A stretch of 64,000 bases of DNA from Microbacterium suwonense. GTDB taxonomy: Bacteria; Actinomycetota; Actinomycetes; Actinomycetales; Microbacteriaceae. The notes beneath the pieces were generated by a model, which ran no database searches, was not told where the DNA came from, and saw nothing but the letters and a program-made list of their open reading frames with translations. A program made the position numbers and the translations under genes. This document shows, piece after piece, positions 1 to 64,000 of this stretch. The stretch lies in contig NZ_AP027728.1 in assembly GCF_030296555.1 (NCBI RefSeq), positions 1,364,001 to 1,428,000 on the forward strand, read 5' to 3'. Within the stretch, counting starts at the first letter, position 1. The number at the start of each line of letters is the position of its first letter.

Positions 1-3000
1 ACGACCCGCTTCGGCGACACGGTGCAGGAACGCCGCCCTGCCGTCGGCGTCGAGCGTGTGCTGATGCGCGACCCGGTACTCGGCCTTGCCGACGGTCTTG
101 GAGACGATCACCAGGCGCGCACCGGTCAGCGCCGCGGCCGGTGCACCCTCGATGAGCCCCTGCTGCACAGCGACCTGGTAGGCGGCGAGCTGGGCATGCT
201 CACGGACGTTGGCCTCGGTGTCCGGCTCGTACTTGCCGGTCTTCAGATCCACCACGACCACACGCTCGCCGCCGTCACCGTCGCCCATCCGGTCCCACTT
301 CTGCCCGCGAGCCGCATCGTGCTCCCCGGCGCCGGCCGGATAGGCCTCCACGCGGTCGATGATCCCGCTGACCACCGCATGCGCCCTCACCTCGGCATGC
401 GGTGCCCCCGCGTCCCGGGCATCCGAGAGCTCATTCACCACCTCCTCGGTCTGCAGGTCCACGGCGAAACGGAACTCCGCCTCGGCTGCCAGCATGCGAC
501 CGCCATCGCGTGCAGCCTCGCCGAGATAGGCATGCAGCCGCTGCACATACAGGTCGGCCCGCCGGCGCTCCTTCCGGCCGATCCAGGCCGTCTCGAAGTC
601 GAGCTCCGGCCAGTGCTCGTCGACGATGGCGGACATCGCCTCGAGGTCGCCGTCGGGAACCCGCTCCATCGCCTCGTGCACGATGGTGCCGATGCCTGCA
701 GAAGGCGGAGCGACTGCATCGCCGCCGAGGGCAGCGACCACCCAGTTCAGTCCGCACTCCTCGAAGGCCTCCATCCGCGAGGGCGACACCCTCACCGGGG
801 CGGTGCTGAGATCGCGGAGCGGCGCCGTGCTCGACGGCGGCGCCACGCCGTACCAGTCGGCGGGCGCGGCCCCCGCCACCCCTGCTTCGGCGAGCAGCCG
901 CAGCTGTCCGGCGGCGTGGTCCCGCTCGGCATCGTCGGAGGACAGGTTCAGCGTGCGACGATGCCTGGCGACCAGTCCGCGCAGGGTGAGTGGGTGCGCG
1001 AAGCGCTGCTCATCGTGCTCGACCGGCGGGGGCGCAGGCAGGAACGAGAAGAACGGGCTCGGCGACATGTCGTCGTCATCGACTGCCGAGACCACCAGTC
1101 GGGTCCGCGCACGGGAGATGGCACGCACGAACAGCCGCAGCTCGTCGTGCAGCGCCGCCCGGCGACGGTCGAGCACACCGGGGACCGCCTCCGGTGATCC
1201 GGTGCGTGAGGCAGCGAGCCATTCGGCCAAGCGCCAGGTCTCCAGCATCCCTCCGCGCAGCCGCACATTCGGCCACACTCCGTCCTGCACGCCGGCGACG
1301 ACCACGGCCTCGAACTCCGCACCCAGCGCGCTCGCCGGCGTCATCAGCGTGACCAGCCCCGGGCGGTCGGGTGCGGAGAGCGTGTCCTCGGGCACCTCGC
1401 TGTCGAGTATGTCGCGGATGAACAGCGCCGGCTTCTCCTGCGGCGAGCGCTCCACGAATCGCTTGGCCGCGTCGAACAATGCGACCAGGCTGTCCAGGGA
1501 TCGGGCGATCTCTGCACCTCCGGGCTGGTCGGCCGCTGCGCGCCACGCGGAGTGCAACGGCGTGCCGTCGAAGGCGCGAGCCCGATCCCATACCCGCCAC
1601 AGCAGCTCATGGATGGTGTCCCCTGCGGACGCCGCATCGTGCAGCTGGGCGAGCGTCTCGGCGAACCGCTTGGCGGTGCGTGCCTCCGGAGCATCCACCC
1701 GGTCGAGCAGATGCGGGAACTGCATCCCCTCGCGCAGCAGTTCGCGCGCCGGCGTCGACCCGCCGTCGGAGAGCTCGACGTGCCGCAGCCTGGCTCTCAG
1801 GCGACGCAGCCCCACGGCATCCAGTCCGCCGAACGGCGAGACGAGCGCCTCGGCGAGCAGCCCGGTCTCCCGCTCTGCGGCGGGCGTGAGGCCCAGCCGA
1901 ACGATCTCGACGATCGCGCGCACCGTTTCATCGCTGCCCAGTGGGCGCGGCACCCCGGCCGCACGGGTGGGCACCTCGCGGGCGGCCAGTTCGGCTTCGA
2001 GCGTGACGATCTGCCGGGTGTCGTGGGCGATGACCGCCATGTCGCTCCAGGCGATCCCGTCGGTGAGATGCCAATCGCGCAGAGTCGCGGCGATGCGGTC
2101 GATCTCCTCGTGCGGCGATGGCGCGACCAGGGTGCGTACGCCGTCGTCGGTCGTCTCTTTGGGGGGACGACGATGATCCACTCGCCCCGCCACGCCGATC
2201 GCCTGGGTGACGGTGCGCGTGAGGGCGGTGAGCGCCTCGCTCTGCCGGTGCGGGGCATCGAGCACGAGCACGTCGCCGAGCACCTGGGCGAGCTCGGCGA
2301 AGAGCTGCGGACTGGCACCGCGGAACACTCCGGACGAGATGTCGGGGTCGCCGAACGCGAGCACGGCGATTCCGCGTTCCCGCAGCGCGCGCACCAGGCG
2401 GATACCACCCCGGGTGAGCTCCTGCGCATCGTCGATCAGCACCGTTCGCAGGGCCGCGAGCGGACCCAGATCCGCGGCATCCGCTGTGCGCAGAATGGCA
2501 GTCGCCTCCGACAGCAGCTCGGGGATGTCGCGATGCGCCACCCGCATCCCCGCCATCACGTCACGGTACTCGTCGAGGAAGTCGGCGGCTGCTCGCCAGA
2601 CCTCCCGCCCGGACTCCTCCAGCTCGCCCGGCCGCACGCCCAGCTCTGTGCATTCGGCGAGGAATGCGCGCAGCTCGGAGCGGAACCCCTTCGATGCGCG
2701 CACCACGGGGCTCAGCCCCTCCGGCCAACGACGGGTGCCGTCCTCGGCATCGCCGGCAAGCAGATCGGCGATGATGCGATCCTGGTCGGCGCCGGTCAGC
2801 AGCGCCGGCGGCTCCATCCCGTGCCGTACCGTCAGGCCGCGCACCAGCTGGAAGGCGAAGGACGCCAGTGAGCGCACCAGCGGCCCGGGTGTGGCCTGCA
2901 TCACACGCACACCCACCCGGTCGCGCAGTGCCGTCGCCGCCTGCCGGCTCGGGGTGAGCACGAGCAGCTCCTCCGGACGCATCCCTGCTGTCAGCAGGTG

Positions 3001-3114
3001 CACGACACGGTCGACGAGCGCCGTCGTCTTGCCCGTTCCCGGTGCGCCGATGACCACTCCGGATGCCATCGCAGGAACGTGCACGACGGCGTGCTGGGCG
3101 GCATCCTCGATCAT
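1..3114 (-). CDS. adnA: AdnA-like helicase-nuclease, 3' end cut by window edge
   Basis: UvrD/RecB-type motor fused to a RecB-type nuclease. In actinobacteria AdnA pairs with AdnB (expected just beyond the left edge) to resect double-strand breaks. About 1,038 residues are visible; the family is near 1,050, so only a few codons are missing. Seen: Walker A GAPGTGKTT at residues 23-31, a motif II DDAQE near 225, FGDPDISSG near 245, and the PD-(D/E)XK residues in GIIDRVE (about 916) and VVDLKTGK (about 953). The frame is open throughout. ATG at 3114 is chosen because the Q-like motif follows at once; an in-frame ATG at 3144 is an alternative. The gene diverges from DUF3107, as recalled for Rv3202c and its neighbours in Mycobacterium. 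Confidence 0.82.
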   Translation of the reverse strand, partial: MIEDAAQHAVVHVPAMASGVVIGAPGTGKTTALVDRVVHLLTAGMRPEELLVLTPSRQAATALRDRVGVRVMQATPGPLVRSLASFAFQLVRGLTVRHGMEPPALLTGADQDRIIADLLAGDAEDGTRRWPEGLSPVVRASKGFRSELRAFLAECTELGVRPGELEESGREVWRAAADFLDEYRDVMAGMRVAHRDIPELLSEATAILRTADAADLGPLAALRTVLIDDAQELTRGGIRLVRALRERGIAVLAFGDPDISSGVFRGASPQLFAELAQVLGDVLVLDAPHRQSEALTALTRTVTQAIGVAGRVDHRRPPKETTDDGVRTLVAPSPHEEIDRIAATLRDWHLTDGIAWSDMAVIAHDTRQIVTLEAELAAREVPTRAAGVPRPLGSDETVRAIVEIVRLGLTPAAERETGLLAEALVSPFGGLDAVGLRRLRARLRHVELSDGGSTPARELLREGMQFPHLLDRVDAPEARTAKRFAETLAQLHDAASAGDTIHELLWRVWDRARAFDGTPLHSAWRAAADQPGGAEIARSLDSLVALFDAAKRFVERSPQEKPALFIRDILDSEVPEDTLSAPDRPGLVTLMTPASALGAEFEAVVVAGVQDGVWPNVRLRGGMLETWRLAEWLAASRTGSPEAVPGVLDRRRAALHDELRLFVRAISRARTRLVVSAVDDDDMSPSPFFSFLPAPPPVEHDEQRFAHPLTLRGLVARHRRTLNLSSDDAERDHAAGQLRLLAEAGVAGAAPADWYGVAPPSSTAPLRDLSTAPVRVSPSRMEAFEECGLNWVVAALGGDAVAPPSAGIGTIVHEAMERVPDGDLEAMSAIVDEHWPELDFETAWIGRKERRRADLYVQRLHAYLGEAARDGGRMLAAEAEFRFAVDLQTEEVVNELSDARDAGAPHAEVRAHAVVSGIIDRVEAYPAGAGEHDAARGQKWDRMGDGDGGERVVVVDLKTGKYEPDTEANVREHAQLAAYQVAVQQGLIEGAPAAALTGARLVIVSKTVGKAEYRVAHQHTLDADGRAAFLHRVAEAGR

Positions 3115-3275
3115 GACCTCAAGGCTAGCGACGCGCACCGACATCGCCGTCGCAGACGCCGCAGCACCAACCGCATCCTGTTGTGCGCCCAGGGCGAAAT
3201 CACGTCCGAGGCCCGGCTTCACGCCGGTGCCAGCAGGTAGAGTTGCCGGTGTTCGCAGACACCTGAGGAGTACGA

Positions 3276-3500
3276 GTGGAAATCCGCATCGGCATCGTCA
3301 ACACCGGTCGTGAGCTGAGCTTCGACACCGCCACCAGCGCCGACGAGGTGCGCGAGCAGGTCACCTCCGCTCTCGAGCAGAACGCCAGCCACCTGAGCTT
3401 CACCGACGCGAAGGGCAGCTCGTACATCGTCCCCACCGCGAACCTGGCCTACGTCGAACTCGGCTCGGAGGAGCTGCGCCGCGTCGGCTTCGTCGCCTGA
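3276..3500 (+). CDS. DUF3107 family small protein
   Basis: A 74-residue acidic protein of the actinobacterial DUF3107 family (TB9.4-like). Its biochemical role is not established. The GTG start at 3276 is fixed by a strong ribosome site, CTGAGGAG, five bases upstream, and a TAGAGT -10 box lies at 3238-3243. The chain contains the family's alternating beta strands (EIRIGIV, SSYIVPTANLAYVEL). It is followed after one base by a small membrane-protein gene, so the two are probably cotranscribed. The order adnA, DUF3107, membrane protein, ferritin-like, DEAD helicase matches mycobacteria, which supports orthology rather than chance similarity. Confidence 0.85.
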   Translation: MEIRIGIVNTGRELSFDTATSADEVREQVTSALEQNASHLSFTDAKGSSYIVPTANLAYVELGSEELRRVGFVA

Positions 3501-3501
3501 C

Positions 3502-3789
3502 ATGTACATCCTGCTCGCACTGATCGCCGCCTGCTCACTCGGCATCGGGCTGCACTATCTGCTGCCCGCGCGCAGCCTGCGCGGAGTCGCGGTCACGCCG
3601 GCGATCGCCACGGCGGCAGCGGCGGCGATCTACACGATCCTGCAGTGGACGGGGGTGACCGAGAGCAGCGTCTGGCTGTGGGTCGCCAGTCTCGGCGGCG
3701 GGCTCCTGCTCGCCGCGCTCGCGACGATCGCGATCAGCGTGCTGCGCACCCGTCACGACGCCGCGGCCAGGCAGGCGCTCGGCATCTGA
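3502..3789 (+). CDS. small integral membrane protein
   Basis: A 95-residue protein with three predicted hydrophobic helices (about residues 2-22, 30-48 and 59-82) and a short basic C-terminus. No catalytic motif is visible and no function can be assigned. The ATG lies one base after the DUF3107 stop, which implies translational coupling. A membrane protein in this slot is also found next to DUF3107 in mycobacteria (Rv3209 position), though sequence identity could not be tested here. It converges on the ferritin-like gene without an obvious hairpin between them. Confidence 0.75.
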   Translation: MYILLALIAACSLGIGLHYLLPARSLRGVAVTPAIATAAAAAIYTILQWTGVTESSVWLWVASLGGGLLLAALATIAISVLRTRHDAAARQALGI

Positions 3790-3813
3790 CGCAGTCGACG
3801 ACGCAGACGGATG

Positions 3814-4524
3814 CTATGAGGCGAGCCCCATCGCATCCATGCGTCGGGCGTGCGCGCCCATGAGCTCGGTGTAGACCGGCTCGATGCGCTTGTCGTCGGC
3901 ATCCAGACGCCCCGGACGCAGCGCGTCGCGGCAGACCAGCAGTGTGTCGCCGACCAGACGGCGTCCCCGCATCGACAGCAGCGAACGCCATTCGCTGTCG
4001 CTCTCGATGGTCTGCTGGATTATCGAGACGATCTCGTCACCGGCATCCGGCTGGCGCAGGATCTCTGCGACCCGCTCGCCGGTCTCGCCGTAACTGGAGG
4101 CCAGCGCCAGGTAGAAGTCGTCCAGCATGCCTGCGGTGAGGTAGACCGCCAGCAGCGTCTCCTCCTGGCGTTCGCCGATCGTCTTGCGCCGGAAGTCGTC
4201 GAGGTTCTCGCGGAACGGCAGCATCACCTCCGTGGGATCCTCACCCTGATCGGCGATGACCTCGACGATGCCGCGGTGCTTGTCCAGCGCCGCACCCGCC
4301 GCGCGCGAGAGGGCTTCCTTCCGGGCGAGCTCGGCGGTGCCACGGATGCCGCGGCTGAGCGTCTCGAAGTATCCCAGCTGCAGATACGCGGCTTGCCCGA
4401 GGAAGCGATTCAGCTCGGGCGCCAGCTCGGCGAAGTCGACGCGCTGCGCACCCCCGTTGTCCCCACGACTGCGCAGCGTCAGGGTGCGCCGCTGAGGCTT
4501 GCGCTTCCAGAACCAGTTGACCAC
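3814..4524 (-). CDS. ferritin-like fold protein (Rv3210c type)
   Basis: A 236-residue protein of the actinobacterial ferritin-like group related in fold to the tRNA-modifying enzyme MiaE. It is mostly helical, with candidate carboxylate/histidine metal ligands scattered in helices such as ELNRFLGQAAYLQLGYFE (about 37-54) and AALDKHRGIVEVIADQGED (about 78-96). The typical MiaE EXXH pairs are not clear, so metal binding is not assured. ATG at 4524 follows the conserved basic N-terminus (VNWFWKRKPQRR). It sits between DUF3107 and a DEAD helicase, as in mycobacteria. Function unknown. Confidence 0.75.
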   Translation of the reverse strand: MVNWFWKRKPQRRTLTLRSRGDNGGAQRVDFAELAPELNRFLGQAAYLQLGYFETLSRGIRGTAELARKEALSRAAGAALDKHRGIVEVIADQGEDPTEVMLPFRENLDDFRRKTIGERQEETLLAVYLTAGMLDDFYLALASSYGETGERVAEILRQPDAGDEIVSIIQQTIESDSEWRSLLSMRGRRLVGDTLLVCRDALRPGRLDADDKRIEPVYTELMGAHARRMDAMGLAS

Positions 4525-4706
4525 CCGCCCAGACTACTCGGAGCCGTCTGCTGTGCCGCAGACAGCACCTCCGCTAGGCTTGTGCTGTCCTGCCATCGGA
4601 GCAGGGCCCCGCGCCTGTGGCAGAAGTTGACGGCGTGGATCCGTTACGAGGCGCCGCTCGCGCATGGCAGACAGCCGCGCACGCGCCGGACAGGCAAAGA
4701 CATACT

Positions 4707-6224
4707 GTGACTTCATTCGCTGATCTCGGAATCGATCAGGACATCCTCGATGCCCTCGCCGCGAAGGGCATCGTCGACGCGTTCCCCATCCAGGAGCAGA
4801 CCATTCCCCTCGGCCTTCCCGGCCAGGACATCATCGGCCAGGCCAAGACCGGAACGGGAAAGACCTTCGGCTTCGGCATCCCGGTGGTGCAGCGACTGGG
4901 CCAGAATCCCGAGCCAGGCGTCAAGGCGCTCATCGTCGTGCCGACCCGCGAGCTCGCGGTGCAGGTGTACGAGGACATCGACATGCTCACCTCCAACCGC
5001 TCCACGAGCGTGGTCGCGATCTACGGCGGCAAGGCCTACGAGGGGCAGATCGACCAGCTCAAGGCCGGCGCGCAGATCGTGGTCGGCACCCCCGGTCGCC
5101 TGATCGACCTGGCCGGCCAGCGTCTGCTGGATCTGTCGAACGCGACGGAGGTCGTGCTGGACGAGGCCGACAAGATGCTGGATCTGGGCTTCCTCGCCGA
5201 CATCGAGAAGATCTTCTCCAAGGTGCCGCCGGTGCGTCACACCCAGCTGTTCTCGGCGACCATGCCCGGACCGATCGTCGCCCTGGCGCGTCGGTTCATG
5301 AACAACCCGATCCACATCCGTGCCAACGATCCCGACGAGGGTCTGACCCAGGCGAACATCAAGCACATCGTCTACCGGGCGCACTCGCTGGACAAGGACG
5401 AGATCATCGCCCGCATCCTGCAGGCCGAGGGCCGCGGCAAGACCGTGATCTTCACCCGCACCAAGCGCGCGGCGCAGCGACTGGTCGACGAGCTCGGCGA
5501 CCGCGGCTTCAACGTCGGCGGTGTGCACGGCGACATGGGCCAGGAGCAGCGCGAGCGCTCGATGGCCGCGTTCAAGGCCGGCAAGCGCGATGTGCTCGTG
5601 GCCACCGACGTCGCCGCCCGCGGCATCGACGTCGACGATGTGACACACGTGATCAACCACACGATCCCCGACGAGGACAAGACGTACCTGCACCGTGCCG
5701 GTCGTACGGGTCGCGCGGGCAAGACTGGCATCGCCGTCACGTTCGTCGACTGGGAGGACCTGCACAAGTGGGCCCTGATCAACCGCGCGCTGGACTTCGG
5801 TCAGCCCGAGCCCGTCGAGACCTACTCCTCCAGCCCGCACCTGTACAGCGACCTGAACATCCCGGAGGGCACCAAGGGTCGCCTGGTGACCGCCCCCAAG
5901 GCGGAGAAGTCGTCCTCTGAGCGGCGTCAGCGTCAGCCGCAGAAGGCGGCGGATGCCGCGGCCGAGGGCACCGATGAGGGGACCACCCGTCGTCGGCGTC
6001 GTCGCCGTCGGGGCTCCGAGGCCGAGAAGGTCGGTGCGACGTTCACCGAGGGCGCGGAGCAGCAGGCATCCGCTTCCGCCGACGGCGCTGCCGCCGAGCG
6101 CGACGCGGAGGGAGCGGGCACGCACGACGGCGATGCCACCCGCGAGCACCGCGACGGCAAGCCCGCCCCGCAGCGCCGCCGTCGTCGCCGCCGCTCGGGC
6201 GGTGCCGCCCCCACCGGGGCCTGA
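4707..6224 (+). CDS. rhlE: DEAD-box RNA helicase with Arg-rich tail (RhlE type)
   Basis: A 505-residue ATP-dependent RNA helicase. Seen in order: Q-motif (FPIQEQT), Walker A AKTGTGKT, PTRELA, GTPGR, DEAD as DEADKM, SATMP, then the C-terminal helicase lobe with DVAARGIDVDDV and HRAGRTGRAG. After about residue 390 the chain becomes a charged tail with two Arg8-9 blocks, a likely RNA-binding extension. GTG at 4707 is chosen because the protein begins directly with the family start TSFADLGI; an upstream in-frame start at 4617 adds residues that resemble nothing. A TAGGCT -10 near 4575 would leave a leader of about 125 bases, which may matter for cold regulation (inference). Confidence 0.92.
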   Translation: MTSFADLGIDQDILDALAAKGIVDAFPIQEQTIPLGLPGQDIIGQAKTGTGKTFGFGIPVVQRLGQNPEPGVKALIVVPTRELAVQVYEDIDMLTSNRSTSVVAIYGGKAYEGQIDQLKAGAQIVVGTPGRLIDLAGQRLLDLSNATEVVLDEADKMLDLGFLADIEKIFSKVPPVRHTQLFSATMPGPIVALARRFMNNPIHIRANDPDEGLTQANIKHIVYRAHSLDKDEIIARILQAEGRGKTVIFTRTKRAAQRLVDELGDRGFNVGGVHGDMGQEQRERSMAAFKAGKRDVLVATDVAARGIDVDDVTHVINHTIPDEDKTYLHRAGRTGRAGKTGIAVTFVDWEDLHKWALINRALDFGQPEPVETYSSSPHLYSDLNIPEGTKGRLVTAPKAEKSSSERRQRQPQKAADAAAEGTDEGTTRRRRRRRRGSEAEKVGATFTEGAEQQASASADGAAAERDAEGAGTHDGDATREHRDGKPAPQRRRRRRRSGGAAPTGA

Positions 6225-6230
6225 TCCGTC

Positions 6231-6256
6231 GAGGGGCTCGCCGATGCGGGCCCCTC
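6231..6256. terminator. stem-loop after the DEAD-box gene
   Basis: GAGGGGC at 6231-6237 pairs perfectly with GCCCCTC at 6250-6256 across a 12-base loop, seven bases after the helicase stop. There is no U-tract, as is common in high-GC actinobacteria. Confidence 0.5.
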
Positions 6257-6388
6257 ACCTGTTTCACCCCGCTCACGTGTCACAACACGCCGCAACACCC
6301 CACCACGTCACCGCGTGTCGCGCCACCCGAACGGACGGATGCAGCACCGTGCGCCGTAGGAGCGCCAAGAGCCTCGAGGTGTCACGGC

Positions 6389-6440
6389 CTCCGCAGCTCA
6401 GGGCCCCCGCAGCTCACGGCGTCCGCAGCTCAGGGCGTCC
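6389..6440. repeat. 16-bp tandem repeat at the 3' end of the PHP gene
   Basis: About three and a half copies of a 16-base unit built on CCGCAGCTCAGGGC run through this stretch. The TGA stop of the minus-strand PHP gene (6430-6432) lies inside one copy, so the repeat has grown across the gene end. Confidence 0.7.
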
Positions 6441-7304
6441 GCGGCTCCGAGCCGGTCGCGCGCTCGATGATGCGGGAGACCATCTCGTCGGAGGTGGTGT
6501 TCTCGCCGGGAAGATTCGGCTTGCCCGCCCCGTGGTAGTCACTCGACCCGGTGACGATCAGGTCGTGCCGGGCGGCGATCTTGCGCAGCATCCGCTTGCC
6601 ATCCTCGGTGTTCTCGCGATGACCGATCTCCAGGCCGCCGAGACCCTCGGCGATCAGCCGCTCCAGGTACGCGACCGGCATCATCCGATCCCGCCCCGAG
6701 GTCGCCGGATGGGCGATGACCGCCACTCCCCCGCCCGGGTGATCAGCCGCACCACGGTCAGCGGATCGGGGGCGTAGTGCGGCTCGTAATACCCGGCTCT
6801 GGGATGCAGGATGCCGTCGAACGCCTCTGATCGGTCACCGACGATGCCGGCGGCCACCAGGGCGTCGGCGATGTGCGGACGCCCGATGGTGGCATCCGGC
6901 GTGGTGTGCTCCAGGACGTCCTGCCAGCGGAGGTCGTAGTCGCGGCCGATGCTGCGCACGATCCGCTCGGCACGTCCCACGCGGTCCCGGCGGATGCGAT
7001 CGGTCTCGGCGACCAGTGCGGGATCGGTCGGATCGAAGAGGTAGCCCAGCACGTGCACGCTTCGCCAATCGTGCCGGGCCGAGAACTCGATGCCGCCCAG
7101 GAACGTCATTCCCCGCGACACGGCGGCATCGCCCGCCTCGCCCCACCCGGTCGTGCGGTCGTGATCGGTGAGCGCCAGAGTGCGGATGCCGTGGGCCTGA
7201 GCCTGACGGACGACCTCCGCAGGCGTCTCGGTGCCATCGGAGTGGTTGGAATGCAGGTGCAGGTCACTCGGACCGGTGACGGTGGAGTGCACGCCCTGGG
7301 TCAT
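6430..7304 (-). CDS. PHP domain phosphoesterase, frameshifted by one base
   Basis: A 291-residue PHP-domain metal-dependent phosphoesterase (RNase AM / YciV-like group). The N-terminal part shows DLHLHSNHSDGTETP and ALTDHD, the C-terminal part AVIAHPATSG and TGSSDYHG, all metal-ligand motifs of the family. The two parts are in different frames: near 6726-6732 the expected RAGGVAVIAHP becomes RAGEWRSSP, repaired by one extra G in a G5 run, so a sequencing deletion is likely. The ATG at 7304 has TACGCT six bases upstream, pointing to leaderless transcription. It diverges from the EEP-family gene at 7358. Confidence 0.85.
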
Positions 7305-7357
7305 GCTCCGAGCGTACCGCCAGGGGCGTCACAGCAGATTCCCCTAGGCTTTCCACG

Positions 7358-8380
7358 ATGCTACGTCTGGTCGGAATCCTCATCACGGTGCTCTTCGCGA
7401 TCGCGACCGCCATTCTCGTCTGGCCGCAGTTCTTCCAGCTCGAGAACACGTTCCCGATCGCGCAGATCATCGCTTCGAGAGCGCTCGTGCTGGGCGGCTT
7501 CGTCGTCGTGATGATCCTGGCCCTACTGATGATGCTCGCCAGGCCCATGCGCGGATTCGCGGCATCCATCCTCATCGTCGCCCTGCTCGGCGCCGGAGCC
7601 ACGGCCGTCGTCGGCGGGCTGCGCGGAGCCGGCACCGGCTCGCTGCCGGCGAAGACCGACACGGCGCTGCGGGTGCTCACCTGGAACACGAACGGCGCAG
7701 CGGTGTCGGCGGAGCGCATCGCGCAGGTGATCGATGAGCAGCAGGTGGACATCGTCACCCTCCCAGAGACCTCGGAAGAGGTCGGCGAGCAGATCGCGAT
7801 CCGGATGCGCGAGGCGGGCAGTCCGATGTGGGTGCACCACGTGAACATCCGTCCCGACGTGCCCAACGGGCCGCAGGCGTGGCAGACGACCATCCTCATC
7901 TCCGCCGAGCTGGGCGAGTACTCGGTGATCGCCTCCTCGCGCGACGGCTCGAGCAACACCACCTCGGTGCCCAGCGCGGTCGCGATGCCGGTGGACGGCA
8001 CCGGTCCGACGATCGTCGCGGTGCACGCTGTGGCGCCGCGTGAGAAGGCGATGAGCCGCTGGCGCGCCGACCTGGCCTGGGTCGCCGATCAGTGCCCCGC
8101 TGGCGACTTCATCCTTGCGGGAGACTTCAACGCCACTCTGGATCACATGGCACGTCTGGGTTCGGACGGCGGAACGATGGGGCGCTGCCAGGATGCGGCC
8201 AGCACCACCGGTAACGGGATGCTGGGCACCTGGCCCGCCGATGTGCCGGCGCTGCTGGGTGCGCCGATCGACCACATCATGGCGAGCGAGAACTGGCGGG
8301 CAACCGGTTCGGAGGTGCTCCCGGATGCCGGTGGCAGCGACCACCGCGCCCTGGTGGCGCAGCTGGAGCCCGCGACGTAG
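7358..8380 (+). CDS. membrane-anchored endonuclease/exonuclease/phosphatase family protein
   Basis: A 340-residue protein with three N-terminal membrane helices (about residues 3-22, 36-60 and 66-88) followed by an extracellular or periplasm-side EEP domain. Motifs seen: LTWNTN, LPETSE, GDFNATLDH and, near the end, SDHRALVA, which together give the Mg-dependent phosphodiesterase active site. The substrate is not predictable (nucleic acid, lipid or sugar phosphate). TAGGCT lies at 7345-7350, seven bases before the ATG, and no ribosome site is seen, so a leaderless mRNA is likely. It is divergent from the PHP gene and shares a 53-base promoter region with it. Confidence 0.85.
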   Translation: MLRLVGILITVLFAIATAILVWPQFFQLENTFPIAQIIASRALVLGGFVVVMILALLMMLARPMRGFAASILIVALLGAGATAVVGGLRGAGTGSLPAKTDTALRVLTWNTNGAAVSAERIAQVIDEQQVDIVTLPETSEEVGEQIAIRMREAGSPMWVHHVNIRPDVPNGPQAWQTTILISAELGEYSVIASSRDGSSNTTSVPSAVAMPVDGTGPTIVAVHAVAPREKAMSRWRADLAWVADQCPAGDFILAGDFNATLDHMARLGSDGGTMGRCQDAASTTGNGMLGTWPADVPALLGAPIDHIMASENWRATGSEVLPDAGGSDHRALVAQLEPAT

Positions 8381-8439
8381 CACGCGCGCGGCGACGATCC
8401 CCAGCATCCGTGTCGGACGGGGATGCGACAATGGAGCAC

Positions 8440-9873
8440 ATGACCAGTGCACAGAACGACACCGTCGTCGAGACCCCCGTCGAGGCCGTCGTCGAGGACA
8501 AGAATCCCCGAAAGCAGCCCTTCCCGCAGGGCTTCCTGAACACGATCTCCACCGGATGGGCCGACCGGCCGGAATCCCTGCCCTCGGCCCGCCCGCATGC
8601 CGCCTTCGCGTCCGCTCGTCGCGAGAAGGTCTCCGCAGCGTTCCCCGGAAAGCGCCTCGTCGTGCCGGCTGGATCCTTCAAGCAGCGCAGCAACGACACC
8701 GACTACCCGTTCCGGGCGCACTCGGCGTTCCTGCACCTGACCGGCTGGGAGAACGACGCCGAACCGGATTCGATGCTGGTGTTCGAGCCGCGGTCCTCCG
8801 ACGCCGAGGATGCCGGCCATGACGTCACCCTGTACTTCCGCGAGCGCGCCGACCGCAGCACCAGCGAGTTCTATTCGGATGCCACCATCGGCGAGTTCTG
8901 GATCGGGCCGCGACCGTCATTGGACGGTGTCGCCGCCGATCTGGCCGTGCCCACCGCGCACATCGACTCCTTCCTCTCGGGAGATGACGATCTCGTCGTC
9001 GGCGAGGACGATGAGCTCACCCGCTTCGTCTCCGAGCTGCGCCTGGTGAAGGACGAGTTCGAGATCGCCGAGATGCGCCGCGCGGTGGCGGTCACGGCAT
9101 CCGGGTTCGACGACATCATCCGCGACTTCGACCGGGCCGTCGCGCATCCGCGCGGCGAGCGCATCGTCGAGGGCGTCTTCCACCAGCGCGCCCGCAGCGA
9201 CGGCAACTGGGAAGGCTACGACACGATCGCGGCATCCGGTCACCACGCCTGCTACCTGCACTGGACCCGCAATGACGGCGCGGTGGTGCCGGGCGACCTG
9301 ATCCTGATCGATGCCGGTGTCGAGGTCGACAGCCAGTACACCGCCGACATCACCCGCACGCTGCCGGTTAACGGCAGGTTCTCCGACGTGCAGCGCCGGG
9401 TCTACGAGGTGGTGCTCGAGGCCGCGGATGCCGCGTTCGCCGCCGCCAAGCCGGGTGTGCGCTTCCGTGAGGTGCATGAGGCGGCGATGCAGGTCATCGC
9501 CGCGCGCACGGCCGAATGGGGTCTGCTGCCGGTGAGCGCGCAGGAGGCGTTGGATGCCGACAACGGCGGCCAGCACCGGCGGTACATGGTGCACGGCACC
9601 AGCCACCACCTCGGGATCGATGTGCACGACTGCGCGCAGGCGCGCCGCGAGATGTACTACGACGGCATCCTCGAGGCGGGCATGGTGTTCACGATCGAGC
9701 CGGGCCTGTACTTCCAGATCGACGACCTGACCGTTCCGGAAGAGCTGCGCGGCATCGGCGTGCGCATCGAGGACGACATCCTGATGACCGCAGACGGCCC
9801 CGTGAACCTCTCCGCCGACATCCCCCGCACCGCTGACGACGTCGAGGCGTGGATCGCCCGGCTGAAGGGTTGA
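8440..9873 (+). CDS. pepP: Xaa-Pro aminopeptidase (M24B, AMP_N + creatinase domains)
   Basis: A 477-residue cytoplasmic metallopeptidase that removes N-terminal residues preceding proline. The AMP_N domain fills roughly residues 35-190; the pita-bread catalytic domain follows with all five metal ligands visible: DAGVEVDSQYTADITR (two Asp), HGTSHHLGID (His), TIEPGLY (Glu) and RIEDDIL (Glu). ATG at 8440 is preferred over the GTG at 8410 because GACAAT stands seven bases upstream, the same leaderless spacing used by neighbours. The N-terminal 30 residues are a flexible acidic extension. The small membrane gene at 9876 follows two bases after its stop. Confidence 0.93.
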   Translation: MTSAQNDTVVETPVEAVVEDKNPRKQPFPQGFLNTISTGWADRPESLPSARPHAAFASARREKVSAAFPGKRLVVPAGSFKQRSNDTDYPFRAHSAFLHLTGWENDAEPDSMLVFEPRSSDAEDAGHDVTLYFRERADRSTSEFYSDATIGEFWIGPRPSLDGVAADLAVPTAHIDSFLSGDDDLVVGEDDELTRFVSELRLVKDEFEIAEMRRAVAVTASGFDDIIRDFDRAVAHPRGERIVEGVFHQRARSDGNWEGYDTIAASGHHACYLHWTRNDGAVVPGDLILIDAGVEVDSQYTADITRTLPVNGRFSDVQRRVYEVVLEAADAAFAAAKPGVRFREVHEAAMQVIAARTAEWGLLPVSAQEALDADNGGQHRRYMVHGTSHHLGIDVHDCAQARREMYYDGILEAGMVFTIEPGLYFQIDDLTVPEELRGIGVRIEDDILMTADGPVNLSADIPRTADDVEAWIARLKG

Positions 9874-9875
9874 TC

Positions 9876-10034
9876 ATGGCATTCGGTTTCGCGGGACTGC
9901 ATCTGTTCATCGGTGTCTTCTTCTACCTGATCGCGATCGCGGTCATCGGGGCGCTCGTCTACTTCGCAGTGCGCCTGGCTGTGACGCACGCGCTCAAGAC
10001 GCACACTCGCTGGCTGGATCAGGGCAAACCGTAG
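9876..10034 (+). CDS. single-pass small membrane protein
   Basis: A 52-residue protein, mostly one long hydrophobic helix (about residues 5-33) followed by a basic tail ending in HTRWLDQGKP. The ATG lies two bases after the pepP stop, so it is likely cotranslated with pepP. No family was recognised. The following 150 bases to the HAD gene hold only short unconvincing reading frames; a minus-strand segment reading like HAHMVGHVPGHGQALDADI near 10070-10130 may be a gene remnant but cannot be placed. Confidence 0.6.
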   Translation: MAFGFAGLHLFIGVFFYLIAIAVIGALVYFAVRLAVTHALKTHTRWLDQGKP

Positions 10035-10184
10035 GGTGACGATATGCCCATGACTGCCGCAGCAGTGCGGAGATGATGTCGGCGTCAAGGGCCTGTCCGT
10101 GCCCCGGGACGTGTCCGACCATATGGGCATGCGACAAGAGCACCGATGCCGGGCGCGGCGCGCAGAGCTCCTGAACGAGAGCAG

Positions 10185-10769
10185 CTACAGGCCCCGCGCA
10201 TGCAGCGCTGCGCGGAGTCCGTCGACGCCTGTGAAGTGGTGAGTCCGGATGCCGAGCACGTCGGCACCGACGAGCTTGGAGGCCGAATCGTCGGTGAAGA
10301 ACACTTCGTCAGGCATCAGCCCCAACGCATCGAGCACGTGCTGGAAGATGCGCACATCGGGCTTGGCGAACCCGATCTCGGCGGAGTTGAACACGGTGTC
10401 GACGTGACGATCGATGCCCGACTCGCACAGCTCGGCGGGAATCGTGTCCGTGCCGTTGGTGAGGATTGCCGTGCGGATGCCCGCTGCGCGCAGTTCATCG
10501 CTGAGCGCCAGCATTCCGGCATCCGGGACAGACGGATGCCGACCCCACTCCTCCGCCGCCCGCGGGTTCCCCAGCTGCTCCCCCACGCTCCGCACCCAGG
10601 CGGACCGGCTCAAGCGGCCGGTCACGACCTGGTCGAGCAGCTCGGGCGCGAATGCCGCCCGGTGCACGCTGCCCTCGGGCAGCCCGTGCTGCTCTTCGAT
10701 CGCGGCGACGTGCGCAGGATCGAAATGCCGCAGGACCCCATCCAGGTCGAAGACGACGGCGCGGATCAT
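10185..10769 (-). CDS. HAD-superfamily hydrolase (subfamily IA)
   Basis: A 194-residue haloacid dehalogenase-like phosphatase. Seen: motif I VFDLDGVL (nucleophile Asp8, Asp10), motif II ILTNGT, a Lys in GFAKPD and motif IV FFTDDS, with a small helical cap between motifs I and II. The substrate cannot be predicted. ATG at 10769 begins IRAVVFDLDG; CATGCT six bases before it fits the leaderless pattern. The much longer upstream reading frame has no family character. It diverges from the alpha/beta hydrolase at 11030; the 260 bases between hold no convincing gene. Confidence 0.88.
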   Translation of the reverse strand: MIRAVVFDLDGVLRHFDPAHVAAIEEQHGLPEGSVHRAAFAPELLDQVVTGRLSRSAWVRSVGEQLGNPRAAEEWGRHPSVPDAGMLALSDELRAAGIRTAILTNGTDTIPAELCESGIDRHVDTVFNSAEIGFAKPDVRIFQHVLDALGLMPDEVFFTDDSASKLVGADVLGIRTHHFTGVDGLRAALHARGL

Positions 10770-11029
10770 GATCTCAGCATGCCACTCGCCGCCGGCTGCG
10801 TCGGTCACGCAGAAGACGCACCTCGGAGGTGCCCGTCCAGCGATCGGAAGACGACATCCGAGCCGCCTTCCCACGACGGGACGGGGTCCGGCTGCCCGGG
10901 CACCGGCTGATCTGTTCATCCGGCCAATATCGCTCGGGTCACCGACATCGGCAGCGAGGACAGCACCCGTTCGACCGGAGATGTACAAGAGCGCTTCACG
11001 ATGTCGGCGACGCCGCATACGATTCGACT

Positions 11030-11917
11030 GTGGAATGCCTGCGCGAGATCAACGACACTCGCATCTTCGTCGACGAACGCGGTCCCGCCGACGGCCAACC
11101 GCTGCTGTTCATCCATGGCGGCCCGGGCAACCCCTCCTGGGACTTCATGGCGAGTGTCGGCGACCTCCTCGCCGAGCAGGGCGTGCGCGTGATCGGCGTC
11201 GACCAGCGCGGCGTGCTGCGATCCGACGACCTGCCCGCAGAGCCGCCGTTGAGCGTCGATCTGCTGATCCGTGACTTCGAGCAGCTTCGCGAGGCGCTCG
11301 GCGTGGAGCGCTGGACGATCATCGGGCACTCCTCCGGCGGCGCCTATGCGCTCGACTATGCGCTGCGACATCCCGAGCGCATCAGCGGCCTGATCCTGGA
11401 CTGCCCGGCACTGGACACCGACGCCACGGACCGGTACCGGCTGCCGAGGGCAGCGGCGATGCTCGACGACGTCGGCGCTGCGGATGCCGCAGCGGAATGC
11501 CGCCGTCTGGCCGGACTTGAGCGTCGGCTGACCGGAGAGGATCGCACGTGGGAGGCGATGCTGCCGCTCGGCGATCGCTACCTCGACCTGTTCTTCCACG
11601 ACGCGCTGACGCGTGCCCGGTACGACGAGGTGATGAACGCCGCGCCCGAGGGGCTGGACTGGGGCAAGGGGATGGCGCATCTGGCGCTCATCGGCGAGAT
11701 GTACACGGATCGGCGCCCCGCGCTCCGGTCTCTGCAGGTGCCCTCCATGCTGATCCACGGCGAGGACGACCTGGTGGCGCCGCCGGTCGTCGTGGACGCA
11801 TATCGCGAGCTCACCGGTGGCGAGGTCGCGACGGTCGCGGATGCCGGTCACTTCGCCTTCGTCGAGCAGCCGTCGTCATATGTGGAACAGATCGCGCGCT
11901 TCATCGGCCAGCAGTAG
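11030..11917 (+). CDS. alpha/beta hydrolase (proline iminopeptidase-like)
   Basis: A 295-residue alpha/beta-hydrolase fold enzyme. Visible are the oxyanion motif IHGGPGNP, VDQRGV, the nucleophile elbow GHSSGG, the acid in HGEDDLVAPP and the final His in DAGHFAFVEQP. The HGGPG and DQRG pairing resembles S33 proline iminopeptidases, but the cap is shorter, so the substrate is open. GTG at 11030 is chosen because TACGAT lies at 11018-11023, exactly six bases upstream; the frame stays open back to 10829 but encodes nothing recognisable there. Confidence 0.85.
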   Translation: MECLREINDTRIFVDERGPADGQPLLFIHGGPGNPSWDFMASVGDLLAEQGVRVIGVDQRGVLRSDDLPAEPPLSVDLLIRDFEQLREALGVERWTIIGHSSGGAYALDYALRHPERISGLILDCPALDTDATDRYRLPRAAAMLDDVGAADAAAECRRLAGLERRLTGEDRTWEAMLPLGDRYLDLFFHDALTRARYDEVMNAAPEGLDWGKGMAHLALIGEMYTDRRPALRSLQVPSMLIHGEDDLVAPPVVVDAYRELTGGEVATVADAGHFAFVEQPSSYVEQIARFIGQQ

Positions 11918-11930
11918 CGGTCGCGCCCGT

Positions 11931-11970
11931 GCGCGGCCGGGCGTGGCCGGGCGTGGCCGGGCGTGGCCGT
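11931..11970. repeat. 10-bp tandem repeat, four copies
   Basis: Four adjacent copies of GCGTGGCCGG (first and last each one base different) begin 14 bases after the stop of the alpha/beta hydrolase gene. Confidence 0.85.
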
Positions 11971-12066
11971 GGAGATCCCCGCTTCGTTATGTGTTCGTTA
12001 CCTGCCACAGTCAGGGACGGCTCGAATCTTCATTCGAATGTCGGAGGCCCCTCGCACAATGGACGC

Positions 12067-13531
12067 ATGGCCCTCTTCAGCGAGATCGAGCACCAGGTCG
12101 CAGTCCTGCGCGACCTGATCGGCGCTGAGGTGTCTCCTCGGAACTGACGTCGCGGATGTCGGTGCTCGGCGCGGACAAGCTCGTGGATGCGGTGACCGCA
12201 GCCTCTGACCTCATGCGGGCAGCCGAGCGGATCAGCATCGTCGGAGCCGGAATCGCGGCAGCCCGCTCGACCCGGGACGCGGGGCAGGATGGACTCGCCC
12301 AGGAGCGTGGGCACCGCACGTCGGCCGGGCTCGTGCAGGACATCGCCGGGATCAGTCGCACCGAGGCGCAGCGGCGAGTTCGACTTGGGCTGTCGCTGTT
12401 GGAAGCCGATCCTTCGGCCGCAGGCAACGGTGACGCTGCGGAATCCGAGTTCGGGGATGAAGGCCGTGCGGCACGCCGTCCCTGGCATGCCGTTCTCTCC
12501 GAGGCGATGCTGCAGGGCCTGATCTCCCCGCACAGCAGGACACGATCCAGCGCGGTCTCGGACACCCCGTCGACGACGGATCGGATGCACACACGGCCTG
12601 GGTCGCAGCAGCCGAGCAGCTGATCGACGAAGCCGCACAGCGGACCGTCGAGGAGCTGCGGATCCAGTCACGGGCGCTCCGCGACCAGCTCGACCCCGAA
12701 GGCGCCGAGCGCCGCTTCGCGGAGCGCTACGAGCGGCGGTCGTTCCGGATCTGGACGGATGCCGACGGCGTCGAGCGCGGACGCATCGACTTCGAGGACG
12801 AGGGCGGCGCATGGGTTCGTGCCATCCGCGATGCGGCTCTGCGTCCTCGGCGTGGCGGGCCGCGGTTCGTCGATTCGGCTGAGGCGGAGCAGGCCCGAAA
12901 TCTGGCAGCGGACGCACGCACGAACGATCAGCTGAGCTACGACCTGTTCCTGGACGTGCTGCGCGCCGGCGCACTCGCCGACGCCGCCTCCGTCTTCGGC
13001 ACCCGCCAGGCCGGTGTGCGGATCGTGCAGGTCGTGGACACCGCCGCTGAGGCCGTCAGTGTGCGCACCGAGGATTACGGACTATCGCTGCCCTTCACCG
13101 CTGCCGTGCAGCACGTCTGCGAGACCGGAACAGTGACCGTCACCGTCGATTCCACGGGGAATCCGCTGGATGTGGGCCGAGAACACAGGCTCTACACTCC
13201 TCGTCAACGTATCGCGCTCGCGATCCGTGATGGCGGATGCCGGTGGAAGGGATGCGACAGGCCCGCTTCGTATTGCGAAGCCCATCACATCGATGAATGG
13301 CAGGCGGATAAGGGTCGGACGGATATCGATCGCGGCATCCTGCTGTGTCGCCACCATCATGCGCAGCTCCACCACAACCGCTGGCGTATAACGCGCGACG
13401 GGAAGGAAGATTTCCTCTTGCATCCGCCGGGCGACGCACCGCCCATTCCCCTTCGACCCCGCGCAGTGCTCGTTGCCGCCTGGGCGGGAATCGACCCTCC
13501 GCCGAAGAGATTCCGCCCGGAGGCCGCATGA
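12067..13531 (+). CDS. DUF222 / HNH endonuclease-domain protein, two single-base frameshifts
   Basis: A 488-residue member of the large actinobacterial DUF222-HNH family, often present in many copies per genome; role not settled. Three frames must be joined: residues up to GAEVS, then LTSRMSVLGADK..., then from near 12525 QQDTIQRGLGHP to the end. The HNH motif near the C-terminus reads RDGGCRWKGCDRPASYCEAHHIDEW, then GILLCRHHHAQLHHNRW, with the zinc cysteines and catalytic His present. Each shift (near 12135 and 12524) is cured by one added base, so it is probably intact in life, but loss is possible. CACAAT six bases before the ATG suggests a leaderless start. The 17-bp repeat array begins on its stop codon. 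Confidence 0.75.
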
Positions 13532-13903
13532 GAGCGGACGCCACGTGACGGCAGACATCACGTGAGAACGAATGCATCGTGAGAACGGATACCTCGTGAG
13601 AACGGATACATCGTGAGAACGGATACATCGTGAGAACGGATGCGCATGAACGCGGCTGCACCATGGAGCGGAGACCGCGCGGAGACAGACACCACGCGGA
13701 GGCAGACACCACGCGGAAGCAGACGCCGCATCATCAGAACGAGCACCGCATGAATCGGACACCGGACGGAAGCGGACACCACGCGGAAGCAGACATCACA
13801 CGAGAGCAGACACCACGCGGAAGTGGACACCACACGAGAGCAGACACCGCGCGAGAACGGGCGCCACATGAGAACGGACCCCGCATACGAGTGAACTCCG
13901 CAG
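13530..13903. repeat. degenerate 17-bp direct repeat array, about 22 units
   Basis: Head-to-tail units of mostly 17 bases run from inside the HNH stop codon to 13903. Early units are close to GAGAACGGATACATCGT, later ones to GGAAGCAGACACCACGC and GAGAGCAGACACCACGC; a few are 16 or 20 bases. There are no spacers, so this is a minisatellite and not a CRISPR array. Because 17 is not a multiple of three, any frame through it cycles, and no conserved protein is encoded. The array and the short tail after it fill the space of about 450 bases before the DUF218 gene. Confidence 0.9.
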
Positions 13904-13982
13904 GAGAGAAGATACGCGGGCGACGACGATCCGGAGTCGGCAGCTCGACGATCGCCTGTGCACGCAGGCTATCGTGGCTCAC

Positions 13983-14795
13983 GTGTCGAGCAGCAGACGG
14001 CTTCTGGCCGCTTTCGCGGTCGCGTCCTCGTGCCTCGCGTGCCTGTGGCTCTGGGCGGAGTCCGTCGATCGGCGATCCAGTAACCGATGGCTCGGAAGTC
14101 CCGCGGAGCCTCGTCTCTCTCGGGCATGCAGGGCGACACAGACGTCTCGCGACTCACAGGCATCGACCGACCCACGAGCGTCCAGCAGCCCACACGCGTC
14201 CATCAGTTCACGGACATTCAGCAGCCCCCAGACCTCCACCGACCCTCGAGAGTGCGACCGCGCGGCGGACGACGCGCTCCGCTCGGGCTCGGACGCCACG
14301 CCCGGACGCACCCACGCGGTCGTCGTGCTCGGCTACGGCAATCGCGGCGAGCGCGCCAACTTCGTCAACCGCTTCCGCGTACGCGCAGGAATCCGCTCGC
14401 TCGACCCGACAGCCGCCCGGAACCTGCTCGTGCTCTGCGGCGGCCCTGTCCACAGCACCACGCCCGAGGCCACGATCATGCAGCGCTGCGCGCGCGACCT
14501 CGGCTTCCGCGGTGCCATCGAGCTGGAGACCGCGAGCCGTTCCACGTGGGAGAACATCACCAACGCGATCCCGATGATCGAACATGCGGACACGATCGCC
14601 ATCGTCTCCAACGCCCCGCACGCCGAACGCGGTCGCGAGATCCTCTGGCGACAGCGCCCTGACCTTGCCGCGCGACTGGTGCGCGGCGCTGAGCACCGCT
14701 TCGGCACAACGCCGGTGATGACGATCCTGGGAGCCCTGCGTGTGGTGCAGGCGAAGCTGACCGGCGAATGGGATGCCGCAGCTCGCCGCCGCTGA
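13983..14795 (+). CDS. exported DUF218 (YdcF/SanA-like) protein
   Basis: A 270-residue protein of the DUF218 family, which includes YdcF and SanA, envelope-linked proteins of unclear chemistry. Residues 1-25 form a signal or anchor helix; residues about 45-100 are a Ser/Arg/Thr-rich low-complexity linker; the domain begins at HAVVVLGYGNRG (about 110) and includes VLCGGPV, SRSTWENITNA and VSNAPHAERGREI, the family core. GTG at 13983 is chosen because TATCGT lies seven bases upstream; GTG 13974 is also possible. The linker DNA is itself mildly repetitive. The 3' end abuts the truncated metallophosphoesterase on the other strand. Confidence 0.78.
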   Translation: MSSSRRLLAAFAVASSCLACLWLWAESVDRRSSNRWLGSPAEPRLSRACRATQTSRDSQASTDPRASSSPHASISSRTFSSPQTSTDPRECDRAADDALRSGSDATPGRTHAVVVLGYGNRGERANFVNRFRVRAGIRSLDPTAARNLLVLCGGPVHSTTPEATIMQRCARDLGFRGAIELETASRSTWENITNAIPMIEHADTIAIVSNAPHAERGREILWRQRPDLAARLVRGAEHRFGTTPVMTILGALRVVQAKLTGEWDAAARRR

Positions 14796-14799
14796 CGGC

Positions 14800-15142
14800 C
14801 GCCGCTCAGCTGGATGCGTCGGCCACTCATCACCAGATCGTGGCTCAGCGGCAGAGAGCCGAGCCAGGCCAGGCTGGACGCGGACAGGTGATCCCGCCAC
14901 CACACCAGCCCCTCGGACGCGTCGTCTGCGATGCGTGGCAGGAAATCGTCCCAGTTGCCGCGCACGTTCACCGCGCACACCTCACGGCACAGTCGTACCG
15001 CCGCTTCGCCGCGCGGCCCTTGCCCGCCGTGTCGCCGAGGTTGATGATCTGCTCGATCCCGCGCGCGGATGTCGGCGAGCACCGCCTCGAGCGCTCCGAG
15101 ATTCCCGTGCACGTCGGAGATGAGCGCGATGCGATCCGTCAT
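14800..15142 (-). pseudogene. truncated metallophosphoesterase (YfcE-like), 5' half only
   Basis: Begins as a clear calcineurin-like phosphoesterase: RIALISDVHGNLGALEAVLADI, then CAVNVRGNWDDFLP and WLGSLPLSHDL, the first metal-binding motifs of the family. Between these a stretch is out of frame: in a CG run near 15065 and a G run near 15015 the frame leaves and returns, hiding the expected NLGDTAGKG. After MSGRRI the homology stops at the end of the DUF218 gene and the C-terminal metal ligands (GH-N and GHTH motifs) are absent. About 115 of the usual 230-280 residues remain. Loss may have come with arrival of the repeat array and the DUF218 gene. Confidence 0.65.
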
Positions 15143-15167
15143 CACACCATCGTGTCACGCCCCCGGC

Positions 15168-15833
15168 TCAGCGAGCGGCGGCCTCCAGGAGGAACGCCGT
15201 CACCGCCGGCGCCACCGACGCACCGACCTCGTCCGCCGGACGCTTGCGGCCCTTCACCTCGAACGAGTGCCCACCGCCCTCGAACCACGCGATCCGGGCA
15301 TCCTGGCACGACGCGACCGCGGCCTCCAGCTGGGACAGCGGCTGCACGAACGGATCCTTCGTGCCCTCCACGAACAGCTGAGGCGGACTCACGGCCGGCA
15401 GATGCTCGACGCGCGGCTTCTCGGGCTTCCCCGGCGGATGTAGCGGATAGCCGAGGTACACCAGAGCATCGACGTCGAGCCCCTCGGCGACCGCCATCGA
15501 CGCCATCCGTCCCCCGTACGACTTGCCGCAGACGAAAACCGGCGCACCCGGTGCATCGGCGCGAATCCGCTCGACCACCGCCCGCCAGGTGAGGATGGCA
15601 TGTGCCGCCGGTCCTGGCATGCGCCTACCGGCCTCCGAGTAGGGGAAATTGAAGCGCACGGTGCTGAAGCCGTCATCGCGCAGCGCGCGGGCGAAGCCGA
15701 TCAGAAACGGATGGTCCAGCTGCGTGCCCGCGCCGTGCGCGATCGGAACCACGCCACGGGAGTCGGCAGCGGCGCGCTCCCAGACAGCGGAGACCTGCAC
15801 GATGCCTGCAGGCAGCCCCACCGGGATCATCAT
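15168..15833 (-). CDS. alpha/beta hydrolase of the KANL3/Tex30 type
   Basis: A 221-residue small serine hydrolase-like protein. The nucleophile elbow is GKSYGG (about residue 98), preceded by IAHGAGTQLDHPF, a hallmark of the Tex30/KANL3 group; the acid lies in EGTKDPFV and the His in GGGHSFEV. Substrate unknown. Its start overlaps the stop of the upstream membrane-protein gene by four bases on the same strand, so the two are cotranslated. Length is normal for the group. Confidence 0.85.
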   Translation of the reverse strand: MMIPVGLPAGIVQVSAVWERAAADSRGVVPIAHGAGTQLDHPFLIGFARALRDDGFSTVRFNFPYSEAGRRMPGPAAHAILTWRAVVERIRADAPGAPVFVCGKSYGGRMASMAVAEGLDVDALVYLGYPLHPPGKPEKPRVEHLPAVSPPQLFVEGTKDPFVQPLSQLEAAVASCQDARIAWFEGGGHSFEVKGRKRPADEVGASVAPAVTAFLLEAAAR

Positions 15834-16240
15834 GCGCTCTCCCGGGAGAACGGCATCCGCACCACCTCACCGCGGCGGGCGCGCACCGTTCCGACGATCA
15901 CGACCACCAGGTGCACGATGCACACCAGCGCGTACAGCACGATCGGGATGCCCTGCGGGAAGAAGCCGGATACCGCATCCGCGGACGTCGTGAGCCTCAC
16001 CAGCCCGATGATCAGCTGGATCACCAGCAGTCCGGTGGACGAGACCAGGAAGATCGCACCCCAGCGTCGCGCCGAGGCCGCGTTGGCCTTCGCGAGCGGC
16101 CCCTGGCGGGACAGCGAACCGTACGCAGCCACCATCGCCCCGCCCGCCGCGAGAGAGCCGAGCATGGGCACGGGAAGCAGGATCAGCAGCCCCAGCGCCC
16201 ACGCCGAGACGCCGGTCGCCTCTTGGTCGCGCCCGGTCAC
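15830..16240 (-). CDS. DUF4870-like four-helix membrane protein
   Basis: A 136-residue integral membrane protein with hydrophobic helices near residues 14-38, 58-82 and 92-118 (a fourth is weak). It resembles the DUF4870 / Tic20-like group in size and helix spacing; this is a pattern judgement. The GTG at 16240 overlaps the TGA of the stress-protein gene (GTGA) and its own stop overlaps the next hydrolase start, so the three genes form one minus-strand operon. Confidence 0.7.
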   Translation of the reverse strand: MTGRDQEATGVSAWALGLLILLPVPMLGSLAAGGAMVAAYGSLSRQGPLAKANAASARRWGAIFLVSSTGLLVIQLIIGLVRLTTSADAVSGFFPQGIPIVLYALVCIVHLVVVIVGTVRARRGEVVRMPFSRESA

Positions 16241-16976
16241 CGCGCCTCGGGCTCGGTGCCGTCGCGCTGGGCGGGCTGCGCATCAGCGCCCTGCTCGGGT
16301 GCAGCGCCCTGCTGGGCGGCATCCGCGGCATCCGCGGCATCCGCTTCCCCGACCTCGGGCTCAGCGGTGCGCACCTGCGCACTCGGGTCCGCGGGGGCGT
16401 CTCCCGCACCGCCGGCGGAGTCTGCTCGCCGGCATCCGATCCCGGCACCGGAATCCGCTCCCCGTACTGCGGTGGCTTGCTCAGGTCGACAGCCGGTCGC
16501 GGCGTCACGGTGCGCTCCGCACCCATCACCTCACGCGCCTTCGCCAGCGACGCCGGCTGCACGCGCACCTCGTAATGATCGGCGAGCATCTGCGTCATAC
16601 TGGCGAAGTCACGTCGACGACGCACGATCGAGTACGTGACCAGGCTCATGATCATGCCCAGCGCGACGCCGATCAGGATGAACCCGAGGAACAGCGAGAC
16701 CGGCGCCTCCGAATTGCCGAACAGCATGATCGCCGAGAGCACCAGGCCGATCAGCACGCCGTTGATCGCCCCTGAGCGCGCCGCTGCGGCATAGCCGAGC
16801 TTGCCGGTCACCCGCTCGACCGTGCGCACACCCTGCCCCACGATCGCGATGTCGCGCGCCGGGATCTCGCCGGCGATCAGCTTCGACACGGTCTTCTGCG
16901 CGACCTCGTAGTCGCGCGTCGACGCGACCATCTCGCCGAGGTCGGTGCCGTTCGCCGGCCGGTTCATCATGCTCAT
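16237..16976 (-). CDS. general stress protein 17M (YflT)-like, two membrane helices, frameshifted
   Basis: A 246-residue protein. Residues 15-70 match the GSP17M/YflT fold (DYEVAQKTVSKLIAGEIPARDIAIVG), followed by two membrane helices (about 68-110) and a DHYEVRV repeat of the domain edge. The C-terminal tail is acidic and Ala-rich, including three AAD units coded by GCGGATGCC repeats. Without a shift the frame runs into the next gene; adding one base near 16435 gives a tail that stops at TGA 16237-16239, exactly overlapping the downstream GTG. GACAAT six bases before the ATG indicates a leaderless start. It heads a three-gene operon. Confidence 0.78.
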
Positions 16977-17052
16977 CGTCCTATTGTCCCAGAGCGCCCT
17001 GTGCCGGTCATCCGAAGCCTCTCCAGGGGCGGGCGCGGACTACGCTGGGACT

Positions 17053-18357
17053 GTGAGCACACAACGGGTCTTCGTCGCGCGCCTGGCCGGCTGCGCCGTC
17101 TTCGACCCCGTGGGCGACCGGCTCGGAAAAGTCCGCGACGTCGTCATGGTGTACCGCAAAACCGCCGCCCCGCGCGTGATCGGCCTGGTCGTGGAGATCC
17201 CGGGGCGCCGGCACGTCTTCCTCTCCATCGGCCGGGTCACCTCGATCCGCGCCGGCCAGGTGATCACCACCGGCCTGATCAACGTCCGCCGCTTCCAGCC
17301 CCGCCCCGGCGAAGTGCGCGTGCTCGCCGAGTACCTGGGGCGCCGCGTCAGACTGACCGACGGCAGCGGCACGGCCGTCGTCGAGGACGCCGCGATCGAG
17401 CAAGACAGGCACGGCGAGTGGGCGATCGCCCAGCTTTTCCTGCGCAAGGCGAAGACGAGCGCCTCGCCGTTCGCCAAGGGTCCGACCACGTTCGCGAACT
17501 GGAACGAGGTCGCCGAGCAGCAGCAGCCGGGTGAGGCCCAGTCGGCGGAGCAGCTGGTCGCCACCTACTCCGAGCTGCACGCCGCCGACCTCGCCACCAC
17601 TCTGCTGGATCTGCCCGAGCAGCGCATGTTCGAGGTCGCCGAGGAGCTGCCTGACGAGCGCCTGGCCGACGCGCTGGAGGAGATGCCCGAGGACGAGCAG
17701 GTCGGCATCCTCGACCGCCTCGGCGACGAGCGCGCCGCCGACGTGCTCGACGAGATGGAGCCCGACGACGCCGCCGACCTGCTCGCCCAGCTTCCCCCGG
17801 AGCGACTCGAGCAGCTGCTGGCACTGATGGAGCCCGAGGAGGCGGACGACGTGCGCATGCTGCTGCGCTACGGCCCCGACACCGCGGGCGGGCTGATGAC
17901 CACCGAGCCGATCATCCTCTCCGCCGACGCCACCGTGGCCGAGGCGCTGGCACTGATCCGGCGCCACGAGCTGCACCCGGCACTCGCCGCCGCCGTGTTC
18001 GTCACGCTCCCTCCCTTTGAGACCCCCACCGGCCGTCTGCTGGGCGTGGTCCACTTCCAGCGGATGCTGCGCTATCCCCCGCACGAGCGGCTCGGCGCGA
18101 TCCTCGACGACAACCTCGAGCCGGTGTCGGTCACGGCATCCGCCGCGGAGGCGGCCCGGATGCTCGCCAGCTACGACCTGGTCTCGCTCCCGGTCATCGA
18201 CGTCGCACACCGTCTGGTCGGCGCGATCAGCGTCGACGACGTGCTGGACTATCTGCTGCCGGACGATTGGCGAACCCAGGACGTCGATGAGACTGACACG
18301 GCCGCACAGACAGAGACTGCGGCAGAGAGCACCGGCGAGACGAGCGGGACGCGATGA
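17053..18357 (+). CDS. MgtE N-domain / CBS-pair protein without transporter domain
   Basis: A 434-residue cytosolic protein: a PRC-barrel-like N-terminus (about 1-150), the MgtE N superhelical domain (about 165-285, with repeating LPEQRMFEVAEELPDERLAD and MEPDDAADLLAQLP units) and a CBS pair (about 285-410). The five-helix Mg channel domain of true MgtE is absent, so this is a sensor or regulator and not a transporter. TACGCT at 17041-17046 lies six bases before the GTG. The gene overlaps the DUF1003 start, which is followed by mrp; the same order occurs in mycobacteria near Rv1229c-Rv1232c (recalled). Confidence 0.88.
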   Translation: MSTQRVFVARLAGCAVFDPVGDRLGKVRDVVMVYRKTAAPRVIGLVVEIPGRRHVFLSIGRVTSIRAGQVITTGLINVRRFQPRPGEVRVLAEYLGRRVRLTDGSGTAVVEDAAIEQDRHGEWAIAQLFLRKAKTSASPFAKGPTTFANWNEVAEQQQPGEAQSAEQLVATYSELHAADLATTLLDLPEQRMFEVAEELPDERLADALEEMPEDEQVGILDRLGDERAADVLDEMEPDDAADLLAQLPPERLEQLLALMEPEEADDVRMLLRYGPDTAGGLMTTEPIILSADATVAEALALIRRHELHPALAAAVFVTLPPFETPTGRLLGVVHFQRMLRYPPHERLGAILDDNLEPVSVTASAAEAARMLASYDLVSLPVIDVAHRLVGAISVDDVLDYLLPDDWRTQDVDETDTAAQTETAAESTGETSGTR

Positions 18358-18872
18358 TGGCCCGCACGCCCCGCCTGGACACACCGCTCGGTCGCGCCAG
18401 CGTCGTCCGCACCCCGACCCCGTCCCGCGACAGGTTCGGCCGCTTCACCGAATGGGTGGCCCGAGCGATGGGAACCCCCGCGTTCCTGGTGATCCTCACC
18501 CTGTTCTGCGCCGCGTGGCTCGGCTGGAACACGCTCATGCCGAACGAGGTGCGCTTCGACGACGCCGCCCTCGGCTTCACCGCCCTCACCCTGATGCTCT
18601 CGCTGCAGGCCTCGTACGCGGCGCCGCTGATCCTGCTCGCGCAGAACAGGCAGGACGACCGCGACCGCGTGCAGATCGAGCAGGACCGACAGCGCGCGGA
18701 ACGCAATCTGGCCGACACCGAATACCTGGCGCGCGAGATCGTCGCACTGCGCATGGCGCTGGAGGAGCGACTCTCGCAGTCGGTCACCCGAGACGTGCTG
18801 CGTCAGGAGCTGAAGACCCTGCTCGCCGAGCTCGAGAAGGAGCCGGCCGCGACCGACGAGGGTACGCCATGA
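18354..18872 (+). CDS. DUF1003 membrane protein
   Basis: A 172-residue DUF1003 protein: two membrane helices (about 42-62 and 75-98), with the typical WLGWNTLMP turn and SLQASYAAPLILLAQNRQ, then a coiled-coil tail rich in Glu and Arg. Function unknown; members often sit beside MgtE-type genes. ATGATG at 18354 overlaps the previous stop, and its own TGA overlaps the ATG of mrp, so the three genes are translationally coupled. Confidence 0.9.
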   Translation: MMARTPRLDTPLGRASVVRTPTPSRDRFGRFTEWVARAMGTPAFLVILTLFCAAWLGWNTLMPNEVRFDDAALGFTALTLMLSLQASYAAPLILLAQNRQDDRDRVQIEQDRQRAERNLADTEYLAREIVALRMALEERLSQSVTRDVLRQELKTLLAELEKEPAATDEGTP

Positions 18873-20007
18873 GCCTTGCGGATCAGGTGCGCACCGCGGT
18901 CTCGGCCGTCACCGACCCCGAGCTGCGCCGCCCCATCGGTGACATCGACATGGTGCGGCAGATCACCGTCGAAGACGGCACGGCGCACGTGTGGATCGTG
19001 CTCACGATCGTGGGATGCCCGGCCGCTCAGCGCATCGAGCAGGACGTGCGGGATGCCGCGGCATCCGTCGCCGGCATCACCGACGTGATCGTGGAAGTCG
19101 GCGTGATGACGCCGTTCGAGCGCCGCGCGCTCACCGCCAAGCTGCGCGACGGACGCGCCGCACGGCAGATGCCGTTCGGACCGGACTCGCTCACCCGGGT
19201 GATCCTCGTCACCAGCGGCAAGGGCGGCGTCGGCAAGTCGACGGTCACTGCGAACCTGGCCGTCGCCCTCGCCCAGCAGGGGCTGCGAGTGGGGCTGGTG
19301 GATGCCGACGTGCACGGTTTCTCGATCCCGGGCCTGCTCGGGATCCCCGCCGGAACCCAGCCGACCCGGATCGACGACATGATGCTGCCACCGGTCGCAC
19401 ACGATGTGAAGGCCGTCTCGATCGGCATGTTCCTGCGCGAGGAGAATCCGTCGTCGCGTGGCGCGGGCCCATGCTGCACCGCACCGTGAAGCAGTTCCTC
19501 ACCGACGTGTTCTTCGGCGACCTGGACGTGCTGCTGATCGACATGCCGCCCGGCACCGGCGACATCGCCATCTCCATCGGGCAGATCCTGCCGCACGCCG
19601 AGGTGCTCGTGGTGACCACGCCGCAGCCGGCCGCCTCGGACGTGGCGATCCGCAGCGGGCTGGTGGCCCGCCGCACCGGTCAGCACGTGATCGGCGTGGT
19701 GGAGAACATGGCCGCGTACACCCTCCCGGACGGCACGGTGATCGATCTGTTCGGCTCCGGAGGGGGTGCCGAGGTGGCCAAGGCGCTCAGCGCTCCCGGC
19801 GATCACGGTTCCCCCGCCTCGGAAGTGCCGCTGCTGGCATCCATCCCGCTCAGCCCTGCTCTGCGGATCGGCGGCGATGCGGGCATGCCTGTGGTGCTGG
19901 ATCAGCCCGAGGATCCCGCGGCGCACGCCATCATCGAGCTCGCACACACCATCGCGCACCGCGGTCGCGGGCTGGCAGGACGCTCGCTGCCGATGCAGCT
20001 GAGCTGA
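18869..20007 (+). CDS. mrp: Mrp/ApbC-type Fe-S carrier P-loop ATPase, frameshifted by one base
   Basis: A 379-residue Mrp/NBP35 family protein that binds and transfers Fe-S clusters. Residues 1-95 are a MIP18/DUF59 domain; the deviant Walker A SGKGGVGKST is near residue 116, with DADVHG and, after the shift, LLIDMPPGTGD. At 19446-19450 the frame changes: ENPSSRGAG should read ENPVVAWRGPMLHRTV, restored by one extra C or G. The remainder then runs to the stop at 20007 and matches the family to its end. A sequencing deletion is the likeliest cause. It ends the mgtE-like/DUF1003/mrp operon. Confidence 0.88.
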
Positions 20008-20019
20008 CCGGCTGCGGGC

Positions 20020-20055
20020 GGATGCTGCGGGACGGCGTGATGCGGCGGGACGGCG
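20020..20055. repeat. 18-bp tandem duplication after mrp
   Basis: Two adjacent 18-base units (GGATGCTGCGGGACGGCG and TGATGCGGCGGGACGGCG) start 13 bases past the mrp stop. Confidence 0.7.
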
Positions 20056-20079
20056 AGGCCCCGTGACTGCCGCGCGGGC

Positions 20080-20469
20080 TCAGGTCGCTTCGACGTCGAA
20101 CGGCGGCGGCGTGGTGCGGGTGAAGACCTCGCGGACCGCCGACGGCCGCGCAGGAGCGGGTTCGACCGGATCGGTCGTGACCGCGGGTGCCGCCGGAGCG
20201 GTGTCGAACTCGGGCTCCTCGAACAGCGCATCGCGGATGATCCGGCGCGGGTCGTACTGGCGCGGATCGAGCTTGCGCCAGTCCACCTCGTCGATCTCCG
20301 GACCGAGCTCGTCCTTCATCTTCGTCTTGGTGTCGCGCAGGTACTCGGCCGCTTGGCGAGTGAACCTTCTGAAGGCCTCTGCCGCCTTCGGCAGACGCTC
20401 GGGACCGATGATGAGCACAGCGACAATGCCGATCAGCAGCAGCTTGTCCATGTCCAGGCCCCAATTCAT
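20080..20469 (-). CDS. tatB: Sec-independent translocase subunit TatB
   Basis: A 129-residue TatB/TatA-type protein: one N-terminal helix (about residues 8-22, KLLLIGIVAVLIIGPERLP with the conserved Gly-Pro hinge), an amphipathic helix (KAAEAFRRFTRQAAEYLRDT) and a Pro/Ala-rich tail. The length and the long amphipathic segment favour TatB over TatA. TAGCCT lies six bases before ATG 20469, giving a leaderless start; an internal ATG at residue 7 is an alternative. It is convergent with mrp, and diverges from the O-methyltransferase, a linkage conserved in actinobacteria. Confidence 0.9.
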   Translation of the reverse strand: MNWGLDMDKLLLIGIVAVLIIGPERLPKAAEAFRRFTRQAAEYLRDTKTKMKDELGPEIDEVDWRKLDPRQYDPRRIIRDALFEEPEFDTAPAAPAVTTDPVEPAPARPSAVREVFTRTTPPPFDVEAT

Positions 20470-20553
20470 CCCCCTAGGCTACCCGCCGCGCCTCCCCTCG
20501 CGATGCATCGTCGGCGCTTACGCTGTCAGTGACCCCGTCTTCAGGAGAACCCC

Positions 20554-21186
20554 ATGAGCGAACACGACGCGAACGCCCGATTCGCACGCGAGACCATCGT
20601 GGAGCCCGCATCGATCTCCCGTGCCCGCACGCACGCACTCGAACTGGGCGCGACCCCGATCAGTCCGGGTGTGGGCGCACAGTACGCGGTGCTCGCCGCA
20701 GCTGTCAACGCGCGCTCCATCATCGAGATCGGCACCGGTGCCGGGGTGTCCGGGCTGTGGCTGCTCCGGGGCGCCCCGAATGCGGTGCTCACCACGATCG
20801 ACAACGAACCCGAGCATCTGGCTGCCGCGCGGCAGTCGTTCGCCGAAGCCAAGATCCCCGCCGCACGGGCGCGATTCATCACCGGCCGTGCCGCAGATGT
20901 GCTGCCGCGCATGAACGAGGGCTCATACGACATCGTGCTCATCGATGCCGATGCCGAGAACGTGATCGAATATGTCGAGCACGGACTGCGCCTGGTGCGC
21001 CCGGGCGGACTGGTGCTCGTGCCCCGCGTCCTGGCTGGCGGTCGCGTCGCCGATCCCGTGCAGCGCGACGCGATCACCTCCGCCTACCGCTCCCTCGTGC
21101 AGGAGACCCAGGAGTCCTCCGCGGTGCTCGCCGCGCTCTCCACCACCGGTGAGGGGCTGCTGCAGCTCGCCCGGGTCGCCGGCTGA
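20554..21186 (+). CDS. class I SAM-dependent O-methyltransferase
   Basis: A 210-residue catechol-O-methyltransferase-like enzyme of the Rv1220c type. The SAM-binding motif I is IIEIGTGAGVSGLWLL (about 58-73), with the acidic residue in TTIDNEPE and the metal-linked IDADAENV. Substrate is not established for this family. A ribosome site CAGGAG stands nine bases before ATG 20554, and TACGCT at about 20519 is a likely -10, so this gene has a short leader. Terminated by the hairpin at 21213. Confidence 0.9.
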   Translation: MSEHDANARFARETIVEPASISRARTHALELGATPISPGVGAQYAVLAAAVNARSIIEIGTGAGVSGLWLLRGAPNAVLTTIDNEPEHLAAARQSFAEAKIPAARARFITGRAADVLPRMNEGSYDIVLIDADAENVIEYVEHGLRLVRPGGLVLVPRVLAGGRVADPVQRDAITSAYRSLVQETQESSAVLAALSTTGEGLLQLARVAG

Positions 21187-21212
21187 CGCGACGCCGCCCG
21201 CAGACGCAGAAG

Positions 21213-21240
21213 AGGGGCGATGGATGATTCCATCGCCCCT
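21213..21240. terminator. bidirectional 12-bp hairpin
   Basis: AGGGGCGATGGA at 21213-21224 pairs perfectly with TCCATCGCCCCT at 21229-21240 over a TGAT loop. It lies between the convergent O-methyltransferase and DUF3117 genes and can serve both. Confidence 0.8.
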
Positions 21241-21256
21241 CCTGTGCTCTCGTGGC

Positions 21257-21430
21257 TCAGGCCGCAGTCACGACGGCACCCAGCACGTCGTGAAGCTCCT
21301 TCGCCTCGGCATCGTTCACGGAGACGACCAGGCGTCCGCCTCCTTCGAGCGGAACGCGCACGATGATGAGACGCCCCTCCTTCACGGCCTCCATCGGCCC
21401 GTCGCCGGTCCTCGGCTTCATCGCTGCCAT
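21257..21430 (-). CDS. DUF3117 small protein
   Basis: A 57-residue protein of the actinobacterial DUF3117 family (Rv1211 type), matching the family signature MAAMKPRTGDGP near its start and RVPLEGGGRLVVS in the middle. Function unknown. The start is set at ATG 21430, where that signature begins and AAGGAAG lies five bases upstream; the open frame back to 21463 adds residues absent from the family. TAAACT further upstream is a plausible -10. Confidence 0.9.
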   Translation of the reverse strand: MAAMKPRTGDGPMEAVKEGRLIIVRVPLEGGGRLVVSVNDAEAKELHDVLGAVVTAA

Positions 21431-21544
21431 CGTGGCTTCCTTTCCCTCGGTGGTATGCACCAAGTTTATCCCGCGCGGGCCCGCGAAGAGTGTTGGGGCG
21501 ACACAATCGCCGGTCAGGCGGCCTGTGCGGTCGCTTGGAGCCGG

Positions 21545-22758
21545 CTATGGAACCTGGTAGAAGGTCCGAGCAAGCCCATACATCGACAGGATCCAGAGCC
21601 ACTGCGTGAGCAGGCACAGCCCCAGCATCGTCCAGCGGTACGACCGCGAGCGCGGCACTGCCAGCGCACCCCACAGCGGCGTCAGCGGCATGAGCAGCCG
21701 CAGGGTGCTGGACTGAGGAAGAACACCGCGACCAGGTACAGCAGGTAGCTCGTGCTCCACAGCCGGATCTCCACACCCAGCCGTCGCACCGATCGCGATC
21801 TCAGCAGCAGCGTCGCCGCCCCGACCAGAAGCGCGCCCAGCAGGACCCAGCCCGTCCAGGCCGGCAGCCCCGCCTGCCCCGCCCAGAACTCGGCGCCGCG
21901 CACGAATCCCTCGAACGGGAGGAAGTGCTCACTGGGATCGGGCAGCCAGTTGCGCCGCCAGGACAGCTCGGTCTTCAGATAGGCATCCCCGTCGCCGGTG
22001 ACGACCCCGGCGATCACCTGCCATGCGAATCCCACGACCGTTGCCAGCGCGCCGAGCATCACGATGTGCACCGCATGGCGCGCCGGCAGCGCCTCACGAT
22101 CACGCCGCATCCAGCGCAGCACGCCGTGCAGGCCAAGGAACAGGGCGAAGGCGAGAATGCCGGGACGGGTGAAGCCCATCACCGGCAGCACCAGGTAGAG
22201 CCAGCCATAGCGACGCCGCGCCACCAGGTCGAGCGCGATCAGCAGCAGCAAGGTGAACAGCGCCTCGGCGTACCCCACCTGGAACAGCGCCGCCAGTGGG
22301 CCGCTGGCGAAGAACGCCACCGCCCACAGGGCGGCTGTGGAGCCGATGCGCGCACGCAGCAGCCGGTGCAGCATGAGGCATGCCAGAAAACCGGAGACGA
22401 GGGAGACGACCAGTGCGCCCGCCGCCCAGTCACCGAGACCGATCGCATTCGACACGTATGCGTACACCGGCATGAACGCCCAGGCGTTCTCTGCAACGTC
22501 GCCGGATGCGGTCGTCGGCAGCACCGCCGGGTAGCCGTTGACCGCCACCCACCAGTACCACTGCGCGTCCCAGCCAAGCACGAAGTCGCGCAGGCTGGGT
22601 GTCAGGCCGAACCGGGAGAGCGAGCTGGACGCCCCTGCCGCCATCAGCAGGAGACCGGTCGTGACCAGCCGTGCCAGCAGATAGATCAGTGCGATCCGGC
22701 CGACGACCGGCATCCGCGCCCAGCGGCGCAGCCCCGCGATCAGGATGCCGTGAGCCAC
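21545..22758 (-). CDS. polytopic mannosyltransferase-like membrane protein (PIG-V/GT-C type), frameshifted
   Basis: A 404-residue GT-C fold-like membrane protein with about nine to ten helices. The loop after helix 1 holds WDAQWYWWVAVNGYP, the acidic motif of PIG-V/mannosyltransferase-type enzymes that use polyprenyl-phosphate sugars. In the last eighth the frame shifts near 21715: FFLSPAPCG should continue FFPQSSTLRLLMPLTPLWG, restored by one C in a CC run, and the protein then ends at 21545 with further helices. The start overlaps dapE by 19 bases, so the start may be slightly downstream. The acceptor is not predictable. Confidence 0.75.
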
Positions 22759-23813
22759 GCTCGCAGCCCGCGCTCTACCTCGTCGATCTGCGCCAGCGGC
22801 ACCCGCTCCTCATCGTGATGTGCGAGGTGCGGGTCGCCCGGACCGTAGTTCACCGCCGGCACCCCCATCGCCGAGAAGCGCGCCACGTCGGTCCAGCCGT
22901 ACTTGGCGTGAGCCTCGCCTCCCACCGCTGCGAGGAAGCGCTGAGCGATCGGGGCGTCCAGTCCGGGGCGGGCTCCGGGAGCGGCATCCGTGATCTCCAC
23001 CTCGAAGCCGTCGAAGGCGGCGCGCACGTGCGCCTCGGCATCCGCCACGCTCTTGCTGGGCGCGAAACGATAGTTCACCTCGATCTCGCACAGATCGGGG
23101 ATCACATTCCCGGCGACGCCGCCGTGGATGCTGACCGCGTTCAGCCCCTCCCGGTAGCCGAGCCCCTCCACAGTGATCTCACGAGCCCGGTACTGAGCCA
23201 GGCGGGTGAGGATCGGAGCGGCCCCGTGGATGGCGTTCTCCCCGACCCAGGAGCGCGCGCTGTGCGCACGCACGCCGCGAGTGCGGATGACGGCGCGCAT
23301 GGTGCCGTTGCAGCCGCCCTCGACGCATCCGTCCGAGGGCTCACCGAGGATCGCGAAGTCGGCGGCGAACAGATCGGGGCGGGCGGATGCCAGCAGGAAC
23401 AGCCCGTTCTGGGACTCGTCCACCTCTTCGTTGTCGTACCACATCCAGGTGATGTCGACCGCCGGCGCCGACAGCTCCGCAGCGAGCTTGAGCTGCACGG
23501 CGACGCCGGCTTTCATGTCCACCGTCCCCCGCCCCCACAGGTGCGGGACCCCGTCGACGTCGATGTCACGCGTGGGCACGTTGCCGTTGATCGGAACCGT
23601 GTCGATGTGCCCGGCGATGACGACGCGCTGCGGACGCCCCAGGTCGGTGCGAGCCACGATCGTGTTGCCGTGCCGGGTCACCTCCAGGTGCGGGTACGCG
23701 CTCACCGTCTGCTCGATCTCGTCGGCGAGCACTGCCTCACTTCCGGAGACGCTGGGGATGCCGCAGATGACGCGTGCGATGTCGGCAGAGGACGCAGTCA
23801 GATCGAGCACCAT
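22740..23813 (-). CDS. dapE: succinyl-diaminopimelate desuccinylase
   Basis: A 357-residue M20-family Zn hydrolase that releases succinate from N-succinyl-LL-diaminopimelate in the lysine and cell-wall pathway. The metal ligands are visible: GHIDTVP (His69, Asp71), RGTVDMKAG, the catalytic Glu pair in NEEVDESQN, and a late His in LAHHDEE. It diverges from dapD, which catalyses an earlier step of the same branch, and only 66 bases separate their starts; a TTAGTG box seven bases before the ATG suggests a leaderless mRNA. Length is normal for the actinobacterial form. Confidence 0.94.
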   Translation of the reverse strand: MVLDLTASSADIARVICGIPSVSGSEAVLADEIEQTVSAYPHLEVTRHGNTIVARTDLGRPQRVVIAGHIDTVPINGNVPTRDIDVDGVPHLWGRGTVDMKAGVAVQLKLAAELSAPAVDITWMWYDNEEVDESQNGLFLLASARPDLFAADFAILGEPSDGCVEGGCNGTMRAVIRTRGVRAHSARSWVGENAIHGAAPILTRLAQYRAREITVEGLGYREGLNAVSIHGGVAGNVIPDLCEIEVNYRFAPSKSVADAEAHVRAAFDGFEVEITDAAPGARPGLDAPIAQRFLAAVGGEAHAKYGWTDVARFSAMGVPAVNYGPGDPHLAHHDEERVPLAQIDEVERGLRAWLTAS

Positions 23814-23879
23814 GTCTCCACACTAATCCGTGCGTCACATCCGTCCGGTGCGCATGTCCGGTCGCGCTAGCGTTGCAGG

Positions 23880-24832
23880 ATGAGCACTGCGCGCACAGTC
23901 TGGGGGCGGGACTCCAAACCATCGCCTCCGATGGCACCGTCCTGGACGCCTGGTTCCCCGAACTCGGCTTCGGTGAGTCGGATGCGAGGGAATCCGCCGC
24001 CTCGGCCGCGACGCGGGAGGCGTTCACGGGGGTCGACGATCGACGCGGCGTGCGCGTGGAACAGATTGCGCTGAGCATCGACCCGGATGCGCCGGTCGCC
24101 TCCACTGCGGATGCCTATCTTCGACTGCATGCGCTCTCGCATCTGCTGATCCGGCCGAACGAGCTGAACCTCGACGGCATTTTCGGCCATCTGCCCATCA
24201 ATGCCTGGACGAATGCCGGTCCGATGCTCCCGGCCGATGCCACACGGCTGCGACCGCTGCTGCAGCGTCACGGCATCCAGGTGCAGGGGCTGGACAAGTT
24301 CCCCCGGCTCACCGATTATGTGCAGCCCGCGGGCGTGCGCATCGGCGACGCCTCCCGGGTGCGGTTGGGCGCGCACCTCTCCCCCGGCACCACGGTCATG
24401 CACGAGGGCTTCGTGAACTTCAATGCCGGGACGCTCGGCGCCTCGATGGTCGAGGGCCGCATCTCGCAGGGAGTCGTGGTCGGCGACGGCAGCGACATCG
24501 GCGGCGGCGCCTCGATCATGGGCACGCTCTCCGGCGGCGGAACGCATCGCATCTCGATCGGTGCCCGCACGCTGCTCGGAGCGAACTCCGGCATCGGAAT
24601 CTCGCTCGGCGACGACTGCATCGTCGAGGCCGGGCTGTACCTCACCGCCGGCACCAAGGTGCTGCTCGTCGACGCCGCGCCCACCGCAGAGGGTTCCGGG
24701 CAGTCGGTGAAGGCGGCGACCCTCTCCGGACAGGACGGCCTGCTGTTCCGGCGCAATTCCCTCACCGGCGCCGTCGAGGCCGTCCGACGCTCGGGGCACG
24801 GTGTGGTGCTCAACGACGTACTGCACGCCTGA
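23880..24832 (+). CDS. dapD: tetrahydrodipicolinate N-succinyltransferase, frameshifted near the start
   Basis: A 317-residue actinobacterial-type DapD that succinylates tetrahydrodipicolinate. The left-handed beta-helix hexapeptide repeats run from about residue 155 (GDASRVRLGAHLSPGT, then VVGDGSDIGGGASIMG). The first eight codons (MSTARTVW) are one frame off the rest: a G5 run at 23902-23906 needs one more G to read VWGAGLQTIASDGTVLDAW. TAGCGT lies exactly six bases before the ATG at 23880, confirming the start independently. The error is likely in the sequence, since the enzyme is essential. Divergent from dapE. Confidence 0.92.
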
Positions 24833-24837
24833 GCTCC

Positions 24838-24938
24838 GCGACACCCCGTCCTTTCGCCGAGACCCCGTCCTGTCGCCGAGACCCCGCCTGGGCAGCGCGC
24901 AGAGCACGGGGTCTCGGCGGGAAGCCGGGGTATCGGCA
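24838..24938. repeat. doubled inverted repeat, family 1 copy A
   Basis: Two tandem copies of TCGCCGAGACCCCGTCCTG-like units are followed by two units in the opposite sense (CACGGGGTCTCGGCG and GGGGTATCGGC). A closely similar arrangement lies at 32099-32192. The element sits just after the dapD stop. Confidence 0.75.
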
Positions 24939-25130
24939 TACGCTCAGATGCGGTCCTGCGACACTGCTAGTGTTGACCTGACGCTCCTCGCGAAGCGAGA
25001 CGTCTGCGTCGTCGACACACTTCCGCACCGGCATCCGGCGGCGGTCACATCTCGAGCGGCGAAACGATGCGCGAACCCGCGCCGTCGCCCCCTTTCCGCA
25101 GATTCCTGCGCTTTCCCCGGAGATACATCC

Positions 25131-26617
25131 ATGCCTACCTTCCTCGATCTCGGCGTGCCCGCCGCCCTCGCGAACGTCCTCGCCGCCGACGGCAAGACCG
25201 AAGCGTTCGCCATCCAGCGCGACACCCTCCCCGATTCCCTCGCCGGTCGCGACCTGCTCGGCCGCGGCCGCACCGGCAGCGGCAAGACGATCGCCTTCGC
25301 GCTGCCCCTCGTGGCGCGCCTGGCGGCATCCGCAGCCCAGCGTCGCCCCGGCCACCCACGCGGCCTCGTGCTGGCACCCACCCGCGAGCTGGCCTCGCAG
25401 ATCGCCGCCGTCGTCGCCCCCTCGCCGCAGCCGTCGGCCTGCGCGTCACCACCGTCTTCGGCGGGGTGAGCCAGCGGCCGCAGGAGCAGGCGATGCGTTC
25501 CGGCGTCGACATCGTCGTGGCCTGCCCCGGCCGTCTCGAAGACCTCATGAAGCAGCGGATCGTCGCACTCGACGCCGTCGAGATCGCCGTGCTCGACGAA
25601 GCCGACCACATGGCTGACCTGGGCTTCCTGCCCGGAGTCACCCGCATCCTCACGGCCACCCCGTCGCGCGGACAGCGGCTGCTGTTCAGCGCCACACTGG
25701 ACCGCGGCATCGACGCGCTCGCGAAGCGCTTCCTGCACAACCCGGTCAGTCACGAGGTGGACGAGGCCAGCGTGCCCGTGGGCGAGATGACGCACCGCGT
25801 GCTCGTCGCGGCGGATGCCGATGCCAAGAAGAAGCTCGTGGAGGATCTCGCATCGGGTCGGGGCCGCCGCATCCTGTTCACCCGCACCAAGCACCACGCG
25901 AAGAAGCTCGCCAAGCAGCTGACCTCTGCGGGCATCCCCGCCGTCGATCTGCACGGCAACCTCGGCCAGAACGCCCGCGAGCGCAACCTCGCCGCATTCG
26001 GCGCCGACATCGCCGACGGCGGCGTGCGCGTGCTGGTGGCCACCGACGTCGCCGCGCGCGGCGTGCATGTGGACGACGTCGAGCTGGTCGTACACGTCGA
26101 CCCGCCCGTCGAGCACAAGGCCTACCTGCACCGCTCCGGACGCACCGCACGCGCCGGTGCCGCCGGCACCGTCGTCACGCTCACGCTCCCCGAGCAGCGT
26201 CGCGACGTGAAGGACATCCTGCGCAAAGCGCAGATCGCCGTCGGCCTGGAGGACGTCACCCCGGCGATCGTCGCCGAGCTCGTCGGCGAGCGTGCCGCGA
26301 AGGTGAAGTACGTGCCAGCGCAGCCTCAGCCGCAGGGCAAGCCGAAAGCCAAGTCCTCCGGTCAGGGCCACGGCAACGCCCAGGCCGCAGGATCCGGCCG
26401 CGGACGCTCCGGTGGCCGTGGCGGCCGGGCGGGCGCTCGGGGCCAGTCCGGTGCCGCAGCACGTGATCAGGCCCAGCCGCGTCAGCGCGGCACCGGTCAG
26501 GGTCAGTCCCGCCGCACCGCGCAGGTGTACACCACGACATCCGGCGCTCCTGCGGCTTCGCAGGGTCGTCCGCGTAGCGCCGGCTCGCGCCGTGCCAGCC
26601 GCCCGCAGGGAAACTGA
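25131..26617 (+). CDS. DEAD-box RNA helicase, second copy, frameshifted
   Basis: A 495-residue helicase: Q-motif region AFAIQRDT, Walker A GRTGSGKT, PTRELAS, then after a shift PGRLEDL, DEADHMADLG, SATLD, and in the second lobe DVAARGVHVDDV and HRSGRTARAG. Motif II is DEAD. The tail from about residue 400 is Gly/Arg/Gln-rich. At 25417-25421 a C5 run needs one more C so that AAVVAPLAAAVGLRV continues; without it the protein stops at 25469. The leader after a TAGTGT box near 24969 is about 155 bases with a CTCGCGAAGCGAG hairpin, resembling cold-regulated helicase leaders (inference). Confidence 0.88.
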
Positions 26618-26622
26618 CCCGG

Positions 26623-26653
26623 AACACCTGCACGACCACGCAACACCTGCACG
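26623..26653. repeat. 19-bp period direct duplication after the helicase
   Basis: AACACCTGCACG occurs at 26623-26634 and again at 26642-26653, starting six bases after the helicase stop. Confidence 0.6.
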
Positions 26654-26670
26654 GCTGAAGTGATCTGAGG

Positions 26671-26997
26671 TCAGCCCTCGAGCGCCTTGGCTCGCGCCGC
26701 GGTGTGCTCGGCATCCGAGATCACACCGCGTGCATGCAGATCGTCCAACTCGGCGAGTCGCTGCTCGATCGACGGGCGTTCCGGCACCGCATCCGTCGGA
26801 CGCAGCAGCGCGCTCCGACCGACCTGGGCCGCGATCTGCGTGTCCATGGTCAGCGGATCGTAACCGGCCTGCTTGGCGACGTTCCACTTGCGCACCGCGA
26901 CGACGATGATGAAGATCAGGACGCCGGCGAACAGCAGCCCGAACAGGACGAACACCACGCTCAGATCGGGGCCGGTGTCGAGGAAGACGTCATCCAT
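26671..26997 (-). CDS. SHOCT-domain membrane protein
   Basis: A 108-residue protein with one membrane helix (about 15-36) and a C-terminal SHOCT motif, IEQRLAELDDLHARGVISDAEH, a short oligomerisation element found in many membrane proteins. Function unknown. ATG at 26997 is chosen because TAGGGT stands six bases upstream; the GTG two codons earlier is the alternative. It lies alone between convergent helicase and citrate synthase-side genes. Confidence 0.8.
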   Translation of the reverse strand: MDDVFLDTGPDLSVVFVLFGLLFAGVLIFIIVVAVRKWNVAKQAGYDPLTMDTQIAAQVGRSALLRPTDAVPERPSIEQRLAELDDLHARGVISDAEHTAARAKALEG

Positions 26998-27032
26998 GAG
27001 CACACCCTATGCCGACGGCATGGATGCAGCGG

Positions 27033-28322
27033 TCAGCGGCGCGGGAATTCCCGCTCGGCGGATCCGGTGTACAGCTGCTGCGGACGGCCGATCTTGGTCT
27101 GCGGGTCCAGACTCAGCTCGCGCCACTGGGCCAGCCAGCCGGGCAGCCGGCCGATCGCGAACAGCACGGTGAACATGCGCGTGGGGAAGCCCATCGCCTT
27201 GTAGATCACGCCGGTGTAGAAGTCGACGTTCGGGTACAGACGACGCTCCTTGAAGTAGTCGTCGGCGAGGGCGATCTCCTCGAGCTCCTTGGCGAGGTCG
27301 AGGAGCGGGTCGGTCACCCCGAGCTCGGAGAGCACCTCATCGGCGGCCTCCTTGACGAGCTTGGCGCGCGGGTCGTAGTTCTTGTAGACCCGGTGGCCGA
27401 AGCCCATCAGCTTGACGCCCTCCTCCTTGTTCTTCACCCGCTCCACGAAGCGCTGCACGCTCTGGCCCGACTCGCGGATCTGCCCGAGCATGGTCAGCAC
27501 GGCCTCGTTCGCACCGCCGTGCAGGGGGCCCGAGAGCGCCTGGATGCCGGCGGAGATGGAGGCGAACTGGTTCGCGCCGGTGGAGCCGACCAGGCGGACG
27601 GTGGACGTGGAGGCGTTCTGCTCGTGGTCCTCGTGCAGGATCAGCAGCAGTTCGAGCGCCTTGGACATCACCGGGTTGATCTCGTACGGCTCGGAGTTCA
27701 CGCCGAAGTTGAGCTTGAGGAAGTTGTCGACGAAGCTCAGCGAGTTGTCGGGGTACAGGAAGGCCTGGCCGACGCTCTTCTTGTGCGCGTACGCCGCGAT
27801 GACCGGAAGCTTGGCGAGCATGCGAACCATGTTCAGTTCGACGTGCTCGGGGTTGTTCGGGTCGGTCTGTCCCTCGTAGTACGTCGAGAGCGCGGCGACG
27901 GCGGAGGAGAGCACCGACATGGGGTGCGCGGTGTGCGGCAGCGCCGTGAAGAAGTGCTTGAGGTCCTCGTGCAGCAGGGTGTGGCGGCGGATGCGCTCGT
28001 CGAAGTCTGCGAGCTCGACGGCGGTCGGCAGCTCGCCGTAGATGAGCAGCCACGCCACCTCTAGGTAGCTGCAGTTCTTCGCGATCTGCTCGATCGGGTA
28101 TCCGCGATAGCGCAGGATCCCCTTGTCGCCGTCGATGAAGGTGATCGCAGACTTGGTGGAGGCGGTGTTCACGAAGCCGTAGTCGAGCCCGGTGTAGCCG
28201 GTCTGGCGGGTCAGCGTGGAGAAGTCGATGCTCCCCGCCCCACCGGTGGATGGCAGCAGCGGGAACTCCGCGGTCGTGTCGCCGATCGAAAGAGTCGCCT
28301 TGTCCGGCTGAGCTGAGCTCAC
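27033..28322 (-). CDS. gltA: citrate synthase
   Basis: A 429-residue type II citrate synthase that condenses oxaloacetate and acetyl-CoA, the entry of the TCA cycle. The catalytic His lies in GPLHGGANEAV, the second His in GFGHRVYKNYDPRAK, and the late Asp in NVDFYTG. GTG at 28322 is chosen because AGGAGG lies five bases upstream and the next residues (SSAQPDKATLSIGD) fit the family; the frame is open to ATG 28394, which could serve as a leader start. A TAGGCT near 28410 and a TTGACA near 28462 are candidate promoter elements. Confidence 0.95.
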   Translation of the reverse strand: MSSAQPDKATLSIGDTTAEFPLLPSTGGAGSIDFSTLTRQTGYTGLDYGFVNTASTKSAITFIDGDKGILRYRGYPIEQIAKNCSYLEVAWLLIYGELPTAVELADFDERIRRHTLLHEDLKHFFTALPHTAHPMSVLSSAVAALSTYYEGQTDPNNPEHVELNMVRMLAKLPVIAAYAHKKSVGQAFLYPDNSLSFVDNFLKLNFGVNSEPYEINPVMSKALELLLILHEDHEQNASTSTVRLVGSTGANQFASISAGIQALSGPLHGGANEAVLTMLGQIRESGQSVQRFVERVKNKEEGVKLMGFGHRVYKNYDPRAKLVKEAADEVLSELGVTDPLLDLAKELEEIALADDYFKERRLYPNVDFYTGVIYKAMGFPTRMFTVLFAIGRLPGWLAQWRELSLDPQTKIGRPQQLYTGSAEREFPRR

Positions 28323-28498
28323 GCCAACCTCCTGCTGCGTCTGTGTCGTCGTGGACGATGTGGGGCGCAGAGCGCCTGCCGGGATCGGCCGCATCGCCTT
28401 TACAGCCTAGCGGCGCCCTGGGCCTACTGTGACATCCACCAAAAGACACACGATTCCGCTACGGATGTCAACAAAGATGCCCGGTGCGCGCAGAGCGC

Positions 28499-29611
28499 TC
28501 AGTGAGCGGATGCCGCCAGTCGGGCTGCCGCCGCCTCGACGCGCTCCAGCGGCGCAGTCAGCGAGACGCGGATGTGATCGGCGGAGTGGTCGCCGTAGAA
28601 ATGTCCGGGGCCCGCCAGGATACCGAGATCGGCGAGCCGCGCCATCGACTCCCAGGCGTCCCGCCCCTCGGTGATCCACAGGTACAGTCCGGCCTCGGAG
28701 CCGTCGATGCGGAATCCCGCCGCCTTCAGGGCTGGCACCAGCAGTTCGCGGCGCCTGCGGTAGAGCTCCTTCTGCGCGGCCACGTGCGCCTCGTCGCGCA
28801 GCGCGACGGCCATCGCGTGCTGCACGGGCGCCGGTGGCATGAGGCCGAGATGCTTGCGGGCCGTCAACAGCTCTCCCACCACTCGCGCGCACCCGGCGAC
28901 CAGAGCCGCCCGGTAGCCGGCCAGGTTGGACTGCTTGCTGAGCGAGTACACGCTGAGCAGGCCCGATCTGGTGCCGCCGGTGACCCGCGGATCGAGCACG
29001 GAGGGGATGCGCTCGGTCGCCCACGGGCCCTCCCAGCCGAGCTCGGCGTAGCACTCGTCGCTGGCCAGTACGGCGCCCAGCTCGCGGGCGCGCCGCACCG
29101 CAGCGGAGAGCTCATCGACGCTCCAGGTGCGGCCGTCAGGGTTCCCCGGGCTGTTGATCCAGATCAGCCGGGTGCCGTCAGGCCAGTCAGCCGGGTCATC
29201 GAGGGCGAGCGGAGTCGCGCCGGCGACGGTCGCGCCGACCGCGTACGTCGGATAGGCGATCCGCGGATGCACGACGATGTCGCCCTCGCCGAGACCGAGC
29301 AACGTGGGCAGCAGCGCGACGAGCTCTTTGGAGCCGATCGTGGGGAGCACGTTCGCGACGGCGAGATCCGGCACCCCGCGACGGCGGGCGTACCAGTCGA
29401 CGATCGCCTCGCGCAGCGCGGGGGTGCCCACCGTCTGCGGGTACGCGTGCGCATCGGTGGCCTCGGCCAGCGCGGCGCGGATCACCTCCGGCGTCGGATC
29501 GACCGGTGAGCCGATCGACAGATCGGCGATCCCGTCGGGATGCGCAGCCGCACGCTCCCGGTAGGGCTCGACCGCGTCCCAGGGATAGTTCGCGAGATCG
29601 CGGACGCTCAC
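28499..29611 (-). CDS. dapC: succinyldiaminopimelate transaminase
   Basis: A 370-residue class I/II aminotransferase of the actinobacterial DapC type, which acts between DapD and DapE in lysine synthesis. The PLP Lys is in [14 protein letters not shown]; the substrate-binding Asn is in NSPGNPDGR, and the Asp in ASDECYAEL. It follows fdxA with a four-base overlap once a one-base shift in fdxA is allowed, the same fdxA-dapC pairing seen in other actinobacteria. With dapD and dapE 5 kb away, this supports the DapC assignment over other aminotransferases. Confidence 0.9.
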
Positions 29612-29930
29612 TCACCCCCTGCGGCGGCAGTGCGGAGACCACAGCATGGTCGTAGGGCAGCACGCCGACCTTGGCAGCGCCACCGGGCGAGCCGAGCTCT
29701 TCGAAGAACTCAACGTTGGCCTTGTAGTAGTCAGCCCACTCCTCAGGCAGGTCATCTTCATAGAAGATCGCCTCGACGGGGCACACCGGCTCGCAGGCGC
29801 CGCAGTCCACGCACTCGTCAGGGTGAATGTACAGCATCCGCTCGCCTTCATAGATGCAGTCCACGGGACATTCGTCGACGCAGGCGCGATCCTTGACGTC
29901 GACGCAGGGAAGGGCGATCACATACGTCAC
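29608..29930 (-). CDS. fdxA: 7Fe/8Fe ferredoxin FdxA, frameshift at the last codons
   Basis: A 107-residue ferredoxin: the first cluster region reads [21 protein letters not shown], the second [17 protein letters not shown], together giving the 3Fe-4S plus 4Fe-4S pattern of FdxA. As read, the frame misses its stop and continues into dapC sequence; one more G in the G5 run at 29615-29619 places TGA at 29608-29610 and gives the normal family length and a GTGA overlap with dapC. TAGACT six bases before GTG 29930 marks a leaderless start. Confidence 0.92.
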
Positions 29931-29939
29931 GAGTCCAGT

Positions 29940-30350
29940 CTACGACGCGTGCGGGTCACGGTCTCCCGGAGCGGCGTGGGATTCCGACAGTGCGCGCAGC
30001 CGCGAGAAGTCGGGCCACAGCACGACGAGCACGACGATCCCCGCCGCGACGTACATCCAGATGTTGCCCAGCGGCGTGTTCGGCACGATCACTGAGCCGC
30101 CTGGCCCGCGCTGGGAGATCACCAGGATCAATGTCATCATCCCGACTCCGGCAGCCAGTGCCGCCCAGCGATCCCCGGTCAGCGTACGCAGTGCGACCAG
30201 CAGCGCTGCGCAGGCGATGGCGCCCAGGATCATGCCCACCGGGATCCGCCCCAGCGTGTAACTGTGCGCGATGGTGGCCGCCACACCGTACACCGCACCG
30301 ATGGCCGCGGCGGCGAGCCAGGACAGACCGCGGGAGATCACAGAGCGCAC
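29940..30350 (-). CDS. conserved four-helix membrane protein
   Basis: A 136-residue integral membrane protein with helices near residues 8-28, 38-55, 62-82 and 96-114 and a charged tail. The size and position next to fdxA resemble actinobacterial DUF6113-type proteins, but I could not confirm the family. TAGGCT six bases before GTG 30350 indicates a leaderless transcript. It ends ten bases before the fdxA start. Confidence 0.65.
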   Translation of the reverse strand: MRSVISRGLSWLAAAAIGAVYGVAATIAHSYTLGRIPVGMILGAIACAALLVALRTLTGDRWAALAAGVGMMTLILVISQRGPGGSVIVPNTPLGNIWMYVAAGIVVLVVLWPDFSRLRALSESHAAPGDRDPHAS

Positions 30351-30406
30351 CGGAACAGCCTAGCTGTCCCTGCCTGACGCGCATGCGGCCTTACGCGCAT
30401 GCGTGG

Positions 30407-30721
30407 TCACGCTGCCCACCCGGCCAGCCGCAGTAGAGCGGCGACAGCGGCGGCGGCGACCACGACCACCAGGAACGACTGACGCAGCCACAGCAGACCA
30501 GCGGCGACCAGAACGGCCGGCACCCTGGCATCCACCATCACCGCCTGCCCGGCTCCGAGCGACTGCACCGCCACCAGCGCCGCCAGCAGCGCGACCGTGA
30601 GCAGATCGGAGATCCGAGCCGGGCGCGGGGCTTCCAGCAGCCGGGCCGGGATGAGGTAGCCGAAGGCCTTCAGGCCTACGCAGACGCAGGCGGCCAGCAG
30701 CACCGCGCTCCAGACGCTCAT
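30407..30721 (-). CDS. azlD: AzlD branched-chain amino acid exporter subunit
   Basis: A 104-residue membrane protein of the AzlD family, the small partner of AzlC, with three to four helices and the conserved start VLLAACVCVGLKAFGYLIP. Its start overlaps the azlC stop by four bases, so the pair is cotranslated and forms a two-subunit exporter for branched-chain amino acids or related compounds. Confidence 0.9.
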   Translation of the reverse strand: MSVWSAVLLAACVCVGLKAFGYLIPARLLEAPRPARISDLLTVALLAALVAVQSLGAGQAVMVDARVPAVLVAAGLLWLRQSFLVVVVAAAAVAALLRLAGWAA

Positions 30722-31482
30722 GTCGCCTGCACCCCTTCGACCGGTGCGCTCCGGGCCGCCGGATGCTCATCCCGACCGAGCCAGTTGAACCACCCCACGA
30801 CGATCGCCACGACCGCGGCGACCAGCACAGGCAGCCCCGGCATCAGCACAGGGGTGAGCGCCGCGGCGACCACGGCCGCGGCCACGCCGACCACGACGGC
30901 CTGACGCTGCTTCAGCCGCGGCCAGAGAAGGGCGAGGAACGCGGCCGCAGCCGCGGCATCCAGCCCCCAGGCCTTCGGGTCGCCCAGCACGTCGCCGAGC
31001 AGTGCACCGGCGAGTGTGGTGAGATTCCAGCCGATGAACACGCCGAGACCGGTGATCCAGAAGCCGAGGCGCCCGAGTTCCGGGGTGCGCTGCGAGACGG
31101 CCACGGCCGTGGACTCGTCGATCGTGATCTGCGCGGCCGCAGTGCGCCGCCAGAATCCGTCGCCGATGATGGCTGACATCCGCATGCCGTAAGCCACGTT
31201 GCGCACCCCCAGCAGCACGGCGGATGCGATGGCCGAGGGCAGCGCTGCGATTCCGCCGGCGCCGAAGACGCCGATGAACGCGAACTGCGATCCTCCGGTG
31301 AACATCACCAGGCTCAGCACGCAGGTCTGCCAGACATCCAATCCGGATGCCACGGCGAGAGCGCCGAAGGAGATGCCGTACGCGCTCGTGGCGATGGCCA
31401 CGCCGAGGCCTTCCCGCCACACCTCACGGGAGGCGCGGCGATCGACGTTCGACACTCCGCCTGTTCGATCTGATGAACGCAT
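30718..31482 (-). CDS. azlC: AzlC family branched-chain amino acid exporter
   Basis: A 254-residue AzlC/YgaZ-type permease with about six to seven helices; family segments include SYGISFGALAV-like ATSAYGISFGALAVASG, FTGGSQFAFIGV and TIDESTAV. ATG at 31482 is preferred to the in-frame start at 31500, which would overlap the regulatory repeats. It is divergently transcribed from an XRE-cupin regulator, a common arrangement that suggests the regulator controls this exporter. Confidence 0.9.
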   Translation of the reverse strand: MRSSDRTGGVSNVDRRASREVWREGLGVAIATSAYGISFGALAVASGLDVWQTCVLSLVMFTGGSQFAFIGVFGAGGIAALPSAIASAVLLGVRNVAYGMRMSAIIGDGFWRRTAAAQITIDESTAVAVSQRTPELGRLGFWITGLGVFIGWNLTTLAGALLGDVLGDPKAWGLDAAAAAAFLALLWPRLKQRQAVVVGVAAAVVAAALTPVLMPGLPVLVAAVVAIVVGWFNWLGRDEHPAARSAPVEGVQAT

Positions 31483-31548
31483 GATCAACATTCTGAACAC
31501 CTACGACTCGCTCGTCAAGCTGAACGATCGTTTGACATACTGAACACC
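31483..31548. promoter_or_regulatory. divergent azlCD / XRE-cupin control region
   Basis: Three CTGAAC words lie at 31493, 31520 and 31540; the first and last extend to CTGAACACC. A perfect AACGATCGTT palindrome overlaps the middle one (31523-31532). These are candidate operator half-sites for the adjacent regulator. The region has lower GC than its surroundings. Confidence 0.5.
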
Positions 31549-32094
31549 ATGGATCTGCGCGAACGCATCGCCCATGCCCTCCGTCACGAGCGGGAGTCCG
31601 CCGGCATCTCGGTATCGGAACTGGCCCGCCGCGCGGGTGTCTCGAAGGCCACCGTCTCCCAGTTGGAGAGCGGCGCCGGCAACCCGAGTGTGGAGACGCT
31701 GTGGGCGCTCGGCGACGCCCTCGGCATCCCGTTCGCCACCCTCGTCGACGAGCGCAGCACCGCACCACGCCTGATCCGCGTCGGCGACCATGCCGGCGTC
31801 CCCTCCGCCGCCGCACCCTATCTGGCGACCCTGCTCTCCGCCGCCGCACCCGGCACGCGCCGGGACATCTACCTCATCCAGGCCGACCCCGGTGAGCCGC
31901 GCCGATCTCTTCCACACCATCCGGGCACGACCGAGCATGTGGTGCTGGTGTCGGGCGAAGCGCTGATCGGGCCCTCCGAGCAGCCCGAGCTGCTGCATCC
32001 GGGCGACTACCTGTGCTACCCCGGAGACGCGCCCCACGTGTTCGAGGCGCAGGTGGCCGGCACCAGTGCGGTGCTGATCAGCGAATTGCGCTGA
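31549..32094 (+). CDS. XRE-family regulator with C-terminal cupin
   Basis: A 181-residue transcription factor. Residues 3-60 form a helix-turn-helix of the XRE type (SVSELARRAGVSKATVSQLE with SGAGNPSVETLW), and residues about 95-180 form a single cupin sensor domain (HHPGTTEHVVLVSGEA, HPGDYLCYPGDAPHVF). Divergence from azlCD suggests it represses or activates that exporter in response to a small molecule. The ATG follows the CTGAACACC repeat directly, implying autoregulation. Confidence 0.9.
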   Translation: MDLRERIAHALRHERESAGISVSELARRAGVSKATVSQLESGAGNPSVETLWALGDALGIPFATLVDERSTAPRLIRVGDHAGVPSAAAPYLATLLSAAAPGTRRDIYLIQADPGEPRRSLPHHPGTTEHVVLVSGEALIGPSEQPELLHPGDYLCYPGDAPHVFEAQVAGTSAVLISELR

Positions 32095-32098
32095 CGCC

Positions 32099-32192
32099 CC
32101 TCGCCGAGACCCCTCCTGAATGTCGAGACCCCTCCTGATTCGCGCGATCCACGAGGGGTGTCGGCGACCAGGAGGGGTATCGGCGAGAGAGG
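32099..32192. repeat. doubled inverted repeat, family 1 copy B
   Basis: Two forward units (CGCCGAGACCCCTCCTG, TGTCGAGACCCCTCCTG) are followed by two reverse units (ACGAGGGGTGTCGGCGACC and AGGAGGGGTATCGGCGAG). Same architecture and core sequence as 24838-24938. It sits between the convergent regulator and typA and could also act as a terminator. Confidence 0.75.
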
Positions 32193-32201
32193 AGGTGTGG
32201 G

Positions 32202-34112
32202 TCAGGCGTTCGCGTCCTGGCGCTTCATGCGCGATGCCTCGCGACCGCGGACGGTCTGGTCGAGGATCACCTTGCGGATGCGGACGACCTCGGGGGTCAC
32301 CTCGACGCATTCGTCGTCGCGGGCGAACTCCAGGCTCTCCTCGAGCGAAAGCTCGCGCGGCGGCGTCATCGACTCGAAGTTGTCGGCGGTCGCCGAACGC
32401 ATGTTGGTGAGCTTCTTCTCCTTGGTGATGTTCACGTCCATGTCATCGGCGCGGGAGTTCTCACCGATGACCATGCCCTCGTAGACCTCCTGCGTGGGCT
32501 TGACGAAGAACGACATGCGCTCCTGCAGGGCGATCATCGCGAACGGGGTGACGACACCGCTGCGGTCCGCGACGATCGAGCCGTTCTGGCGGGTCGAGAT
32601 GTGTCCGGCCCAGGGCTCGTAGCCGTGCGAGATGCTGTTGGCGATGCCCGTGCCACGCGTGGTCGTCATGAACTCGGTGCGGAATCCGATCAGCCCACGG
32701 GAGGGGACGATGAACTCCATGCGCACCCAGCCAGTGCCGTGGTTGATCATGTTGTCCATGCGACCCTTGCGGGCGGCGAGCAGCTGCGTGATCGCGCCGA
32801 GGTACTCCTCCGGAGCGTCGATGGTCAGGTGCTCGAAGGGCTCGTGCGTCTTGCCGTCGATCTTCTTCGTGACCACCTGCGGCTTGCCGACGGTGAGCTC
32901 GAAGCCCTCGCGCCGCATGTTCTCGACGAGGATGGCGAGCGCCAGCTCTCCGCGACCCTGCACCTCCCAGGCATCCGGACGCCCGATGTCGACGACCTTG
33001 AGGGAGACGTTGCCGATCAGCTCGCGGTCCAGGCGGTCCTTGACCATGCGAGCGGTGAGCTTGTGCCCCTTGACCTTGCCCATCAGAGGAGAGGTGTTCG
33101 TGCCGATGGTCATCGAGATGGCGGGATCGTCGACCGTGATGGCCGGCAGCGGTCGCACGTCGTCGGGGTCGGCGATGGTCTCGCCGATCGTGATGTCCTC
33201 GAAGCCGGCGATGGCGACGATATCGCCGGGACCGGCCGACTCGGCCGGATAGCGCTCCAGCGCACGGGTCTTCAGCAGTTCGGTGATGCGGGCGTTCGCA
33301 TGCGTGCCGTCGGCGCGCACCCACGCGACGGTCTGGCCCTTCTTGAGCGTGCCGTTGAACACACGCAGCAGCGCCAGACGCCCCAGGAACGGGCTGGAGT
33401 CGAGGTTGGTGACCCACGCCTGCAGCGGGGCCTCGTCGTCGTAGTCGGGGGCGGGAATGTGCTCGAGGATGGCCTCGAAGAGCGGCTCGAGGTCGCCGTT
33501 GTCGGGCAGCTCGCCGTTGGCAGGGCGCTTGCGCGAGGCGGCGCCGGCGCGACCCGATGCGTAGACCACCGGCACGTCCAGGAGCGCGTCGACGTCGAGG
33601 TCGGGGACGTCGTCGACCAGATCGGATGCCAGGCCCAGCAGCAGATCCTGGGCCTCGGCCTCGACCTCGGCGATGCGCGCATCGGGGCGGTCGGTCTTGT
33701 TGACCAGCAGGATGACGGGCAGCTTCGCCTCGAGCGCCTTGCGCAGCACGAAGCGGGTCTGCGGTAGCGGCCCCTCTGAGGCATCCACCAGCAGCACCAC
33801 TCCGTCGACCATGGACAGGCCGCGCTCGACCTCGCCTCCGAAGTCGGCGTGGCCGGGGGTGTCGATCACGTTGATCGTCACCGGCGACTCGGTGTGGATG
33901 CCGTTGTAGGTGATCGCGGTGTTCTTCGCGAGGATCGTGATGCCCTTCTCGCGCTCGAGATCACCGGAGTCCATCGACCGCTCTTCGACGTGTGCGTGCT
34001 CGCCGAACGAGCCCGTCTGACGGAGCATCGCGTCGACGAGGGTGGTCTTGCCGTGGTCGACGTGAGCGACGATCGCGACGTTTCGGAGGTCAGAGCGGAG
34101 GGCGTGCGCCAT
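32202..34112 (-). CDS. typA: translational GTPase TypA/BipA
   Basis: A 636-residue ribosome-binding GTPase of the EF-G-like superfamily, needed for ribosome assembly and stress growth. The G domain shows [12 protein letters not shown] (G1), [13 protein letters not shown] (G3) and NKTD (G4); domains II, III, V and the BipA-specific C-terminal domain follow, with the conserved [11 protein letters not shown] near residue 470. Full length and in one frame. It stands alone; the region upstream carries the palindromic element at 34196. Confidence 0.96.
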
Positions 34113-34195
34113 TCAGAGAGTCCTAAGCGGGTGGGGATGCGCCGGGATGCCGACGTTCCAGGATAGCGTATGGTCCCTGACCCCCTCCTCCACCG

Positions 34196-34254
34196 TTCAT
34201 GTAGCGCAAATTGCTCCGCTGAGCCACCGAACGCAGCAACTTGCGCTACATGAA
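34196..34254. repeat. 59-bp palindromic element, copy 1
   Basis: Left arm TTCATGTAGCGCAAATTGCT (34196-34215) and right arm at 34235-34254 are inverted repeats matching at 19 of 20 positions around a 19-base loop. A second copy with the same arm and loop lengths lies inside nadB at 43251-43309. Here it occupies the typA / CAAX-protease intergenic space. Confidence 0.85.
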
Positions 34255-34279
34255 AGCGGGGGCGCCTACCATCGTGAGG

Positions 34280-35044
34280 GTGACGACGAACCGAGCGCGC
34301 CTGTGGTGGGAGATCGGCATCGTGCTGGCGCTGGGGCTGGGCCAGTCGGCGGTCTATTCGATCGTGCAGCTGGCGTACCGCCTGACGGACAGCACTCCCC
34401 TGGCCGACCAGACCGCAACACTGAACCCGTCGCGCAGCGACCGCGAGGTCTTCGATCTGATCTACCAGGTGCTCTCGATCGGCTTCGGGATCGTGCCCGT
34501 CCTGCTGGTCTGCTACCTGCTCTGGCAGTCGCAGCGACCTCACCTGCGTGTGCTCGGGTTGGATGGGCGCCGAGCCGGGCGGGATGCCGGCTGGGGCGTG
34601 CTGCTGGTGCTGGCCATCGGCATCCCCGGCATCGGCCTTTACCTGCTCGGGCGCTCGCTGGGCTGGTTCGTGGCCGTGAACCCTGCGGGCCTGAATGCGC
34701 ACTGGTGGACGGTGCCGATCCTGCTGCTCTCCGCCGCACGGGCGGCGATCCAGGAGGAGTTCGTCGTGCTCGGCTATCTGTTCGCGCGACTGCGGCAACT
34801 GGGCTGGGGGCCGTGGCCCATCATCGTGGCGACGAGCCTGCTACGCGCGAGCTACCACCTGTACCAGGGCCCGGGCGCATTCGTCGGCAACTTCGCGATG
34901 GGGATGCTGTTCGGCTGGCTGTTCGCGCGCTCCGGGCGGCTGCTGCCGTTCCTGGTCGCGCACTTCCTCATCGACGCGGCGGCGTTCATCGGCTACCCGT
35001 GGGCGGCCGCCATGTGGCCGGCGCTGTTCGGGCTGCCCAGCTGA
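34280..35044 (+). CDS. CPBP/CAAX-type intramembrane protease
   Basis: A 254-residue membrane protein with about seven helices. The CPBP signature appears as AAIQEEFVVLGYLFARL (Glu-Glu and Arg), followed by LLRASYHLYQGP (His) and VAHFLIDAAAF (His/Asp), the expected active-site residues. Target unknown; family members process prenylated proteins or bacteriocins. GTG at 34280 is chosen because TACCAT lies seven bases upstream, a leaderless start; the open frame back to 34241 runs into the palindromic element. Confidence 0.85.
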   Translation: MTTNRARLWWEIGIVLALGLGQSAVYSIVQLAYRLTDSTPLADQTATLNPSRSDREVFDLIYQVLSIGFGIVPVLLVCYLLWQSQRPHLRVLGLDGRRAGRDAGWGVLLVLAIGIPGIGLYLLGRSLGWFVAVNPAGLNAHWWTVPILLLSAARAAIQEEFVVLGYLFARLRQLGWGPWPIIVATSLLRASYHLYQGPGAFVGNFAMGMLFGWLFARSGRLLPFLVAHFLIDAAAFIGYPWAAAMWPALFGLPS

Positions 35045-35100
35045 CCGGCATCCGCTCCCGCTGACCGGCATCCGCTCCAGCTGACCGGCATCCGCTGCCG
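35041..35100. repeat. 20-bp tandem repeat, three copies, on the CAAX-gene stop
   Basis: Three exact-register 20-base units of CTGACCGGCATCCGCTCCCG (with one or two changes) begin at the stop codon of the CAAX-protease gene. Degenerate relatives continue to about 35140. Confidence 0.85.
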
Positions 35101-35146
35101 CTGCCGCTGCCCAGCCTCCGCTCCCGCTGACCAGCCTCCGCCTCGC

Positions 35147-35186
35147 CGAACCGCCCCGCCGCCGGGATCGGCGACGGGGCGGTTCG
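35147..35186. terminator. bidirectional hairpin between CAAX protease and gcvP
   Basis: CGAACCGCCCCG (35147-35158) pairs perfectly with CGGGGCGGTTCG (35175-35186), with a further weak stem in the loop. It serves two convergent genes. Confidence 0.8.
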
Positions 35187-35197
35187 AGAACGGATAC

Positions 35198-38092
35198 TCA
35201 GGCGAACGCCTCGATCGGCGGGCAGGCGCACACCAGATTGCGATCTCCATAGGCCTGATCGATGCGACGCACCGGCGGCCAATACTTCGTCGCGACCAAG
35301 GCGGGCACGGGGTACGCGGCCTCCTCCCGGGTGTAGGCGTGTGCCCACTCCCCCGAGATCAGTGATGCCGCCGTGTGCGGTGCGTTCACCAGGGGATTGT
35401 CGTCCGCAGGCCAGCGACCCGCGGCCACGGCATCCGCCTCGGCCTTGATCATGATCATCGCCTCGATGAACCGCTCCAGCTCGCCCAGATCCTCCGACTC
35501 GGTGGGCTCGACCATGAGCGTTCCCGGAACCGGGAAAGACATGGTCGGGGCGTGGAAGCCGAAGTCGATGAGCCGTTTGGCGACGTCGTCGACCGTAATG
35601 CCGGTCGTGCTCTTCAGCGGACGCAGGTCGAGGATGCACTCGTGCGCCACGCGACCCTGCTCGCCGGTGTACAGCACCGGGAAGTGGTCGGCCAGGCGCG
35701 CGGCGATGTAGTTCGCCGACAGCACGGCAGCAGCAGTGGCCTCGCGCAGGCCGTCCGCACCCATCATGCGCACGTACGCCCACGAGATCGGGAGCACACC
35801 GGCCGAACCGTACGGGGCCCCGGAGACCGGGCCGCCCTCGAACACGTAGCCGCCCGCGTGAACGTCCTTCTGCTCCTGCGGGTGGCCGGGCAGGTACGGT
35901 GCGAGGTGCGCCTTGGCAGCCACCGGCCCGATGCCCGGACCGCCACCGCCATGGGGGATGGCGAAGGTCTTGTGCAGGTTCAGGTGCGAGACGTCACCGC
36001 CCAGATCGCCGAAGCGTGCGTACCCGAGCAGCGCGTTCAGGTTCGCACCGTCGACGTACACCTGGCCACCCGCGTCGTGCACGGCGGAGGTGATCTGCAC
36101 GACCTGCTCCTCGTACACGCCGTGCGTGGACGGGTAGGTGATCATGAGAGCGGCAAGGCTCTCGGCGTGCTGCGCGATCTTGGCGCGCAGGTCATCGAGG
36201 TCGACGTTGCCGAGTTCGTCGGTCGCGACGACGACCACCTTCATGCCCGCCAGCACCGCGGATGCCGCATTCGTGCCGTGCGCGGATGACGGGATCAGGC
36301 ACACCGTGCGGTGCTCCTGTCCGTTGGCGTGGTGGAAGCCGCGGATGGCGAGCAGACCGGCCAGCTCTCCCTGCGATCCGGCGTTCGGCTGCAGCGAGAC
36401 CGCGTCGTAGCCGGTGACCTCGGCCAGCCACGCCTCGAGCTGGTCGATCATCGCCAGCGACCCCTCGACGTCCTCACGGGGCGCGAACGGATGCAGCTGG
36501 GCGAATTCGGGCCAGGTGATGGCGGCCATCTCGGTGGCCGCGTTGAGCTTCATCGTGCACGAGCCGAGCGGGATCATGCCGCGATCGAGCGCGTAGTCGC
36601 GGTCGGCGAGCTGCTTGAGGTAGCGCATCATGGCGGTCTCGGAGCGGTGCACGTGGAAGACCGGATGCGTGAGGTACTCGTCCTGGCGCAGCAGCTCGCC
36701 GGGGAGCGCGCCGGGCGAACCGGCGTCGGCCCAGCCGAAGGTGCGCTCCTGCTTGCCGCCGAACAGCAGCGCCACACGGTGCAGGTCGGTGAAGGTAGTG
36801 GTCTCGTCAACGGAGATCCCCACCGTGCCCGCATCGGCCAGTCGCAGCAGGATCCCGAACTCGTCGTGCGCTCGACTGACGATCGATGCGGCGTTCGCTG
36901 TGCGGACGGTGACGGTGTCGAAGAAGCTCTCGTGCACGACCTCGGCGCCCGCGTCGACGAGCCAGTCGCGCAGTAGGGACGCGCGCAGCGCCACGTTGCG
37001 CGCGATCGTGCGCAGCCCGTCGGGCCCGTGGTACACGGCGTACATCGACGCCATCACAGCCAGCAGCACCTGGGCGGTGCAGATGTTCGAGGTGGCCTTC
37101 TCACGGCGGATGTGCTGCTCGCGGGTCTGCAGGGCGAGCCGGTAGGCCGGCCTGCCCTCGGCATCCACCGACACCCCGACCAGACGGCCGGGCAGCTGAC
37201 GCTCCAGCCCCGCGCGCACCGCCATGTAGCCCGCGTGCGGGCCGCCGAAGCCCATCGGAACGCCGAAGCGCTGTGTGGTTCCCACTGCGACATCCGCGCC
37301 GAGCGAACCCGGCGAGCGCAGCAGCGTCAGAGCCAGCAGATCGGCGGCGACCACGGCGATGCCACCGGCGACGTGAGCCGCATCGATGACGGCGCTCGGG
37401 TCCCAGACGCGACCGGAGGCACCCGGGTACTGCACGAACACGCCGAACAGCGCCTCCGGCAGCTCCTCGCCGCCCGCGAGATCGCGCTCGAGCAGTTCGA
37501 TGCCGACGGCAGCGGCGCGGGTGGCCAGCAGTGCCTTGGTCTGCGGCAGCGCATCGGCGTCGACGACGAACACGTCGGATTTCGCCTTCGAGGCGCGCCG
37601 CGCCAGCAGCATCCCCTCGGCAACGGCCGTCGACTCGTCCAGCATCGACGAGTTCGCGGTCGTCAGCCCGGTGAGGTCGGACACCATGGTCTGGAAGTTG
37701 ATCAGCGCCTCCAGACGCCCCTGCGAGATCTCCGGCTGGTACGGCGTGTAGGCCGTGTACCAGGACGGATTCTCGAGCACGTTGCGCTGGATCACGCTCG
37801 GAGTGAACGTGCCGTAGTAGCCGAGCCCGATCATGGCGCGGTTGACGGTGTTGCGCGATGCGAGGTCGCGCAGCTCAGCGAGCGTCTCGGCCTCGGAGGC
37901 CGCGGACGGGATGCCCGAGTCCCCAGAACCGGAGTCCCCGGAGGGTGTGAAGATGGAGGCCGGCACGGCCTGGCGCATCAGCGCCTCGACCGGACTCCAG
38001 TCCTCCAGGTCGGATGCGACGCCCAGCGCGTCGAGCATCCGGCGCTGCGCCTGGGAGGTGATCCCGATATGACGGTCGGCGAAGGAGACCAC
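35198..38092 (-). CDS. gcvP: glycine dehydrogenase (decarboxylating), P protein
   Basis: A 964-residue single-chain P protein of the glycine cleavage system. It decarboxylates glycine with PLP and passes the aminomethyl group to lipoyl-GcvH. The PLP Lys is Lys708 in [18 protein letters not shown]; the N-terminal half is the degenerate partner fold ([13 protein letters not shown]). It is the last gene of gcvT-gcvH-gcvP, starting three bases after the gcvH stop, and is expressed under the glycine riboswitch upstream of gcvT. Confidence 0.97.
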
Positions 38093-38094
38093 TC

Positions 38095-38472
38095 TCAGCC
38101 TGCCGTGATCGCGGTGTAGGCGTCGCGGTCGAGCAGACCGTCGAGCGCATCGGCGCCGACCGATACCTTGATCAGCCAGGCGTCCTCGAAGGGCGAGGAG
38201 TTTAGCAGCGCCGGGTCGTCGACGACGGCCTGGTTGACCTCGGTGACGGTGCCGGTGACGGGAGCGTAGAGCTCGGAGACCGACTTGGTCGACTCAGCCT
38301 CGCCGAACACGTCGCCACGGGCGAGCTCGGTGCCCACCTCGGGCAGTTCCACGAAGACGATGTCGCCGAGTGCGTCGGCGGCGAAGTCGGTGATGCCGAC
38401 TGTGGCGGTGTCGCCGTCGACGGCGACCCATTCATGCTCTTCGCTGTACTTGAGAGTGCTGAGATCGGTCAT
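38095..38472 (-). CDS. gcvH: glycine cleavage system H protein
   Basis: A 125-residue lipoyl carrier protein. The lipoylation site is Lys63 in [14 protein letters not shown], and [12 protein letters not shown] is the preceding family hallmark. It shuttles the aminomethyl intermediate between GcvP and GcvT. The start overlaps the gcvT stop by four bases. Confidence 0.97.
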
Positions 38473-39574
38473 TTCTTCCTCCGGTAGAAAGGCAGGGCGG
38501 TCACGGTCGCGGGAATCCTCGTCCCACGCACATCAAGGAATACTGCGGTTCCCTCCTGGGCGGAAGAGGGATCGATGAAGGCCATCGCGATGGGGTGGCC
38601 GAGCGTCGGGCTCAGGGCGCCGCTGGTGATCTCGCCGAGGGCGGTGCCATCGGCATCCACCACCGCGTAGCCGGCACGGCCGGCACGGCGCCCCTCGGCG
38701 GCGAGCCCCACCAGCACGCGAGCCCCTCGGCGGGCGCCACGGCATCCTTGCCGACGAAGCGCTCCTTGTCGACGGCGACGACGCGGCCCAGTCCGGCCTG
38801 CGCCGGTCTGATCTCACGGGACAGCTCGTGGCCGTACAGCGGCATCCCCGCCTCCAGCCGCAGAGTGTCGCGCGCGGCGAGACCCGCGGGCACGATGCCG
38901 TGCTTCTCTCCGGCGGCGAGCACGGCATCCCACAACGCCTCGGCGTCAGCTGCAGCGACGAGCAGCTCGAAGCCGTCCTCACCCGTGTACCCGGTGCGCG
39001 CCAGCAGAAGCGGCTTGCCGGCGAAAGTGGCGCTGGCCGAGGAGTAGTACTTCTGCGCCGGCCAGGGCACGCTGATCTCGTCGATGCCGGCAGTCTCGGT
39101 GAGAATCCTCTCCGCCGCGGGACCCTGCACGGCGATCAGCGCATAGGCGTCGGAGACGTCGACGACGTCCACATCCATGCCCTCGGTGCGCGCGGCGAGC
39201 GCCTCGCGCACGGCGTCCCGATTCCCGGCGTTGGAGATGATCAGGAAGTCGTCATCCGCCAGGCGGTAGACGATCACATCGTCGACGATGCCGCCGCCGT
39301 CGGTGAGCAGCAGCGAGTACTTCGCCTTGCCGACCGTCATCGCCGACAGCCGCCCGGCGAGCGCGTAGTCGAGATAGGCGGCAGCATCCGCACCGCGCAC
39401 GGTGAACTCGGCCATGTGCGAGATGTCGAAGATGCCGGCCGCCTGGCGCACCGCGTGGTGCTCGGCGAGGTCGGAGGTGTAGCGCACCGGCATCTGCCAG
39501 CCGCCGAAGTCGGTGAAAGAGGCTCCGAGCGCCTCATGGCGTGCGCGGAGCGGTGTGTAGCGGGTTTCGGTCAT
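38469..39574 (-). CDS. gcvT: glycine cleavage aminomethyltransferase (T protein), frameshifted
   Basis: A 368-residue T protein that moves the methylene group from GcvH to tetrahydrofolate. Seen: [21 protein letters not shown], the folate-site Asp in [20 protein letters not shown] and [16 protein letters not shown]. At 38723-38726 a G4 run (minus strand) needs one more [12 protein letters not shown] should read [16 protein letters not shown], after which the reading continues to the stop at 38469. ATG 39574 lies just after the riboswitch; the longer frame starting at 39640 is inside that RNA. Confidence 0.92.
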
Positions 39575-39626
39575 GGAGTTCTCCCGGTCAGGATCGGGTA
39601 GGACGGCGCCATCGTCGTCCTGGGAA

Positions 39627-39858
39627 CTCCCCTCTGTCATCGGGCCTGAGAGCTTCGCCCTTCACTTCGACTCGCTGCCGCTCGCTCAAGACGAGCGAAC
39701 GGCTCAGGGAGCCATCGATAGAGCTTTCACCGTCGGCGGATCTCTCTCGAGATCGCTTTTCAGAGCGGCCCGACGCGGGCGGTGGGGGTACCTGAGAGAT
39801 TGGCGGGGAGGCTTGCTCCTTCGGTGCCCGGCTGCGTTCATCGGGCTCTCCCGCACAC
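39627..39858 (-). ncRNA. tandem glycine riboswitch (gcvT motif)
   Basis: On the minus strand the first aptamer begins at GCGGGAGAGCCC (39843-39854), then GCACCGAAGGAGCAA and CTCTCAGGTACC; the second contains GACGGTGAAAGCTC, GGGCGAAGCTCTCAGG and the end signature GACAGAGGGGAG near 39627. These are the conserved cores of both halves of the cooperative glycine riboswitch. The second half carries an extra stem (CGCTCGTCTTGAGCG). It sits directly before gcvT, where it should switch on expression when glycine is high. Confidence 0.92.
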
Positions 39859-39881
39859 GTCGTACGGCCTGTATTCGGTTG

Positions 39882-39924
39882 GACCTCCAGCATAGCCGCA
39901 CGCGCCGCGCACCTCGTCTAGGCT
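39882..39924. promoter_or_regulatory. divergent gcv / nrtR promoters
   Basis: TATGCT on the minus strand (39889-39894) is placed to start the gcv RNA about 30 bases before the riboswitch. TAGGCT on the plus strand (39919-39924) is seven bases before the GTG of the NrtR-like gene. Confidence 0.5.
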
Positions 39925-39931
39925 CGTCGAT

Positions 39932-40594
39932 GTGAGTGGCCCGACAGGTGAGCAGGACGCGATCCGCGTCGCAGTGTCGACAGTCATCTTCTCGCTGCGC
40001 GGTGCACCGGAGGGCGACCGACTGATGCTGCCGCTGGTGCGCCGCACGCGCGAACCGCACCTGGGTGCGTGGGCGCTGCCCGGCGGGTGGCTGGATCCTG
40101 CGGAGAACCTGGATGCCGCGGCATCCCGCACCCTCGCCGAGACCACCGCCCTCAAGCCGAGCTACCTGGAGCAGCTCTACACGTTCGGGGACGTCGATCG
40201 CGCCCCGACCAGGGCGATCTCCATCGTGTACTGGGCGCTGCTGCGCTCGGACCTCGTCGACGCGCAGCGCTCCGCCCGCGACGCTCCGGAGAACGTCGAA
40301 TGGTTCGATGTCGACGAGATCCCGCCACTCGCGTTCGATCACAACCTCATCGCGGAGTATGCCCTCGACCGGCTGCGCAACAAGGTCGCCTACAGCCGCA
40401 TCGCCGCGGGCCTGCTGCCCGACGAGTTCACCCTCACCGAACTGCGCGAGGTGTACGAAGCCGTCCTCGGTCGCCGCCTGGACCCGTCGAACTTCCGCCG
40501 CCTGCTCGAGGGCTCCGACGAGCTCGTGCCGACCGAGTCGTTCCGCACCGGAAATCATCGCCCGGCACGCCTGTACCGCTACATCGCTGACTGA
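39932..40594 (+). CDS. nrtR: NrtR-like Nudix/winged-helix regulator
   Basis: A 220-residue protein with an N-terminal Nudix fold (about 10-145) and a C-terminal winged helix (about 150-220, FTLTELREVYEAVLGRRLDPSNFRRLL). The Nudix box is degenerate: the stretch GWLDPAENLDAAASRTLAET keeps the first Glu and Arg but lacks most of the REUXEEXGU Glu residues. Loss of catalysis with ligand sensing is typical of NrtR, the repressor of NAD genes. Its position directly upstream of nadABC strongly supports this. Leaderless GTG start. Confidence 0.85.
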   Translation: MSGPTGEQDAIRVAVSTVIFSLRGAPEGDRLMLPLVRRTREPHLGAWALPGGWLDPAENLDAAASRTLAETTALKPSYLEQLYTFGDVDRAPTRAISIVYWALLRSDLVDAQRSARDAPENVEWFDVDEIPPLAFDHNLIAEYALDRLRNKVAYSRIAAGLLPDEFTLTELREVYEAVLGRRLDPSNFRRLLEGSDELVPTESFRTGNHRPARLYRYIAD

Positions 40595-40625
40595 CTCGGC
40601 ATCCGTCCGTACCCTTCCTGCCACA

Positions 40626-40700
40626 GATGTCGGCGCAGAAGACACTTGTCGGCCGAAACGGGTGATCTGAGCCGACATCCGTCGTTTCGACCGACAGGTG
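40626..40700. repeat. doubled inverted repeat, family 2
   Basis: GATGTCGGC (40626) pairs with GCCGACATC (40671), and CACTTGTCGGCCGAAACG (40643-40660) pairs 16 of 18 with 40683-40700. Two forward TGTCGGC units are followed by two reversed ones, the same plan as the family 1 repeats though the sequence differs. Confidence 0.65.
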
Positions 40701-40729
40701 CGCCGGTGCGTCACACCGGACGACCCGGA

Positions 40730-40793
40730 TTGCACTTCTGGTCAGATCGACCTAACCTGGTCGAGGCACAGTAAGTGTCGAAGTGACCAGAAG
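40730..40793 (+). promoter_or_regulatory. nadA operon promoter and candidate NrtR operator
   Basis: TTGCAC (40730-40735) and TAACCT (40753-40758) are separated by exactly 17 bases, a good sigma-70-type promoter. CTTCTGGTCA at 40735-40744 and its perfect reverse complement TGACCAGAAG at 40784-40793 flank the start site and could be operator halves for the adjacent regulator. Confidence 0.6.
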
Positions 40794-40804
40794 GCGGCGC
40801 CCCG

Positions 40805-42099
40805 ATGTCCACACTCCCCTGCTCGACCCTTCCGTCGATCACGCCCTGCAGGCGATCGTCGAGGGGCGTTCGACGGAATCCACCTGCACCACCGATCTCG
40901 CAGCGGGGCCCTGGGATTTCGACACCCGTCCCGGCTACGGGCCCGGCTCCTCGATGGGCGACGTCATCCCCACCGGCGCTCCGCGCCAGGGCGAGCTGCC
41001 CGTCGAGTACCGCGAGGCGAGTGAAGACGAGCTGCACGCCCGCATCGACGCGGCCAAGCTGGCCCTGGGCGAGCGCGTCGTCGTGCTCGGGCACTTCTAT
41101 CAGCGCGAGGAGGTCGTCCGCCACGCCGACTACGTGGGCGACTCGTTCCAGCTCGCGAACGCGGCGTTGGAGCATCCGGAGGCCGAGGCGATCGTCTTCT
41201 GCGGAGTGCACTTCATGGCCGAGACCGCCGACCTGCTCTCGCAGCCCGATCAGTCGGTGATCCTGCCGAACCTCGCCGCCGGCTGCTCGATGGCCGATAT
41301 GGCCGACATCGACCAGGTGGAGGACTGCTGGGAGCAGCTCGCCGACGTCTACGGACCTCTCGACGAGCCGGATGCCGATGGGCTCGTGCCGGTGATCCCG
41401 GTCACCTACATGAACTCCTCAGCCGCGATCAAGGGCTTCGTCGGTCGCCACGGCGGGATCGTGTGCACCTCGTCGAATGCGACCACCGTGCTGGAGTGGG
41501 CGTTCGCCCGCGGGCGCCGCGTGCTGTTCTTCCCCGACCAGCACCTGGGCCGCAACACCGCCAAGGCGATGGGGGTGCCGCTGGATCGGATGCCGATGTG
41601 GAACCCCCGCCAGCCCCTGGGCGGCTCGACGGTCGAGCAGCTGCAGGAGGGGCGGGTGATCCTGTGGCACGGCTTCTGCTCGGTGCACCGCCGTTTCACG
41701 GTCGATCAGATCGCCGAGGCCCGTGCCACGCACCCGGATGTGCGCGTGATCGTGCACCCGGAGTGCCCGGCCCCCGTGGTCGACGCCGCCGACGAGTCCG
41801 GCTCCACCGCCTACATCCGCCGTGCGATCGAGGAGGCCACCGAGCCGACCACGTTCGCGATCGGCACCGAGGTCAACCTGGTGCGCCGCCTGGCCGCGCA
41901 GAACCCGCAGCACACGGTCTTCTGCCTGGATCCGGTCGTCTGCCCGTGTTCGACGATGTATCGCATCCACCCCGGCTATCTCGCCTGGGTGCTCGAAGAG
42001 CTGGTGGCCGGTCACGTGCAGAACCGCATTCAGGTCTCGGATGATGTCGCGGCTCCGGCGCGTGTCGCGCTGGAGCGGATGCTGGCGGCGAAGCCCTGA
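40805..42099 (+). CDS. nadA: quinolinate synthase, one-base shift near the start
   Basis: A 431-residue 4Fe-4S enzyme that makes quinolinate from iminoaspartate and DHAP. Cluster cysteines are seen in FCGVHFMAE, HPECPAPVV and DPVVCPCSTMYR. ATG 40805 with GAAGG upstream reads MSTLP and then needs one more C in the C4 run at 40816-40819 to continue LLDPSVDHALQA. An unshifted start also exists: GTG 40783, giving TRRRRPDVHTPLLDPSVD, but it lies inside the inverted repeat and lacks a ribosome site. First gene of the nad operon. Confidence 0.92.
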
Positions 42100-43607
42100 T
42101 GCACGTCCTCGTCGTCGGCGCGGGCATCGCGGGGCTCACCGCGGCGCTGCGCGCGGATGCCCTGGGGCACGACGTCGAGCTCCTGGTGAAGGGTCATCTC
42201 GGCGACGGCTGCACCGTGCGAGCGCAGGGCGGCATCGCTGGCGAGTACGGCCCGGGCGACTCACCGGCGCTGCACGCGCTGGACACCATGCACGCCGGGA
42301 ACGGCCACGGCGATCCGGTCGCGATCGCCGCACTGGTCGATGGCGCTGCGGCCGCGATCGACGCCCTGGTGGACGCCGGCGTCAGGTTCGACCGCGCCGC
42401 TGACGGGTCGATAGCCCGGGGCCTGGAGGCGGCGCACAGCCTGCCGCGCATCGCGCACGCCGGAGGGGATGCCACCGGGAAGGCGATCTCGGATGCCCTG
42501 ATCGCGCGCCTGCGGTCATCGACCGTACAGGTCAGCGAAGGCGTGTTCGCCGCGGATCTTCTCGTCGAGGAAGGCCGGGTGTGCGGCATCCGTACGCTGG
42601 ATGGCACCGAGCACCGGGCGGATGCCGTGGTGCTCGCGACCGGCGGGGCCGGGCGGCTTTTCCCCCACACGACGAATCCGCCCGAGACGACCGGCGACGG
42701 GATCGCCATGGCGCTGCGCGCCGGCGCCGCGGTCGCCGACCTGGAGTTCATGCAGTTCCATCCCACCGTGCTGGCCGTGGGCGCGCCGTTCCTCATCTCC
42801 GAGGCGGTGCGCGGCGCAGGCGCGGTGCTGCGGGATGCCGACGGTCGCCGATTCATGCTGGTCGAGCATCCGGATGCCGAACTGGCGCCACGAGACGTGG
42901 TGGCGCGGGCCGTGGCGCGACGCGCCGACGAGCAGGGGTCCCCCGTGCTGCTGGACGCCACGTCCCTGGGCGCTGCGGATCTCGCCCGCCGCTTCCCCAC
43001 CATCGATGCCGAGCTGCGCCGACGCGGGATCGAGTGGGCGCAGACGCCGGTGCCGATCACACCCGCTGCGCATTATCTGATGGGTGGCGTCGTCACCGAC
43101 ATCGACGGCCGCACCTCGTTGCCCGGGCTCTGGGCGGTCGGCGAGACGGCCCGCTCCGGCGTGCACGGCGCGAACCGCCTCGCGTCGAACTCCCTGCTCG
43201 AGGGCGTCGTCTTCGGCGCGCGCGTGGCCGACGCGCTCGCTTCTTCTGCGTTCGTATCGCTTGAATTGCTCGGTTCAGGTCCGAAATGCAGCAATTTGCG
43301 CGATATGAACGCAGAGGGCGGGTTCTCACGGGACGCACTCCAGCGGGTCATGTGGGAGCAGGTGGGACTGCGGCGGACGGACGCGGGACTGGCATCCGCC
43401 GTGGCGACACTCGACTCGTGGCGGGCACCGCAGCCACGCACGCCGCAGCCACGCACGCCGCAGCCACGCACGCCGGCGGAGCAGGAGGATGCGAATCTGC
43501 TCATCGTGGCGCATGCCATGGCATCCGCCGCTCTCGCCCGCACCGACTCGCTCGGCGCGCACTTCCGCGTCGCAGCCCCCGTTCCCGCCCTGATCGGAGC
43601 CCCATGA
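42099..43607 (+). CDS. nadB: L-aspartate oxidase with an in-frame palindromic insert
   Basis: A 502-residue FAD enzyme that oxidises aspartate to iminoaspartate for NadA. The FAD motif is VVGAGIAGLTAAL; QGGIAGE, GGAGRLFPHTTNP and EFMQFHPT are typical, as is SLLEGVVFGARVADAL. Immediately after that, residues about 383-405 (SSAFVSLELLGSGPKCSNLRDM) are coded by the palindromic element and do not look like family sequence. A PQPRT triple repeat follows near 445. The N- and C-terminal parts are otherwise normal. Whether the inserted loop affects activity is unknown. Overlaps nadA by one base and nadC by four. Confidence 0.93.
   Translation: MHVLVVGAGIAGLTAALRADALGHDVELLVKGHLGDGCTVRAQGGIAGEYGPGDSPALHALDTMHAGNGHGDPVAIAALVDGAAAAIDALVDAGVRFDRAADGSIARGLEAAHSLPRIAHAGGDATGKAISDALIARLRSSTVQVSEGVFAADLLVEEGRVCGIRTLDGTEHRADAVVLATGGAGRLFPHTTNPPETTGDGIAMALRAGAAVADLEFMQFHPTVLAVGAPFLISEAVRGAGAVLRDADGRRFMLVEHPDAELAPRDVVARAVARRADEQGSPVLLDATSLGAADLARRFPTIDAELRRRGIEWAQTPVPITPAAHYLMGGVVTDIDGRTSLPGLWAVGETARSGVHGANRLASNSLLEGVVFGARVADALASSAFVSLELLGSGPKCSNLRDMNAEGGFSRDALQRVMWEQVGLRRTDAGLASAVATLDSWRAPQPRTPQPRTPQPRTPAEQEDANLLIVAHAMASAALARTDSLGAHFRVAAPVPALIGAP
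43245..43315. repeat. palindromic element, copy 2, inside nadB
   Basis: Arms at 43251-43270 and 43290-43309 match as inverted repeats at 16 of 20 positions around a 19-base loop; TCTGCG / CGCAGA extends the stem at both ends. The right arm, read in reverse, matches copy 1 (34196-34215) at 18 of 20 positions. The reading frame of nadB stays open through it. Confidence 0.85.
43428..43472 (+). repeat. 15-bp tandem repeat inside nadB, three exact copies
   Basis: CCGCAGCCACGCACG is repeated three times exactly, encoding PQPRT units near the nadB C-terminus. In frame, so it lengthens a linker without disrupting the protein. Confidence 0.95.
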
Positions 43608-44463
43608 TCACGCTCGCCACCCTGCGCCGCACCGTCTCGGCGGCTCTGGAGGAGGACGCGCCGTGGGGCGATATCACCAGCACGGCGCTGCTGCCCGCCG
43701 ACGCACGCGCGACGGCCGACCTCATCGCCCGCGAACCGGGCGTGTTCAGCGGAGGCGATGTGTTCGCTGCGGCGTTCACCCTGACGGATGCCGACGTGCA
43801 GGTCGACCTGCATGTCGGCGACGGCGACCGGTTCGACACCGGCGATGTACTGGCCTCGGTCACCGGCCCCGCCCGCAGCCTGCTCACCGCCGAGCGCGTC
43901 GCCCTGAACTTCACACAGCGCATGAGCGGGATCGCCACGCTCACCGCCACGTACGTCGCCGCTGTCGAAGGCACCGGCGCGCGCATCGCCGACACGCGCA
44001 AGACCACGCCGGGGCTGCGGGAGTTCGAACGGCACGCGGTGGTCTCCGGAGGCGGCAGCAACCACCGCCGATCGCTGTCGGATGCGGTGATGGCCAAGGA
44101 CAATCACCTCGCCGTGCTGCGTCAGGGCGGGCACGATCTCGCCACTGCGCTGCGCGAGGCCCTCGGTCGGCTGCCGCACACCACCCATGTCGTCGTCGAG
44201 GTCGACAGCCTGGAACAGATCCCCGCCGTGCTCGACGGCGGTGCCGACACCGTGCTGCTGGACAACTTCTCGCTCGACGATCTGCGTCAGGGGTGGCGCT
44301 CATCGGCGATCGTGCGACCGCCGAGGCATCCGGCGGGGTGAACCTCGACACCGTGCGCGGGATCGCCGAGACCGGGGTGCAGGTGATCTCGGTCGGTGCG
44401 CTGACGCACTCCGCGCGCGCCCTCGATCTGGGCCTGGACCTGCGGATCTCGAACGAGAGCTGA
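43604..44463 (+). CDS. nadC: nicotinate-nucleotide pyrophosphorylase (carboxylating), frameshifted
   Basis: A 286-residue quinolinate phosphoribosyltransferase, third step of de novo NAD synthesis. Motifs: LTAERVALNFTQRMSGIAT, ADTRKTTPGLRE, SDAVMAKDNH and VEVDSLEQ. At 44290-44293 a G4 run needs one more G: LRQGWRSS should read LRQGVALIGDRATAEASGGV, ending ISVGALTHSARALDLGLDL as in the family. Start overlaps the nadB stop (ATGA), and the stop overlaps the ATG of the cysteine desulfurase. Confidence 0.93.
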
Positions 44464-45654
44464 TGCTCTACCTCGATCACGCCGCCACCTCCCCGTGCGC
44501 CCCGAGGTGCTCGAGGCGATGCGTCCGTATCTGACGGACGTGTTCGGCAACCCGTCGAGCCATCACACCGCGGGTGAGGCGGCGTCCCATGCCCTGGAGG
44601 ACGCCCGGGCGCGGGTCGCCGCCGCCCTGGGGATGCGCGCGGGCGATGTGATCTTCACCTCGGGCGGCACCGAGGCCAACAACCTCGCGGTCAAGGGGAT
44701 CGTGCTGGGCGCTCAGCAGACCTCCCCTCGCGGCGGCACCTGATCACCACGCCGATCGAGCACGAGTCCGTGCTGGAGTCCGCCAGCTATCTGCAGCGGC
44801 TGCACGGCGTCGAGGTCACGAAACTGCCGGTCGACGCACAGGGCGTCATCAATCCCGAGACCGTGGCGGCTGCGCTGCGCGACGACACCGCCCTGGTCAG
44901 CTTCGCGCATGCGAACAACGAGATCGGCACTGTGCAGGACGTCGCCGCCCTCGCGGCGGTCGCGCGGGAGCGTCGCGTGCCGGTGCACGTGGATGCCGTG
45001 CAGTCGGCCGGCTGGCTGGACCTGCGCCCCCTGGGCAGGGATGCCCGCGTCGACGCGATCTCGATCGCCGGTCACAAGCTCGGCGCGCCGAAGGGCACCG
45101 GCGCGCTTGCGGTGCGCTCCCGGGTGCCTCTCGAGCCGCTCCTGCACGGCGGCGGGCAGGAGCGCGGCCGGCGCAGCGGCACCGAGAACGTCGCGGGAGC
45201 GGTCGCACTGGCGACCGCGATCGCACTGGCCGAGACCGAGCGGGAGCGCACCGTCGAACAGGTCGCGGAGGCCACTTCCCGTTTCATCGCCGGCGTGCTG
45301 GCATCCGTGCCGCAGGCGCGGCTCACCGGGCATCCCACCCGCCGGCTGCCTGCGACCGCGGGGTTCACCTTCGCCGGGACGAGCGGCGAGGCGGTGCTGC
45401 TCGAGCTGGAACGGCGCGGGGTGATCACCTCCAGCGGTTCCGCCTGCGCCGCGGGCAGCGATGAGCCTTCGCACGTGCTGGTGGCGTGCGGTGTCGAGGA
45501 TGCGGTCGCGCAGACCGCCGTACGGTTCACCTTCGATCGCGCTCCGCTGCCGGCGGACGCCCCCGAACGTCTCGCGGGGCTGCTGGCCGAGGCCGTCGCC
45601 GCCGTCGCCGAGTCGACGCTCCGGGAACCAGGCGACCATAGAATCAGTCCGTGA
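44463..45654 (+). CDS. nifS: cysteine desulfurase of the NAD operon, two frameshifts
   Basis: A 397-residue PLP enzyme that supplies sulfur, here most likely for the NadA cluster. The start MLYLDHAATSP is normal; a C4 run at 44491-44494 needs one more C to continue VRPEVLEAMRPYL, and near 44732 one more G is needed to pass from TSPRG to RHLITTPIEHES. The PLP Lys is in SIAGHKLGAPKGTG and the catalytic Cys in SSGSACAAGSDEPSH. Two independent one-base deletions in one gene argue for sequence error. Coupled to nadC and to the next gene by overlaps. Confidence 0.9.
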
Positions 45655-46588
45655 AACCGCTGGTGACCATGATCGTGCCCGGCCGCGACGTCGCAGGATT
45701 CGCGCCCGCCGCGATCGCCTCCCTGCAGGAGCAGAGCGAGCGACGCTGGCACGCGATACTCATCGACGACGGCTCCCGTGACGAGACGGGAGAGGTGTTC
45801 GCGGATGCCGCGGCATCCGACGACCGCTTCACCGTGCTGCGCAATGAGGAGTCGCGAGGCCTCGGGGCCGGCCGCAACCTCGGCCTCGACCGCGTCGACA
45901 CGCCGTTCGTGGGGTTCCTGGATGCCGACGATGAGCTCACTCCGCACGCGCTGCACGCCTGGCTGCGCACACTCGACGAGTCCGGCAGCGATTTCGTCGC
46001 CGCCGCCTACGTGCGCTCCCGTCTGGTCGACGGCGCGTACCGACCAGGGCGGGTGCAGCCGTGGGTCTCGAAGAGCACCGACCCGCGTCGTCTCGGGGTC
46101 ACACTGCGCGAGCATCCAGATGCTGCGGCGAACATCGTCGCGTGGTCCAAGCTCAGCCGCATCTCGGTGTGGGACCGGCTGCGTTTTCCCGAGGACGTCG
46201 TCTACGAAGATCAGATCGTCGCACAGCGGATGTATACCGAGGCTCAAGCCTTCGACGTGATCCCCGACGTCGCCGTGCGGTGGCGGCTGCGGGCGGACGG
46301 CACCTCCATCACACAGGGGAAGGCGCGTCTCGCGGTGCTGCGCGACTATCTCACGGCACTGCGCGGCGGCATCGACGTGCTGGCTGCGGCCGGGGTTCCG
46401 GATGCCGTGCGCACCCGCATCGAGCTGATCCTGGCGATGGATCTTCCCCGCTGCTGCGCATTGCCGCGCAGCATCCGGATCCCGCCTACCCGGCCGCGCT
46501 CGACACGTTCCAGGAGTGGTTGCGCGCCCTTCCCGAATACGCCTCCGTTCGCCCGGATCCTGCTCTCGCCGACGCTCTGGCCTGGTGA
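45651..46588 (+). CDS. family 2 glycosyltransferase, frameshifted
   Basis: A 312-residue GT-A glycosyltransferase: N-terminal VTMIVPGRDVAGF, DDGSRDETGEV and the metal-binding FLDADDEL. The last 45 residues are displaced by one base: at 46446-46449 a C4 run needs one more C so that AMDLPPLLRIAAQHPDP continues to TGA 46586-46588. Without it the frame runs spuriously to 48500. The GTG start overlaps the desulfurase stop, and TAGAAT six bases before it could give an internal leaderless start. Acceptor unknown; probably a surface polysaccharide or teichoic-type polymer. Confidence 0.85.
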
Positions 46589-46595
46589 TGAGGCG

Positions 46596-48487
46596 TTAGT
46601 CCGAGCCCTCTTCGAGAACCCGGGTCGCCGCCATCTGCTGCGCGGCCAGCGACGCATAGAGGCCGTTCGCGGCGAGCAGCTCGGCGTGGGTGCCGGATTC
46701 CACGATGCGCCCGGCCTCGACGACGTGGATCACGTCGGCACCGATCACCGTCGAGAGCCGGTGCGCGATCGACAGGGTGGTGCGGCCGTGTGCGGCAGCG
46801 TCCAGCGCCTGCTGGACGACGCGCTCCGACACGGTGTCGAGCGCCGAGGTCGCCTCGTCCAGCAGCAGCACGGGCGGATCCTTCAGCATCACCCGTGCGA
46901 TGGCGATGCGCTGCTTCTCACCGCCGGACAGCCGGTAGCCGCGCTCGCCCACCACGGTGTCGTAGCCCTTCTCGAATCCGGCGATGATGTGGTGGATGTT
47001 CGCGGCGCGGCAAGCACGTTCCAGCTCCTCATCCGTGGCGTCCGGTTTCGCGTACCGCAGGTTCTCGCGGATCGTCGCGTGGAAGAGATACGTCTCCTGC
47101 GAGACGATGCCGATCTCATCGATCACCGTTTCGTGACGCAGCGACTTCACGTCGGCGCCGTCGAAGCGCACCACGCCGCCTGCTGCCTCGTAGAACCGCG
47201 GCGCCAGGTAGAGAATGGTCGTCTTGCCCGCGCCGGAAGGCCCGACGAAGGCGACGTGGCTGCCGGGCTCGGCCGTGAACGATATCCCGTCGAGGGTGGG
47301 GCGCGCGTCGGGGCCGGCATCCGGATACCGGAACACGACATTCTCGAACTCGATACGCCCGCGAGGCCCGGGTGCGTCCGACGCGTCGATCGCATCCGGT
47401 GCGTCGGTGATCTGCGGCACCATGTCGAGGTACTCGAAGATGCGCGCGAACAGTGCACCCGAGGTCTGCAGATCCAGGGCGACGCGCATCAGGCCCATCA
47501 AGGGCATGAGCAGCCGCGCCTGCACCGTGGTGAAGGCGACGATCGTCCCCGCGGTGATGTCCGGCGCTCCGCCGGTGAGGAAGAACCCGGAGACCAGGTA
47601 GATGACGGCGGGCACGCTGGACATCAGCACCTGCACGACGGCGAAGAACCCCTGGCCGCTCATCGCCCGTCTGACCTGCAGGCGCACCTGATTGACGTTC
47701 TCGCGCTGATACCTCACCGATTCGGTGCGCTGCCGGTTGAAGGACTTCGACAGCAGGATTCCCGAGACGCTCAGCGTCTCCTGCGTGATGCTGGTCAGCT
47801 CGGACAGCGACTCCTGTGTCTCGGCGGCGATGCGCGCCCGCACCTGACCGACCCGACGCTGGATGAGCACAAGGACGGGCATCATCACCACGGCGATCAG
47901 AGTCAGTCGCACGTCGATGAGGATCATCGCCACCAACGACGCGATGACGGTGACGGTGTTGCCGAGGATGCTGGTGACGGTGTTCGTCAGCACCCCCGAC
48001 ACGCCCCCGACATCGTTCTGCAGACGGGACTGGATGACTCCGGTCTTGGTGCGGGTGAAGAACCCGAGCTCCATCCCCTGCAGATGCTCGAAAAGCCGCA
48101 CGCGCAGGTCTCCGGTGACCTCGTTGCCCACAGTGGAGGTGAGCCACGTCTGCGCCACACCCAGCACGGCCGAGAGCAGGAACAGCCCCACCATCACGCT
48201 GACGAGCAGGATGAGCAGCGGGATCTCGGGGCCGGCGCCACCCGCCGGGAACAGCGCGTCGTCGAAGATGCTCTGCACCAGCAGCGGGGGATGATCGCGA
48301 CGCCGGCTCCCACCACGACCAGCAGCGCGGTGAGAATCAGACGTCCGCGGTATGGGGTGAACAGCGCCACCACACGGCGGCCGAGCCCGGGGACCTTCGG
48401 CGCCTCCGCATTGCGACGACGCTGGGCCTCCTCGTCGACCCCGCGAAAGCCGCCGCCGCGTCCGCCGCCCCCACCGCCCATGCTCAT
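46596..48487 (-). CDS. ABC exporter, half-transporter (MsbA/LmrA type), frameshifted
   Basis: A 630-residue fusion of a six-helix ABC membrane domain (about 50-345) and an ATPase domain. Walker A GPSGAGKTT, signature LSGGEKQR and Walker B VLLLDEATSALD are present. The N-terminus is Gly-rich (SMGGGGGGRGGG). Near residue 67 the frame shifts in a run at 48286-48290: AIIPRCW should read AIIPPLLVQSIFDDALF, cured by one C. The start is taken at ATG 48487, six bases after TAGCCT; GTG 48493 and ATG 48481 are alternatives. Substrate unknown; such proteins export drugs, lipids or peptides. Confidence 0.9.
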
Positions 48488-48582
48488 CCTCACAGGCTAG
48501 TCCGCGACGCCGACATCGTCGCCTCGCACGACCGCTCCGAGAAAAGTCGTCCTGGCGGGAATGGCCCCGGTCCGGAGCGGGT

Positions 48583-48588
48583 TATGAT
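48583..48588 (+). promoter_or_regulatory. -10 box of the MFS gene
   Basis: TATGAT lies in a clear AT-rich patch about 113 bases before the MFS start, leaving a leader with two similar CATCCGCTT words. No strong -35 is seen. Confidence 0.5.
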
Positions 48589-48701
48589 GAACGGCTGACC
48601 TCTGCATCCGCTTTGGGCGGCTGCGTTCCAGCCGTGTTCTCGCATCCGCTTCCGGCGACCGCGAATCGTCACCCACACCGCGCCCCTCCCACAGGAGACA
48701 C

Positions 48702-50174
48702 ATGTCTGCCGTTCACACCGGATCCACGATCATTCCTGAGACGTCCGGCACCATCCCGCGCAGGGACATGGCCGTCATCTGGGTGCTGCTGACGGCGGCG
48801 TTCGTCGCCATCCTCAACGAGACGACGATGGGGATGGCGATCCCGCACCTGATCTCCGACCTGCACATCACGCCGATCGCGGCGCAGTGGGTCACCAGCG
48901 CGTTCATGCTCACGATGGCGGTCGTCATCCCGACCACCGGTTTCCTGCTGCGCCGCTTCACCACGCGGCAGATGTTCCTCAGCGCCCTGACGCTGTTCTC
49001 CGGCGGCACGCTGATCGCGGCGTTGGCGACCGGGTTCCCCATGCTTCTGGTCGCCCGGGTCGTGCAGGCCTCTGGCACGGCGATCATGATGCCGCTGCTG
49101 ATGACGACCGTGATGACCCTGGTGCCGCCCGCCTCCCGCGGGCGGATGATGGGGCGGGTCAGCGTGGTGATCTCACTGGCCCCGGCGATCGGGCCGACAA
49201 TGTCGGGCTTCCTGCTCGATCACTTCGGCTGGCGCGCGATCTTCGTCGTCGTGCTGCCGATCGCTCTGGTGGCGATGTTCATCGGATGGCGCTGGCTGAC
49301 CAACGTCGGCGAGACCATGCGCGCGCCGATCGACGCGCTCTCGATCGTGCTCTCGGCCTTCGGCTTCGGCGGGCTGGTCTATGGGCTGAGCCAGATCGGC
49401 GGACTCGGCAACGGCACCAGCTCGACGCCGCTGATCGTCGCCCTGGTCGTGGGCGTCGTCGGGCTCGGCCTGTTCCTGTGGCGCCAGGTCATCCTGCAGC
49501 GCAAGGACGACGCGCTGATGGATCTGCGCATCTTCCTCTCCAAGGACTTCTCGCTGGCGATGACGCAGATGTTCCTGCTGTCACTGGCGTTCTTCGGCAG
49601 CATCACCGTCATCCCGCTGTTCCTGCAGGATGGCCTCGGTCTGAAGGCGGTGGATGCCGGGCTCGTGGTCCTGCCCGGCGCGCTGGCCATGGGACTGCTG
49701 GGCCCGGTGATCGGGCGCATCTACGACAGCCACGGCACTCGAGTGCTGCTGATTCCCGGCTCGATCCTCGCGGCATCCATGCTGTGGGTGTTCACGACGC
49801 TCACCGTCGACAGCTCCGTCTGGCTGGTGCTCGCCGCGCAGACCCTGCTCTCGGTCGGACTCGCGCTGTCGTTCACGCCGCTGTTCACGGCCGCCCTGGC
49901 CTCGCTGAACCCGAAGTTCTACTCCTACGGCAGCGCGGTCATCGGCACGGTGCAGCAGGTGGCGGGCGCGGCCGGCATCGCGGTGATGATGGCGGTGTTC
50001 ACGGTGATCACGACGGCGGGTGGCGGCACTGAGGTGCCCACCGCGGTCGCCGCCGGCACTCGGACGTCGATCACGATCGGCGCGGTCATCGCGACGGTCA
50101 CGATCATCGGCGCGTTCCTGATCCGCAAGCCGGAGGATGCCGGAACCGAAGCACCCGCCCACGCGGGTCACTGA
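48702..50174 (+). CDS. MFS drug exporter, DHA2 (EmrB/QacA) type
   Basis: A 490-residue proton-driven multidrug exporter with about fourteen helices. Seen: motif C-like region SLAPAIGPTMSGFLLDHFGWRAIF and the motif A region FLLRRFTTRQMF. ATG at 48702 has AGGAGA six bases upstream. The leader of about 110 bases after TATGAT may carry regulation. It diverges from the ABC exporter, so two exporters share a control region. Substrate not predictable. Confidence 0.92.
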   Translation: MSAVHTGSTIIPETSGTIPRRDMAVIWVLLTAAFVAILNETTMGMAIPHLISDLHITPIAAQWVTSAFMLTMAVVIPTTGFLLRRFTTRQMFLSALTLFSGGTLIAALATGFPMLLVARVVQASGTAIMMPLLMTTVMTLVPPASRGRMMGRVSVVISLAPAIGPTMSGFLLDHFGWRAIFVVVLPIALVAMFIGWRWLTNVGETMRAPIDALSIVLSAFGFGGLVYGLSQIGGLGNGTSSTPLIVALVVGVVGLGLFLWRQVILQRKDDALMDLRIFLSKDFSLAMTQMFLLSLAFFGSITVIPLFLQDGLGLKAVDAGLVVLPGALAMGLLGPVIGRIYDSHGTRVLLIPGSILAASMLWVFTTLTVDSSVWLVLAAQTLLSVGLALSFTPLFTAALASLNPKFYSYGSAVIGTVQQVAGAAGIAVMMAVFTVITTAGGGTEVPTAVAAGTRTSITIGAVIATVTIIGAFLIRKPEDAGTEAPAHAGH

Positions 50175-50183
50175 CCCAGCGGC

Positions 50184-50227
50184 GCTCAGTCGGAGGAAGC
50201 GCTGCGCTCAGTCGGAGGAAGCGCTGC
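50184..50227. repeat. 22-bp exact tandem duplication over a stop codon
   Basis: Two exact adjacent 22-base copies (50184-50205 and 50206-50227), each containing CTCAGTCGGAGGAA. The minus-strand small gene's TGA lies in the inner copy, so the duplication created a second downstream stop. Confidence 0.9.
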
Positions 50228-50368
50228 GCGCAGCACCCGCCGAGGGCAGCGTGCAGTATCCGTCGACGCACACGCCCGCTGCGGCTTCGCCCTGCAGCAG
50301 CGCAGCGATGCGGGCGCGCTGAGCCCCTCACCGGGCGCCGGTGTCTCGGGAACCTTCTGATCGGCCAT
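50208..50368 (-). CDS. small hypothetical protein, probable one-base shift
   Basis: Reads MADQKVPETPAPGEGLSA in one frame and then, with one extra G in GCGCCCGC near 50318, ARIAALLQGEAAAGVCVDGYCTLPSAGAARSASSD to a TGA in the inner tandem copy: 53 residues. The second part looks protein-like (two Cys in GVCVDGYCTLP), whereas the unshifted continuation is Arg/Cys-rich and unlikely. No family recognised. It lies between the MFS and DUF6328 genes on the opposite strand. Confidence 0.5.
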
Positions 50369-50474
50369 CCCTCGATGGTACGCCGCTCTGGAGCGGCCGG
50401 CGCCGTTGTCGCCGCGGGTTCCGCGCGACTCTCCGTTCTTCCCATCCGGCGCGCCCGCGGGTACCGTTCCGGAG

Positions 50475-50948
50475 ATGGAAGCAGCGCAACGGCGACCGGG
50501 CGAGACGCCCTCAGAGCGCGCCGACCGCAACTGGAACGAGCTGATGCAGGAGCTGCGGGTCATGCAGACCGGCACGCAGATCCTCACCGGCTTTCTGCTG
50601 GCCGTCGCCTTCCAGCCGCGGTTCGAGCATCTGGACGATGTGCAGCGGACGCTGTACATCGTGCTGGTGCTGCTCGCGGCCACAGCGACGGTGCTCGCGC
50701 TCACACCTGTGGGACTGCACCGGATGCTGTTCCACCAGCACCGCAAGGTGGATCTTGTGCGGATGGCGAATCGTCTGGTGAAGGCGAACCTCGTGGTCAT
50801 CGGTGCGGTGACGGTCGGAGTGGTCGCGTTGATCCTCGATGTCACCGTCGACCGGCCGGTGGCGATCGTCGCGGTGTGCCTCGGCGTCGTCGTCATCCTG
50901 CTGCTGTGGGTGGCTCTTCCGCGGCACCTGCGGCGCGACGCGGACTGA
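50475..50948 (+). CDS. DUF6328 family four-helix membrane protein
   Basis: A 157-residue membrane protein with four helices (about residues 35-55, 63-82, 108-128, 132-152). The soluble start NWNELMQELRVMQTGTQIL and HRMLFHQHRKVDLVRMANR between helices match the family pattern I recall as DUF6328. Function unknown. TACCGT lies seven bases before ATG 50475, giving a leaderless start. Confidence 0.75.
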   Translation: MEAAQRRPGETPSERADRNWNELMQELRVMQTGTQILTGFLLAVAFQPRFEHLDDVQRTLYIVLVLLAATATVLALTPVGLHRMLFHQHRKVDLVRMANRLVKANLVVIGAVTVGVVALILDVTVDRPVAIVAVCLGVVVILLLWVALPRHLRRDAD

Positions 50949-51078
50949 CCGACCCGCCTCCGAGATGTGAAATCCCTCAGAGTCGCCGTGCTCAACTTGC
51001 ATGCGCGCAGCAGGTGCGGAATCGTGGCCCGGACACCGCGCTGGACGGTGCGGTGTCCGTGGCCGAAAGGAGAGCTGC

Positions 51079-51369
51079 ATGCTCACCCTGACCGAGAACG
51101 CCAACACGATCGCGGCGACCATCGTCGCACAGCAGAGCACGACGCCGGATGCGGGGCTGCGCATCCACTCGTCAGGAACGGAAGCGGAGCCGCGCTTCGC
51201 GGTGACCATCGCTCCCACTCCTGAGCCCGGAGATGAGGTCATCGGCGATGACGAGATCCGTGTCTTCCTGGAGCACGCCGCCGCCGAGTTGCTGAACGAC
51301 AAGGTGCTCGACGCCAGCGTCGACGAGCAGGGGGCGGTGTCGTTCACGCTGCTCCCCCAGCCGGTCTGA
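51079..51369 (+). CDS. HesB/IscA-like protein lacking cysteines
   Basis: A 96-residue protein with the size and strand pattern of HesB/IscA (LTLTENANTIAATIV, GLRIHSSGT, FLEHAAAELLNDKVLDAS) but with no cysteine at all, so the three metal-binding Cys of true IscA are missing. It cannot carry clusters in the usual way, and its role is unknown. ATG 51079 is fixed by AAGGAGAG six to eight bases upstream; the frame upstream to 51001 is not protein-like. A terminator hairpin follows. Confidence 0.78.
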   Translation: MLTLTENANTIAATIVAQQSTTPDAGLRIHSSGTEAEPRFAVTIAPTPEPGDEVIGDDEIRVFLEHAAAELLNDKVLDASVDEQGAVSFTLLPQPV

Positions 51370-51383
51370 CCGGCGGTGATCTG

Positions 51384-51418
51384 AAGGGCCGCCGTCTCTC
51401 CCTCGGACGGCGGCCCTT
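51384..51418. terminator. 13-bp hairpin terminator
   Basis: AAGGGCCGCCGTC (51384-51396) pairs perfectly with GACGGCGGCCCTT (51406-51418), 15 bases past the HesB-like stop and shared with the convergent TDT gene. Confidence 0.85.
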
Positions 51419-51458
51419 CGCATGCCAAGAACGGGCGGCCCTCAGGAGCAGTTGGCCG

Positions 51459-52550
51459 CTACGCCGCTGCGCTCGGCGCGGGCGCGCGCACCGACGACCA
51501 CAGCACGTTCAGCAGGCGCACCAGCATCCAGCAGAACACCGCCGCCCACACGACGAAGGCGACGGTCAGCGCCACCTGGCCCACCGCGCCGGCTGCGGGC
51601 AGCGCATCCGCCTCGCCCAGTGAGAGCGATGCGACGGCGAACATGCCCATCGGGAACACCATCGACCACAGCGTCGGAACGTAGCGCAGCGGCACGCGGT
51701 GCAGGGCGTGCCGCCAGACGCCGGCGCCGACCAGCAACGGGATCAGCCACAGGCAGAACACCCAGAAGACCACCACGGTGGCGGCGATCAGCGGCCGCAC
51801 GGCGTCGACGAGCGGCGTGCGCTCCATCTGCACGATGCCCGCTCCCGCCACTACGGCGATCGCCAGCGCCCCCATCGCCACCCAGTAGGCGGGGTCGAAC
51901 TGCTGCGGGGTGACTCCGAAGTGCACCACGCGCAGCAGCACGAGCATCGCCATCGCCGCGTACAGGATCACCCCGACCGACCAGGCGAGCACGGCCAGCA
52001 GTCCCACCCACGGGGCGAATTCGGCATCCACCTGTGGACGCAGCTGCGTCATTCCGATCGCCAGCGATTGGCTGGCCACCGCCCAGATGAACCAGGTGCC
52101 GTTGGCCTGGCCGAGGATCGTCTTGCCATCGCGGGTCATCAGCACCTGCCATGGCAGCACGTACCCGAACACGAACCAGATCAGCGCGGCGAACAGGAAC
52201 AGCGGGCCCGCCACGGCATGCATCCCGTCTTGGGCGAGACGCACCCCCAGCACGTCGGTGGCCGCGACCACCGTGAAATAGGCGAACGCGACCTCCGGGT
52301 CGCGCAGATCTGCGACGACGCGAGGCCAATGCGCGATCGCCCGCCAGAGGTACAGCACCCACAGGCCAAGGTACAGCGCGGCGGTGATCCACATCAGCAC
52401 TGCCGACAGCGCGTGGATGTCCGCAGCGTGCAGTCCGATGGAGACGATGCCGGTGCCCATCACGGCGGCGAAGTAGCCCGGCGCCAGGTGCGCGATCGAG
52501 TCGCGAACAGGTGACGACGATGCGATGCCGGCCTCCGCCGCTGTGCTCAT
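51459..52550 (-). CDS. TDT family channel/transporter (TehA/SLAC1 type)
   Basis: A 363-residue membrane protein with ten helices of the tellurite-resistance/dicarboxylate transporter family. The family start HLAPGYFAAVMGTGIVSIG is clear, and the later PMGMFAVASLSLG is typical. It probably passes small anions or dicarboxylates. ATG 52550 (STAAEAGIASS) is preferred over the longer frame from 52622. It stands alone and converges on the HesB-like gene across the 51384 hairpin. Confidence 0.88.
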   Translation of the reverse strand: MSTAAEAGIASSSPVRDSIAHLAPGYFAAVMGTGIVSIGLHAADIHALSAVLMWITAALYLGLWVLYLWRAIAHWPRVVADLRDPEVAFAYFTVVAATDVLGVRLAQDGMHAVAGPLFLFAALIWFVFGYVLPWQVLMTRDGKTILGQANGTWFIWAVASQSLAIGMTQLRPQVDAEFAPWVGLLAVLAWSVGVILYAAMAMLVLLRVVHFGVTPQQFDPAYWVAMGALAIAVVAGAGIVQMERTPLVDAVRPLIAATVVVFWVFCLWLIPLLVGAGVWRHALHRVPLRYVPTLWSMVFPMGMFAVASLSLGEADALPAAGAVGQVALTVAFVVWAAVFCWMLVRLLNVLWSSVRAPAPSAAA

Positions 52551-52670
52551 CGTCCGCTCGCATTCAGGTCGTCGCACGACGGCGATCGCCGTCCACTCCA
52601 GTATTCCGCATGCGTGTGCCACGCCACGTGCTTCGCGTACCCGGCTGCTCCGTGTCGAGTCGGAGCCGCG

Positions 52671-54497
52671 TCACGGGAGGTCGTCGTGGCGCGAGCGCAC
52701 CATGCGATCGAGATCTGCCATGACGAGGTCGCCGTGCACCGCGGAGCCGGTGGTGACCCCAGATGCGCTGGAGACGCTCACCATCGCCGTCAGCTGGCCG
52801 CCACTGCCCGCCACCCAGACTCCCGGCACCGCCGTCTCGCCGCGCGGATCGGCGGGGATCTGCGTGCCGAACGGCGTCTGCTCGGCGGTTCCTCCGATCG
52901 ATTCGAAGAGCCCGGTCCGAGCGTGGGTGTGAGGCGCCACGACGGCCGCGTCCATGTCGAAGCTCTCACCGCTTTCGAGCCGAACGGCGCGCATCTCCGC
53001 GCCCTCCACGACGAGTTTCTCGATGCGCCCGCGCACCACTGGTATGCCCGCTGCGGCAAGCATCGCCGACTGCTGCTCCGTAGGCTCTGGTGCCTCGTGC
53101 AGGAACAAGGTAACGCGGTTGCTGAGCTGACGGAACAGGATCGCCTGATGGATGCCGATCTCGTCACGGCAGACGACCCCGATGCGCTGGTCGCGAACCT
53201 CCCAGCCGTGGCAGAACGGGCAGTGCAGCACGGTCTTCCCCCATCCCTCGCGCACCCCGGGGATGTCGGGTAGCTCATCGACCAGGCCCGTGGCGAGGAT
53301 GATACGGCGGGCGCGGATGCGGGGTCTGTCGTCGCCCAACCGCAGGGTGAAATCATCGACCGTGCCGGACAGCCCGGTCGCGCGACCGGCGACGACCCGG
53401 ACGCCGTAGGACTCGGCCTCTGCGCGTCCCTTCGCGATCAGCTCGCGCGGAGAGATTCCCTCGTGACCCAGGAGGTTATGCACGCCGTCAGCGGATGCGT
53501 TGCGGGGTTGCCCCTCATCGATCATCACAACATCGCGCCGCGAACGGGCGAGGATGATCGCTGCTGCGAGCCCGGCATAGCTGCCGCCCACGACAGCGAC
53601 CTCCGCGTCGATGTCCGCCGGCTGATCGACGGTGCCCTCGGCCTGCGGCCGGGCCGCGACCCAGACGGTGCGAGCTGACCGGTACGAGACCGGGGACGCA
53701 CCGTCCCGGATCGAGACGAGGACCTCACCGAGGCTGGCCCGGTCTTCACCGGAGACATCGTCGGCGAGGTGATCACGGTGCGAGCGAACCTGATGCTCCA
53801 GATATCGAGCCCCGTCACTCGTGGAGGCATCCACGACGAGCTCTTGCTCACGCTGCTCCGATGGGACGAAGCCTGCGTCGGCGAGGAGCTCCGCCCAATC
53901 GGCGCCTGCGTACCCGGGCCCCGGCCGATCGTCCAGGATGCGCTCTCGCAGCCCGGCGCGTCCGCTTCCGAGATCGTCCGGGTCGAGGCTCGGGGCAGCC
54001 GCCAGTTCCGCCAGCACGAGCACCCCACCCGGGCGCAGCGCGGAGTATGCGCGACGCAGCGCCTTCGCGGGATTGTCGAGGTGATGCACAGACAGCGCGG
54101 CCCACACGAGGTCGGCACCGTCCGGGATCTCCACGGTCCAGTCGTCGTTCAGATCGACGCGGTGCGCATCCACCCGGTCCGCGACCTGGGCTGTCGTGGC
54201 GGCTGCTCGCACGCAGGCGAGCAGCTCGTCGGAGACGTCGAGGGCGTGCACGCGGGCCGTGGGGAAACGCTGGGCGAGCGCCACGGCATCCGCTCCGACG
54301 CCGGACCCGAGGTCGACGACGTGTGCGGGAGGCGTATCCAGTGCGGCCTGCGCGCGCTCGAGGCTCGAGTTCCTCAGTGAGGTGCTCAGTCGTGCTTCGA
54401 GCTCGAGGTGCTCGGCAAAGCCTGCGGGAAGGTCCTGCCACGGCGCCGGTGCGGCGTACTGTTCGGTGTGGGTCACGCGGACAACGCTAGGCGTCAT
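52671..54497 (-). CDS. fusion of SAM methyltransferase and thioredoxin reductase-like FAD oxidoreductase
   Basis: A 608-residue two-domain protein. Residues about 15-290 are a class I methyltransferase (VVDLGSGVGADAVALA, then HALDVSDE and WAALSVHHLDNPAKALRR). Residues about 300-600 are a thioredoxin reductase-like flavoenzyme: FAD motif VAVVGGSYAGLAAAI, NLLGHEGISP, LATGLVDELPDIPG and a redox pair in HCPFCHGWEVRD. A bifunctional protein of this kind is known in actinobacteria, but its substrate is not. Thiol oxidation plus S-methylation, as in gliotoxin or dithiolopyrrolone self-protection, is one speculative reading. ATG 54497 is used; it diverges from an XRE-cupin regulator 27 bases away. 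Confidence 0.87.
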   Translation of the reverse strand: MTPSVVRVTHTEQYAAPAPWQDLPAGFAEHLELEARLSTSLRNSSLERAQAALDTPPAHVVDLGSGVGADAVALAQRFPTARVHALDVSDELLACVRAAATTAQVADRVDAHRVDLNDDWTVEIPDGADLVWAALSVHHLDNPAKALRRAYSALRPGGVLVLAELAAAPSLDPDDLGSGRAGLRERILDDRPGPGYAGADWAELLADAGFVPSEQREQELVVDASTSDGARYLEHQVRSHRDHLADDVSGEDRASLGEVLVSIRDGASPVSYRSARTVWVAARPQAEGTVDQPADIDAEVAVVGGSYAGLAAAIILARSRRDVVMIDEGQPRNASADGVHNLLGHEGISPRELIAKGRAEAESYGVRVVAGRATGLSGTVDDFTLRLGDDRPRIRARRIILATGLVDELPDIPGVREGWGKTVLHCPFCHGWEVRDQRIGVVCRDEIGIHQAILFRQLSNRVTLFLHEAPEPTEQQSAMLAAAGIPVVRGRIEKLVVEGAEMRAVRLESGESFDMDAAVVAPHTHARTGLFESIGGTAEQTPFGTQIPADPRGETAVPGVWVAGSGGQLTAMVSVSSASGVTTGSAVHGDLVMADLDRMVRSRHDDLP

Positions 54498-54514
54498 TCT
54501 CTCTTTGCGCATAG

Positions 54515-54537
54515 CATCTTGCATATGTCGCAAGATG
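54515..54537. promoter_or_regulatory. operator palindrome over the regulator start codon
   Basis: CATCTTGC (54515-54522) and GCAAGATG (54530-54537) form a perfect inverted repeat around ATATGTC, which contains the ATG of the XRE-cupin gene. It lies 18 bases before the divergent fusion gene. A likely binding site for the regulator on both genes. Confidence 0.7.
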
Positions 54538-55097
54538 AGACGGAATCGATCGTCCGGCAGCGCATCCGCGGACTTCGCATCGCGCGAGGCTGGACGCTGG
54601 ACACCCTCGCCGCACGCTGCCATCTCTCGCCCTCGACCCTGAGTCGAATCGAGACAGGTCGCCAGCGAATGGTGCTGGAGCAGCTGGTCGCGATCGCGAA
54701 GGCGCTGGGAACATCGCTCGACCAGCTCGTCGAACCGGAGGGCGACGAGGACGTCGTCATCCGACCCGAACCCGAGTCCATCGGCGGTGCCACATTCTGG
54801 CTGCTGTCCCGCGAACGGGATCGTCGCGGGGTGACCATCGGCAAGATGCGCCTCACAGAGAATCATGACTCACCGGCGCCGCAGGTGCATCCGGGCTACG
54901 AGTGGTTCACGGTCCTCAGCGGTGCCATCCGCCTCACGCTGGGCACCAGGACAGTTCTGGTGCTACCGGGACAGGCAGTCGAATTCTCCACCATGACCCC
55001 GCATCTCCTCGAGGCATACCGTGGCCCCGCGGAGGTGCTCACCATCTTCGACCACGACGGCGAGCAAGCGCACCTTCCCGGCCATCGTCATCAATGA
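54525..55097 (+). CDS. XRE-cupin regulator
   Basis: A 190-residue transcription factor: helix-turn-helix at about 12-68 (LDTLAARCHLSPSTLSRIETGR) and a C-terminal cupin at about 110-185 (HPGYEWFTVLSGAIRLTLG, LPGQAVEFSTMTPH). The ATG at 54525 is inside a perfect palindrome, so autorepression is likely. Divergent from the methyltransferase-reductase fusion, which it most likely controls. Confidence 0.9.
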   Translation: MSQDETESIVRQRIRGLRIARGWTLDTLAARCHLSPSTLSRIETGRQRMVLEQLVAIAKALGTSLDQLVEPEGDEDVVIRPEPESIGGATFWLLSRERDRRGVTIGKMRLTENHDSPAPQVHPGYEWFTVLSGAIRLTLGTRTVLVLPGQAVEFSTMTPHLLEAYRGPAEVLTIFDHDGEQAHLPGHRHQ

Positions 55098-55168
55098 GGG
55101 GTTCACCGCAATGCTGCGCCCACACCTCACGGAAGTGCCGCGCGGCAGCGGATCCTCCCTACGAGGAG

Positions 55169-55193
55169 CATAATAAACACGGGAATACCCGTG
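55169..55193 (+). promoter_or_regulatory. promoter and operator of the DUF2249 pair
   Basis: CATAAT (55169-55174) is a good -10; CACGGG (55178-55183) and CCCGTG (55188-55193) form a perfect inverted repeat with an AATA spacer right over the expected start site, set in an unusually AT-rich patch. A repressor site is likely. Confidence 0.55.
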
Positions 55194-55200
55194 GTTAATC

Positions 55201-55470
55201 GTGAGGGGTGAAGACGTGGAACTCGAAGCAGGCGACGACGCGGCACTGGCCACGACGGTCGGCTTCCTGATCAAGGCGCTGCGGACGCTCGGCCACAGGG
55301 GCGACCCTGATGCGGCCAACCGACTGGCCGCGCAGACGTGGCTCGCTCTTCGCGATGTGCATCCCCGCCAGGCCGAGCGCCTCAACGGCGCCATGCACTA
55401 CCTGGTCCGGCTGCCACAGGGACCGGAATCCGAATACCGCAGTTCACCCACCAATCAGGAGGACAGATGA
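55201..55470 (+). CDS. small helical protein upstream of DUF2249
   Basis: An 89-residue mainly helical protein (AALATTVGFLIKALRTLGH, RLAAQTWLALRDVHPRQAERLNG). No family recognised; small proteins of this kind often accompany DUF2249 genes. GTG 55201 is used; GTG 55216 is equally possible. Its stop overlaps the next ATG (ATGA) and its last codons contain the ribosome site CAGGAGGA for that gene, so both are coexpressed. Confidence 0.65.
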   Translation: MRGEDVELEAGDDAALATTVGFLIKALRTLGHRGDPDAANRLAAQTWLALRDVHPRQAERLNGAMHYLVRLPQGPESEYRSSPTNQEDR

Positions 55471-55703
55471 GCAATGATCCGAAGCTCGACGTACGCAACG
55501 ATGTGCCGCAGCGCCGTCACGAGTTGATTCTGCAGAACTACCACGAGCTGGAAGCCGGCAAGGGATTCGAGCTGATCAATGATCACGACCCGAAACCGCT
55601 GTGGTACCAGTTCGACGCCGAGTTCAAGGGCCAGTTCACCTGGGACTACCTCGAGGAGGGACCCGAGGTGTGGCGCGTGCGGATCGGCAAGCCCGCCGCC
55701 TGA
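55467..55703 (+). CDS. DUF2249 protein
   Basis: A 78-residue DUF2249 domain: a TusA-like fold with LDVRNDVPQRRHELI, the family GFELINDHDPKPLWYQF (Asn-Asp-His-Asp-Pro) and GPEVWRVRI at the end. DUF2249 proteins occur with hemerythrin and nitric-oxide or denitrification genes, and a role in redox or NO stress has been proposed. CAGGAGGA stands five to six bases before the ATG. Controlled by the palindromic site at 55178. Confidence 0.85.
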   Translation: MSNDPKLDVRNDVPQRRHELILQNYHELEAGKGFELINDHDPKPLWYQFDAEFKGQFTWDYLEEGPEVWRVRIGKPAA

Positions 55704-55759
55704 TCCTCTTGCCCTGACCGGGCCGGGTCCCCTCAGCCGGGGCCGACCCGGCGGCTGAG

Positions 55760-56251
55760 TCATCTCGCGTACTTGGTCAGCAGCTCCGCGGAGAGGTGAC
55801 AGGAGTCCTCGGGGAATCGCGCGAGCCGGTCCTGGTGCTCCTCGGCACTTCGCACGTAGTTGCCCAGCGGCAGCACCTCCACGGCGACACGGTCCGCATC
55901 GCTTCTGCTGGCGATGAAGGCCCGCGCCCGCTCGAGGTGGGTGCGCTGTGTGGAATACACGCCGGTGCGGTACTTCTCCCCGACATCCGGGCCCTGTTCG
56001 TTGACGCTGTATGGATCGATGATCTCGAAGAGGTACGCCATCAGCTGTTCGACGCTCACGACCGCCGGGTCGAACCGTGTTCGCACGCATTCCGCGTAAC
56101 CGTCGTATTCGCCGTCGATGCGTGCACTGGTGCCGTTGGCTCTGCCCGCCTCGGTGAATGTCACCCCGGGAAGTGTCGCGACGAACGCCTGCACTCCCCA
56201 CAGGCACCCGCCAGCGAGATAGATCTCCTCGGACTCTCGCTCTGCATCCAC
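55760..56251 (-). CDS. msrA: peptide methionine sulfoxide reductase A
   Basis: A 163-residue MsrA that repairs S-methionine sulfoxide. The catalytic Cys is in LAGGCLWGVQ (family GCFW, here GCLW), with DGEYDGYAE and DPYSVNEQGPDVGEKYRTGVY as conserved downstream motifs. Length is normal. GTG 56251 is chosen because TACGAT is six bases upstream, a leaderless start. It is convergent with the DUF2249 pair and clustered with Dps and other stress genes. Confidence 0.92.
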   Translation of the reverse strand: MDAERESEEIYLAGGCLWGVQAFVATLPGVTFTEAGRANGTSARIDGEYDGYAECVRTRFDPAVVSVEQLMAYLFEIIDPYSVNEQGPDVGEKYRTGVYSTQRTHLERARAFIASRSDADRVAVEVLPLGNYVRSAEEHQDRLARFPEDSCHLSAELLTKYAR

Positions 56252-56328
56252 CTTCCGATCGTACGGCTGATGTCGGGGAGCGCCGAGGTCCGCACCTCGA
56301 TCGCGGAGCGCGTCCGTGCGGTGATGGC

Positions 56329-56897
56329 TCAGTCCCAGTCCAGGTACTCCTCGATCACGACCGCGGTCTCGATCGGGTGAGTCGCGGGGAAGAAGTGATC
56401 GGCGTTCGGGATGCGGGTCAGGCTGATCCGCTCCGGCGCCGTGCGCTGAAGCGCCTCGGCGTGCGCGGCGGGGGTGATCTCGTCGTCGGATGCCTGGATG
56501 ATCAGGACGGGGATGCCGGGAGCCGGCGCGATGTCGGCATCCTCCACTCCGAGCAGCAGCAATCCGTTGATGCGATCGTGGTGCTCGGCGGCGAGAGTCC
56601 TCGCGATGGTTCCGCCGAAACCGTGTCCGCCGATCCAGGTGTCGGCGATGCCGAGGTGGTCGAGCACATCGACCGCATCCGCCGCTCGTTCGCTCGCGGT
56701 GAGCTCCTCGCTGCGGCACGGGCTCCGATCCTCACGACCCGGAAGCCGGCTTCTTCGGCGAGGTAGTGCGAGATGACACCGAGACCGTCGGCCGCGAGGT
56801 CGCGATGGGTGACCAGCGCGAGTGTGACGGGCCCCTCGCCCTCGTCGACGAACGGAACGGCGCGGTCGTCGGGCTCGAAGGTGTTCGTCTGGGTCAC
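56329..56897 (-). CDS. alpha/beta hydrolase-like protein, frameshifted
   Basis: A 189-residue protein. The first third reads TQTNTFEPDDRAVPFVDEGEG to FRVVRIGARAA in one frame; the rest (EELTASERAADAVDVLDHLG, the elbow-like GGHGFGG, IIQASDDEITP and ADHFFPATHP) is one base off. Adding one base near 56716 joins them. The nucleophile position appears to be Gly-His-Gly-Phe-Gly, with no Ser, so it may be catalytically inactive. GTG 56897 has AGGAGAG about eight bases upstream. Confidence 0.7.
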
Positions 56898-57045
56898 GGG
56901 CGCCTGCTCTCCTGGGTGATTCGCGGTGGCCGTCCGCACGGATCGCGCGTCGCCTCATTCACCGTATTCACGCAGCCGCCCGCAGACAAGTTCTCTGGGG
57001 ATGAACCTGTCTGCGGGCGTCGCCGTGGGGATCGGCGACCCTGGG

Positions 57046-57603
57046 TCAGCGACCGGCGGGGGTGCGCGTCTCGGCGCTGACCATCCAGGCGAACTGCTCG
57101 AGCTTCTCGATGATCTCGTGCAGGATGTCGGCCGAGGTGGGATCCTCGTCATCGACCTGGTCGTGCACCTCGCGCATGGTGCCGACCGTCGCCTCCAGCC
57201 GCTGGGTGATCAGCCCGACGGTGTCTTCTGTGGAGACCTCGCCGGCGGGGAACGGCGGCAGAGAGGTGGTCTGCCCGAGGGTGGCGCTTCGCCCGTCTGC
57301 CGTGGCGTGCAGCGCCCGCATCCGCTCGGCGACCGTGTCGCTGAAGGCGCGCGCTGCGGCGATGATCTCGTCGAGCTGGCGGTGCATGTCGCGGAAGTTG
57401 CGGCCGACGACGTTCCAATGCGCCTGCTTGCCCTGCAGGGAGAGCTCGATCAGGTCGGCCAGCACCGCCTGGAGGTTGTCGGTGAGAGTGGCCGATGCGG
57501 TGAAGCCCTTCTCGGCGTTCTGCCTGCGAGTGGGCTTCGCAGCCGGCGCCTTCGCGCTCTTGCTCTCAGCGCTCCTGGTCGCTGACTTCTTCGCTTGTGC
57601 CAT
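57046..57603 (-). CDS. dps: Dps-family DNA-binding ferritin
   Basis: A 185-residue Dps: a basic N-terminal tail of about 32 residues (KKSATRSAESKSAKAPAAKP) likely to bind DNA, followed by the four-helix core with the ferroxidase residues in GKQAHWNVVGRNFRDMHRQLDEI. It protects DNA and stores iron under oxidative or starvation stress. ATG 57603 has GAGGAGG six to seven bases upstream; the longer frame to 57648 lacks a site. Confidence 0.93.
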   Translation of the reverse strand: MAQAKKSATRSAESKSAKAPAAKPTRRQNAEKGFTASATLTDNLQAVLADLIELSLQGKQAHWNVVGRNFRDMHRQLDEIIAAARAFSDTVAERMRALHATADGRSATLGQTTSLPPFPAGEVSTEDTVGLITQRLEATVGTMREVHDQVDDEDPTSADILHEIIEKLEQFAWMVSAETRTPAGR

Positions 57604-57763
57604 GGGCTGCCTCCTCTGCATCCTCGTCGTGAGCCGACGATCGAACATGGTGCGACGCTATCGCCGGAGCGATGCCCGGATGGAGGGGTTGACATCCGGC
57701 GTGAACTCGCTCGGTGCGAGCTCGCCCGGGCGGCCTGCAGTCGGCATGGGTCAGACTGGGGGC

Positions 57764-58207
57764 ATGGACGATCTGCGCGTTCTGCCCGGTCCCGGGGCTC
57801 CCCACGGGCTGCTCATCCCGGCATCCGAGCTGGTCGAGCAGTTCTCCCGCGCGTCGGGCCCGGGCGGACAGGGCGTGAACACGACGGATTCACGCGTGCA
57901 GCTCAGCTTCGACATCGCCGCGACGGCCGCTCTGGATGATGTCCAGCGCGAACGAGTGCTCAGCCGACTGGACGGACGTCTGGTGGGAACGGTGCTGATC
58001 ATCAGCGCCGCCGAGCATCGCTCGCAGCGCCAGAACCGCGTGGCGGCCAGAGAGCGCCTTGCGCAGCTGCTTCGCGCGTCGGTGAAGCCCAACATCGTGC
58101 GACGCTCGACCCGCCCGACGAAGGGCTCGCAGCGGCGTCGGCTGGAGGGCAAGCACCGCCGGTCGGAGACGAAGGCGGGCCGTCGGCGGCCGAAGCCTTC
58201 TGATTGA
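57764..58207 (+). CDS. arfB: ArfB-type peptidyl-tRNA hydrolase (RF1-like)
   Basis: A 147-residue stalled-ribosome rescue factor: the GGQ motif is in SGPGGQGVNTTDSRV and a Lys/Arg-rich C-terminal tail (RRRLEGKHRRSETKAGRRRPK) fits the mRNA channel. ATG 57764 is six bases after CAGACT, a leaderless start. It diverges from dps. Confidence 0.92.
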   Translation: MDDLRVLPGPGAPHGLLIPASELVEQFSRASGPGGQGVNTTDSRVQLSFDIAATAALDDVQRERVLSRLDGRLVGTVLIISAAEHRSQRQNRVAARERLAQLLRASVKPNIVRRSTRPTKGSQRRRLEGKHRRSETKAGRRRPKPSD

Positions 58208-58323
58208 ACATGCAACTCCCGCCCCATCGGTGATCGATCAGGAATCGAGAAGAACGGGCGCGAGCCGATCCGTAGCGTTTATGCAGATGCACTCGCGCAT
58301 CACCATCGAGAAAGGTGCCAGAC

Positions 58324-58758
58324 ATGGCTGAGAAGACCACCGGGCTGTCGGCGGAGGAGCGTCAGGCCGTCAAGCAGCGTGCCGCAGAGGTTCGCGCGCA
58401 GGAGAAGGCAGGCAAGAACCGCGCTGCGGGCGCGAAGGCGGTCCGCGATGCGATCGCCGCCCTGCCGGACGACGATCGCGCACTCGCGGAGGGGATCGAC
58501 CGGATCGTCGCCGAGGTGGCTCCGCAGCTGGTTCCGAAGACCTGGTACGGCTTCCCCTCATATGCGAACGAGAACGGGAAGATCGTGGTGTTCTTCAAGC
58601 CGGCGTCCAAGTTCACGACCCGATACGCGACTGTCGGCTTCGAAGAGGCCGCGCAGCTCGACGACGGAGACCTGTGGGTCACCTCATTCGCCCTGCTCGC
58701 GTTGACGCCGAAGACCGAGAAGGCCCTCACGGAGCACATCCGCAAGGCCGCGGGCTGA
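58324..58758 (+). CDS. DUF1801 domain protein
   Basis: A 144-residue protein with a charged helical N-terminus (about 1-45) and a DUF1801 (YdhG-like) domain: PKTWYGFPSYANENGKIVVFFKPASKFTTRYATVGF. Function unknown. ATG 58324 has GAAAGG ten bases upstream, and a terminator hairpin follows the stop by ten bases. Confidence 0.85.
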   Translation: MAEKTTGLSAEERQAVKQRAAEVRAQEKAGKNRAAGAKAVRDAIAALPDDDRALAEGIDRIVAEVAPQLVPKTWYGFPSYANENGKIVVFFKPASKFTTRYATVGFEEAAQLDDGDLWVTSFALLALTPKTEKALTEHIRKAAG

Positions 58759-58768
58759 GCCCGCCCAC

Positions 58769-58796
58769 GGTCCCTCCGGAATGCTGCGGAGGGACC
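58769..58796. terminator. 10-bp hairpin terminator
   Basis: GGTCCCTCCG (58769-58778) pairs perfectly with CGGAGGGACC (58787-58796) over an eight-base loop, just after DUF1801. Confidence 0.8.
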
Positions 58797-58849
58797 GCTC
58801 GCCTCGGTTCGGATTGCGTGTCCCACGCCCAGAGGATCAGTTCGAGGAC

Positions 58850-59398
58850 CGAGTTCGACCGAGTCTCAGCACAGGACAGCCTGATCGGTGATGCGCTACC
58901 CGTCTCCGCACGAGATGACATAGTCCCGCTTGATGCCAGCCGTGGCTCGACCCCAATCGCTCGCTCTCGCGCGCGCCTGGTGCGCCTCGAAGGCAGCCTG
59001 GCTACACCGGGAACCTCCTCGGCGGATTTATGGGCGGTGAAAGCTCTCGCGAAGTCCTCCGGTTTAGTAGCGCTGTGGCCACGGCACCCGAAGTGGAATT
59101 ATATGTCAATCTGCATCTTGAAGCCCGGCGCGAAAGGCAGGAGGACTCTCGCTACTTCAAGCTCTGGGCCGTCCTCGAGACGATTGCGATCAACGAAGTC
59201 CCCGACGGTGCGAAGGTCTTTCTAGACGACGGCTCTCAATGGCCAGATGGGGGCACTACTAGCCAAGGGGCGGAACTCCACCGGATGGCGTCAGAACTCG
59301 GCATCACGACGCATGGCGCGATTGGTGTGACTGATCGCCCGGCCACGGGGTGTCTATCGTTCGGGATCTCACGCGGACTGCCCTGCTACCGTGACCTG
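58850..59398 (+). pseudogene. remnant of an unrecognised gene, lower GC
   Basis: Joining two frames at a possible missing G near 59000 gives a protein-like stretch: EFDRVSAQDSLIGDALPVSA, then LVRLEGSLGYTGNLLGGFMG, REVLRFSSAVATAPEVELYV, NLHLEARRERQEDSRYFKLW, AVLETIAINEVPDGAKVFLD and DGSQWPDGGTTS. No start with a ribosome site and no natural stop before the next gene are seen. GC and codon use differ from neighbours. It marks the left edge of the accessory island; family unknown. Confidence 0.35.
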
Positions 59399-59963
59399 AT
59401 GTCGACAATCATCCTGATCAGACACGCGCAGGCTGCGGGGCATGAGACGGCGGACCCGCCGGGTCAGTGCCACCGGACGACGACAAGCCTCTCTGCTCGC
59501 CGCGCGGCTCGATCGCACGCGCGCTGACGCCATTCTGCACGGACCTCGTCGCCGGGCTCGCCAGACTGCCGAGATACTGGGCCATTCGCTTGACAGTCCG
59601 GTGCAGCTGACCAGCCTTCTGGACGACCGGACTCCCCATCCGTCGCCCGAGCGACTGGGTGAATATCCGCCCCATCGCAGGAACTTCCTCGACGAGACAC
59701 CGGTTGAAGAGCGAGACATCGATGGTGACGGCATCGCCGTCGCGTGGCGTCAGCTCACCGAGATGAGCAGCGATCAGGTGATCATCGCCGTCACGCACGC
59801 GTTCGTCATCGGGTCGTTCGTCAGCCACGCGCTCGGCGCTCCGGCCGATGCCTGGCTGAAACTCCCGATCGCGAACGCCAGCATCACCGAGCTCCAGCCT
59901 CGCCCGGCCGGCGAGTGGGCGGTCGCGAGCGTGAGTGATACCGGCCACCTCACCGGCCTCTGA
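59399..59963 (+). CDS. histidine phosphatase (phosphoglycerate mutase-like), one-base insertion
   Basis: A 187-residue branch-2-like small histidine phosphatase: the catalytic RHA is in TIILIRHAQAAG, the later Arg in ILHGPRRRARQTAEIL and the second His in VIIAVTHAFVIGSF. Between DPP and VSATGRRQASLLAARL one G too many (59462) shifts the frame. TACCGT at 59387-59392 is six bases before the ATG, so the start is leaderless. Substrate unknown. Confidence 0.85.
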
Positions 59964-60244
59964 AGCCGATCAGACGTTGAATCGGAACTCCACCGCATTC
60001 CGGTGATTGCGGAATCTTTGGTGCTAAGGCTGCCCCATGGCTGCCGGGGAGCGGCTGCCGGGGAGCGGGCTTCTAAGCCTCTGACCTGGGGGTTCAGGGG
60101 TGTCGCCGCCTCGCAGGCACTCCATCGACGGCTGCCGACCGCGATAGCACCCGAGGTGACTGGCGGGCCGATGGAGAACTGGCTGGCGCAGGCTGTTGTA
60201 CAGGCTGACCGTCACGCACGCCTACGCAGCTCTGCAAGCTGGAA

Positions 60245-60421
60245 CTACAGGTTCGCCCTACCGCCAACGCTCGCCTGGTACGGGCACTCTCCGTCGTGGT
60301 TCCGCCAGTCGCACGCGTGGGGACCCTCATGGTGGTGCCAGCCGTAGTATCGACCAGCGTCTTCGGACCAGTGCTCACAGCGGATGACCTTCGGCGCGCG
60401 CTCGGCGTCATCAGTAGCCAT
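60245..60421 (-). CDS. possible small Cys/His-rich protein
   Basis: A 58-residue reading frame (MATDDAERAPKVIRCEHWSE, YYGWHHHEGPHACDWRNHDGECPYQ) with three Cys and many His/Trp, which looks like a metal-binding peptide. It is weakly supported: no clear ribosome site and no known family. It is the only protein-like frame between 59964 and 60631; a GGCTGCCGGGGAGC tandem duplication near 60036-60066 is the other visible feature there. Confidence 0.35.
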   Translation of the reverse strand: MATDDAERAPKVIRCEHWSEDAGRYYGWHHHEGPHACDWRNHDGECPYQASVGGRANL

Positions 60422-60631
60422 GGGTCCATGATCCCACGCCGCATCGCCGGAACCGCCGGCGCAGGAGCGCCCCCAGGCTCCGCAACGACAGCCATCAGCA
60501 ACGCTAGCGCTGATACGACGGGAGCGCCGGACTGATAGCGCTGGAGGGTCAGTGCCTAAACATATGATTGGGACAAGGTTACTCGCACCCGGCCTGCCGC
60601 CGCCGGCCGTCACTCAGGGAGGAGCAACGCC

Positions 60632-61764
60632 ATGGCACGCGCACCCATCAACGGGGCCACACTGACTTGGGCGCGCTCCGTCATGCACCTGGATGCCCAG
60701 GACGTGGCCAGCGCCGCTGGCACGACCCTCGAACGGACACTTGCGTTTGAGTCTGGCGATGAGCAGCCGACCCTGAAGCAGCTAGAGAAGATTGCTAAGA
60801 AGTTGGACCGGACAATGGCCTTCTTCTTCGCTCCTCCGCCAACGTCCACGGACGTTCCACAGACCCCAGACTTTCGTGGGCGTGGAGCGGAACCCCTCCC
60901 ACCCCTTCTGGCGCGCGAAATGCGTCGCGCGGAGCAGCACCGCGACACAGTGTTGGACCTCCAGGGAGCGCCGGAGCAGACAGCCCGAGTGGGTTCCATC
61001 AATTGGGACACGTACCGCAAGCGTGCCAGCGAGCTCCGTACCCATCTCGGTCTCCGCGAAGAGTTCGTCCCCCCGAGAATGGCCAGAACCAGGTACTGAA
61101 CTTTTGGCGAGGACTGCTGGAGCACCATGGCTACCTAGTGTTCCAGACGACCAAGGTGCCTCTCATCACATTCCGAGGCCTGTCCATCCAGCACGATTCC
61201 TTGCCCGTTATCATCCTTAACGGATCCGATTCCAACAACGGCAAGGTGTTCACCCTCTTCCATGAGGTGGCACACCTTGCCAACAAAACCAGCGGGCTGT
61301 GCGATTTGGATGAGGACGTGAATGAAGAGGCCATCGCTAATGCGTTCGCAGCGAACTTCCTCATGCCCTACAAGCAGGTCACGGCGTTGGTACAGACCTT
61401 GGATGGAGAGCCCAGCGACCTAGCATCCAAGGTAGCGGCGCGCTTCAAGGTCAGCTTTCTGGCCGCCGGCATCCGCCTCCGGACATTGAATGTAATTGAT
61501 GACGACGATTTGGAATTCATCTGGCGGGAGAGTGACGCAGTCTGGGCCAAGAGCCGAGCGGACCAGAAGGCAAAGACCGGCGGGCCTGCCCCCTGGCGCG
61601 TGCGTTACCGAGACCTTGGCAGCACATATATCGGCACCGTGGCGCGCGCCGTGGAGGACTCCCGAGTTGACTGGATGGATGCCAGTTACCTCCTGAACGC
61701 ACGGATTCCCATGGTCAGACAGATGTTTGAGGAGTATTACCGGACCGAGGGGAGCAACCAGTGA
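60632..61764 (+). CDS. XRE-ImmA/IrrE metallopeptidase fusion, frameshifted
   Basis: A 377-residue protein: an N-terminal helix-turn-helix-like domain (WARSVMHLDAQDVASAAGTT, LKQLEKIAKKLDRTMAFFF) and a C-terminal ImmA/IrrE Zn protease with HEVAH in TLFHEVAHLAN and a downstream EEAIANAFAANFLMP. At 61069-61074 a C6 run needs one more C to pass from EFVPP to ENGQNQVLNFWRGL. GGGAGGAG lies nine bases before the ATG. It overlaps the DUF4411 gene by four bases; this pair is a known toxin-antitoxin-like arrangement in which the XRE-protease is the control partner. Confidence 0.88.
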
Positions 61765-62222
61765 GCTACACCCTCGATTCAAACATTCTCATCAACATGG
61801 AGCGGCTCTACCCCCGCGACATCTTCCCGTCCCTATGGACTTCAATCGAAGGCCTCGTGAGCCAGGGAGAGGCCTGCATCTGCGAAGCAGTCCTCCGCGA
61901 GTTGGAGCGAGGTGACGACGACCTCCACATCTGGGCAAAGAACCTCCACGGGTTCCTATGCGCCACGCATCAAGATGAGGTCCTGACGGTGGCCGCCATC
62001 ACTCAGGCCCACCCCGGCTGGGTGAGCGGAACACAGAACGATGCCGACCCCTGGGTCATTGCCCATGGACTTCAAGAGCAGCGGGTAGTGGTTACCGAGG
62101 AAACCCTGAAGGGTCCCAATACCCCGGACCGGAAGCAGAAGATACCCAATGTTGCGTTGGAACACGGGGTACCCACCATGAAGTTTTTCGGATTCGTCAA
62201 GGCGCAAGGCTGGTCCTTCTAG
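61761..62222 (+). CDS. DUF4411 PIN-like putative toxin
   Basis: A 153-residue DUF4411 protein with a PIN-like fold: the first acidic motif in YTLDSNILINMERLYPRD, ELERGDDDLHIWA as the family hallmark, and NDADPWVIAHG plus VVTEE at the C-terminal part. PIN domains are RNases, so a toxin role is likely but not shown. GTG start overlaps the ImmA stop. GC is lower than in the core genes. Confidence 0.88.
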   Translation: MSYTLDSNILINMERLYPRDIFPSLWTSIEGLVSQGEACICEAVLRELERGDDDLHIWAKNLHGFLCATHQDEVLTVAAITQAHPGWVSGTQNDADPWVIAHGLQEQRVVVTEETLKGPNTPDRKQKIPNVALEHGVPTMKFFGFVKAQGWSF

Positions 62223-62229
62223 CCGCTAT

Positions 62230-62260
62230 GCAAGCCTGCGGCCGCCCGCTGCAGGTTTGC
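62230..62260 (+). terminator. imperfect hairpin after DUF4411
   Basis: GCAAGCCTGCGG and CCGCTGCAGGTTTGC pair with a few mismatches, eight bases after the DUF4411 stop. Confidence 0.5.
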
Positions 62261-62325
62261 AATGGAGTAATCCGAGTGTCGAGACCAAGCTTTAACAGGC
62301 CACGTTTGCTGCCCGGTGGCACCGA

Positions 62326-62333
62326 GAGAAAGG
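62326..62333. repeat. 8-bp target site duplication, left
   Basis: GAGAAAGG directly abutting the left inverted repeat of the IS; the same eight bases lie at 63751-63758. Confidence 0.92.
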
Positions 62334-63750
62334 GGCTCATCGCAGTTGAGGGTGTAGGTGGGGTCTGAATCCGCCGGCTTCGAGTAGTGATCTGGCGATG
62401 TAGTGGGTGAGGTTGCGGAAGCCGAGCGCGCTGCCGCGGAGGTGTTCGAGGCGGCCGTTGATGGCCTCGGTGGGTCCGTTGCTGGTGCCGGGTCGGTCGA
62501 AGAACGCGAGGATGTCGGTGGCGCGTTGTTTCAGCGTGCGGCCGAGCTTGCGGATCTCTTCGAGGCCGGTGGGGACTGCCGAGCTGGTGGCGTCGATGAC
62601 GGACTGCATGAGGTATTTGCCGAGCTTGCGATCGGGCTCACGGTAGGCGGTGATCATGCGCTGGTAGATCCCCCAGGTCGCCTCGACTGCGGTGTGCTGC
62701 TCGTCAGCGAACAGGGTTTCCAGGCGTTGTGCCTGCCGGTCGGTGAGCAGACCAGCGCCGGTGTGCAGGGTGCGGCGGGACCTGTAGAGCGGGTCGTTGC
62801 GCCTGCCCCGTCGACCGAAGATGTCGTGCTGGACACGCCGTCGGCACACATCCAAAGCGTCGCCTGCGAGACGGACGACATGGAACGGGTCCATGACAGC
62901 GACCGCGTCGGGAAGCTCTTCCGCGGCGGCGGTCTTGAACCCTGTGAACCCATCCATCGCGACGATCTCGATCCCGCTCTGCCAGGCCTTCGGGCGGGCG
63001 GCGAGCCACTGCTTGAACACTGCCTTCGACCGGCCCTCGACCATGTCCAGCAGTCGTGCGGGGCCCGTCTTATCGCGGGCCGGGGTGAGGTCGATGATCA
63101 CGGTGACGTACTTGTCGCCCTTGCGAGTGTGACGCCAGACATGTTCATCGACGCCGAGCACTCGGACACCGTCGAACCGGGACGGGTCATCGATCAGCAG
63201 CCGGCGGCCTTCAGCGAGAACAGCATCGTTGGCGGTGTGCCAGCCCACTCCGAGACCCGCGGCGATCCGGGAGACGGTGAGATGGTCCACAACGAGCGCT
63301 TCCAACGCCCACCGCATCCCGCCACGAGACAGCTTCGCCCGCCGAGGAGCCGCAGCCGTGGCGTCCTCTCGCCAGCGTCGCCCGCACCCCGTGCAGGCGT
63401 AGCGGCGGAGACGGACCAGGAGCGTCGTCGGCCGGTGTCCGAACGGCTCATGCGCGAGGCGACGAGCGATGCTCCCGCGCGAGAGAGCACGCGACCCGCA
63501 GCCCTGGCACCACGGGTCCGGATCCGTCACGCGACACTCGATCACCGCCCGTTCCGGGCCGATCAGCTGCCCGACGGCCACCAGGCCGAGTTCATCCAGA
63601 CGGCAGAACTTCGTCAGGTCAGGGGTCGCGAAGGTAGCGTGGTGCACGTCGAGGTCTTTCAGCAGATGGGCAGTGTGAGAACTTCCATCCTGGAAGACCT
63701 CGACCCCTATCCGCGAACTGGCACACCTACACCCTCAACTGCGAAGAGCC
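62334..63750 (-). mobile_element. ISL3-family insertion sequence, intact
   Basis: A 1,417-bp element bounded by 27-bp terminal inverted repeats (62334-62360 and 63724-63750) that match at 26 of 27 positions. It is flanked by an exact 8-bp target duplication GAGAAAGG (62326-62333 and 63751-63758), the size typical of ISL3. It holds one full transposase gene. The perfect duplication and intact gene point to a recent insertion, between the DUF4411 gene and the restriction gene. Confidence 0.95.
62337..63647 (-). CDS. ISL3 family transposase
   Basis: A 436-residue transposase with an N-terminal zinc ribbon (CRVTDPDPWCQGCG and YACTGCGRRW), a helix-turn-helix (LTVSRIAAGLGVGWHTAND) and a DDE domain: VLGVDEHVW, AMDGFTGFKTA with VMDPFHVVRLA, and a late Glu in GPTEAINGRL. 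Full length and in one frame. Its last codons lie inside the left inverted repeat. Confidence 0.95.
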   Translation of the reverse strand: MHHATFATPDLTKFCRLDELGLVAVGQLIGPERAVIECRVTDPDPWCQGCGSRALSRGSIARRLAHEPFGHRPTTLLVRLRRYACTGCGRRWREDATAAAPRRAKLSRGGMRWALEALVVDHLTVSRIAAGLGVGWHTANDAVLAEGRRLLIDDPSRFDGVRVLGVDEHVWRHTRKGDKYVTVIIDLTPARDKTGPARLLDMVEGRSKAVFKQWLAARPKAWQSGIEIVAMDGFTGFKTAAAEELPDAVAVMDPFHVVRLAGDALDVCRRRVQHDIFGRRGRRNDPLYRSRRTLHTGAGLLTDRQAQRLETLFADEQHTAVEATWGIYQRMITAYREPDRKLGKYLMQSVIDATSSAVPTGLEEIRKLGRTLKQRATDILAFFDRPGTSNGPTEAINGRLEHLRGSALGFRNLTHYIARSLLEAGGFRPHLHPQLR

Positions 63751-63758
63751 GAGAAAGG
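63751..63758. repeat. 8-bp target site duplication, right
   Basis: GAGAAAGG directly abutting the right inverted repeat of the IS; partner of 62326-62333. Confidence 0.92.
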
Positions 63759-63776
63759 CCTGCAGCACAGAAGTGC

Positions 63777-64000
63777 TCAAGCACTCTTTCTGTAAGTCGC
63801 GTTAAATACCGTGCTCGCGAGCCACTGCTTGAAGCTGGTGTTGTCCTGGAACTCCTTGAAGAGCTGAGTATCGTCGGAGATGAGGCGTAGCATGACCTGG
63901 TTGAGTGCACGGTCGCTCTCGACGCGGGCGTTAACTGGATCGTCGTTGGCCTGCGCGTTCTTGTAGGCCTCGTCCTCGGACACCATCCGCGGAATCTCTT
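63777..64000 (-). CDS. hsdR: C-terminal fragment, probable type I restriction R subunit
   Basis: Only the last 74 codons are in the window: EIPRMVSEDEAYKNAQANDD, then RVESDRALNQVMLRLISDD, then TQLFKEFQDNTSFKQWLAST and VFNATYRKSA. This resembles the conserved tail of HsdR helicase-nuclease subunits (VMxxLxxDxTELFKQFxDNxSFKxWL), recognised from memory, so the family is probable and not proven. The frame is open to the window edge; the start lies outside. A GAGTGCTTGAGCACTTC hairpin follows the stop and may be the terminator. Confidence 0.5.
   Translation of the reverse strand, partial: EIPRMVSEDEAYKNAQANDDPVNARVESDRALNQVMLRLISDDTQLFKEFQDNTSFKQWLASTVFNATYRKSA

Follow-up and report, generated by a model that had tools for sequence, protein, structure and literature searches.

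The nadB gene of Microbacterium suwonense, which encodes L-aspartate oxidase, contains a 59-bp palindrome that leaves the reading frame open and belongs to a repeat dispersed in this genome and in others of the genus. The interpretation that we favor, with reasonable though not full confidence, is that this feature is a copy of a dispersed and probably mobile palindrome family, read in frame as part of a predicted disordered linker of the enzyme and rewritten by copies resident in the same genome. The window analyzed is a stretch of 64,000 nucleotides (contig NZ_AP027728.1, positions 1,364,001 to 1,428,000), whose relevant features are listed in Table 1.

Table 1. Window coordinates of the palindromic elements and of the neighboring genes
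Feature	Position	Strand	Remarks
59-bp palindromic element in nadB	43251..43309	+	20-nt arms 43251-43270 / 43290-43309, 19 bases between; codons 385-404
Extended inverted repeat around the nadB element	43245..43315	+	repeat finder: arms 43245-43270 and 43290-43315, 26 nt, 85% complementary, 19 nt between
nadB, L-aspartate oxidase, 502 aa	42099..43607	+	frame open through the element; TIGR00551
NadB inter-domain segment, ~residues 378-407	43230..43319	+	segment of relatives and low-confidence coil 381-410 in the model
Second copy of the element	34196..34254	.	repeat finder: arms 34196-34218 and 34232-34254; between divergent genes, upstream of typA
typA (presumed name) beside the second copy	32202..34112	-	89-95% identical relatives in most of 29 genomes

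The geometry of the nadB element is that of a 20-19-20 palindrome, and the open reading frame runs uninterrupted across its 59 bp. A preliminary description of the window had reported such an in-frame stem-loop, together with an 18 of 20 match between its right arm and a second copy near typA; both observations were reproduced, the reverse-complemented right arm of the nadB copy differing from the left arm of the gap copy at only 2 of 20 positions. When the window was searched with the arm pattern at up to three mismatches, three matches were obtained, compared to none in 100 shuffles. The RNA fold of the nadB element was calculated at -43.7 kcal/mol (z -6.99), a value that none of the shuffles equals, and the G+C content is about 0.49 in the element region (3 bases off the exact ends) versus 0.72 in nadB. 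An Rfam scan assigned no RNA family to either window copy; its sole matches in the window were two adjacent glycine riboswitch matches at 39624-39863 (-).

Searches were then extended to the complete genome. The arm pattern, again at up to three mismatches, retrieved 35 arms (none with the reversed control). Nineteen two-armed copies, all cut at the same spacing and aligned without gaps, were used to build a covariance model, which retrieved 35 genome copies at E <=1e-3. The preliminary description had seen two copies and had left room for there being no others, a case that the 35 copies dismiss. Length was fixed in advance both for these first 19 copies, trimmed to 59 bp, and in the general pattern presented below, so that only the covariance search speaks freely on this parameter: the model, although built from these 19 genome copies, permits insertions and deletions, and 31 of its hits display the same 59-bp span while four are one base longer (60). 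As this search scored 150 of the 798 first-look candidates, weak copies may be missing. Both-sided arm changes were observed in 32 cells versus 19.2 in shuffles, and covariation and the percentage paired exceeded 500 of 500 shuffles; no excess was found in the number of pairs altered in both arms (reached by 199 of 500 shuffles) or in the number of pair types (reached by 321 of 500). An additional copy, of another subtype, was found by the general pattern at 1527923. All 35 loci are located within 1.398-2.972 Mb, half of the chromosome being empty (rough P 2e-5, 21 clusters). A dnaA C-terminal domain is encoded at 2.466 Mb, inside the copy-bearing half, and the copies therefore surround the presumed origin while the opposite half is empty. 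Degenerate relatives of the palindrome, spaced ~100-230 bp apart, also form tandem arrays at 1692478-1692965 (L024-L026) and 1674927-1675089 (L023).

In order to follow the family beyond this species, a general pattern was defined as TTC, two free bases, R, T, M, GC, 39 free bases and the mirror image. It produced 715 matches in 87 of 295 genomes of the genus, sampled at one genome per species, compared to 11 matches with the reversed control, and the covariance model used with stricter filters placed copies in 99 of the same 295. Copies are present in 16 of the 16 genomes chosen for a nadB palindrome. Among 299 genomes of the bacterial family, only 6 of which belong to this genus, 11 matched: four from this genus, four from genus g58 and three from genus g17. 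The copies outside this genus amount to 22 in that sample, where the reversed control gave one match in each of eight genomes likewise outside the genus, and some single-match genomes, such as G045, look like chance. The spelling of the arms tends to be lineage-specific, pairs taken within a genome being 0.78 alike and pairs taken between genomes 0.62 (14 genomes). The Y1 transposase (PF01797), the sole mobiliser family covered, was detected in only one of the 295 genomes (G041), which has no copy by the general pattern, and a RAYT was consequently discarded as the mobiliser; in the control, the same search detected it in 5 of 14 known genomes. Nine plasmid records gave short partial matches (best E-value 0.5), and the 21 pattern matches obtained in viral contigs form only 2-7 of the 15 inner pairs; both were taken as chance. 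An integron attC site was set aside by eye, the end boxes of attC being absent.

The placement relative to genes was determined for 58 copies, 29 from this genome (some of them weak) and 29 best model hits elsewhere, using home-made and approximate gene calls. Fifty-six are located outside genes: 29 between genes of the same direction, 19 between convergent and 8 between divergent genes; the remaining 2 are intragenic. Distances to the stop codon were computed for the 47 copies beside a gene end, with the smaller value retained for convergent copies and the 8 divergent copies, the 2 intragenic ones and L019 omitted. The latter, as judged by eye, codes the C-terminal residues of a histidine kinase-like protein in this genome. 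The median distance is 5 bp here and 7.5 bp elsewhere, and 39 of the 58 copies fall within -10 to 30 bp of a stop codon (15 of 21 here, 24 of 26 elsewhere). An intrinsic transcription terminator was ruled out, as no T run was found behind the stems on 36 sides of 18 copies (mean T fraction 0.10, maximum 0.25); neither window copy displays a terminator-like site. By analogy with proposals made for REPs, the hairpins outside nadB would act as 3'-end elements, ensuring the protection of transcript ends or the insulation between convergent genes. The second intragenic case belongs to a CydD-like transporter of genome G265, where the element (L068, ~1506-1564) starts at residue 456, is read in a different frame than in nadB, and separates the membrane part (to residue 407) from the ATPase part (from residue 497). 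One solved CydD is ~27 residues shorter at this site.

The identity of the nadB product is supported by TIGR00551 (487.2 bits, cut-off 452.75), whereas the stricter NF005867 gave a score of 509, below its cut-off of 639. The structural model of the protein has a mean pLDDT of 89.5 and E. coli L-aspartate oxidase as its best structural match. Residues 381-410 display neither helix nor strand in this model, and their three blocks have mean pLDDT values of 68, 51 and 65, the lowest corresponding to residues 391-400. The best solved sequence match, 5kxj (Salmonella according to its title, from another phylum), aligns across the segment with a difference of ~3 residues. Given this coil of low pLDDT and the similar length of the segment in 5kxj, the linker seems to tolerate the peptide, and the model suggests that the codons of the element are likely translated as a floppy or disordered linker between two folded parts of NadB. 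The segment is 45 residues long here and 42-71 across the 30 loci examined, whether the palindrome is present or absent. The similar length observed in relatives devoid of the palindrome, as well as in 5kxj, led us to reject a clean insertion. The palindrome had been described at the outset as inserted; its in-frame position holds while the added length does not, and the 20-25 extra residues expected only in this species were not recovered, as a palindrome occurs in 19 of the 90 nadB genes sampled in the genus and the others have linkers of similar length. A short tandem repeat was also noticed at ~43428-43476, in the C-terminal part of nadB, where it codes PQPRT three times. Linker length bears as well on translational bypassing, in which ribosomes would skip the nadB hairpin as reported for mobile hairpins of one yeast mitochondrion; gene-interrupting hairpins with bypassing are mentioned for Magnusiomyces in PMC6649704. 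Such skipping is highly improbable here: a skip of precisely these 59 bases, a length not divisible by 3, would disrupt the frame that reading through keeps, and the linker reaches its usual length only with the element.

The recurrence of the palindrome at this site was evaluated on 110 requested nadB loci, from which 100 linkers were read (a few genomes twice, three linkers short). A palindrome score of at least 12 was reached by 26 of these 100 linkers and by 5 of 653 windows of the same length taken upstream in the same genes. The covariance model itself places copies in nadB of G124 and G182, at almost the same offset, in proteins respectively 64% and 62% identical to ours. With the 59-bp geometry and at least 15 of 22 outer pairs, 98 linkers (90 of the genus, being best matches to our NadB and not a random draw, and 8 from outside) yielded 21 palindromes in frame 0, one in frame 1 and two in frame 2; the same pairing was reached by 60 of 88,396 control windows. 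A strict set was also established, restricted to elements in frame 0 that begin with two pyrimidines followed by C and form 15 or more of the 22 outer pairs. By this test, 19 of the 90 nadB genes of the genus carry the 59-bp palindrome in the same inter-domain segment and 71 do not, including those of the copy-rich genomes G149, G252 and G253. Loci L236 and L250 (15 pairs, other starts) are omitted from this set and L220 (14 pairs) lies below its threshold. The single frame of the strict set arises by construction, since frame 0 was demanded. When the nadB elements possessing the ends of the family were chosen regardless of frame, 17 of 17 were nevertheless in frame 0; since 7 of them could be read through in any of the three frames, stop codons alone fail to explain the preference. 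Similarly, 16 of 18 even-centered palindromes scoring at least 12 are in frame 0, the exceptions L099 and L262 having other ends; odd-centered ones were set aside. Repeats or palindromes of other types occupy the nadB linkers L103 (G181), L108 (G096) and L215 (G034), e.g. CTTCGACAGGCTC in L108, which indicates that this segment attracts or keeps other repeats too.

One might consider that the hairpin itself is selected in the nadB mRNA, for instance for pausing or for the amount of NadB, while its sequence drifts by compensatory changes. The strong fold and the occurrence of hairpins in the 19 relatives despite their different spelling are in line with such a role. We nevertheless regard it as improbable: on the mRNA strand, no excess of G-T (14) over A-C (18) mismatches was found in 418 cells from the 19 nadB elements, the hairpin is missing from 71 of 90 relatives, and its spelling follows that of the other copies of the genome. 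Similarity reaches 0.687 between nadB copies and the other copies of the same genome, versus 0.587 with copies from different genomes (permutation P 0.00005); this comparison was performed on a subset of elements from 14 genomes, sometimes 1 or 2 each, and only 6 of the 14 nadB copies have their own genome in first place. Further copies are found in 18 of the 19 genomes with a nadB element versus 46 of the 71 without (Fisher P 0.01).

In a NadB tree calculated without the linker, a quick tree with several weak forks, the elements are dispersed over a 79-row clade, and the early branches hold no clear example. The element seems to wear out in one clade, from L212 to L246, L231 and L223. The sister species G000 (this genome) and G033 share 0.48 of their nadB arm letters, versus 0.84 for the distant pair G000 and G124; the value is also 0.84 for the distant pair G275 and G014. 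The main rival of our interpretation is a series of independent insertions, the linker being a tolerant target hit often by different subtypes with only some frames surviving. It would readily account for the sister species bearing different nadB subtypes (G000/G033 and G182/G214) and for element starts ranging from base 45 to base 102 of the segment, and elements do enter genes elsewhere, in another frame, as in G265. The use of one frame by all 17 clear nadB elements, 7 of them open in all three, argues against it, as do the start at base 48 shared by seven elements from three separate parts of the tree and the clade where the same element wears out. Repeated insertion is thus rather unlikely, albeit far from negligible, and an old nadB site rewritten by resident copies is preferred. 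Under this rewriting scheme, the ancestor of most of the genus would have acquired the element, which would have been kept because the linker would tolerate almost any sequence; the element would later have been rewritten by the own copies of each genome, through gene conversion or same-place replacement, or would have decayed. The palindrome had also been called mobile-looking. That it is a dispersed repeat is borne out, and mobility is inferred: no clean empty nadB site was found and no target duplication was seen. The whole is best summarized as a REP-like repeat, probably mobile, that was probably retained at a single tolerant coding site and rewritten there.

The second window copy offers a view of an ordinary site. 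It lies upstream of a gene that we take to be typA, a name carried over from the preliminary description. A copy is present there in this genome and in G036 only, the other 26 of 28 readable genomes having none; G181 displays a palindrome with other ends at this site and G182 a 58-bp relative on the opposite side of typA. Copies therefore appear to come and go at typA, being present in 2 of 28 readable genomes and, in G182, on the other side. Loci L308 and L322 were unreadable in this sample and G042 has two loci; its typA matches as two separate stretches (G042:C24:156950-158847; L333, L334). The rates at the nadB and typA sites are not fairly comparable, as the 30 genomes were chosen partly for bearing nadB elements.

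Like REPs, the 59-bp family is mostly intergenic and near 3' ends. REPINs are paired REPs, in which two inverted arms form one hairpin unit. Our family is comparable to these by its paired-arm hairpin and differs by its nearly fixed length and by the absence of a RAYT from what was found. REPs, tagged GTAG or CGTC, are presented in PMC3733652 as short palindromes of 20-40 bp mostly near 3' ends, between convergent or same-direction genes, with some inside open reading frames, the GTAG families being linked to RAYT tyrosine transposases; relative to this account, the unit studied here differs by its 59 bp and by the occurrence of Y1 in 1 of 295 genomes. The same source mentions different REPs at about the same recB site in two Xanthomonas species, which is the nearest precedent seen for the nadB pattern. 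Bacterial MITEs, as outlined in PMC2229807, are short, non-autonomous and bounded by inverted ends, some coding in frame. The 59-bp family is likewise short with inverted ends; no target duplication was seen, and PF01797 was the sole transposase family covered. A REP survey lists Actinomycetota among its taxa (PMC12306157), and the string 'microbacter' is absent from the main text of PMC12306157 and PMC3733652. No description of the repeat in Microbacterium was found in the open-licence literature searched, judged by title or start of abstract.

The resemblance to Rickettsia palindromic elements (RPEs) suggested initially is justified in part. RPEs are described in PMC2229807 as dispersed palindromes of 105-146 bp that occupy intergenic regions and also occur, in frame, within conserved protein genes. 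A dispersed palindrome in frame in a core gene is indeed observed, in nadB here and in relatives and in the CydD-like gene of G265; relative to that description, our element differs in host and length and presumably in sequence, is mostly found just past the ends of genes, and appears repeatedly in a single gene under variable spelling. By analogy, the 59-bp repeat works like RPEs, yet is not one of them. Coding palindromes of worm mitochondria and the loss of repeat identity by Rickettsia elements with time are reported in PMC6649704.

Palindromes that code for protein have been described mainly in Rickettsia and among those REPs that chance has placed within open reading frames. In the present case, a single segment of a core enzyme holds the repeat across many species and in one frame, and its spelling tends to match that of the rest of the genome. 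We tentatively propose, as a possibility and not as the expected outcome, that the family represents a new class of mobile hairpins with an almost fixed length of 59 bp, a machinery other than Y1/RAYT, a lock-and-key turnover of the arms by lineage, and the NadB linker as a lasting in-frame coding dock. The nadB series provides a natural test of how a repeat becomes, and stays, a piece of protein, and hints at a spreading system not yet described, in a genus nearly devoid of the known one (RAYT).
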